In this document: in pieces, positions 1-37,235 of the stretch
Layout of the letters: each line of letters opens with the position of its first letter
Position numbering within the stretch: position 1 is the stretch's first letter
Assembly: GCA_902782945.1 (NCBI GenBank)
Contig: CACZOU010000020.1
Location: 1 to 37,235 of the forward strand
DNA length: 37,235 nucleotides
Source: an uncultured Methanobacteriaceae archaeon
Lineage (GTDB): Archaea > Methanobacteriota > Methanobacteria > Methanobacteriales > Methanobacteriaceae
Direction of reading: 5' to 3'
The notes under the pieces: generated by a model
Databases searched by the model: none
The model's input: only the letters and a program-made list of their open reading frames with translations
Told to the model about the DNA's origin: nothing
Program-made: the position numbers and the translations under genes

Positions 1-1
1 G

Positions 2-76
2 GATGATGTGGGTATTGAAACATCTGTAAATCTTGCTACTAGAATGGTTGATGTTCTAAGACTGGTGAATGAATAA
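2..76 (+). CDS. C-terminal fragment of an unidentified protein
   Basis: An open frame enters from the left edge and ends at TAA 74-76. It encodes 24 residues, beginning DDVGIETSVNLATRM and ending VLRLVNE. The fragment looks like a C-terminal amphipathic helix, but it is too short to assign to a family. The downstream glycosyltransferase lies about 200 bases away behind T-runs and its own likely promoter, so the two are probably separate transcripts. I do not recognise the gene. Confidence 0.5.
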   Translation, partial: DDVGIETSVNLATRMVDVLRLVNE

Positions 77-100
77 TTATTTAACTTGTGAATTTAGTCC

Positions 101-139
101 CATCTTATTTTTTTATTAAATTTTTTTGGAATTTTTTTT
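101..139 (+). terminator. T-rich terminator after the first fragment
   Basis: Three runs of seven to eight T on the + strand follow the stop codon at 74-76 within about 65 bases. Archaeal RNA polymerase ends at such oligo-T stretches without needing a hairpin, and no hairpin is visible here. The site fits the end of the upstream transcript. Confidence 0.4.
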
Positions 140-212
140 GATTACCTGTGTATATAATTCTGTTTCTAAGTGATAAATTCAAGTTATTTTTAAAAAATAT
201 AAAAAGAACTTT

Positions 213-223
213 CTATATAAATA
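213..223 (+). promoter_or_regulatory. Possible TATA box for the glycosyltransferase gene
   Basis: CTATATAAATA lies about 60 bases before the ATG at 279. That distance suits an archaeal TATA box with a leader of roughly 30 bases. The assignment is weak because the whole spacer is AT-rich and TATA-like strings are frequent by chance. Confidence 0.3.
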
Positions 224-278
224 TAACATAACATTTTAAATAAAATTATTAAAGGAAATAAAACAGGTCAATAACAAA

Positions 279-986
279 ATGAACAAAGAAAACATACCTC
301 CGATAACATCTAAAATTTACATTATACTATCCTGTTACAATGAAGAAAAAACTCTTGAAAAAGTAACCTCCGAACTTGTTGAACGTGGATTTTACGTATT
401 AATAATAGATGACGGATCAATGGATAATAGTCCGGTAATAGCACGTAAATTAGTAAGAAAATATCGTGGAAAAGTATGGCATTACAGACATGCTATTAAT
501 ATTGGACTTGGCGGTGCTATTCAAACAGGAATTAAAGCAGCCTTAAGTAAAGATGCAGATATCATAATCACATTTGATGCTGACGGCCAGCATAATCCGG
601 ATGATCTTTATAATATGTATCCACCATTACAAAATCATGAGGCGGATGTTGTAATCGGTGCAAGAGATTTTGAAGACATGCCATCAGGAAGAAAATTTGG
701 TAACACAGTAATGAATCATATAACATTTCTATTCCAGGGAAAGATGGTAACAGATTCACAGTCAGGACTAAGAGCATTCACAGCAGATGCAGCACGTAAA
801 CTACAGTTAAAATCACCGCAATATGGTGTTTCATCAGAAATTATCGGTGAAATAAAAAGAAGAAATCTAAAACTGCTAGAAGTACCAATGACAACAATAT
901 ATGATAAAAGAACTATAGAAAAAGGAACAAATACCCTTGTAGGTATAAAGATTTTACTAGAATTCCTAAATGAAACAATAAAATAG
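279..986 (+). CDS. Family 2 glycosyltransferase (dolichol-phosphate mannosyltransferase-like)
   Basis: This 235-residue protein is a GT-A fold, family 2 glycosyltransferase. IILSCYNEEKTLEKV near residue 15 is the usual first strand and nucleotide-contact region. DDGS at 44-47 and DADGQ at 100-104 are the paired acidic motifs that bind the sugar nucleotide and metal. QSGLRAF near residue 161 is typical of the DPM1/polyprenyl-phosphate sugar transferase group. No membrane helix is visible, so membrane attachment may depend on the DUF2304 protein encoded 12 bases downstream. Family members move a sugar from a nucleotide donor to a polyprenyl phosphate for surface polymers; the exact sugar cannot be read from the sequence. 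Confidence 0.88.
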   Translation: MNKENIPPITSKIYIILSCYNEEKTLEKVTSELVERGFYVLIIDDGSMDNSPVIARKLVRKYRGKVWHYRHAINIGLGGAIQTGIKAALSKDADIIITFDADGQHNPDDLYNMYPPLQNHEADVVIGARDFEDMPSGRKFGNTVMNHITFLFQGKMVTDSQSGLRAFTADAARKLQLKSPQYGVSSEIIGEIKRRNLKLLEVPMTTIYDKRTIEKGTNTLVGIKILLEFLNETIK

Positions 987-998
987 GAGTAGGACACT

Positions 999-1343
999 TT
1001 GTTTACATATCAAATAATTATAATAATAATAAGCCTTCTTGCCATGTTTCTGATAACTAGGAGATTTCAAAAAGATACTCTTAACCTTGGAATGTATCTG
1101 CTATGGCTAGCAATATGGATACTGGTAATAATAGCAGCAGTATTCCCAGAGATAAGTATACATCTAGCTAGTATCTTTGGATTAGGAAGAGGTCTTGATG
1201 TATTATATATTACAGCGATAATTATACTGTTTTACCTATTATTTAAACTATTTAATAGAATAGAAGACCAGAAAAAACGTATAAATAAGCTTGTAAGTGA
1301 ATTAGCCCTACAAGAACATGAAAACGATGAAGATGATGAATAA
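999..1343 (+). CDS. DUF2304 family small membrane protein
   Basis: This 114-residue protein begins at TTG 999. AGGAGT at 985-990 sits eight bases upstream, and no ATG gives a better reading. Three hydrophobic segments lie at about residues 3-19, 31-52 and 63-83. They are followed by a charged coiled-coil-like tail ending in acidic residues. The size, the helix pattern and the position directly after a GT2 glycosyltransferase match the DUF2304 family, which is commonly co-encoded with polyprenyl-phosphate sugar transferases. It probably anchors or assists that enzyme, but its biochemical role is not established. Confidence 0.75.
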   Translation: MFTYQIIIIIISLLAMFLITRRFQKDTLNLGMYLLWLAIWILVIIAAVFPEISIHLASIFGLGRGLDVLYITAIIILFYLLFKLFNRIEDQKKRINKLVSELALQEHENDEDDE

Positions 1344-1355
1344 TATACCAATACT

Positions 1356-1380
1356 TCCCCCCACTCACTATTTTTTTTAA
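1356..1380 (+). terminator. T-run terminator after the DUF2304 gene
   Basis: A C-rich stretch is followed by eight T at 1371-1378, shortly after the stop codon of the DUF2304 gene. There is no clear stem. It fits an archaeal oligo-T terminator. Confidence 0.4.
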
Positions 1381-1512
1381 AGATAAATTTAATAATTTAA
1401 TCCAACTAATTAAATAAAATCATTTAAACTACATAACTAATTCTAAAATCATAATATTAAAAAAGATTAATTTTAATATAATAAAAATCACATATAGATA
1501 TAAATAGAATAC

Positions 1513-1541
1513 AATGATATAATCTTAAAAAATATATCATT
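1513..1541. promoter_or_regulatory. Inverted repeat upstream of the NAC gene
   Basis: AATGATATA (1513-1521) and TATATCATT (1533-1541) are perfect 9-base inverted arms separated by 11 bases. They lie about 70 bases before the NAC start in a 265-base spacer that has no gene. The location suits a promoter element or operator, or a leader-RNA hairpin. The spacer is so AT-rich that a chance occurrence is possible. Confidence 0.3.
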
Positions 1542-1608
1542 AGTTTAAGGACTCGATTTTTATTAACACGATAATAACGAGAATTCAAATTATAGGAGGA
1601 ATAATGTT

Positions 1609-1974
1609 ATGTTTCCAGGTGGAAAAATAAATCCAAAACAATTAAAACAAATGGAAAGAACCATGAAAAAAATGGGTATGAACATGAAAGAACTTAAAGG
1701 AGTAGAAGAAGTAGTGATTGTACTCAAAGACAAAGAAATAGTAATCAAAGATGCTGAAGTAAACATCATGAACGCTATGGGACAAGAAACATACCAAGTT
1801 ACAGGTAAAGCAGAAGAAAGAATAAAAAACAGTGAAAGTACTGAAGAAGCAGAGATATCTGATGAAGACATTGAATTAGTAGCATCACAGACAGGAAAAT
1901 CCAAAAAAGAAGCAGAAAAAGCTTTAAAAGAAACTAATGGAGATTTAGCTGAAGCTATAATGAGGTTATCCTAG
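1609..1974 (+). CDS. nac: Nascent polypeptide-associated complex protein
   Basis: This 121-residue protein is the archaeal NAC, a ribosome-associated homodimer that contacts emerging nascent chains. The N-terminus (MFPGG, then KQMERTMKKMGM near residue 15) is characteristic of archaeal NAC. Residues about 33-72 form the beta-barrel NAC domain, beginning with the LKGVEEVVI stretch. Residues about 83-121 form the C-terminal UBA domain, with the VASQTGKSKKEAEKAL and NGDLAEAI motifs. AGGAGG at 1594-1599 lies nine bases before the ATG. An ATG at 1604 is in another frame. Its stop codon abuts the ATG of the phosphoesterase gene, so the two are probably one transcript. Confidence 0.95.
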   Translation: MFPGGKINPKQLKQMERTMKKMGMNMKELKGVEEVVIVLKDKEIVIKDAEVNIMNAMGQETYQVTGKAEERIKNSESTEEAEISDEDIELVASQTGKSKKEAEKALKETNGDLAEAIMRLS

Positions 1975-2706
1975 ATGACAACTATTGTCCATATATCAGA
2001 TTTACATACTGGTTACACTCAGTTTAGAGAAGACCTATTACTACAAACTATTGATGAAATAAATGAAATGAAACCATCTGCTGTAATTATTACAGGAGAC
2101 TTGACAGATCATGGATTCTATAGGGAATTTGTTGAAGCAAAGAAATACATTGACATGATAGAACCAACTAAGATAATAGTACCGGGAAATCATGATGCAC
2201 GTAATATTGGTGACGAAGTATTTGAAGATCTCTTTGGTGAAAGATATGGTACTCTTGAATTAAAAGAGGAAGCAATAAAGATAATAGGATTGGACAGTAG
2301 TGAACCTGATCTAGGACATGGTAAAATTGGTCGACTTCAGAAGAAATTCATGGAAGAAGAAATAGCCGATGCTAAGGAAAGAGGATTATTTATAATAATA
2401 GCTCTTCACCACCATATCATCTCTATACCAAACACTGGAAGAGAGAGAAATATTCTAAGTGATGCTGGAGATATATTGTTAGCATTACTGAAAAATGATG
2501 TTAACCTAGTATTATCTGGACACAAACACGTTCCACATTTATGGAAGATGAAAAATACGATATTCTCTACTGCAGGAACAGTTTCATCAATGAAGCTAAG
2601 AGGAAATACTTGTCCTTCCTATAATATTATAGAGATAGACAATCAATATGTTGAGATAACACAGCATAATTCTGATGGAACAGAGAAAGAATTAACACAA
2701 CCATAA
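1975..2706 (+). CDS. Calcineurin-like metallophosphoesterase (Icc/CpdA-like)
   Basis: This 243-residue soluble protein carries the complete calcineurin-type metal site: D9 and H11 (SDLHTG), D42 (GDLTDHG), N72-H73 (GNHDAR), H145-H147 and H183/H185 (GHKHV). Proteins with this class III arrangement hydrolyse phosphomono- or diesters with two metal ions, and the best-known relatives act on cyclic nucleotides (Icc/CpdA). The substrate here is not known. It starts directly after the NAC stop codon. It sits about 110 bases upstream of an RNase gene and a GGDD palm gene. If the palm protein makes a nucleotide signal, a diesterase here could be relevant; that is inference only. Confidence 0.88.
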   Translation: MTTIVHISDLHTGYTQFREDLLLQTIDEINEMKPSAVIITGDLTDHGFYREFVEAKKYIDMIEPTKIIVPGNHDARNIGDEVFEDLFGERYGTLELKEEAIKIIGLDSSEPDLGHGKIGRLQKKFMEEEIADAKERGLFIIIALHHHIISIPNTGRERNILSDAGDILLALLKNDVNLVLSGHKHVPHLWKMKNTIFSTAGTVSSMKLRGNTCPSYNIIEIDNQYVEITQHNSDGTEKELTQP

Positions 2707-2814
2707 ATCTAATTTAGATTATAAAAGATAACTATAAAAAATGTTATATACAGATATAATTATTAATAATGGAACAGTTTTTTAAATTAAAATAAACATA
2801 TAAAAGGTGATCTT

Positions 2815-3855
2815 TTGAAAATAATTGTTGATGGGTCAAATGTAGCATATTACGGACAACAAGCTGATGAAGAAACAGGAAAAGTAACACCCAGCTTAAA
2901 GACTCTAAAAGTAGCTATAAATACCCTTAAAAAGTTAGGACATGAACCAATCGTTCTAGCCGATGCACCACTACGACATGAAATTGATGATAAAGATGGC
3001 TTTAATGAAATGATTCAGAACGAAGAAGTATTCCCAGTACCAGCTGGAACTATAGCTGATCATTACATATTAAACCTAGCATATGAAAAAGACGCAAAAA
3101 TATTATCAAACGATTTATTTAGAGATTATAGAGACGAATTTCAGGATATAGACAGTCGAAGACTACCATACAGAGTAAAAAATGGTCGCTTCCAAATTGG
3201 AAAACCAGCGCCTCCTAAAAAAGTAAAAAACATACTTCAAAAAATCTGTTCTAAATCATTAAATGAATTTGAAAAAAGAGGATTTGACGTATATAAATCT
3301 AAGAAAAATCGTAAATTTTCAGGACTTGCAGTAGCACAGGAAGCTATAAGCAGAGTAAGTGATGAAGACGCAAACGCTATTGATTCAAAACTAGAAGATG
3401 TATTCTTAAAAATACCAATATTAAACAAAATGGTAAGCTTTGTAGATGAAGGAATGGAAGAATCAGACTTCCTAATATTCGTACTGGTAAACCCAAAAGA
3501 CTACAAAGAAGCAGTACGTAACGCAGGAACAATAGCAATAACCGTAAGAAACAAGTTAAACCTTGACCACTCACCACTAGTAGCAGTAAGAAATGACTTA
3601 TTCACAAGACCTGGAACATTCGAATTAAACATAATATACTCAGATGAAGTACTAGAAGAATCACCATACAACCTAGACATAATAATAAATGACTCAGATT
3701 ACTCATTTATTAAACACAACTCAAGAAATATAGCAAGTACAATGGCAGCCAGACTAGGAACATGGAAATTCCCAATAGTATCAGTAAAACCAAGTATGTT
3801 AATGGAAAAACCAGGACAATTCGAAATTTCAATAGAACGTGGAGGCAAAAGATAA
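2815..3855 (+). CDS. NYN/Zc3h12a-type putative ribonuclease with duplicated C-terminal module
   Basis: This 346-residue protein begins at TTG 2815, preceded by AGGTGATC at 2805-2812. Residues about 1-125 form a NYN (PIN-like) nuclease fold: VDGSNVAY gives D6 and N9, LADAP gives D50, IADHYILN gives D82, and ILSNDLFRDY gives D100 and D104. These acidic residues match the metal-dependent RNase site of the Zc3h12a/Regnase group. After a basic linker (about 130-175) comes a region with two diverged copies of a 47-residue unit, at about 229-275 and 295-341. Each copy has a DY start and a PG(T/Q)FE(L/I) end. I do not recognise that module. The stop codon touches the ATG of the membrane palm protein, which implies coupled translation. 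Confidence 0.72.
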   Translation: MKIIVDGSNVAYYGQQADEETGKVTPSLKTLKVAINTLKKLGHEPIVLADAPLRHEIDDKDGFNEMIQNEEVFPVPAGTIADHYILNLAYEKDAKILSNDLFRDYRDEFQDIDSRRLPYRVKNGRFQIGKPAPPKKVKNILQKICSKSLNEFEKRGFDVYKSKKNRKFSGLAVAQEAISRVSDEDANAIDSKLEDVFLKIPILNKMVSFVDEGMEESDFLIFVLVNPKDYKEAVRNAGTIAITVRNKLNLDHSPLVAVRNDLFTRPGTFELNIIYSDEVLEESPYNLDIIINDSDYSFIKHNSRNIASTMAARLGTWKFPIVSVKPSMLMEKPGQFEISIERGGKR

Positions 3856-5073
3856 ATGGCTTTTGAAGGATTATTAAAAATCCTATTCTCTCGTCTATTA
3901 AATAAAAAAGTTATTAGTATAGGAACAAATTACTACGCTACAAATGATTTAGAAACAGAATATGTTTCACTCATAAACCTCACAAAAACAATGCTTGTAG
4001 AAATCAAGCCTGCTGAGATAAATAGTCAAAGTATTTTTCAAAACCTTGAAAGAGAAATAGATCAACGTGACCTACCATTAAACAGGAAATTCATTGAAAT
4101 CAGACCAGCAGAAAATAAAATCAATGAATATGCACTGCTAAGTAACATTATAATGGGAAATGATCGTTATCTATACATAGAAATATTCAAACGATCACCA
4201 GTTATAGAATCTTTCGCAAAGATGGTTGAAGTAGTAGGTGGAGAAATCATAGAAAAAAGTAAAACAGAACTTGTTTCACACATGCCTTCAAAGAAGGAAG
4301 GTATAAGAATAGCAATTAAAATGATTTCTCTGGGAATGCAGCAAGGAGTTAACGTAAGAGGAGCAGTGGGAATGACTGGTGCTGCCTCCATTGAAAGAGC
4401 AATAGAAATGGATGCTCAAATAGGAGAAGTGTCAGGAGTCGGATTCACCAAACTCGGAGGAGAATATGGTGTAATATTCGAAACAATACCTACCACTGAA
4501 AAAGTTAAACTCACACCTGTACAAGTAGACAATTTTATGTATATAGATGCAAAGGATTCCACAGGATTTATATCAAAATACGGAAAAGACAGGCTCATAG
4601 AGATTATGAATGATATTAATGCATACATAGCCAATGAGGGACAAGGTAAAATTGAGGGTTACCGTGTAGGTGGAGACGATTTAATTATTAACTATCCATC
4701 AAAGTCCATAGCACTGAAAACAGGACTGGACTGTGCATGGTATGCATTAAATAATGGACTAAATCTACGAGTAGGAATAGGTAACAGTAGAAAAGAAGCT
4801 GGAGAAAATGCTCATCTAACAGATTCAATCAAGATACATGACAACACACCAGTAATAGTATTTGACATGGCAAATGGTAAATACGCATACTACATACCAA
4901 CAGAATTCACAAGATCAATGATAGACTATCTTACAACAAAATCTGCAACACTAATAGGAGTATTCATATTCATATTCTTATTAACACTAGTTGGTTGGAA
5001 TACTGGAAACATGTGGCTAGGATTAATAGGTATACTGATAACCCTGATAATCGTAGTAGCCACAGGAGAATAG
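3856..5073 (+). CDS. Membrane-anchored double-palm protein with GGDD motif (GTP cyclohydrolase III/Cas10/GGDEF-like)
   Basis: This 405-residue protein appears to contain two tandem palm (nucleotidyl cyclase-like) domains. The second is intact: MYIDAKD puts D231 and D234 at the first metal site, VGGDD places the catalytic turn at 272-275, and NLRVGIGNSRKEA at 303-315 matches the motif after the active site. The first copy aligns with it but has E109 and KTEL (136-139) in place of the catalytic residues. PSK to N(V/L)R spacing is 22 residues in both copies. Two hydrophobic helices (about 363-380 and 387-403) end the protein. Archaeal GTP cyclohydrolase III and Cas10 share the two-palm design; neither is typically membrane-bound. 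The activity could be cyclisation, GTP ring opening or oligonucleotide synthesis. It is coupled to the RNase gene before it. Confidence 0.65.
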   Translation: MAFEGLLKILFSRLLNKKVISIGTNYYATNDLETEYVSLINLTKTMLVEIKPAEINSQSIFQNLEREIDQRDLPLNRKFIEIRPAENKINEYALLSNIIMGNDRYLYIEIFKRSPVIESFAKMVEVVGGEIIEKSKTELVSHMPSKKEGIRIAIKMISLGMQQGVNVRGAVGMTGAASIERAIEMDAQIGEVSGVGFTKLGGEYGVIFETIPTTEKVKLTPVQVDNFMYIDAKDSTGFISKYGKDRLIEIMNDINAYIANEGQGKIEGYRVGGDDLIINYPSKSIALKTGLDCAWYALNNGLNLRVGIGNSRKEAGENAHLTDSIKIHDNTPVIVFDMANGKYAYYIPTEFTRSMIDYLTTKSATLIGVFIFIFLLTLVGWNTGNMWLGLIGILITLIIVVATGE

Positions 5074-5086
5074 GGGAGGTATTAAA

Positions 5087-5518
5087 ATTAAGTCATCAAC
5101 AAATTCAAAGATAATACTTGTATTAGTTGTAGGAATAATTGCAATGCTATGTGGCTCACTAGGCGCAACTGTAATACACTTCGATGCACCCTCCCTAGAT
5201 TTAGGAAGTTTATTCGAAAACAATGGCACAAATAATACAACACTGAACAATACAACAAATGAAACAAACAATACTACAATAATATACGAACAAACAAGCA
5301 ATAACAATTACAACAACTACAATACAACTTCAGGTAAAGGAAATAATTCAAATAACAATAACAATAATAATAACCACAATAAGAACAATAACAATAATAA
5401 CAACAATAACAACAACAATAATAATAACCACAATAAGAACAATGACAATAATAATAACAACAATAATAATAACAATAATAACAACAATAATAACAATAAT
5501 CACGGTAACAACATATAA
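5087..5518 (+). CDS. Asparagine-rich secreted or membrane-anchored low-complexity protein
   Basis: The frame encodes an N-terminal hydrophobic segment (KIILVLVVGIIAMLCGSLGA) after a basic start, then an acidic linker, then Asn/Thr-rich sequence that becomes almost pure asparagine with scattered His and Lys. The first in-frame ATG (5144) lies inside the hydrophobic segment. The segment is complete only if translation begins at ATT 5087, which has GGAGGT (5075-5080) six bases upstream. No in-frame ATG, GTG or TTG exists between the previous stop codon and 5144, so I place the start at the ATT. The gene follows the palm protein by 13 bases. It is likely an anchored surface protein of about 143 residues with a disordered tail. 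The function is unknown. Confidence 0.55.
   Translation: MKSSTNSKIILVLVVGIIAMLCGSLGATVIHFDAPSLDLGSLFENNGTNNTTLNNTTNETNNTTIIYEQTSNNNYNNYNTTSGKGNNSNNNNNNNNHNKNNNNNNNNNNNNNNNHNKNNDNNNNNNNNNNNNNNNNNNHGNNI
5338..5506 (+). repeat. AAT/AAC trinucleotide microsatellite encoding poly-asparagine
   Basis: About 170 bases consist almost entirely of AAT and AAC codons, broken by CAC, AAG and GAC. A stretch of roughly 9 codons (NHNKN flanked by N) recurs imperfectly at about 5373 and 5430. The pattern suggests expansion by replication slippage. The mixture of AAT and AAC shows it is not a fresh single-unit expansion. Confidence 0.85.
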
Positions 5519-5552
5519 ATAATAAAAAATTATTATTAAAATAAAATATTAC

Positions 5553-5588
5553 GAATACTCAAATAAAATAGGGGAGTATTCATTTTTA
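5553..5588 (+). terminator. Hairpin terminator after the Asn-rich gene
   Basis: GAATACTC (5553-5560) pairs perfectly with GAGTATTC (5574-5581) across a 13-base loop, and a short T-run follows at 5583-5587. It lies about 35 bases past the Asn-rich gene's stop codon and 65 before argJ. Termination is the simplest role. Because of its position it could instead act in the argJ leader. Confidence 0.5.
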
Positions 5589-5653
5589 CTCTTAATCTTC
5601 TTTTCTAGAATGAAAATTATTTTTTAAAAATTTCTTTTTATAATACGGATGAT

Positions 5654-6853
5654 ATGATGAAAATTTTAGACAATGGTATATGTTCCATTAGTAGTTTACA
5701 AGCTAGTGGATATAAGGAAGGTAAATATGGTGTAAGCATACTTTACCATGAAAACTCAACAGCTGCTGCTGTTTACACACAAAACAAGGTATATGCAGCT
5801 CCTATTGATATTACAAGAAAACATTTAGAAAATGGTAAAATTTCAGCTGTTATAATTAACAGTGGAAATGCTAACTGTTATACTAAAGAGGACGGTATGA
5901 AAAAAGGTTTAGAATTAGCACAGCTTGTTGCTGATACATTAGACATTCCGGTTGAGGATGTTGCAACAGCATCTACTGGTGTTATTGGTAGGCAGATGCC
6001 TATGGATATTATTAAACCAGTAGCAGAGGAATCTCTTAAACGTCTTGGTAATAGCAGGGAATGTGCCAGCTGTGCAGCTGATGTTATTCGTACAACAGAC
6101 CTTGTCAGTAAGGAATGTGCTGTTGAATCAACATTAAATGATGGCACCGTCTTCAGAGTAGCTGGTATGTGTAAGGGTTCTGGTATGATTGCACCTAATA
6201 TGGGTACTATGCTAGCATTCATAGTCACAGACCTTGAAATGGATAAGGATACATTACAGGATGCTATACGTGACAGTGTACAGAAATCATTTAACATGGT
6301 TGTTGTTGATGGTGATGAAAGTACTAATGATACTGCATTATTAATGAGTACTAATGATGTTAAAGGTGCTGTTGATGATAACTTCTATGAGGCACTTGAT
6401 TATGTATGCACTAACCTTGCTAAGAAGATTGCGAAGGATGGTGAGGGTGCCACCAAGTTAATAGAAGTTGTATGTGATGGTGCTGATAGCTATGATGATG
6501 CAGTTGTTGTGGCTAAAAGTGTTGTATCCAGTAGTTTAGTTAAAACTGCTGTTGCTGGTGCTGATCCTAATTGGGGTAGAATTATTAGTGCTATGGGTTA
6601 TTCTGGTGTTGATTTTGACCCGGATAATATTTCTATTAGTATTGGTTCTGGTGATGATAATGTTGTTATTGTTGATAAGGGTACAGTTACAACTTATGAT
6701 GACCCTGAGAAGTTAGAGGCTGCTGAGAATCTTATGCAGAAGGATGAGTTAATTATACGTGTTAATCTACATGAGGGCAGTGAAAATGCTACTGCTTACG
6801 GCTGTGATTTAACGTATGATTATATTAGAATTAATGCGGAGTACACTACGTAG
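5654..6853 (+). CDS. argJ: Bifunctional glutamate N-acetyltransferase/ornithine acetyltransferase
   Basis: This 399-residue protein is full length for ArgJ. ArgJ transfers the acetyl group from N-acetylornithine to glutamate, closing the cyclic arginine pathway; some members also use acetyl-CoA. The motif KGSGMIAPNMGTMLAF contains the self-cleavage site: the precursor is expected to cut before T185, which becomes the nucleophile at the N-terminus of the beta chain. PNWGR near residue 304 is a further signature of the family. Two ATG codons in a row (5654, 5657) could start it; GGATGAT precedes them. Its codons end mainly in T or G, unlike the A-ending codons of the genes just upstream. It is followed 45 bases later by argB. 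Confidence 0.95.
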   Translation: MMKILDNGICSISSLQASGYKEGKYGVSILYHENSTAAAVYTQNKVYAAPIDITRKHLENGKISAVIINSGNANCYTKEDGMKKGLELAQLVADTLDIPVEDVATASTGVIGRQMPMDIIKPVAEESLKRLGNSRECASCAADVIRTTDLVSKECAVESTLNDGTVFRVAGMCKGSGMIAPNMGTMLAFIVTDLEMDKDTLQDAIRDSVQKSFNMVVVDGDESTNDTALLMSTNDVKGAVDDNFYEALDYVCTNLAKKIAKDGEGATKLIEVVCDGADSYDDAVVVAKSVVSSSLVKTAVAGADPNWGRIISAMGYSGVDFDPDNISISIGSGDDNVVIVDKGTVTTYDDPEKLEAAENLMQKDELIIRVNLHEGSENATAYGCDLTYDYIRINAEYTT

Positions 6854-6898
6854 ATATTTTATTTATTTTGGATTATTTAATGGAGTTAGTTGAGATTT

Positions 6899-7795
6899 AT
6901 GGTAGAACAAGAACAATTAGAAATTAGTAATGTTTTAATTGAAGCATTACCTTATATTAAGAAATTTCATGATAAGAAGATTATGATTAAGTATGGTGGA
7001 CATGCTATGATTGATGAGCATGCTATGAGTTCCACTGCAAGAGACACAGTATTACTTAAATATGTAGGTATGCAGCCTATTGTAGTTCATGGTGGTGGTC
7101 CTGAGATATCACGTTCCATGGATAAAATGGGTAAGGAACCTAAATTTATTGGTGGTTTAAGAGTTACTGATAAGGAGACCATGGAGATTGTTAAGATGGT
7201 TCTTGTTGGTAAGATCAATACTGAGATTGTGTCTAAAATCGGTTTACATGGTGGTAAGAGTTTAGGTATTTCTGGTAAGGATGGATATCTTCTTGAATCA
7301 TCACGTAAGGGTCCTACAAAGATCAGACATGAAGATGGTGAAATATTAGAGGTTGACCTTGGATATGTTGGTAAGATTGATAAGGTTAACAGGAAGATTG
7401 TTGATGATTTAACTGATAATAATTATATTCCTGTTATATCACCTATTGGTATTGATAAGGATGGTAATACTCTTAACTTGAATGCTGATACTGTTGCAGG
7501 TTCTATTGCTAGTAGTGTTGATGCTGAGAAGTTAATTGTATTGACTGATGTTCCTGGTATTTTAACTGATCCTGATGATCCTGATAGTCTTATTAGACGT
7601 ATTAGAACTGACGAGTTAAAAGAGTTAATCCGTGAGGGTGTTATTACTGGCGGTATGATTCCTAAGGTTGAAACTTGTATTAATGCTGTGGAGAATGGTG
7701 TTAAGACAGCTCACATATTGGATGGTAGACTAAATCATTCAATACTACTTGAGATTTTCACTAAGCATGGTATTGGTACAATGGTACGTGAGTAA
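6899..7795 (+). CDS. argB: Acetylglutamate kinase
   Basis: ArgB phosphorylates N-acetylglutamate in the second step of arginine synthesis. The amino acid kinase fold is clear: KYGGHAM near residue 31 is the phosphate-binding glycine loop, VHGGGPEI near 63 binds substrate, [13 protein letters not shown] holds the catalytic region and GGMIPKVE near 255 is the nucleotide-site signature. I choose ATG 6899 because [20 protein letters not shown] matches the normal family N-terminus. A TTG at 6890 would add three residues and is nearer to GGAG at 6882-6885, so it cannot be excluded. Codon use matches argJ (T/G-ending), supporting a shared history or transcript. Confidence 0.95.
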
Positions 7796-7800
7796 TCACC

Positions 7801-7823
7801 CTCTCTTTTTATCTATTTTTTTA
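7801..7823 (+). terminator. T-rich terminator after argB
   Basis: CTCTCTTTTTATC followed by seven or more T begins just after the argB stop codon. No stem is visible. It resembles an archaeal oligo-T terminator, though rnhC starts only 40 bases on and may be read through. Confidence 0.35.
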
Positions 7824-7860
7824 AGTGAATATTTTTAAAATTTATTTTCAGTGTTTTATT

Positions 7861-8751
7861 ATGAAATCTATAAAGTTAACAGATGATGAGATTAGTAAGA
7901 TTATTTATCAGACTCGTAATTTACGTCATGAAAAGCCTCACCAGTATGAACATATCCGTATTAAGGATGGTGATGTTGTTCTTATTTTGTATAATTCTAG
8001 GAAGTTAGTTTTTAATGACAATAGTAGTACCCGTAATTTGCTGGGTTCTGTCTTAGAATTAAAAGAATACAATTCCACAGGTGAAACTTATACTAATAAT
8101 AAAAGTATGCAGTATAATCCTGATATTTTACTAGATGACTATAGTTTTACCATAGGCTCTGATGAAACTGGTAAAGGTGAATGGTATGGACCGCTTGTTG
8201 TAACAGCAGTATCTACATCACATGATGATAATTTGAAATTAAAACGTATTGGAGTGACTGATAGTAAGAAATTATCAACAAAACAAATCTATAAACTATA
8301 CCCTAAAATAGAAAAACTAGGCATTAACAGCAGAACAATCATTCTTAAACCATTCAGTTACAATAGATTATACCAGAAATTCACCAGTAAGGGAAAAAAC
8401 CTGAATCACTTACTGGCATACCTTCATTCAAAGGTTATAACAGAATTACTACAGGATATTCAGACAACAGATGTACTGGTTATTATTGATAAATTTGATT
8501 ATAAAAAGATGAATGAATATCTTAACATTAATGATAAAATCAAAGTAATACAGGAATCAAACGGTGAAAAATACATACCCGTTGCTACAAGTAGCATAAT
8601 AGCAAAATACAATTATGAACAAACCTTAAAAGAAATAGAAGAAAGATATAATATTAACTTAAGAAAAACAAAACCAAAAAATATTAACAAAGACGTAATA
8701 GATAAAGTTGCAAAAACACACTTCAAAAACGTTAAACCATACGCATATTAA
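7861..8751 (+). CDS. rnhC: Ribonuclease HIII
   Basis: This protein of 296 residues cleaves the RNA strand of RNA-DNA hybrids. The GSDETGKGEWYGPLVV motif near residue 99 is the RNase HIII form of the type 2 RNase H active site and gives D101 and E102. D134 (VTDSKKLS) and D210 (VIIDKF) complete the acidic site. The roughly 95 residues before the catalytic domain match the TBP-like N-terminal domain of RNase HIII, which RNase HII lacks. The chosen start is ATG 7861; a GTG at 7825 would add 12 hydrophobic residues without a ribosome site. The gene sits between argB and argC, with which it has no functional link. Codon use changes within the gene, from T/G-ending to A-ending codons after about 8150-8200. 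Confidence 0.85.
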   Translation: MKSIKLTDDEISKIIYQTRNLRHEKPHQYEHIRIKDGDVVLILYNSRKLVFNDNSSTRNLLGSVLELKEYNSTGETYTNNKSMQYNPDILLDDYSFTIGSDETGKGEWYGPLVVTAVSTSHDDNLKLKRIGVTDSKKLSTKQIYKLYPKIEKLGINSRTIILKPFSYNRLYQKFTSKGKNLNHLLAYLHSKVITELLQDIQTTDVLVIIDKFDYKKMNEYLNINDKIKVIQESNGEKYIPVATSSIIAKYNYEQTLKEIEERYNINLRKTKPKNINKDVIDKVAKTHFKNVKPYAY

Positions 8752-8779
8752 TAAATTAATTATAAGGAGAAAATAAAAC

Positions 8780-9808
8780 ATGAGTAAAATAGATGTAGCA
8801 ATAATAGGTGCTAGTGGATATACTGGTGGAGAACTAATGAGAATACTACTAAGACATCCAAAAGTAAACATAAAAACTGTTACAAGCCGTAAAAATGAGG
8901 GAGAATATGTATCAGAACTACATCCAAATCTAGAAGGAGTAGATCTTAAATTCACAAACCCAAAACCAGAGGATGTTGATGCTGATGTTGTATTCAGTGC
9001 ACTTCCACACGGAGCATCAATGAAACTAGTGCCAGAATACCTGAACAATGGATCAAAGGTAATCGATCTAAGCGGAGATTTCAGATTCAGTGATTATAAA
9101 GTGTATGAGAAATGGTATGGAATGAAACATTTACATCCAGAATTAGATGCAGTATTCGGATTACCTGAGATAAACAGAGACCAGATAAAAGATGCAACAT
9201 TAATAGCTAACCCTGGATGTTTCCCAACAGGAGGAATATTATCTAGTCTACCAATAGTAGAAAACCAGTTAGTAGATAGAATAATTCTAGACAGTAAAAG
9301 TGGTGTAAGTGGAGCAGGAGTAAAACCTAATGAAAGAACACATTACCCGACCTGTACTGATAACGTTAAACCATACGCTATAGCAAACCACAGACACACA
9401 CCTGAAATAAGAGAACAACTAAGAAACTTTGGTAGTAAAGATGTTAAAGTATCATTCACACCACACCTTGTACCAGTAATTCGTGGAATACTCACAACTA
9501 ATCACAGCTTCCTAATAAAAGATGATGTGACAGCAGAAGATATATACAACCTATACAGTGAATACTATAAAGATGAACCATTTGTACAGGTGTTAAAGGA
9601 TAATAAAGTACCACTGCTAGCAAGTGTACGTGGATCTAACAACTGCCAAATAGGTGGTATTTCTCTTGATGATGAAGACCAGCTAGTAGTTATCTCTGCA
9701 ATTGATAACCTTGTTAAAGGAGCATCAGGTCAGGCAGTTCAAAACATGAATATCATGTTTGGATTTGATGAGACAACAGGATTAAAAGAAGTAGGATTAT
9801 ATCCTTAA
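8780..9808 (+). CDS. argC: N-acetyl-gamma-glutamyl-phosphate reductase
   Basis: This 342-residue protein catalyses the NADPH-dependent reduction of N-acetylglutamyl phosphate to the semialdehyde, the third step of arginine synthesis. GASGYTGGEL near residue 10 is the NADP-binding loop. NPGCFPTG places the catalytic cysteine at residue 147. HRHTPEI near residue 209 carries the catalytic histidine. AAGGAGA at 8764-8770 lies nine bases before the ATG. The length is normal and no part is missing. Together with argJ and argB it forms a broken arginine cluster, interrupted by rnhC. Confidence 0.96.
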   Translation: MSKIDVAIIGASGYTGGELMRILLRHPKVNIKTVTSRKNEGEYVSELHPNLEGVDLKFTNPKPEDVDADVVFSALPHGASMKLVPEYLNNGSKVIDLSGDFRFSDYKVYEKWYGMKHLHPELDAVFGLPEINRDQIKDATLIANPGCFPTGGILSSLPIVENQLVDRIILDSKSGVSGAGVKPNERTHYPTCTDNVKPYAIANHRHTPEIREQLRNFGSKDVKVSFTPHLVPVIRGILTTNHSFLIKDDVTAEDIYNLYSEYYKDEPFVQVLKDNKVPLLASVRGSNNCQIGGISLDDEDQLVVISAIDNLVKGASGQAVQNMNIMFGFDETTGLKEVGLYP

Positions 9809-9864
9809 AAGTACATGTAAGTATAAATATCAAAATAAACTTTATATAACTAGGTGGCTTATAA

Positions 9865-10329
9865 ATGACAGACTTAGTAATATACTATACAAGAACAAAT
9901 AAAACAAAGACTATTGCAGAGGAAATAGCAAAAGAAAAAGATGCTCAATTATTAGAAGTTATTGATAAAACAAATAGGGATGGATCAATCAAATTCTTAA
10001 CTAGTGCAATAGATGCAATGCGTGGAAAGAAGACAAGCATTGAATATGATGCTGTGGATTTATCAGAATATGACACAATATATATTGGTTCTCCAGTATG
10101 GGCATCTAAAGCAACACCAGCCATACTTGAGTTTGTAGAGGAAAATGACTTTAATAATACTAATGTAGTAAGTTTTGTAACACTTACAAGTAATGGTGCA
10201 GAAAAGGCTCTGGATAACTTAAACGATGCTATAAAATCAAAGGGTGGAAAGATTATCAGGTCTTTCTCTATTATAACAAAAAATACAGATATCATTAAAT
10301 TAACCCATGATGCATTAAATGATGAATAA
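9865..10329 (+). CDS. Flavodoxin family protein (copy 1 of 4)
   Basis: This 154-residue soluble protein has a flavodoxin fold: an IYYTRTNKT phosphate loop near residue 6, DTIYIGSPVW near 68 and VSFVTLTSNG near 94. The loop follows the flavodoxin pattern T-x-T-x-x-T but has N in place of the usual glycine. SPVWASKATPAI is the segment that normally contacts the isoalloxazine ring. AGGTGG about ten bases upstream serves the ATG. It is the first of four tandem paralogues and probably an FMN-binding electron carrier or quinone-reductase-like protein; the partner is unknown. Confidence 0.85.
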   Translation: MTDLVIYYTRTNKTKTIAEEIAKEKDAQLLEVIDKTNRDGSIKFLTSAIDAMRGKKTSIEYDAVDLSEYDTIYIGSPVWASKATPAILEFVEENDFNNTNVVSFVTLTSNGAEKALDNLNDAIKSKGGKIIRSFSIITKNTDIIKLTHDALNDE

Positions 10330-10492
10330 ATTATATTCATCTATCACCCCTATACTTAAACTATTTTTTAAAAGAAACTAAATCAAAAAATATAAACTTG
10401 AATGAAAAACATAATAATAAGTATAGAACAAAAATAAAGTAAATTTTTTTTAAATTATATAAACAATAATTGAAATAGGGGTTAAAAAAAAT

Positions 10493-10963
10493 ATGAATGA
10501 TATAGTAATTTATTATTCAAGAACAGGAAAAACAAAATTAGTAGCTAAAACAATAGCGAAAGAAATAGCTGCTGATACACAGGAAATTAAAGATTTAACA
10601 AATAGATCTGGTCTACGTGGCTTCGTAAAAGGAGTTATAGACATAAAATTCAACGCAAATACCGAAATAAGTCCTGAAAGAGTAGATTTAAAAGATTATG
10701 ATACAATATATATCGGTTCCCCTGTATGGGGTGCAAGAATAGCACCAGCCATAATGCAACTAGTAAACAACTGTGACTTTGAAGGCAAAAACGTTATAAC
10801 ATTTGTAACAATGAGCGGATCAGGTTCAGATAATGCATTATCAGAGTTAAACAATCAGATAAAAACAAAGAAAGGAAACATAACCAACTCCTTTGCAATA
10901 ATTACTAAAAACACTGACATCCCCAAATTAACAAAGAAAGCATTAAAGGATTTGGAGAATTAA
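10493..10963 (+). CDS. Flavodoxin family protein (copy 2 of 4)
   Basis: This 156-residue protein is the closest of the four paralogues to a canonical flavodoxin. IYYSRTGKTKLVA near residue 5 is an unmodified FMN-phosphate loop (S-R-T-G-K-T), DTIYIGSPVWG lies near 68 and FVTMSGSGSD near 101. It follows a 163-base spacer that is T-rich and probably holds the end of copy 1 and a new promoter. The next paralogue starts one base after its stop codon, so copies 2 and 3 are translated from one message. It is likely an FMN electron carrier. Confidence 0.87.
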   Translation: MNDIVIYYSRTGKTKLVAKTIAKEIAADTQEIKDLTNRSGLRGFVKGVIDIKFNANTEISPERVDLKDYDTIYIGSPVWGARIAPAIMQLVNNCDFEGKNVITFVTMSGSGSDNALSELNNQIKTKKGNITNSFAIITKNTDIPKLTKKALKDLEN

Positions 10964-10964
10964 G

Positions 10965-11432
10965 ATGAGAAGCTTAGTTATAGTATATTCTAATTCAGGC
11001 AACACATTAACCGTTGCTAAAACAATTAAAAAAGAATTAAAAGCTCATTTAAGGGAAATTACTGATTATACTATCCATAGAACAGTTCTAGATTATCTGT
11101 TTACTAGTGCTATTGATTCAGCTAGTATTAACCCAAGAAAGATAGATGTTGACTATTATGAAACAATATTTATTGGTACACCTGTATGGTTAGGTAGTGT
11201 AACTCCTGCAATAAAGAAAATTATAGATAACACCGATTTCAAAAATAAAAATGTAATATTATTCAATACACTAAAATGTATTGGTGGCGACATTGCCATG
11301 AAACGTCTTGCAAGACAAGTGAAAAAACATAATGGTAATGTCATAGGTGGCTTCTCCATATACAGTAATGGAACAAAAGAAGATATGGTAAATAATACAC
11401 GAATAGCCTTATCAGATTTTAATTTAGTATAA
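10965..11432 (+). CDS. Flavodoxin family protein (copy 3 of 4)
   Basis: This 155-residue paralogue has VYSNSGNTLTVA near residue 6 as the phosphate loop, which still fits S-x-S-G-x-T. ETIFIGTPVWLGSVTPAI follows near residue 66. The third loop differs from copies 1 and 2: LFNTLKCIGGD replaces the FVT(L/M) segment and adds a cysteine. It starts one base after copy 2, with GGAG at 10955-10958 inside the end of that gene. FMN binding is probable, but its redox partner may differ. Confidence 0.83.
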   Translation: MRSLVIVYSNSGNTLTVAKTIKKELKAHLREITDYTIHRTVLDYLFTSAIDSASINPRKIDVDYYETIFIGTPVWLGSVTPAIKKIIDNTDFKNKNVILFNTLKCIGGDIAMKRLARQVKKHNGNVIGGFSIYSNGTKEDMVNNTRIALSDFNLV

Positions 11433-11452
11433 ACATGTAAAAGAGGATTATT

Positions 11453-11941
11453 ATGACTGTTTTAGTAACATATTCAACAAATAAGGAAATCAGAATTGTT
11501 TCAGAATTCTTAGCTAAAAGGGTGAATGGTGAATGTATAGAAATAATTGATTTAAAAAGAAAGAAAGGTTTCTTTAATAGTATTCGTAATAATTATAATG
11601 CTATGCGTTCTACTAAAACAGAAATTCAGCCAAGTAGTATAGATTTAAGTAAATATAATCTTATTTTAATGGGAAGTCCTTCTACATTAGGTAATCCTTC
11701 ACCTGCTATATTAACTTTTATAGATAATTGCGACTTTAAGAATAAGGATGTGATTATATACACAACAACTCATACCAGGCAGGGACATGGCGTCTTAAAT
11801 GATATGAAAAAAAGAATTGAATCAAGAGGTGGTCGTATAATTAATTCTTTTATCATAAGAGTTAATGATAAAACTGAGGAAGAAATTATTCGAAACACTT
11901 TACGCGTAATCTATGCATTAGATTTAGATTTATATCTATAA
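11453..11941 (+). CDS. Degenerate flavodoxin-like protein (copy 4 of 4)
   Basis: This 162-residue protein aligns with the three preceding flavodoxin-like proteins over its full length, including DLSKYNLILMGSP near residue 64 and NPSPAILTFIDNCDF. The phosphate loop reads TYSTNKEIRIVS, which has lost the glycine and the final threonine needed to hold FMN phosphate. The PVW segment is changed to PSTLG. The frame is intact and AGAGGA precedes the ATG, so it is not an obvious pseudogene. It may bind flavin poorly, or may have become a structural or regulatory subunit. Codons are T-ending, unlike copies 1 to 3. Confidence 0.75.
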   Translation: MTVLVTYSTNKEIRIVSEFLAKRVNGECIEIIDLKRKKGFFNSIRNNYNAMRSTKTEIQPSSIDLSKYNLILMGSPSTLGNPSPAILTFIDNCDFKNKDVIIYTTTHTRQGHGVLNDMKKRIESRGGRIINSFIIRVNDKTEEEIIRNTLRVIYALDLDLYL

Positions 11942-11996
11942 TAAATCATTATTCTTATTTTATTTTAAAAAAAATTAGTAGTGAAGGAGATTAGTA

Positions 11997-13427
11997 TTAG
12001 TTTTTGTTTTCTTCTTTTATTTTATTCTTAATTATATTCCATACAGCTTGTTCTTCACCACAGCCCGTGACTATTATATTAGAATATTCTGATTCATTAA
12101 TTAGTTTTACAATTCCTTTTATTCGTTTGTCGAAATCATATTCTATTGGATAGTAACTTGCATTTAATCCACTTTCAACTATTTTCTCATAGTACTTCTC
12201 TGCAGCATCTAAGGATACTCTTCCAGGAACTACTGTTATATGTGTTGGATTAACTGTTTTTAATGTTTTTAGATGATCTTCAAATATTTCTTCTTCATTA
12301 GCATCTGGCGTACAGTATATGAATTCTGCTTCTGAATTAAATAATTCCCTTTTCATGAATAATACATTTACTTTTAATGCATCACCATTATCTCCCTGAC
12401 CTATTCCTACTAGTTTATCACCTAGTTTTTCTACTTCAAATCTGCCTGGTGGTAGAATTGAGAAATCAAGTGAATTGAAATAATTTGTTATATTAGATTC
12501 AATATTTTCAGGTTCAGGTGTGAAGCATGCATATGCTGTGAGTGATGCTAGTGTATTATATACGTTATGTGTACCAAATAATGGTAGACTTAGCTCTACA
12601 TCTATAGATACATTATCATCAAATGAATAATTGTACACAGAACCTATCACATGAACATCTAATCTACCATTTGAACTTAGTACTTTTGTAACTTTAATAT
12701 CTGGTTCATGACGTGCGAATCCACATTCACATGAATACACTCCTCTCTGATTCATGTAATGACGTGAATATTCTAATTTTTTACCACATCTTGGACAATA
12801 AGAATCTGCTGGTTCATAAACATCTTCCACCATGTCTGTATCTAATCCATAATAAATTACATGGCCCTCCTCTTGCTTGTTTAATCCAATATTACATGTA
12901 TTTGGATCATCAGTGTTTACCATTACAACTCCATTCATCATGTCCTTAGATAGTAATGTTTTAGCCTTCACATATTGTTCAAATGAATTCTTCTTACCAA
13001 GTACCTGTGTATGCTCACGGGATATACTGGTGTATAATACTCCTTTTGGCTGAACATACTTCTGTACTTTGTCAGGTATTCCATGTTCAATATCTCTTAT
13101 ACCATATTCAAAGACTCCGATATTAGCCTTTTTTGAAAGTAATGCCGTTGTAAGAGCATATATTGTATTATTATCCACACTAGATATAATATCCGTATCT
13201 TTAGATAATAGATTTATTAGCATGGTTGTAGTGGTTGTTTTACCATTAGTTCCAGTAATAAGAATTGAACCTGTTTCTAATTGTTCGTTTGCAAGTTTTT
13301 TAATAGAATCTAGGCCAGCATACTTTATAAATAAATACCCCGGATAAGATTTACCTCCTGTTGGTAAGACTTTTAATAATTTATAAGTAAACTGGCTAAA
13401 TTTTTTAGTTAAGTTATAATTATTCAA
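11997..13427 (-). CDS. Mur ligase family protein, MurT-like, with zinc ribbon
   Basis: This 476-residue protein reads from TTG 13427 with GGAGA at 13435-13439 upstream. ITGTNGKTTTTT near residue 58 is the Mur ligase ATP loop, and YTSISREHTQVLG near 152 and VMVNTDDPN near 190 are further central-domain motifs. CPRCGKK and CECG (about residues 232-253) form a four-cysteine zinc ribbon inserted in that domain, as in MurT. The C-terminal region resembles the MurT/DUF1727 domain. MurT works with the glutaminase GatD to amidate glutamate in bacterial lipid II; no gatD is present here. In a pseudomurein-making methanogen the enzyme probably acts on a cell wall peptide precursor. The exact step is unknown. 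Confidence 0.75.
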   Translation of the reverse strand: MNNYNLTKKFSQFTYKLLKVLPTGGKSYPGYLFIKYAGLDSIKKLANEQLETGSILITGTNGKTTTTTMLINLLSKDTDIISSVDNNTIYALTTALLSKKANIGVFEYGIRDIEHGIPDKVQKYVQPKGVLYTSISREHTQVLGKKNSFEQYVKAKTLLSKDMMNGVVMVNTDDPNTCNIGLNKQEEGHVIYYGLDTDMVEDVYEPADSYCPRCGKKLEYSRHYMNQRGVYSCECGFARHEPDIKVTKVLSSNGRLDVHVIGSVYNYSFDDNVSIDVELSLPLFGTHNVYNTLASLTAYACFTPEPENIESNITNYFNSLDFSILPPGRFEVEKLGDKLVGIGQGDNGDALKVNVLFMKRELFNSEAEFIYCTPDANEEEIFEDHLKTLKTVNPTHITVVPGRVSLDAAEKYYEKIVESGLNASYYPIEYDFDKRIKGIVKLINESEYSNIIVTGCGEEQAVWNIIKNKIKEENKN

Positions 13428-13874
13428 CCTCGTATCTCCAAAAAAAAATTATCAATAAAACATATAAACTAAATATAATTAAGTTATAATCTAAAAATTT
13501 AATCTTTCTAGTTACTTTTTTGTATAATATACTATATATATTTGATATTTTTTAAATGAATTAAAAGATTCGATTATGATTAAATAAGATAAAAAGAGGT
13601 TATATTCAATAAATAGAATAATATCAAGAAATCAAAATTAAAAAAGAACTATAATACTTGAAAATAAAAAAACAGGATTAGGAAATTCAAGTAAAATTAA
13701 TAGTAAGTATATTCCTATTTCAAAAATAATTTAGTATATATCTAATTTTATATATTTAAAAAAATATAATTATACTATAATAAATATCCTTATGATAATT
13801 ATTAAAAAAGTTTCTTAATAAACAAAAATTATAAGAAAAAATATTAAAATCATAGACATAGGAGACAAAGATAC
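13428..13874. other. Long AT-rich spacer between divergent genes
   Basis: These 447 bases contain no convincing gene on either strand and no GC-rich island that would suggest a structured RNA. They must hold the promoter of the Mur ligase gene (minus) and that of secF (plus). TATA-like strings are too numerous to choose among. Short inverted repeats such as TATTC/GAATA near 13605-13620 are within chance for this composition. Confidence 0.5.
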
Positions 13875-14726
13875 ATGGTAGATATAATAAAATATATTAC
13901 CCGCCAGTCTCATAAACCTCTGATTTTAATTCCTGTGATATTAATGATACTTTCACTCTTATATCTAGGAGCCTTCGGATTAAATGAAGGTGTAGATTTA
14001 AAGGGAGGTACCATGGTCACAGTAGAACTAAAACAAAGTATGACAGAATCACAAATAACAGACTTAGTTCAAAGTAACCTGGGAGTAAGTGATGTTGAAA
14101 CATCCTTATCAGGTAACACAGCTACAATAACCATATCTGGGGATGTAGATCAGGCCGAATTTGACCAGAAATTCAGTAATCAATTCAATATACTGAGCTT
14201 CAGAAGTGTAGGTGCTCTGCTAAGTCAAGCTGCGATGGATCAGATAGTATATGCATTACTTTTTGCATTTGTATTTATGGCCATAACAGTATTTTTTGTA
14301 TTTAGAGATTTAGTTCCATCTGCTGCTATAGTCTTATCAGCATTATGTAACATATCTATTGCAGTTGGTAGTATGTCACTATTTGGCATACCCTTATCTG
14401 TTGCTAGTGTAGGTGCATTACTGATGCTTATAGGTTATGGTGTGGATACAGATATATTATTAACTACACGTTTACTAAAACGGCACGCTGGAGATCTTGA
14501 TGATCGAGCAGAAGGTGCATGTAGAACAGGTATAACTTTAACATTTGCAGCATTAGCCTCAATGGTTGTATTATTTGTAGTTGTTAAAGTATTCATTCCA
14601 TCAGCACAAGTATTAGAAGACATATCAGCAGTACTTATTATGGGATTATTATCAGATTTATTATCAACATGGCTTATGAACCTGGGTATACTCAAATGGC
14701 ACATGGAAAGAGGTGGTCACAATTAA
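13875..14726 (+). CDS. secF: Protein translocase subunit SecF
   Basis: This 283-residue membrane protein is SecF, which works with SecD on the outer face of the SecYE channel to assist protein export. A first membrane helix (about 17-36) is followed by the [15 protein letters not shown] motif, a small extracellular domain, and five more helices from about residue 120. [13 protein letters not shown] near 188 is the conserved RND-type motif in helix 4. GGAGA at 13861-13865 precedes the ATG by nine bases. The gene overlaps the start of secD; this secF-secD order is the archaeal arrangement. Archaea lack SecA, so the pair probably draws on ion gradients or another energy source. Confidence 0.94.
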
Positions 14727-16035
14727 TCAAGCCACTAAACAATTTCTAAAAAGACCTAGAACAATAATATTAGCAGTACTACTTATTGCTAGTGTTGTAT
14801 CTATTGCTGTATTTGGATTACAAGAAGGTCTTGACCTTGCAGGAGGATCAATGATACAATTACATCTTGAAAAACCTGTAGACCAAGATACAATGAACAC
14901 GGTAACCGCAGTGTTAGATAAAAGGTTAAATGCATTTGGTATTAGTGATGTTCAGGTAAGACAGAGTGGTGATCAAGATATTATAGTTGAAATAGCGGGA
15001 GTGCGACCTGAGGAAGTAGAACATATTATTAGTACTCCGGGTAAGTTCGAAGCTAAAATCAACAATAAAACAGCTCTCACTGGTTCAGATATTACTAGTG
15101 TTTCAGGAGCAGAAGTAACAGGTACCCAGTGGAAAGTACCGTTTTCAGTATCAACAGATGCTGCAAATAAATTTGCATCTGTTGCTGAAGGTCAAGCTGG
15201 ATCTACTGTAGATATGTACCTTGATGATAAATTAATATCATCACCACAATTAGATGCTGGACTAGCTAACGGTGTAGGATCAACTGATATTGAAGTATCT
15301 GGTGGAGAACAAACAAAAGAACAGGCACAAAACCAGGCAAATGAAATACACACAGTTCTAGAATCTGGTGCATTGCCTGTAAAACTTTCAATTAGTGGAG
15401 TTAACAGTGTATCAGCAGAACTAGGTTCCCAATTTGAAACCGGTGCATTAATTGCTGGTTTCCTAGCATTACTAGCTATTGTAGCCGTAGTATCTATTAA
15501 ATATAGGTCACCATCATTAGTAGTTCCTATCATAGTAACTAGTTTATCAGAATTAGTACTTATCCTAGGATTTGCAGCTGTAACACATTGGAACTTAGAT
15601 TTATCTGCAATTGCAGGTATAATTGCTTCCATTGGTACTGGTGTAGACGACCAAATTGTAATGACAGATGAAGTACTTGCTAGACGAGACAGAAGTGACA
15701 GGAAAAACATTGTTAAAACAAGAATTAAACATGCATTTTTCATAGTATATGCTTCAGCAGGTACTTTAATTGCAGCAATGCTACCTTTAGCTTACATTGG
15801 ATTTTCAAGAGGTGCAACAGGAATAGGTATGCTTACTGGTTTTGCAGTAACTACTGTAGTAGGTGTACTTGTAGGTATCTTTATCACAAGACCTGTGTTT
15901 GCAGATTACATGGAAACATTCCTTATTAAAAGTCCTCAAAGTCAGATGCGTGAAAGAAAATCTGGAAAAAAACCTAAAAGAAATAAGAAAAAAGGTAGAA
16001 AAACTATTGCTAGAGAAGAAGCTCAGAATAAATAG
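14713..16035 (+). CDS. secD: Protein translocase subunit SecD
   Basis: This protein of about 440 residues is SecD. A first helix (about 16-37) leads into [15 protein letters not shown], then a long extracellular region, then five membrane helices from about 247. [13 protein letters not shown] near 315 is the RND-type motif in helix 4, and the C-terminus is a Lys/Arg-rich cytoplasmic tail. The listed start is GTG 14713, but that codon lies inside GAGGTGGTC (14710-14718), which looks like the ribosome site. ATT 14722 would then be at the correct distance and would give [14 protein letters not shown] as the N-terminus. The gene overlaps secF, so translation is probably coupled. Confidence 0.92.
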
Positions 16036-16064
16036 ATTTCTTCTCTATTCTTCTAATTTTTTTT
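16031..16064 (+). terminator. T-run terminator after secD
   Basis: A weak stem AATAG/CTATT (16031-16035 and 16045-16049) overlaps the stop codon region and is followed by eight T at 16057-16064. The stem is short, and the T-run is the stronger evidence. Confidence 0.4.
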
Positions 16065-16141
16065 AACATTTTTGTATTATTATCTACTTTTTATAAAAAT
16101 TATACTAACTTCTAAATATTAAGAAAAACTAATTTTATATT

Positions 16142-16882
16142 ATGTTAAATAAGAATCATCCAAGATATCAATCATTAGTATATAGAGATAAAATAGTTAA
16201 GGCTCATGAGAATGGAATACTAGCAGATTCTGGTATGATAGCACATGGACGTGGAGAAACATTTGATTATTTGATTGGCGAGAAAACAACAGATAATTCA
16301 CAGAATACTATTGATGTTGCTGCATGCTATTTTTTAACTAGTAAAAATCCTGTATTAAGTGTTAATGGTAATACAACAGCACTTGTATCCGAGGAAATTG
16401 CACAGTTAGCTGATTTATTAGATATTCCTGTTGAGATTAACTTGTATTATAGAACACCTGAAAGAATTGTTAATATTGAGAAAGTTTATAGGGATTTAGG
16501 TGTTAAAAACATACTTGGTACAGATGATGATGATTTTATTGATACTCCTGATTTAGACGGACCAAGGTCTCCTGTGAGTATTGAGGGAATTAAAAAGGCT
16601 GATTTAGTATTTATACCATTAGAGGATGGTGACCGTGCAGAGAAGTTATATGCTCTTGGTAAAGATATTGTTAATGTTGATTTAAATCCATTATCTAGAA
16701 CAGCACAGACTTCTACAGTCACTATTGTTGATAATATTGTAAGGGTTATGCCGGCACTTATTAAATCTGTTGAGAAATACAGTGATTATGATAATTCAGA
16801 TCTTCAGGAGAAGATTGATAAATTTAATAATAATGTTAATTTAGATACAGCTATTCATGATATAATTAAAAGATTTGAGTAA
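16142..16882 (+). CDS. 4-phosphopantoate--beta-alanine ligase
   Basis: This 246-residue protein is the archaeal phosphopantothenate synthetase, which joins 4-phosphopantoate and beta-alanine with ATP. It takes the place of the bacterial pantothenate synthetase route in coenzyme A synthesis. Family motifs are present in order: HPRYQSL near residue 6, AHGRGETFDYLIGE near 34, SVNGNTTAL near 79, VFIPLEDGDRAE near 156 and VDLNPLSRTAQTS near 178. The length is normal. A TATA-like TTTATAAAA at 16090-16098 lies about 45 bases upstream of the ATG, and no good ribosome site is visible. The next gene, UPF0200, is an NTPase family once likened to dephospho-CoA kinases. Confidence 0.92.
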   Translation: MLNKNHPRYQSLVYRDKIVKAHENGILADSGMIAHGRGETFDYLIGEKTTDNSQNTIDVAACYFLTSKNPVLSVNGNTTALVSEEIAQLADLLDIPVEINLYYRTPERIVNIEKVYRDLGVKNILGTDDDDFIDTPDLDGPRSPVSIEGIKKADLVFIPLEDGDRAEKLYALGKDIVNVDLNPLSRTAQTSTVTIVDNIVRVMPALIKSVEKYSDYDNSDLQEKIDKFNNNVNLDTAIHDIIKRFE

Positions 16883-16944
16883 GATTAGTATCATTTATTA
16901 TTATTTTTATTATTTTTAGATAAGTTAATTAGGAGATAGTGATT

Positions 16945-17706
16945 TTGAAGGTTTTTGGAGTAACAGGTCTTCCAGGTTCAGGAAAAAGTATAATTTCACG
17001 TATTGCTAAAAAAGAGGGAATATATACCATTAGTATGGGTGATGTTATACGGGAAGAAGCTGAAAGACGTAATATCACTACTGGTAAGGCAGCAGTTATT
17101 TTAAGAAAGAAATATGGTAATAATGTTGTTGCTAGCAGATGTGTTACAAAGATTAAAAATCACTCTAAGAATAGACATAATAAGAGAGCTACTGTAAAGA
17201 AGATGTACAATAGTCGTACTAATCATAATAAGCATCCACCTAAGAAGTATAAGAAAATAGAACAGGATATTTATCTTATTGAAGGTATTCGAAGTCCATA
17301 TGAAGTAGCATATTTCAAGAAACATTTTAATAATTTCAAGGTAATTGCTATTCATTCTAGTCCAAATGAACGCTTTAATAGATTGAAAAGAAGAAAAAGA
17401 AATGATGATTCTCCTGATTATAACAAGTTTGTTGAAAGAGATCAGAGGGAGTTAAATTTTGGAATTGGTAAGGTTATTGCATTAGCTGATTATATGTTAA
17501 TTAATGAGGGACCGATTCCTAATTTTAAGAATAATGTGAGAGCACTGATTACAAATGAAATCAAACCTAAACGGAAAAACATCAATAGAAAACGTAAAAG
17601 TAAAAATAAAAACAAGAGTAAACAGAACAGAAAATATCAAAAAGGTAAAAAACAGTATAATAAACATAACAACAGAAAAAACCATAATAAACAGAACAGA
17701 AGATAA
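16945..17706 (+). CDS. UPF0200 family P-loop nucleotide kinase-like protein with overprinted basic tail
   Basis: VFGVTGLPGSGKS at the N-terminus is a Walker A loop (K14), ISMGDVIREEAE near residue 30 is an NMP-kinase-like lid region and IEGIRSPYEV near 111 is a family signature. Together they identify the archaeal UPF0200 group of dephospho-CoA kinase-like ATPases. The function is not established. I choose TTG 16945, eight bases after AGGAGA (16931-16936); a GTG at 16939 would be only two bases from it. Two oddities are visible. About 30 residues rich in Lys, Arg, Asn and His are inserted near 72-103. The last 49 residues, also basic, are read in another frame from the start of the next gene. 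The typical family core ends near residue 200. Confidence 0.8.
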   Translation: MKVFGVTGLPGSGKSIISRIAKKEGIYTISMGDVIREEAERRNITTGKAAVILRKKYGNNVVASRCVTKIKNHSKNRHNKRATVKKMYNSRTNHNKHPPKKYKKIEQDIYLIEGIRSPYEVAYFKKHFNNFKVIAIHSSPNERFNRLKRRKRNDDSPDYNKFVERDQRELNFGIGKVIALADYMLINEGPIPNFKNNVRALITNEIKPKRKNINRKRKSKNKNKSKQNRKYQKGKKQYNKHNNRKNHNKQNRR

Positions 17707-17965
17707 TTACCTATATACTATAGGTGACATTGAATTATTAAGAACTATTAGTAAGCTCATTAAATCTAATGAAATAAGTGAAGTTGCAAACACTATACTT
17801 AACAAGAATAAACAAGATAATGGTATAACCTTTTTTATTAATAAACAAGCAGCATATCATAATAAATTTCATATGATAGATGAGAATATGTCCACACTGG
17901 ATGATATTGAAGTAATAATAGATACTCAACAGCCAGATGCTGTTATAGATTGGATATTAAACTAA
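17555..17965 (+). CDS. UPF0201 family protein
   Basis: This protein of 136 residues has VKVKIKTRVNRTENIKKVK at about residues 14-32, the opening signature of UPF0201 (VNPTED-type). It also carries the family's conserved GDIELL and FFINKQAAYHNKFH-like segments in the middle. UPF0201 proteins occur next to, or fused with, UPF0200 in archaea. Here the two lie in different frames and overlap by 152 bases. The only ATG before the conserved core is at 17555, giving about 13 extra N-terminal residues. The start is therefore constrained, and a true overlap or a frameshifted fusion are the two readings. Function unknown. Confidence 0.78.
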   Translation: MKSNLNGKTSIENVKVKIKTRVNRTENIKKVKNSIINITTEKTIINRTEDNYLYTIGDIELLRTISKLIKSNEISEVANTILNKNKQDNGITFFINKQAAYHNKFHMIDENMSTLDDIEVIIDTQQPDAVIDWILN

Positions 17966-18017
17966 GAATAAAAAAAATAGTAAAAAGATAATTCATGAAG
18001 GGGGGATTATAGTATAA

Positions 18018-18716
<699 letters not shown>

Positions 18717-18864
18717 TTAATAACTCCTTATACTTATATCAATGTTTAATATTATTGTTTTTATTACTTTAAAAAAATATGTTATGTAAACTTGTTTTAA
18801 TCAAAAAATGAGTATTATATAAAAATAATTTAATAAAAAAAAGTTAAGAAAGTGGAATATAATA

Positions 18865-20049
18865 TTACTCTCTTCTTTTCGGTTTGATTCTCGGAACTTT
18901 TCGTTCTTTAGAAGAGTTATTATGTTTTTCCTCTTTCTCTTGTTTTCTAGGCTCTGATTTTTTATTATTACCTGATGATCTACGGAATATATTAGATAAT
19001 CCACTGAATATGCCGCCCTTATTTTCATCAGTTTTTTCTCTTGTTTTCAAATCATCTTCAGATAATTCTTTAAAGTTTTTGTTTGAACCGATATTCTGTT
19101 TAGGACTTTGATCAAATGAATCATCAAATATATCTATTGAATCTTTTCTAGGTACTTTATCATTTTTAGAACGCCTACGATTCTTAGAATTATTCTTCTG
19201 TCCAGTTCCCGGGACTGTTTTTCTTTTAATTCTATCTCTTGATGTTTCTCTGCGTGAATTTCTTCTTTTCCTATTATTTCTGAAAGTGTATATACTATCA
19301 ATAAAGAATCCTGCAAGTGCTACAATAACACCTATTATACCAGATATTAAAATTACATTTGTTTTGTCTGGCATGTATTGATTTATTGCATTGGTTCTGT
19401 CCTCTGTCGGACCAGAAACATTAACTATCATTGCATTATTCTGAGATATTGCTGACATAATATTAGTAACATTATTAGCTTCTACTGTTGCATTAGCTGT
19501 CATTGCAGTATATCTCAAGTTGGTATAGGTACCTTCACTAAATACCCCGTAAATACTATTTAATACAGCTTGTGGGTCTCCACCTTCACTAATTCTAACA
19601 AAGAATGTATTATTACCTGTATCTTCAACAGAAACAATATTATCATTACTGTTATTTATTGCTGTTTCAAAGTTCGATTGGGCATTATCCGAGTCAAAGT
19701 TACCGTCAACTTTTATTGTAATTCCTTCATATTCAACCTTCTGAACTCCATGTATAGAGCTTATATTTTGAATGATTTCTGTCAGATTTCCGTTTGTTGA
19801 TAAATCCATTTCTATAACATCGCTTCCAGTAACACTATCCTCTACGAGTGTACGGGTAAAATCTGGTACATCATCCATTATAGGTGATAACAAGAATGCT
19901 CCTCCAACCACACCTACAATTAATCCTAGTAGAACTACTGTGATTAGATTCTTTTTACCAATGTACGGTGTTAATAGTGCTGTTGAAAATACGAATATCA
20001 TTGCTATAACAAATAGTATCAACATTATTACAATTGTCAATGCATCCAT
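18865..20049 (-). CDS. Unknown membrane protein with charged cytoplasmic tail
   Basis: This 394-residue protein is not one I recognise. Two hydrophobic helices start it (about 5-27 and 33-54). They are followed by an Asn/Thr-rich region of about 180 residues with several potential N-glycosylation sites (NNT, NAT, NVS types), probably extracellular. A third helix (about 233-252) leads into a tail of about 140 residues dominated by Lys, Arg, Ser and Asn, probably disordered and cytoplasmic. The middle region has two similar stretches about residues 80-115 and 125-170 of a type seen in small alpha/beta domains. It is near dph6 but probably independent, with its own leader of about 240 bases. Confidence 0.7.
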   Translation of the reverse strand: MDALTIVIMLILFVIAMIFVFSTALLTPYIGKKNLITVVLLGLIVGVVGGAFLLSPIMDDVPDFTRTLVEDSVTGSDVIEMDLSTNGNLTEIIQNISSIHGVQKVEYEGITIKVDGNFDSDNAQSNFETAINNSNDNIVSVEDTGNNTFFVRISEGGDPQAVLNSIYGVFSEGTYTNLRYTAMTANATVEANNVTNIMSAISQNNAMIVNVSGPTEDRTNAINQYMPDKTNVILISGIIGVIVALAGFFIDSIYTFRNNRKRRNSRRETSRDRIKRKTVPGTGQKNNSKNRRRSKNDKVPRKDSIDIFDDSFDQSPKQNIGSNKNFKELSEDDLKTREKTDENKGGIFSGLSNIFRRSSGNNKKSEPRKQEKEEKHNNSSKERKVPRIKPKRRE

Positions 20050-20190
20050 ATTTTTCCACTCTCTTAAAAAAAGAATAAAATATTCTTTCCCTATTAGTTT
20101 TTAATCATGAATATTTTTGTTAATTACTTTATTAGTAGTTTATTATAAATAATAAAATAAAATAATTTAATAAGTAAAAGTAACTATAAT

Positions 20191-20200
20191 ATTATATATA
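20191..20200 (+). promoter_or_regulatory. Possible TATA box of the M42 peptidase gene
   Basis: ATTATATATA lies about 90 bases upstream of the ATG at 20288, which would give a leader of about 60 bases. The spacer separates divergent genes and is AT-rich throughout, so the call is tentative. Confidence 0.3.
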
Positions 20201-20287
20201 CAGAATAAAATGTATAAAAAAAAATAATTTAATTCGATTTATTTAACCGAAAATAATCATTTAACATAATAAATGCGAGGTTTAACA

Positions 20288-21316
20288 ATGAAAGAATTAC
20301 TAAAAAAATTATCTGAAGCTTGCGGAATTTCAGGCTTTGAATCAGAAGTACGCGACATAATAAAAGATGAACTAAAAGATCACGTAGATGAAATGGAAAC
20401 AGACGTAATGGGAAACCTAATAACAACACACAAAGGTAAAGAAGGAAAACCAACAGTTATGCTAGCTTCACACATGGACGAAATCGGTCTAATGGTAAGT
20501 TTCATAGATGATGATGGATATTTAAGATTTGTTAAAATCGGTGGAATCAACGACCAAATGTTACTAAACCAGAAAGTATACGTACAAACAGAAAATGGAG
20601 AAGTACCAGGTATAATCGGATCCAAACCACCACACATTACAAGTGCAGCAGAAGCTAAAAAAATCATACCATACAAAGACATGTTCATAGACATCGGAGC
20701 AAAAGACAAAGAACAAGCAGAAAGTTTAGTATCAGTTGGAGACCCAATCGTATTCCACACTGACTTCGAAGAATGTTTAAATGATCTTGTAATGGGTAAA
20801 GCATTAGATAACCGTGTAGGCTGTGCAGTAATGACAGAAGTAATGAAACAGACAGACTGTGATGCTACAGTATACGGTGTAGGAACAGTACAAGAAGAAG
20901 TAGGATTAAAAGGAGCAAAAACAGCAGCATTCAAATTAAACCCTGACATGGCAATTGCATTAGATGTAACTATTGCAGGAGACCACCCAGGAGTAAAACC
21001 TGAAGATGCACCAGTAAAAGCAGGAAAAGGACCTGTAATATCATTCGCAGATGCTAGTGGTAGAGGTTTATTAACACATCCAATGATGAAAAAATTATTA
21101 GTAGAAGCAGCAGAAGCAGCAGGAATTGACTACCAAATAGAAGTAGGAGACGGCGGAACAACAGATGCAACAGCAATACACCTTACAAGAGAAGGAATTG
21201 CAACAGCAACATTATCCAGTGGTTCAAGATATATCCATACACCTATAAGTGTAGTTAACGTAAAAGATGTTGAAGACACTGTAAAACTAATCCTCGAATT
21301 CCTTAAAAGATTATAG
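20288..21316 (+). CDS. M42 family aminopeptidase (glutamyl aminopeptidase/TET-like)
   Basis: This 342-residue protein is a dinuclear metal aminopeptidase of family M42, which forms tetrahedral dodecamers that trim peptides released by the proteasome. Metal and catalytic residues are all present: H62 and D64 (ASHMDE), D174 (ALDNRVG), E203-E204 (VQEEVG), D226 (ALDVT) and H317 (YIHTPIS). I choose ATG 20288 because GAGGT at 20277-20281 lies six bases before it. The ATG at 20273 would place the ribosome site inside the gene. Strong A-ending codon use suggests good expression. It ends in a clear hairpin terminator. Confidence 0.93.
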
Positions 21317-21347
21317 ATGAACTCTACTTCATCTACCATTTTTTTTT
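21314..21347 (+). terminator. Hairpin plus T-run terminator of the M42 gene
   Basis: TAGATGAA (21314-21321) pairs perfectly with TTCATCTA (21328-21335) around a six-base loop, and nine T follow at 21339-21347. The left arm includes the stop codon. It has the form of an intrinsic terminator and is the best-formed one in the window. Confidence 0.7.
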
Positions 21348-21427
21348 AAACTCCACAAATAGAATAAGATAATGCTATTTTTCTATAAAACTAATTTTAA
21401 TAAAAAAAGAAAGAAGTATTGATGAAA

Positions 21428-22213
21428 TTAATTTATATTAACTCCACCCATCTGAATATTACTATTCAATTCTAATCTATTAGATGAACTATCAAAATTA
21501 TTTCCCTTAAATTCTGTAGCAGAAACATTCTGATAATTATTATTTGAATTTGTTCCTCCAAGATTAATCTTAGATATAATATGACCTACTGGCTGATTTA
21601 ATCCTATATTTACACCACCAATATCAATAGTAGTAGCAATATTAGTTTGGCCGTTAGGAATTCCTTCAATATTAACTCCACCAACACTAGTTTCAAAGTT
21701 TAAATTATTTAAAGAACCACCATTTAAGTCAATATTTGCTCCTCCAACTGTCATGTTACTATTCAATGAGTTAACTCTTGCACCATTGGATACGTTAATA
21801 GCATATCCGCCAGCAACATAATTTACATTAATATCATAATTGTACTTATTACTTAATACAATATTATTTCCTGTCTCATTACCTGTTACATTAACTTCTA
21901 ATGTATCTCCATTAACAGCGTATGTTACTTTGCCTTTATTATTATCTGAGGATATGTTGTATATATTATTAGAATCTGTGAAGTTTATATTTGCTCCACC
22001 TGTCGGACTGTTGATATTTAGTACAACTCTTTGTATTGAACTGTTATTTGTATTGTTTTGTAATATTTGAGATAATTGATCCTCAGTTAATTGCTGATAT
22101 GTTATGTTTGATTGTTCTTCCTGAATACCATTATATAATGAATAACCAACAAGACATACAGATATTATTAAAGCTATTATTATTAAAATACCTATTATTT
22201 TATCGCCTTTCAT
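21428..22213 (-). CDS. Membrane-anchored protein with GGxNI beta repeats
   Basis: This 261-residue protein has an N-terminal signal anchor (about residues 5-28) and an otherwise extracellular Asn-rich chain. A G-G-x-N-I motif recurs at residues 72, 157, 178, 199 and 256, with a weaker copy at 219. The central copies are spaced 21, 21 and 20 residues apart. That spacing suggests a right-handed beta-helix or solenoid, similar in style to DUF4097-type or adhesin-like domains. Its ATG overlaps the stop codon of the Yip1-like gene by one base (TAATG), so the two are translationally coupled. No catalytic residues stand out. It may be a surface or envelope-sensing protein. Confidence 0.65.
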   Translation of the reverse strand: MKGDKIIGILIIIALIISVCLVGYSLYNGIQEEQSNITYQQLTEDQLSQILQNNTNNSSIQRVVLNINSPTGGANINFTDSNNIYNISSDNNKGKVTYAVNGDTLEVNVTGNETGNNIVLSNKYNYDINVNYVAGGYAINVSNGARVNSLNSNMTVGGANIDLNGGSLNNLNFETSVGGVNIEGIPNGQTNIATTIDIGGVNIGLNQPVGHIISKINLGGTNSNNNYQNVSATEFKGNNFDSSSNRLELNSNIQMGGVNIN

Positions 22214-22737
22214 TATAATAACCCCACGATAACAGTTAATATTAGAATTAGTATACCATATGTTGCTAAGAATGATTTACCAAAACCAATTTCAAATTCA
22301 GTGTTCACAGCTGTAATATTAATAACCATTCTCCATGGAATTACTAATAATATAAGTGGCATTATTACCATGTTATTAATACTTGTTAATGCTAATCCTA
22401 GGATTAAAAATACATCTAATACACTTGAATATGATATTAAATTCAGTGTACTACGATAACTTCCTTTACCTCCCAGAATCCTTGAAAAAATGTATATGAA
22501 AATAGCTTGTATTACCTTAAATAGTAATGTTACAATAATAGCGCCTATTACCAGGAATACTATGACTATAGGTTCTCCCGTAAGAAGCCCGATAATCAAT
22601 CCAAGAAATGCAGAGTAAAATATAGCAGATATAATACCATTATAATCTCTACTCTGACTTTTTAGATAGAATAGTTCGTCTGGCGATATTAGAACTTTAC
22701 CACTTTCAGTAAAAAAGCTTATAAGTCTAGACATCAT
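22213..22737 (-). CDS. Yip1-like multi-pass membrane protein
   Basis: This 174-residue protein has about five hydrophobic segments (roughly 33-53, 58-88, 104-119, 123-141 and 152-173). It also has the FYLKSQSRDYNGIISAIFYS segment at about residues 23-42, and GSYRSTLNLISYSS near 90 resembles the Yip1 domain signature. Yip1-family proteins in prokaryotes are poorly understood membrane proteins. The gene is the first of a two-gene unit with the GGxNI repeat protein, which begins on its stop codon. No ribosome site is visible before the two adjacent ATG codons (22737 and 22734). The TATA box is so close that the message is probably leaderless. Confidence 0.65.
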   Translation of the reverse strand: MMSRLISFFTESGKVLISPDELFYLKSQSRDYNGIISAIFYSAFLGLIIGLLTGEPIVIVFLVIGAIIVTLLFKVIQAIFIYIFSRILGGKGSYRSTLNLISYSSVLDVFLILGLALTSINNMVIMPLILLVIPWRMVINITAVNTEFEIGFGKSFLATYGILILILTVIVGLL

Positions 22738-22760
22738 GATTTATAGTCTATCATAAATAT

Positions 22761-22770
22761 TATTTATATA
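22761..22770 (-). promoter_or_regulatory. TATA box of the Yip1-like gene, implying a leaderless transcript
   Basis: Read on the minus strand, TATATAAATA is centred about 29 bases before the ATG at 22737. Archaeal transcription starts about 26-27 bases after the TATA centre, so the message would have a leader of only two or three bases. The absence of a Shine-Dalgarno site agrees. Confidence 0.45.
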
Positions 22771-22895
22771 TAATAGTGAAAGAAGAATAATATTTAAAAA
22801 AAGAACTAAATTAACAGGTTACACTGAGAACATGAGTTTTAGAGATTTTATATATTCAATTTTAATTGAATAAAATTTAATAATAAAGAAGTATG

Positions 22896-22913
22896 AAGTA
22901 TTAAGTAATACTT
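22896..22913. promoter_or_regulatory. Inverted repeat before the iron-sulfur flavoprotein gene
   Basis: AAGTATT and AATACTT are perfect 7-base arms around AAGT. An overlapping inverted pair, TTAAGT/ACTTAA, lies within the same site. The repeat ends 17 bases before the ATG at 22931, next to the ribosome site AAGG. It could be an operator, or an RNA hairpin controlling translation. Confidence 0.4.
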
Positions 22914-22930
22914 AATAAGGATGAAAAATT

Positions 22931-24049
22931 ATGAAAGTAATAACTGTAATCGCAAGTCCACGAAAATACGGAAATTGTAGTACAATAGTAAAAGAAATGA
23001 CAAAAGGTATACAAGAAAATAAGGGTGAAAATACTATTTACTACGTAGATGATATGAATATAAAACCGTGTCAGGGATGTAAAGCATGCAGAAATCCTAA
23101 AAAACCAAGTAAATGTATAATTAATGATGATTTTAGAAAAGTTATGGATGAAATGGAAAAATCAGATGCCCTTATATTTGCTGCTCCTAATTATTTTGGA
23201 GAAATAAATGCACAAGGCCATATATTCATGGACCGTTTTTATTCCATGACAAAAAGTACATCAAACCAGTTAAAAGGTAATAAAAAAGCAGTAATTATAT
23301 TCACTTATGGTGCAAAAACAGGTACTTATGATGAATACATACAAAAACGAGCAAGACTTTTTGAATCAATAGGCCTCAAGGTACATGAAATACTATCTGT
23401 TGGTGATGGAAAACCATTAAGTGGAAACAGTGAAGAATTACTAGAAAGGGCTAGACAAATTGGACGCGAAATATCAGTAAAACGAAACGATGAAGAATAC
23501 GAGATAATAAGAATACTTAGAAGTAAAGACCGAGTATTAAAAGCAGAAATAATGTCTGACGAATTAAAAAAGAAGATTACAAAACTTGAAATGAAAAGAT
23601 TAGATGAAATGGTACCTGTAATAAACAATGGATTGAAACAAGCATTAGATGAAAAAGAAGCAATAGCAGTAGTTATTGACAATACAGATGTAGATGTTTC
23701 AATCGAGGATTACACTCCTTCACTAACACTACAATCAAATAAAGGTACAATAATTGGAGAAGAAATCTATGACCCAAATGAATTAGAGGAATTAAAACAT
23801 AATCCTAATGTTTATTTCATATCAGACTATTTTGCAACATACCCTAATCTATCAGTACCCGGCGAAAAACAATTCTTCGTAGTATCAGAATTAGAAGGTG
23901 AATTAGATTACGAAGATGAATTAAAAAATAGTGTAAGTAGAATGGTAATCTCATCACCATCAACAGAAGCAGATCATTACATTAAAAAAATATTAAATAT
24001 CCCACAGAAAGAAAAAATCACGACATTAATCATTGGATTCACAGAATAA
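22931..24049 (+). CDS. Iron-sulfur flavoprotein fused to an unknown C-terminal domain
   Basis: This 372-residue protein has two parts. Residues 1 to about 185 form an NADPH-dependent FMN reductase-like/iron-sulfur flavoprotein domain: ASPRKYGNCST at 8-18 holds the FMN phosphate, and cysteines 47, 50, 53 and 62 (C-x2-C-x2-C-x8-C) form the compact cluster motif that binds a 4Fe-4S centre. Residues about 188-372 form a domain I do not recognise, repeated as the whole of the next two genes. It carries EMKRLDEMVP near 220, GEEIYDP near 275, VPGEKQFFVVS near 315 and ADHYIK near 350. Iron-sulfur flavoproteins in methanogens take part in electron transfer and oxygen or peroxide defence. Confidence 0.82.
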   Translation: MKVITVIASPRKYGNCSTIVKEMTKGIQENKGENTIYYVDDMNIKPCQGCKACRNPKKPSKCIINDDFRKVMDEMEKSDALIFAAPNYFGEINAQGHIFMDRFYSMTKSTSNQLKGNKKAVIIFTYGAKTGTYDEYIQKRARLFESIGLKVHEILSVGDGKPLSGNSEELLERARQIGREISVKRNDEEYEIIRILRSKDRVLKAEIMSDELKKKITKLEMKRLDEMVPVINNGLKQALDEKEAIAVVIDNTDVDVSIEDYTPSLTLQSNKGTIIGEEIYDPNELEELKHNPNVYFISDYFATYPNLSVPGEKQFFVVSELEGELDYEDELKNSVSRMVISSPSTEADHYIKKILNIPQKEKITTLIIGFTE

Positions 24050-24181
24050 TTAATGACTAAATAAATAAAATAATAACATTTAATCCTGATTTTTTCTATT
24101 AAAAACTATGAATAAAATTAAAGACCATTTAAATAAACGATATACCCAATTTTAGCCTTATTATTATCTATAATTACTTAC

Positions 24182-24190
24182 TTAAATATA
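24182..24190 (+). promoter_or_regulatory. TATA box of the second unknown-domain gene
   Basis: TTAAATATA lies 45 bases before the ATG at 24235, inside a longer stretch (TATAATTACTTA then AAATATA) that recurs before the third gene at 24921-24938. The shared sequence and the similar distances support a real promoter, duplicated together with the gene. Confidence 0.5.
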
Positions 24191-24234
24191 AAAAAACATA
24201 GTAAATATCAATCATTTTAACTAAAAATAAATAG

Positions 24235-24819
24235 ATGAAAACTATGGAACAAAAAATGGAAAAAGAATACACGATACTAAACATTCTTAGAAGTAAGGAT
24301 AGAGTATTAAAAGCAGAAATAATGTCTGATGATTTAAAAAAAGAAATTACAAAACTTGAAATGAAAAGATTAGATGAAATGGTACCTCTGATAAACAAGG
24401 GATTAAAAGAGGCATTAGATGAAGAAGAAGCTATTGTAGCAGTTATCGATAAAACTGATATTATTCTTCCGGATGAAGAATTAATACCTACATTAACTCT
24501 ACAATCAGAAAATGGTAGAATAATAGGAGAAGAAATATATGACCCCGAGGAATTAGAGGAACTGAAAAATGATCCAAATGTCTATTTCATATCAGAACAT
24601 TTTGCAACATATCCTAACCTATCCGTACCTGGTGAAAAACAGTTCTTCGTAGTATCAGAATTAGTAGGCGAACTAGACTATGAAGATGAGCTGAGAGATA
24701 CTGTAAGTCATATGGTAATAGCTGCACCCTCAACAGAAGCCGATCATTACATTAAGGATTTATTTAAAATCCCACAGGAAGAAAGAATAACCACATTAAT
24801 CATTGGATTTACAGAATAA
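24235..24819 (+). CDS. Stand-alone copy of the unknown flavoprotein-associated domain (copy 2)
   Basis: This 194-residue soluble protein matches the C-terminal half of the upstream flavoprotein almost end to end, including RSKDRVLKAEIMSD, KLEMKRLDEMVP, GEEIYDP and VPGEKQFFVVSEL. The DNA is also clearly similar, which indicates a fairly recent duplication that left out the flavoprotein domain. The start could be ATG 24235 or ATG 24244, and the ribosome site is weak. There are no cysteines or other obvious metal ligands. The protein is acidic, with a conserved His-Tyr pair (DHYIK) near the C-terminus. The function is unknown; it may form a complex with the flavoprotein. Confidence 0.75.
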   Translation: MKTMEQKMEKEYTILNILRSKDRVLKAEIMSDDLKKEITKLEMKRLDEMVPLINKGLKEALDEEEAIVAVIDKTDIILPDEELIPTLTLQSENGRIIGEEIYDPEELEELKNDPNVYFISEHFATYPNLSVPGEKQFFVVSELVGELDYEDELRDTVSHMVIAAPSTEADHYIKDLFKIPQEERITTLIIGFTE

Positions 24820-24833
24820 AAAAATACAGCATA

Positions 24834-24843
24834 TCTTTTTTTT
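24834..24843 (+). terminator. T-run terminator after copy 2
   Basis: A run of eight T lies about 15 bases after the stop codon of the second copy. No hairpin is visible. It fits an archaeal oligo-T terminator. Confidence 0.4.
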
Positions 24844-24929
24844 AATTATTCACCTGATAAATTTTGTTTAATTAATTTAATTATAACAAAAACATCCCCT
24901 CTTGTTTTTAACTTTTCATATATAATTAC

Positions 24930-24938
24930 TTAAATATA
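24930..24938 (+). promoter_or_regulatory. TATA box of the third unknown-domain gene
   Basis: TTAAATATA preceded by TATAATTAC lies 55 bases before the ATG at 24993. It matches the element at 24169-24190 before the second copy. Confidence 0.5.
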
Positions 24939-24992
24939 TAAAACCATAATTATTATTAATTTAGTTTAACTACAATTAACAGGTGAAAGACG

Positions 24993-25577
24993 ATGGAACA
25001 AGAATATGAAATAGAAAAAATGCTAAAAAAAGAGGATAATGTTATACTAGTAAAAGTATTAGACGACGAAATGAAAAAGAACATCCTATTATATGAAATG
25101 AAACGTTTAGACGAAATTGTTCCATTCATTAATCAAGGAATGAAAAAAGCTATGGGCGAAAAAGAGGCTTTATTATTAATAAAAGAAAACAAGGATGATT
25201 TTAATACTGACCCAAATAAGTCAAAAGCTTCTGAAAATTCATTTACACTAAGAACAGAAAACGGTGAGATTATTGGTGAAATGATATATGATGAGGATGA
25301 ACTAGAAGAGTTACATAATGATCCTAGTGTGTATTTCTTATCAGATAATTTTGTAACATATAATAATGTAGGTAGTAGTGGTCAAAAACAATTCTTTGTA
25401 ATGGATGAAGAGCCAAGTTCTTTTATAACAGATCAAGATATAGATAGTACAGTAAAAAGTCTGGCTGTAGCAATTCCATCTACTGAAACAGACCATTATA
25501 TTAAAGATTGTTTTGACCTACCGCATGATGAAGCTATAGGTACTGTTGTTATTGGTTTTACACCTTTTGATGAATAA
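24993..25577 (+). CDS. Stand-alone copy of the unknown flavoprotein-associated domain (copy 3)
   Basis: This 194-residue protein is the most diverged of the three copies. It keeps YEMKRLDEIVPFINQG near residue 28, LRTENGEIIGEMIYDEDELEEL near 85, the QKQFFVMDEE segment near 130 and PSTETDHYIKDC near 162. AGGTGA at 24979-24984 gives a good ribosome site, and it has its own TATA box. Divergence from copies 1 and 2, which resemble each other more, suggests it is the older paralogue or evolves faster. No catalytic residues can be named. Confidence 0.73.
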   Translation: MEQEYEIEKMLKKEDNVILVKVLDDEMKKNILLYEMKRLDEIVPFINQGMKKAMGEKEALLLIKENKDDFNTDPNKSKASENSFTLRTENGEIIGEMIYDEDELEELHNDPSVYFLSDNFVTYNNVGSSGQKQFFVMDEEPSSFITDQDIDSTVKSLAVAIPSTETDHYIKDCFDLPHDEAIGTVVIGFTPFDE

Positions 25578-25608
25578 TAAAGTTATTTATTAAACAGGAT
25601 GTGTTATT

Positions 25609-26313
25609 ATGAGAATAATGGAATATGCAAAATCATTAAGTGATGTGTGTGGTGTTGCTAATCTTGCAAAAGATGAAAAAAAGTTAATTGAAAACTATGG
25701 AGATGATATTTGCAAGTATCCTTATGCTATTGTTATTGGCCATAAGATGATTGAGGAAATTATTGAAAAAATACCTTTAACCTATAATAATGATAAATAT
25801 GCTCAGGAGTATCTTGATGAATACTTTAATTCACATCAGAGAGTATCTAAGATTGCATCAGAGATAGCGTTATATATTGAGGATGAGGGTTATCATGCGA
25901 TTGTATTAGATGTTTCTGGTAAGAGTGATGAGATTGATTTGAAAAAACCTTTTAGTAATAAGGCTAGTGCTCATATTGCTGGTGTAGGATGGCTTGGTAA
26001 AAATAATCTTCTTACAACAGAGGAGTTCGGTCCTAGGTTAACCTGGGCTACCGTTCTTACTGATGCACCACTTGAAGAGTATGCTGGTGATGAAATGGAA
26101 TCTTTATGTGGTAATTGTACAATGTGTGTTACTGCTTGTCCTGGTAAAGCTATTGTTGACTTACCAGACCCAGCAGAGTCTTATAGTCCTGAGAAATGTG
26201 GTAATTATCTTATGAAAAGAAAAGAGGAGAATCATCCCGTAGCTTGTGGGATGTGTTTATACATATGTCCTTATGGTAATGAAAAAAGTAGAAAACTGTT
26301 AAACAAGAATTAA
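25609..26313 (+). CDS. QueG-like 4Fe-4S protein
   Basis: This 234-residue protein has the double cluster motif CGNCTMCVTACP near residue 165 and a second set (C near 196, then CGMCLYICPYG near 213), as in epoxyqueuosine reductase QueG and related cobalamin-dependent reductases. GVGWLGKNNLL near 125 is a conserved QueG-family segment. It is shorter than bacterial QueG, which is usually over 300 residues and often has HEAT repeats at the C-terminus. Archaea make archaeosine rather than queuosine, so the substrate is probably different. Codons are mostly T-ending. Its stop overlaps the convergent uvrC stop by four bases. Confidence 0.7.
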   Translation: MRIMEYAKSLSDVCGVANLAKDEKKLIENYGDDICKYPYAIVIGHKMIEEIIEKIPLTYNNDKYAQEYLDEYFNSHQRVSKIASEIALYIEDEGYHAIVLDVSGKSDEIDLKKPFSNKASAHIAGVGWLGKNNLLTTEEFGPRLTWATVLTDAPLEEYAGDEMESLCGNCTMCVTACPGKAIVDLPDPAESYSPEKCGNYLMKRKEENHPVACGMCLYICPYGNEKSRKLLNKN

Positions 26314-28133
26314 TTGTTTTTATCCTTTTTTCTATCATTTTGTAATGTGTCATATATTGTTTTAGCTAATTTTTTATGTATACCATTGACTTCCTCTATT
26401 TCCTCTAAACTAGCATCATATATTGCATCCAGACTTTTGAAGTGTGTGAGTAATGCTTGTTTTCTCTTCTTACCCACACCAGGTATGTCATCAAGAACAG
26501 ACTTCGTGAAAGCTTTACCCCTGATAGTTCTATGGAAAGTAATAGCAAACCTATGTGATTCATCACGAACATACTGAAGTAACTGTAAAGCCGTTGACCT
26601 TCTAGGAAGAACAATAGGTTCACTTCTACCAGGAACATACAATTCCTCAAACTTCTTAGCTAAACCAACCAGTGGAACATCAGTAATATTTAGCTCCTTG
26701 AATACTTCAACAGCCATTCCAAGCTGACCCTTACCTCCATCAATTAATACTAAATCAGGACGTATATTAATTGAATCATCAGGATTTTTAACATCATCCT
26801 GATAATCAGGTGATATATGAGAGTATCTTCTTGTAAGAACTTCCTTCATCATAGCAAAATCATTAGGTCCGGGAGTATTCATTTTAAACTTACGATACAT
26901 GTTTTTAGCTGGTTTACCATTTTCAAAGACAACCATTGATGCTACAGCATAAATACCAGATATATTTGAAATATCAAAACCCTCTATATGATATGGAAGC
27001 CGTGGAAGGTTAAGATATTGTTCCAATGTTAATAATGGATTTTCTTCTTCCTTAGTATTTTCTGTTAAACTAATATGAGCATTTTTCTTAGCAATCTTTA
27101 TTAATGTTAGATAATGACCATCCTCTGCCACATTAATCTTAACATTATGGCCTTCCTTGTCAGATAACCATTCCCTTATAATATCAGCATCTTCAATATC
27201 ATCCTCAATAATTATCTGCTCTGGTATAGGTGCTGTTGAATAATATTGTTTAATAAATTCTGTGAGTATCTCCTTATCTGAAAAGCCATTAATACCTTTT
27301 AGTATTAAATCATCTTTCTTATTTGTTTTACCGTTACGGACAGATATTATCACAACGGCAGCTTCCTGGTCATTATGGTCAATTCCAATAATATCTTGGT
27401 CTACATCTTTTGTTGGCTGTATATTCTGTTTTTCCAATGTTATTTTTATTGTTTCTATCTGATCTCTTATCATTGCAGCCTTTTCAAATTCCAGATTTTT
27501 AGAGTAATGTTTCATATCTTTTTCTAGCTTCTTGATTGTCTTCTTGTATCTTCCCTGCAGTAGTAATTTTGCTCTTCTGATATTTCTGTTATACTCCTTT
27601 TGTGATATCTTATTAATACATGGTGCACTACACTGTTTAATCTGATAGTTTAAACATGGGCCATCCATATTTTTACATGTTCTTATCTTAAAGTTCTTAT
27701 TTAGAAAGTCAATGAATTGTCTTGCATTTGTAGAATCAGTGTATGGCCCATAATATGATGCTTTATCATTTTTAAGGCTTCTTGTTATCAGTATTCTTGG
27801 AAATTCATCTTTTGTTATCTTAATATATGGATATTGTTTCCCATCTTTAAGGCTTATATTGTAATGAGGCATGTATCTTTTAATGAGATTTGCTTCTAGT
27901 ATTAATGCTTCTTTTTCTGTGTCTGTTAATATGTATTCTAGGTATGCGAAGTGTCTCATTAACACTTGTGTTTTTGGTCTGTCTAGTTTGTCTTCATCTC
28001 TAAAATAACTTTTAACCCTGTTTCGTAATTTTTTTGCTTTTCCGACATATATTATTTCATCATCACTGTTGTGCATTATATATACGCCAGGTTTTTTTGG
28101 TAATTCATTTGGATCTGTTATTTTCATAGACAT
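26310..28133 (-). CDS. uvrC: UvrABC excinuclease subunit C
   Basis: This 607-residue protein makes the two incisions of nucleotide excision repair. An N-terminal GIY-YIG nuclease domain (PGVYIMHN near 14, IIYVGKAKKLRNRVKSYF near 26-43) cuts on the 3' side. A cysteine cluster lies near 155-174. A UVR domain (about 200-235) contacts UvrB. The RNase H-like C-terminal nuclease has DISNISG near 390 and DLVLIDGGKGQL near 460. Helix-hairpin-helix motifs (DDIPGVGKKRKQALL near 548) end it. GAGGTAAG precedes the start. It is divergent from uvrB, with a 21-bp palindrome between them. Confidence 0.96.
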   Translation of the reverse strand: MSMKITDPNELPKKPGVYIMHNSDDEIIYVGKAKKLRNRVKSYFRDEDKLDRPKTQVLMRHFAYLEYILTDTEKEALILEANLIKRYMPHYNISLKDGKQYPYIKITKDEFPRILITRSLKNDKASYYGPYTDSTNARQFIDFLNKNFKIRTCKNMDGPCLNYQIKQCSAPCINKISQKEYNRNIRRAKLLLQGRYKKTIKKLEKDMKHYSKNLEFEKAAMIRDQIETIKITLEKQNIQPTKDVDQDIIGIDHNDQEAAVVIISVRNGKTNKKDDLILKGINGFSDKEILTEFIKQYYSTAPIPEQIIIEDDIEDADIIREWLSDKEGHNVKINVAEDGHYLTLIKIAKKNAHISLTENTKEEENPLLTLEQYLNLPRLPYHIEGFDISNISGIYAVASMVVFENGKPAKNMYRKFKMNTPGPNDFAMMKEVLTRRYSHISPDYQDDVKNPDDSINIRPDLVLIDGGKGQLGMAVEVFKELNITDVPLVGLAKKFEELYVPGRSEPIVLPRRSTALQLLQYVRDESHRFAITFHRTIRGKAFTKSVLDDIPGVGKKRKQALLTHFKSLDAIYDASLEEIEEVNGIHKKLAKTIYDTLQNDRKKDKNN

Positions 28134-28195
28134 TAATCTTACCTCAATAATTATCTATTTTAGTTTAAATCTGAGTATCTAATTTATCATCATAT

Positions 28196-28216
28196 TTATT
28201 AAATAGTATTTAATAA
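28196..28216. promoter_or_regulatory. 21-bp palindrome midway between uvrC and uvrB
   Basis: TTATTAAATA (28196-28205) and TATTTAATAA (28207-28216) are perfect 10-base inverted arms around a central G. The centre is within two bases of the midpoint of the 150-base spacer between the divergent uvrC and uvrB starts. Position and symmetry suit a dimeric repressor controlling both promoters. The sequence is all A and T apart from the centre, so chance is a real alternative. Confidence 0.5.
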
Positions 28217-28232
28217 TATTAGTATTACAATA

Positions 28233-28243
28233 ATTATATATTT
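28233..28243 (+). promoter_or_regulatory. Possible TATA box of uvrB
   Basis: ATTATATATTT lies about 45 bases before the uvrB ATG, the right distance for a short leader. It sits just after the palindrome, so a bound repressor there would lie immediately upstream of the promoter core. Confidence 0.4.
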
Positions 28244-28283
28244 ATGATTAGTTTAATCAATTACTTTTAAGAGATATAATAAT

Positions 28284-30233
28284 ATGTCAAAATTCAATTT
28301 ACATTCTGATTATAAACCATTTGGTGATCAACCAAAAGCAATTAATTCATTAGTTGAACATTTTAAAAATGGAGATAAGGAGCAGACATTGGAGGGAGTT
28401 ACTGGTTCTGGAAAAACGTTTACCATGGCTAATGTTATAGAACAATTAGATAAGCCTACTCTTGTAATGTCACACAATAAGACTCTTGCATCACAATTAT
28501 ATGAGGAATTTAAAGAATTTTTCCCAGATAATGCTGTTGAATATTTTGTAAGTTATTATGACTTCTACCAACCAGAGGCATATGTAGCACAGACTGATAC
28601 ATTTATAGACAAAGAATCAGCAGTTAATGAAGAAATAGATAGGCTACGTCACTCAGCAACACAGTCACTACTTACAAGAGATGATGTTATAGTAGTATCA
28701 AGTGTATCATGTATCTATGGTATTGGTTCACCAGAGGATTATTTGGAATTCACATTACCCTTAGAAGTTGAGCAGGAAATTTCACGTGATGAAATAACAC
28801 GTCAACTAATTGATATGCAGTACTCAAGAAATGACATTGAATTTGAAAGAGGCCGATTCAGAGTACGTGGTGATGTTCTAGAAATATACCCGATAAACGC
28901 TAACTATGCTATACGTATTGAAATGTGGGGCGATGAGATAGATGTTATATATAAAATAGACCCACTAAAAGGTGACATAATAGAAGAACTAAGAAAAGTT
29001 ATAATATTTCCGGCAAAACACTTCGTAATAGCTAAAGAGAAACAAGAAAAAGCAATAAAGAATATTAAGAAAGAATTAGAAGAACGTGTTAATACCTTCA
29101 AGGCTACTGGAAAATATGTTGAAGCTCAAAGAATTGAGCAAAGAACTAACTTTGACATAGAAATGATTCAGGAAATAGGATATTGTTCAGGTATAGAAAA
29201 CTATTCAATGCACATGAACGGACGCCAGTGGGGTGAAACACCATACTCTCTTCTAAGATATTTCCCTGATGACTATCTGACAATAATCGATGAGTCACAC
29301 GTTACAGTACCACAGATTAGAGGAATGTATGAAGGAGACAGAGCAAGAAAAGAAACATTAATACAGTATGGATTCAGATTACCAAGTGCTAAGGAGAATC
29401 GTCCTCTAAGATTTGATGAATTCATGAGACAACAAAACCAGATACTATACGTGTCAGCTACTCCTGGAGCATTTGAGCTTGGACGTAGTCAGAATAAGGT
29501 TGAACAGATTATCAGGCCGACTGGACTAGTGGATCCTAAACCAATAATCAGACCTGTTAAAAACCAGGTGGATGACCTTCTTGGAGAGATACGTAAGAGA
29601 GTTGATAAAAATCAGAGAGTTCTTGTAACATCCTTAACTAAGAAGATGGCTGAAGATTTAACAGATTATTATATTAAGATGGATGTTAAGGCCAGATATT
29701 TACACTCTGAGATTACAACTTTAGAGAGAACTGAAATCATTGATGATTTAAGAAGGGGAGAGTTTGACTGTTTAATTGGTGTTAACTTATTAAGAGAGGG
29801 ATTAGACCTCCCGGAAGTATCACTTGTCGCTATTCTAGATGCTGATAAAGAGGGATTTCTACGTTCACAAACATCACTCATACAGACTATTGGTAGAGCA
29901 GCACGTAATGTTGATGGTGAAGTAATACTATACGCAGATAACATGACAGACTCAGTGAGAAATGCAGTTAACATAACAGAAAGAAGAAGAAAAATACAAA
30001 TGCAATACAACAAGGACAATCATATCACACCAAGAAGTGTTGTAAGAAAACTTAAAGACAAGAAAATTGAAGATAAAGTTGAAGATATACAGGAAATTGA
30101 TAACATATCAATTGATGAAATAGATGAATTAATAGATGAACTTGAAAAAGAAATGAGAAAAGCAGCAAAAGAATTAGACTTTGAGAAAGCTGCAAAACTA
30201 AGAGATAGGATAAAAGAATTAAAAGAGGAATAA
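28284..30233 (+). CDS. uvrB: UvrABC excinuclease subunit B
   Basis: This 649-residue helicase-like protein receives damaged DNA from UvrA and recruits UvrC. The motifs are complete: GVTGSGKT near residue 38 (K44) is Walker [12 protein letters not shown] near 92 is the beta-hairpin that wedges into DNA, and TIIDESHV near 336 is Walker [13 protein letters not shown]-type helicase motifs near 508 and QTIGRAARN near 535 follow. A UVR domain ends the protein ([15 protein letters not shown] near 630). It ends four bases before uvrA, so the two are co-transcribed. The protein is full length and bacterial in type. Confidence 0.97.
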
Positions 30234-30237
30234 GAAT

Positions 30238-33120
30238 ATGGAATCAACAGATGACTTAAGAAGAAAAGCTATCCAAGATAGAAAAATCATCATAAAAGGA
30301 GCACGTCAGCACAACCTCCAAAACATAGACGTAACAATACCACGTGATAGCTTCATAGTAATAACAGGATTAAGTGGATCTGGTAAATCCTCACTAGCAT
30401 TTGATACAATATATGCTGAAGGACAAAGAAGATATGTTGAATCACTATCAGCATATGCTAGACAATTTTTAGGACAAATGGACAAACCGGAAGTAGATTA
30501 CATAGAAGGATTATCACCTGCAATATCCATAGACCAGAAAACAACAAGAGTAAATCCTCGTTCAACAGTAGGAACTGTTACGGAAATATATGATTACCTC
30601 AGATTATTATATGCAAGAATAGGAATACCACACTGCTACAATTGTGGAAAAGAAATATCTCAGCAAACACCAGGACAAATAGCAAACGAAATAATAGACA
30701 AAAATGATCAACAAAAAATATACATCCTCGCACCAGTAATCAAAGATAGAAAAGGAATGCATAAAAAAATATTCACAGAATACAAACAAAAAGGATTTGT
30801 AAGAGCAAGAGTAGATGGAGAAATACGTTCACTGGACGAGGAAATAAACCTAAACAAGAACAATAAACACGTAATAGAAATAGTTATAGACAGATTAAAA
30901 GTAACAAACAATGAAAATTTCAGAAAAAGATTAGTAGAATCAGTAGAAACAGGACTCAAAATAAGTGATGGTCTAATAACAGTAGCAAACAATGATAACA
31001 GCATACCTGACCAATTCTACAGTGAATCACTAGCATGCCCTGATTGTGGAATAAACTTCACAGAAATAAGTCCAAGAATGTTCTCATTCAACAATCCACA
31101 AGCAGCATGCCCGGCATGTAATGGTATAGGAAGCATACTTGAAATAGACCCGGAGCTAGTAGTACCGGATAGAACATTATCCATAAGAGATGGAGCAATA
31201 AAACCATGGAGTAACTCAAACAGAACAGAAAGCTACTACAATAAAATACTAGCAGGACTAGCAAATCATTATGGCTTTAAACTAGACTCACCATACCATA
31301 CATTACCAGATGACGTGAAAGATGCAATACTATATGGTAGTAATGGCGAGAAAATAACCTTCATCTTCACAAGAGGAGACTCTGAGAGAAAGGTTACAAA
31401 ACCATTCGAGGGCGTAATTCCACATATGAAAAGAACATATATTGAAACAAGCTCCCGATACCGAAGAAAAGCTATACGTAATTACATGACCCTACGTGAT
31501 TGTCCGACATGTCATGGAGACAGACTTAAACCCGAAATGTTAGCAGTGACAATTAATGACATGAACATAGCAGACCTAACAAAACTATCCCTTGTAGATA
31601 CAAAAGAATTCTTTGACAATCTAAAACTAACAAAACGTCGGGAATTTATTGGTAAAGAAATACTAAAGGAAATAAAAGAAAGACTGGAATTTCTTAATAA
31701 TGTAGGATTAAATTACTTAACACTAGCAAGATCATCTGGAACATTATCCGGTGGAGAAGCACAGCGTATCAGACTAGCAACACAAATAGGTAGCAGATTA
31801 GTAGGAGTATTATATGTCCTAGACGAGCCAAGTATAGGATTACATCAACGAGACAACATGAAATTAATAAATACGTTAAAACATCTACGTGATATTGGTA
31901 ACACATTAATAGTAGTAGAACACGATGAGGAAACAATACTAGAGGCAGACCATGTTATAGATATAGGTCCTGGTGCAGGTGATAAAGGAGGACGTCTTAC
32001 AGCACAGGGAACACCAACAGAAATAAAGAATAATCCTAATTCACTTACTGGACAATACCTATCAGGTGCAAAAGAAATACCAGTACCACAAAAAAGACAT
32101 AAGGGCAACGGTAAATCAATAAAAATCATAGGAGCTAAAGAGAATAATCTTAAAGATATTGATGTAACATTCCCATTAGGTGAATTTATCTGTGTAACAG
32201 GAGTATCTGGTTCTGGAAAAAGTACACTTGTAAATGAAATATTATATCATGGAATCTATGAACAATTAACACATAAACATAAACATAAAATAGGTAAACA
32301 TACTGCAATAGAAGGTGTAGAAAACATTGATAAGATAATTGTCATAGACCAATCCCCTATAGGACGTACACCAAGATCAAATCCAGCAACATATATTGGG
32401 GTATTCACATATATTCGTGAACTATTTGCACAAACACCAGAAGCAAAACAACGTGGATATAAACCAGGAAGATTCAGCTTTAATGTTAAAGGTGGACGCT
32501 GTGAAGCATGTTGTGGTGATGGTATTGTGAAAATAGAGATGCACTTCCTAGCAGATGTGTATGTACCATGTGAAGTATGTGAAGGAAAACGATACAATCA
32601 GGATACACTCAATATTCGATACAAAGGTAAAAATATCAACGATGTACTAGAAATGACTAGTGAAGAAGCTCTAGAATTCTTTGAAAATGTACCAAAAATA
32701 AAAAGAAAACTACAAACATTAGTAGATGTAGGATTAGGCTATGTGAAATTAGGACAGCCTGCTACAACATTATCTGGAGGAGAAGCACAACGTGTAAAAT
32801 TAGCAAAAGAATTGAGTAGACAAAACACATCTAACACTCTATATATTCTTGATGAACCTACAACAGGTCTACACTTTGATGATATCAATAGATTATTAAA
32901 AGTACTACTAAAGCTACGTGACCAAGGAAATACATTAATAGTAATAGAACATAACTTAGATGTTATAAAAACCGCTGACCATATCATTGACCTCGGACCA
33001 GAAGGTGGAAAGGATGGTGGTCAATTAATAGCTGAGGGCACACCTGAAGAAGTTGCAGAAAAAGGTACATATACAGGCATCTATCTTAAACCTATGCTTA
33101 AAAAAAGCAAGGAGAATTAG
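30238..33120 (+). CDS. uvrA: UvrABC excinuclease subunit A
   Basis: This 960-residue damage-recognition ATPase has two ABC-type halves. The first Walker A is GLSGSGKS near residue 44 (K50) and the second GVSGSGKS near 655 (K661). The two signature segments are [12 protein letters not shown] near 504 and [12 protein letters not shown] near 845, and each is followed by [10 protein letters not shown] or [10 protein letters not shown]. Cysteine pairs mark three zinc modules (CYNCGKEI near 133; CPDCG with CPACNGIG near 264-295; CEACCGDG with [10 protein letters not shown] near 757-785). It follows uvrB by four bases and is full length. Most archaea lack UvrABC, so this set probably entered by transfer from bacteria. 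Confidence 0.97.
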
Positions 33121-33238
33121 TTATTAATGAAATCTATCATGATTAATCAGTTAATTTTATTGTAAAAAAAGTATTTATTAGTAATAAATTATAGGTAATT
33201 ATATATACGTCGATACAATAATTAATAATTAGATAATT

Positions 33239-33255
33239 ATTATTACGGTAATAAT
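33239..33255. promoter_or_regulatory. 17-bp palindrome before the MBL-fold gene
   Basis: ATTATTAC and GTAATAAT are perfect 8-base arms around a central G, ending 30 bases before the ATG at 33286. A TATA-like AATTATATATA lies about 30 bases further upstream, so the palindrome would sit at the transcription start or in the leader. Operator or leader hairpin are both possible. Confidence 0.45.
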
Positions 33256-33285
33256 TAGAAGATAAACAAATAAAAAGGAGATAGT

Positions 33286-34065
33286 ATGAAACTACAATTC
33301 TTAGGAACTGGTGGTGGTAGATTTGCTACCATTAGTCAGAAAAGAATGACGGGTGGTTTCAGAATTGACGATATCGACGGTAAAAATATACATGTAGACC
33401 CAGGACCAGGAGCTTTAGTACGAAGCCATCAGTATGGGTTAAATCCACGGAAAATAAATCTTCTTTTAGTTAGTCATAGTCATACGGACCATTATAATGA
33501 TGCCGAAGTATTAATAGAAGCTATGACACAAGGAATGACTAAAAAGACAGGACATATTGTAGGTAGTGAAAGTGTCATAAATGGAAGTGGCGATTTAGGA
33601 CCCTGTATATCACAATATCATCAATCGAAACCAAACGTATCAGTATTAAAAGCTGGTGATACAGTTAAAGAAGGTAATATTACTATAAGAGGAACTAAAA
33701 CACATCACGGTGACCCAACATGTGTAGGTTTTAACATTAAATATAAAAACTTATGTATTAGTTATACCTCAGATACAGAATATTTCCCTGAATTAGCTGA
33801 AGAACATAAAGATGCAGATATCCTGATTGGAAATGTAATAAAAGAAGGGGAAAGAAAGATTAAAGGTCATTTACGTACCATTGACTTTAAAAATTTAATT
33901 GAAGAAGTACAACCTAAAGTAGCTATTATGACTCATTTAGGTGTTAATTTAATTATGAATAACCCTTTCCAAAATACAAGAGTAATAACTCAAGAAACAG
34001 GAATCCGAACAATAGCAGCAACAGATGGATTAACTATGAATTTAGACCAGTATCTAAATACTTAA
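33286..34065 (+). CDS. MBL-fold metallo-hydrolase
   Basis: This 259-residue protein has the metallo-beta-lactamase fold signature SHSHTDHYND with H64, H66, D68 and H69. Later metal ligands are plausible at H139-H140 (TKTHHGD), D161 (YTSDTEYF) and H216 (MTHLG). The pattern is closest to the broad RNase Z/PhnP-like group that cleaves phosphodiesters, but the residues do not fix the substrate. GGAGATAG just before the ATG is the ribosome site. It ends 20 bases before tRNA-Thr. Confidence 0.82.
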   Translation: MKLQFLGTGGGRFATISQKRMTGGFRIDDIDGKNIHVDPGPGALVRSHQYGLNPRKINLLLVSHSHTDHYNDAEVLIEAMTQGMTKKTGHIVGSESVINGSGDLGPCISQYHQSKPNVSVLKAGDTVKEGNITIRGTKTHHGDPTCVGFNIKYKNLCISYTSDTEYFPELAEEHKDADILIGNVIKEGERKIKGHLRTIDFKNLIEEVQPKVAIMTHLGVNLIMNNPFQNTRVITQETGIRTIAATDGLTMNLDQYLNT

Positions 34066-34071
34066 TCCATT

Positions 34072-34081
34072 ATTCTTTTTT
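34072..34081 (+). terminator. T-run between the MBL-fold gene and tRNA-Thr
   Basis: A run of seven or more T lies between the MBL-fold stop codon and the tRNA. It could end the protein-coding message, in which case the tRNA promoter must lie inside the MBL-fold gene. Confidence 0.3.
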
Positions 34082-34085
34082 TAAT

Positions 34086-34159
34086 GCCCCAATGGCTCAG
34101 CCAGGAACAGTACCTGACTCGTAATCAGGGGGTCGGGGGTTCAAATCCCTCTTGGGGCT
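34086..34159 (+). tRNA. tRNA-Thr (anticodon CGT)
   Basis: All four arms fold. The acceptor stem GCCCCAA pairs with TTGGGGC. The anticodon stem is CCTGA/TCAGG with loop CTCGTAA, giving anticodon CGT at 34120-34122, which reads the threonine codon ACG. The T-arm has loop TTCAAAT closed by a five-base stem with one G-T pair. The discriminator base is T, as expected for archaeal threonine tRNA. The CCA end is not encoded directly and no intron is present. Confidence 0.93.
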
Positions 34160-34175
34160 TCCAATAATCTTAAAA

Positions 34176-35273
34176 CTATTGTATTCTATCAGGGTTGATG
34201 TGGCCAGCTCTTATCATATGGTCTGCTATAACCATTGCACATGCTGATTCTGCTACTGTTGTTATTCTAGGACATATACATGGGTCATGACGTCCTTCTA
34301 TTTCTATAGTTGTCTCTTTTCTGTATTCTAGATTAACAGTATCCTGTATTCCATTTACTGATGGTGTTGGTTTTACAGCTATTCTTAGAATTAAAGGCAT
34401 ACCATTGGTCATACCACCTAATACTCCTCCAGAATTATTTGTTTTTGTTTTTATTTGATCATCATCTAAGTAGTATTGGTCATTCATCTCTTTTCCTGTG
34501 AGTGTAGCACTTTCAAATCCTAGACCTACTTCTACTCCTTTTACTGCACCAATATTCATTAATGCCTTCGCAAGGTCTCCATCTATTTTATCAAATACTG
34601 GTTGACCTAATCCTATTGGTAGGTTATCTATAATTATTTCTACTATTCCACCAACACTATTTCCTTCCTTTTTATATTTTAGTATTTCTTCTTCCATTTT
34701 CTCAGCTATTACAGAATCTGCACATCTTACATTATTTTCTGTGATGTTTTGTTTTATTTGTTCTAGTGTGTATTTCTTGGTAGATTTTATATTATGTATT
34801 GCTGTTACATGTGCTGTTGTTGTTATATTGTATTGTTCTAAGAGTTTTTTACTTACTGCTCCTCCTATTACATGACCTATTGTTACTCTTCCACTGCTTC
34901 TTCCTCCACCACGGTAATCATAGTTTCCATATTTTTCTTGCCAGCATAGGTCTCCATGTCCTGGTCTTGGATTATTTTTTAGGTTATCATAGTTTTTACT
35001 TCTTTGATCTTTGTTTCTTACTATTGCTGCTATCGGCGTACCATCTGTTTTTCCTTCAAATACTCCTGATAGTATTTCTACTTTATCTTTCTCATCTCTT
35101 GCTGTTGTTATCTTACTTGTTCCAGGTCGTCTCTTGTTTAGTTCATTTTGTATATCTTCCTCTGTTAATGGTAATCCTGCCGGACATCCATCTACTACTG
35201 CTCCTAATGCAGTTCCATGACTTAATCCAAAGGTTGTTACTTTAAATATTTCTCCTGTTATGTTTGCTGCCAT
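34176..35273 (-). CDS. aroC: Chorismate synthase
   Basis: This 365-residue protein converts EPSP to chorismate with reduced FMN, the last step of the common aromatic pathway. [20 protein letters not shown] near residue 13 is the first family signature. [21 protein letters not shown] near 105 and [14 protein letters not shown] near 127 form the flavin site. [10 protein letters not shown] near 331 is the third signature. GGAG precedes the ATG by about nine bases on the minus strand. It is the last gene of a three-gene minus-strand cluster with aroD and an unknown gene. Its stop codon lies 16 bases from the end of the convergent tRNA. Confidence 0.96.
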
Positions 35274-35302
35274 ATTTTTACTCTCCTATTCTAATATTTT
35301 TC

Positions 35303-35953
35303 TTATTCTATTGCGTTATCATCTAGGTAGGTTACTGATTGTTTTATGGATTCATTTACGTTTGGTATGTGTTTTTCTAGGAAGTTTAGTATGTCTGCTG
35401 CGGTATCATTTTCTTGTTGTGGTTGTGTGTGCTGTATATCTGTTGAGTTTATCCAATCAATTATCCACTGGTAAGATACATGCATTAATGGATATATTGT
35501 ATTTTCTTCGTAATGGTTTGTTATTTTATTTCCAGATATCATTAAATTAATATATTCTAATGCAAATTTATCTAGATACTTGGGATTTGCGTTTATTGTA
35601 TCATTATCTTTTTTGCTTGTTATTGTTATTCCATATTTTCTCTGATAAGGTTCTAATAATACATGTAATAATATATTCTCTGGTGCTAAATCATCACTTA
35701 TGTATATCTTATCACGTGGCTTAACCTGATTTTTTATTGTTCGTGATGCTTTTATACATATTTTCTGAAATATCTTTGACCTTATCACTTCTATTTCAGG
35801 ATATTCTTTGTGGAATTTTTCTTCCTTGTTTCTTGAGAATTTAGAGAATTTTAGATTATTAATATATATTTTATTATTGTATAGGCTGATGTATCTGGTA
35901 TCTACGCCTATCTTATTCAGTTTTTTAATAATGATTCGTTCTTCGTCATTCAT
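35303..35953 (-). CDS. Unknown protein between aroD and aroC
   Basis: This 216-residue soluble, basic protein is not one I recognise. The N-terminal 50 residues are Lys- and Asn-rich with a possible helix-strand-strand layout. KPRDKIYISDDLAPENILLHVLLEP near residue 78 is the most motif-like segment. There are no membrane helices; the only cysteine is in QKICIKAS near residue 66. It starts nine bases after the aroD stop codon and ends 29 bases before aroC, so it is transcribed with both. The context suggests a link to aromatic synthesis or its control, but nothing in the sequence proves it. Confidence 0.6.
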   Translation of the reverse strand: MNDEERIIIKKLNKIGVDTRYISLYNNKIYINNLKFSKFSRNKEEKFHKEYPEIEVIRSKIFQKICIKASRTIKNQVKPRDKIYISDDLAPENILLHVLLEPYQRKYGITITSKKDNDTINANPKYLDKFALEYINLMISGNKITNHYEENTIYPLMHVSYQWIIDWINSTDIQHTQPQQENDTAADILNFLEKHIPNVNESIKQSVTYLDDNAIE

Positions 35954-35962
35954 ACTATCAAA

Positions 35963-36634
35963 TCAGTATTTTAGCTTTCTAATAATTTCATCTGTTGTTT
36001 TTATATCTAATTGTCCAGGAGCTGATTGGATATCAATAGCTGCATATGTAATAGGAGCGCCAATAATAGGACCAATAACTCTTGTATATGCACCTATTTT
36101 ATCCATGGAAATACCAATCATATTCCTGTATTTCATCATTAATTTTAATAAAATAAATGTATCCTCTAATTTCTGTGGTTTAACAGCTACTTTAGGTATG
36201 TCACCAATATTTTTGGCTTTTATTACTATATCCTCAAGATATTCAAAAGAAGGAGTCTCACTAAAATTATGATATGATATAATTGTCTTATTTGCATTAT
36301 CAATTACTTTTTGTCTCAAGGTACTGTCTGTGCTGAGTTCAACATCGGTGTATTCAACAAAACATGCATTATCGCTGAGAATTTTAATTCTTTCCTCTTC
36401 ACTTCCCTGGAAGAATCCGCCCTCAGTTCCTGTTCTATTAGTAAGAATAATAGGAATATCCGATATGGACTTCATTTTATCAATAATATAGGATACTTTT
36501 GCAGATGTGACATCATTTATAACATCTGATCTTAACTCAACATAATCCACATTACTATCTATAGCTTTCTGTAATGTATTAAGTATATCCTCCTCGTTCT
36601 CTTCAACTATGGATCCGCAAACTCCTGTAAAAAT
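35963..36634 (-). CDS. aroD: 3-dehydroquinate dehydratase, type I
   Basis: This protein of about 223 residues dehydrates 3-dehydroquinate through a Schiff base. DYVELRSD near residue 30 is the first substrate motif. [10 protein letters not shown] near 120 gives the catalytic histidine, PKVAVKP near 147 gives the Schiff-base lysine, and [23 protein letters not shown] near 176-198 binds the carboxylate. A start at the internal GTG 36550 would delete the first strand. The frame continues upstream to [13 protein letters not shown], with no ATG, GTG or TTG available. ATT 36634 lies ten bases after AAGGAG (36645-36650), so I place the start there. It leads the aroD-unknown-aroC unit. Confidence 0.88.
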
Positions 36635-36912
36635 ATTAACTACACTCCTTTAATCAAATTATCATTTTCTCATTACTATGTAAATAATATTATATCTGTA
36701 TTAATCAAATAAAAAAAATTTTGTAAAAAAAGTAAGGTTAGTATACTGGAATATTAATTTTTATTATTACCAGTTTCTATCATATTCCTTAGAAAGTATA
36801 ACAATTAAAAATTATAAAATAATTATCCACTTTTTTATGGGATTAGTTTTTATTATTATTGTGTTACATAGTTAGTATTAGTAAGAAAAATTTTTTAGGA
36901 GTAAATTTATTT
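36635..36912. other. AT-rich spacer between divergent genes
   Basis: This 278-base stretch holds the aroD ribosome site (AAGGAG at 36645-36650 on the minus strand) and presumably two promoters. I see no further gene and no hairpin of note. Confidence 0.4.
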
Positions 36913-37235
36913 ATGAAGATGGTATGCTTTGGAATTGATATTTCAAATAATGATATTTCTTGTAGTGATAGTCTTATTAATAATGTTGAAGCTGATCTAA
37001 GTAATATTGAGGATGCTGGTGCTGAATTTGCAAGGTTAAGTAATATTACTGGTGATGATATTGTTATAACCGCTGTGACTGATGATGATTGTCTTGAAGC
37101 TGTGAATAAGGCTATTTATGATGTTTTATATGACAATGCTGAGGGTTATGATGATTTGAATGGTGTTGGTTCCAGCCCCAGTGAAGCTGGTGAAGGTATT
37201 TCATATGCCTGTATTGATTTAGATAGGAAGTTCTA
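36913..37235 (+). CDS. N-terminal part of an unknown acidic protein
   Basis: An open frame from ATG 36913, preceded by AGGAGT, runs off the right edge after 107 residues. It begins MKMVCFGIDISNNDI and is markedly acidic, rich in Asp, Asn and Gly, with no membrane helix. ITGDDIVITAVTDDD near residue 45 looks like a beta strand leading into a helix. Codons are mainly T-ending. I do not recognise the family from this portion. Confidence 0.55.
   Translation, partial: MKMVCFGIDISNNDISCSDSLINNVEADLSNIEDAGAEFARLSNITGDDIVITAVTDDDCLEAVNKAIYDVLYDNAEGYDDLNGVGSSPSEAGEGISYACIDLDRKF

Follow-up and report, generated by a model that had tools for sequence, protein, structure and literature searches.

The 37,235-nucleotide stretch of DNA analysed here (the window), from an uncultured Methanobacteriaceae archaeon, contains a gene for a protein that was read in the original prediction as one degenerate and one active palm domain anchored to the membrane. 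The function proposed for it was that of a membrane-bound nucleotide signal synthase or of an altered GTP cyclohydrolase III (GCH III). The question raised by this locus is what such a protein does and with which genes it works.

A duplicated palm fold with C-terminal membrane helices

The gene and the predicted parts of its product are located as follows.

3856..5073, + strand: tandem-palm membrane protein gene (ATG start, 405 aa)
4165..4479, + strand: N-terminal palm (residues 104-208), without metal ligands, with invariant R104, E180, R181, K199, G201, and E203
4531..4893, + strand: C-terminal palm (residues 226-346), predicted active
4546..4548, + strand: D231 at the end of strand 1, predicted metal ligand, 105/105
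4669..4680, + strand: GGDD (272-275) in a hairpin, predicted metal ligands, 105/105
4939..5061, + strand: two C-terminal helices (362-383 and 387-402), predicted membrane anchor (AF2 model and hydropathy)

Profile comparison of the N-half (residues 95-215) with the C-half (216-350) gave an hhalign P of 97.8% (pairwise E 1.1e-12, which is not a database E-value), and when five alignments were reversed as decoys, P was at most 1.5%. The AF2 model (pLDDT 84.6, pTM 0.71) was built from an alignment of 35 family members chosen from a larger set of relatives. The same b-a-b-b-a-b-a-b-b order of elements was observed at residues 104-208 and 226-346, with a segment of 100 residues before the palms and two helices at 362-402 after them. 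A hydropathy scan found at least one C-terminal segment in 105/105 sequences and two in 71/105, and the spacing from PSK to N(V/L)R was 22 in both halves (144 to 166 and 281 to 303), as originally described. The matches listed for the palm protein were free of internal stops. No Pfam or NCBIfam family matched the protein at E up to 1; across the 35 family members, each Pfam family matched at most two, and no cyclase family was among the 15 listed. These computations establish the duplication of the palm fold and the predicted C-terminal membrane helices, confirming what the original prediction had observed. Its placement of the gene outside CRISPR also held, with no array seen in the window and no match to Cas10 palm2 (PF22335) in either of the two genomes of the species.

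Conserved residues in both halves

Conservation was counted over 130 rows reduced to 105 distinct sequences, which are not independent tests because they are related and many come from Methanobrevibacter; the invariance extends to five Methanopyrus-like sequences with 21-24% identity to the window protein. The invariant set of the C-half comprised D231, S235, G272, G273, D274, D275, K283, G307, G309, and A319, so that D231 and the whole of G272-G273-D274-D275 were retained in 105/105. The original prediction had stated that a structure without two palm folds, or a family alignment in which D231 and GGDD vary, would count against it; two palm folds were predicted, and both motifs were conserved throughout. 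The part of the proposed metal site that did not stand is D234, which was D in 84, N in 15, G in four, and E in two of the 105 sequences and was ruled out as a conserved metal ligand.

The N-half also has an invariant set of its own (R104, K146, G172, T174, A176, A177, E180, R181, F197, K199, G201, and E203). In the hhalign alignment, GGDD lies opposite S135-K136-T137-E138, with E138 (103/105) opposite D275 and E109 (98/105) opposite D231. The original pairing of GGDD with KTEL is off by one residue. The first half has no metal ligands, as claimed, but "dead" is too simple a word for it, since it is constrained as strictly as the live half. Because this invariant set is kept despite the absent metal ligands, the N-half is more likely to be part of a shared site than a relic. 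In membrane adenylyl cyclases, C1 alone or C2 alone is inactive and both contribute catalytic residues, according to a passage of PMC9552081. By analogy, the two halves of the palm protein may divide the labour in the same way, which is the weakest link of the mechanism proposed below.

Resemblance to nucleotidyl cyclases and other palm proteins

In a PDB profile search, the Rv1900c class III cyclase domain came out on top (E 0.0029), and the other eleven rows, all with E of at least 0.42, contained Ma1120 cyclases, one cytidylate cyclase (1.3), and unrelated proteins. The top Foldseek match was the tandem soluble core of the membrane adenylyl cyclase AC9 (E 2.1e-7), and 18 matches had E up to 1e-3. 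GCH III was found at ranks 4 (2qv6, E 8.7e-5), 6, and 9, followed by light-regulated and mycobacterial cyclases, and Cmr2/Cas10 (4doz) at rank 27 (E 1.6e-3). Five of the top ten were designed ferredoxin-fold proteins. The whole-chain TM-scores of the best 50 rows were low (query-normalised 0.09-0.25) and have no bearing on the packing of the halves. The likeness to Cas10 and GCH III noted earlier is borne out in part, both being among the matches, but tandem AC9 heads the ranking and class III cyclases make up 35 of the best 50 rows.

The C-half profile was aligned with four families by hhalign. P was 96.2% for class III cyclases (pairwise E 2.1e-9, again not a database value), 72.7% for the GCH III C-half, 33.5% for Cas10 palm2, and 14.2% for GGDEF (8.9% with 11 GGDEF sequences). 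At equal depth, in 12 random draws of eight sequences per family, the median P was 96 for class III (94.5-96.5), 38 for the GCH III C-half (12.7-86.9), 15 for Cas10 palm2 (6.4-49.2), and 7 for GGDEF (4.5-14.0). For the N-half, P was 71.2% with class III and 0.2-0.4% with GCH III. The sole PADLOC match was a Pycsar cyclase (E 0.012). The 11 class III controls were taken from 40 listed of 260 plasmid records, and the comparison favours class III because these controls were retrieved with Ma1120, which had itself come up in the PDB profile search. The GGDEF set combined five of 12 listed matches with six sequences from E. coli K-12, the GCH III set consisted of 16 sequences (that of the same genome plus 15), and the Cas10 set covered 26 of 30 loci, any stops in the cut stretches being replaced by X.

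The Asp-to-Asp spacing was 43 in the palm protein versus 44 in class III, as measurable by pattern in 7/11 controls. A transition-state motif of the VN..AR type was found in 0/105 palm sequences with a pattern that detects only 3/11 class III controls; E180-R181, on the equivalent helix, may be the counterpart of the class III transition-state Asn/Arg, which we offer only as a suggestion. Class III cyclases have a single hairpin acid, and an Asp plus an acidic dyad marks polymerases, GGDEF proteins, and CRISPR polymerases, as set out in a section of PMC2904730. To judge from sequence profiles, the live half is closest to class III nucleotidyl cyclases, then to GCH III, Cas10, and GGDEF; its motif (Asp plus Asp-Asp), in contrast, is like that of Cas10 and GGDEF. 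Since the profiles fit class III and the acids fit polymerases, GGDEF, and Cas10, the live half can be described as class III-like in its body and Cas10-like in its hairpin. The full set of features of any one of these families is not seen in the palm protein.

A near-universal single-copy gene of Methanobacteria

The palm family was found in 147/151 genomes of the phylum sample and in 90/91 of those with a completeness of 90% or more and a contamination of 5% or less. There was a single match in 146 of the 147 genomes (partial in G057 and G063), and the two matches in the remaining one (G013) together form one gene. Outside the phylum sample, full matches were found in five genomes of one other genus, most likely Methanopyrus, in overlapping samples of 150, 151, and 345 genomes; these searches covered samples, and the family may occur more widely. 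One weak match (G221, E 0.0017) has internal stop codons and was seen in one search only. Profile searches found no member of the family around G039. One methanogen contig (L071) is assigned to a Candidatus Bipolaricaulota MAG and is probably contamination.

Among viral contigs, 97 stretches matched the search pattern and none codes for a palm relative; BFVD gave no match at E 0.001. A viral origin of the protein was rejected on these grounds. Two weak PHROGs matches are to proteins of unknown function. No paper describing the family was found in the open-access literature. MK0108 appears in the part of Gao and Gupta 2007 (PMC1852104) that lists proteins specific to Methanobacteriales and Methanopyrales, and the Methanopyrus palm gene, number 110 in a rough ORF count, is plausibly MK0108.

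A constant partner gene upstream

The gene immediately upstream, which the original prediction did not mention, has the following parts.

2815..3855, + strand: partner with an NYN RNase domain and a C-terminal tandem-repeat domain; its TAA touches the palm ATG
3460..3852, + strand: partner C-terminal domain (residues 216-346), two similar units (hhalign P 97.4%)

Residues 2-142 of the partner match the NYN RNase domain (PF11977, E 6.6e-23). In the PDB, the NYN domain matched ZC3H12 and KHNYN chains (E 1.8e-6 to 2.2e-5), and its best folds were MCPIP1 and PRORP2. Among the best 50 Foldseek rows for the partner, all four at E up to 0.001 were RNase-domain matches. The tandem units have a predicted b-a-a-b-b order, twice, and no match was found between this domain and the palm profiles.

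The partner lies upstream of the palm gene on the same strand in 102/105 loci, within 60 bases in 83 and at 100 to 2,466 bases in 19, as measured between stop-to-stop frames. The 105 loci hold 94 distinct palm sequences; the named loci are 80 of 101 relatives, and a further 20, fetched by place, share species with these 80. In two of the other loci, L117 and L125, the sequence ends 77 and 156 bases upstream of the palm gene. L088 alone has a long upstream stretch in which the partner was not found, none being present within 5,983 bases; there, at 4712-7209, the palm gene is preceded by an Era-like GTPase, as read from its sequence, and a small unknown gene.

In 5/5 Methanopyrus-like loci, the partner matched profile positions 129-338 only, that is, the tandem domain with no NYN match. 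Therefore, the constant pair consists of the palm protein and the tandem domain, and the NYN RNase is a gain in, or a loss outside, Methanobacteria. In one locus (L147), an aspartokinase-like ORF, as judged by eye, lies beyond the partner on the other strand.

Other neighbours and features of the window

Two further genes are found upstream of the partner.

1609..1974, + strand: archaeal NAC homologue, frequent upstream neighbour
1975..2706, + strand: calcineurin-like phosphoesterase with weak similarity to the cAMP phosphodiesterase CpdA; a common but not invariable neighbour

In 59 of the named loci, the upstream sequence was at least 3.5 kb long; NAC was found within 3.6 kb in 52 of these and the phosphoesterase in 46. 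The phosphoesterase scored 45 bits against CpdA, for which the cut-off is 225. It is a possible hydrolase for the palm product, but it is not a constant partner; because it is missing upstream in 13/59 loci, it was rejected as the obligate half of a synthase-hydrolase pair. In six loci of the genus Methanosphaera (L054, L056, L057, L058, L060, and L061), no phosphoesterase gene is seen between NAC and the NYN partner, and both of these are retained.

Promoter-like sites numbered 16 versus 17.3 in shuffles, and terminator-like sites 2 versus 1.0. An ORF of 124 aa with mostly Asn codons (5144-5518; no Pfam match at E 1e-4) lies after the palm gene and before the next ORF and is overlapped by a repeat family at 5300-5548. 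From their sequences, downstream ORFs were read as argJ, argB, and argC. At 7825-8751 (scanned from 7861), there is a ribonuclease HIII-like ORF, here in an archaeon, that exceeds the cut-off of PF01351 and scores 128.6 bits with TIGR00716, below the cut-off of 161.2. Four flavodoxin-like ORFs stand in tandem on one strand at 9865-11941; three match Pfam flavodoxin families, and the fourth matches NCBIfam PRK07116 only, far below its cut-off.

Proposed mechanism and alternative explanations

We propose, with roughly even confidence, that the palm protein is a membrane-anchored, pseudo-heterodimeric nucleotidyl cyclase-like enzyme or nucleotide-signal synthase. We infer its catalysis, shared site, substrate, and product, as well as the role of the partner, as follows. 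In the C-terminal palm, D231 and D274/D275 would coordinate two metal ions, which would promote attack on the alpha phosphate of an NTP, giving a cyclic nucleotide or an oligonucleotide. The N-terminal palm would contribute E180, R181, K199, and E203 across the interface to contact the base, the triphosphate, or the transition state, the model for such sharing being the two halves of membrane adenylyl cyclases, which form one site. The product would probably act with the upstream partner. There, sensing or regulation may fall to the tandem-repeat domain, and in Methanobacteria the NYN RNase domain is a candidate for the output.

With regard to the product, Leichtling et al. reported cAMP in Methanothermobacter in 1986, according to a passage of PMC8646023, and the same passage counts very few class III enzymes among predicted archaeal adenylate cyclases. 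A CYTH protein, possibly a class IV cyclase, was present in 12/12 genomes, and a cNMP-binding domain was found in 0/12; a plain cAMP role would thus have no standard receptor and a competing source. If the palm protein makes a signal, its receptor would be non-standard, and the tandem domain of the partner would be the first candidate.

The same observations can be read in other ways. The protein might be a non-turnover nucleotide sensor, which would bind metal-NTP and control the partner RNase at the membrane. The near-universal single copy and the constant partner fit a regulatory complex of this kind, and it is consistent with the lack of the cNMP-binding domain and of the class III transition-state motif in the samples given above; however, all three acids (D231, D274, and D275) are invariant in 105/105, and pseudo-enzymes are often without at least one catalytic acid, so that we consider a sensor unlikely. 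A Thg1-like, RNA-directed nucleotidyl transferase that acts on RNA ends together with the NYN RNase would account for the RNase domain of the partner and for the Asp plus acidic dyad, a palm pattern that polymerases and GGDEF share with Thg1 in the account given in PMC2904730. This is rather improbable, as the palm protein matches no RNA-binding family, the Methanopyrus-like partner lacks an NYN match, and membrane helices are odd for a role on RNA ends.

Two further readings turn on the families named in the original prediction. An altered GCH III would open the ring of GTP, or hydrolyse an NTP in some other way, as a step of a biosynthetic pathway, as the rank of 2qv6 and the C-half profile match (72.7%, and up to 86.9 in one of the 12 draws) could suggest. 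Yet there is no PF05165 match, the Asn of GGDN and the Asp of the N-half FDN (16/16 each in GCH III) are both absent, the N-half does not match, and a true GCH III is encoded elsewhere in the same genome (E 1.9e-95); membership of this family was rejected on these grounds, and an altered cyclohydrolase activity is quite improbable. A Cas10- or mCpol-like defence synthase has a precedent outside CRISPR in mCpol/Panoptes, as described in part of PMC12657230, and 4doz is among the Foldseek matches. The near-universal presence of the palm gene in a largely unchanged neighbourhood, where a defence island would be patchy, the missing Cas10 match in Pfam and PADLOC, and the lack of a relative in viral contigs make this reading barely credible.

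Of the two functions first proposed, signalling is thus the better supported, and the cyclohydrolase is not favoured. We regard the protein as a variant of the palm-fold nucleotidyl cyclases, without a Pfam or NCBIfam name, in which the "dead" palm is as constrained as its live twin. This near-universal gene of Methanobacteria, gut ones included, whose palm site is intact and whose partner is constant, provides a concrete candidate for a nucleotide-signal enzyme. Going beyond the enzyme itself, it is possible, although doubtful, that the family is a separate lineage of membrane nucleotide-signal synthases, with the build of a tandem adenylyl cyclase and a Cas10-type GGDD. Such a synthase would belong to the core genes of Methanobacteria and Methanopyrus, and it would either send its signal to a dedicated partner, which carries an RNase in Methanobacteria, or be under the control of that partner. 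If true, archaea would have a housekeeping module for nucleotide-RNA signalling that has gone unrecognised.

Comparison with known systems

The palm protein shares the palm fold and the acidic dyad with GGDEF diguanylate cyclases and with the archaeal relative typified by MK0296 (Anantharaman 2010, in a section of PMC2904730). However, GGDEF gave the weakest profile match (P 9-14%), and the palm protein has GGDD-L in place of GG(D/E)EF. PF00990 gave no Pfam match to the palm protein and was over its cut-off in 0/6 genomes, with one weak match (E 0.005, G180). In an M. kandleri-like genome (G201:C1, L215), an ORF at about 285200-286117 contains a weak GGDEF-like domain (GTEEF, profile E 7e-4) and, from its map position, is probably MK0296. 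MK0296 was rejected as a member of the palm family, as its map position differs and this ORF has no match to the C-half profile.

Cas10 proteins (Csm1/Cmr2) have one degenerate and one complete palm. Cas10 and mCpol have an Asp plus an acidic dyad, as does the palm protein, which differs from them in its weak profile match, in the absence of any CRISPR context seen, and in its near-universal single copy. GCH III (PF05165, MJ0145) resembles it in the tandem palm, the GGD of the C-half, and profile similarity to the C-half end; the palm protein differs in that it has GGDD rather than GGDN, lacks the N-half FDN, and possesses membrane helices and an extra segment at residues 1-100.

Unlike the class III cyclases (Ma1120, Rv1900c, the C1-C2 membrane adenylyl cyclases, and Pycsar PycC), the palm protein has GGDD for GDG, a C-terminal anchor, and no match over a curated Pfam or NCBIfam cut-off. 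It shares with them the two metal Asp, at the end of strand 1 and in the hairpin (D231 and D274, 105/105), a D-x-x-S-T stretch, a membrane anchor, and the best profile and fold match, and it has two complementary halves like C1-C2 of the membrane adenylyl cyclases. The palm protein sits between class III cyclases, GCH III, and Cas10 palms.
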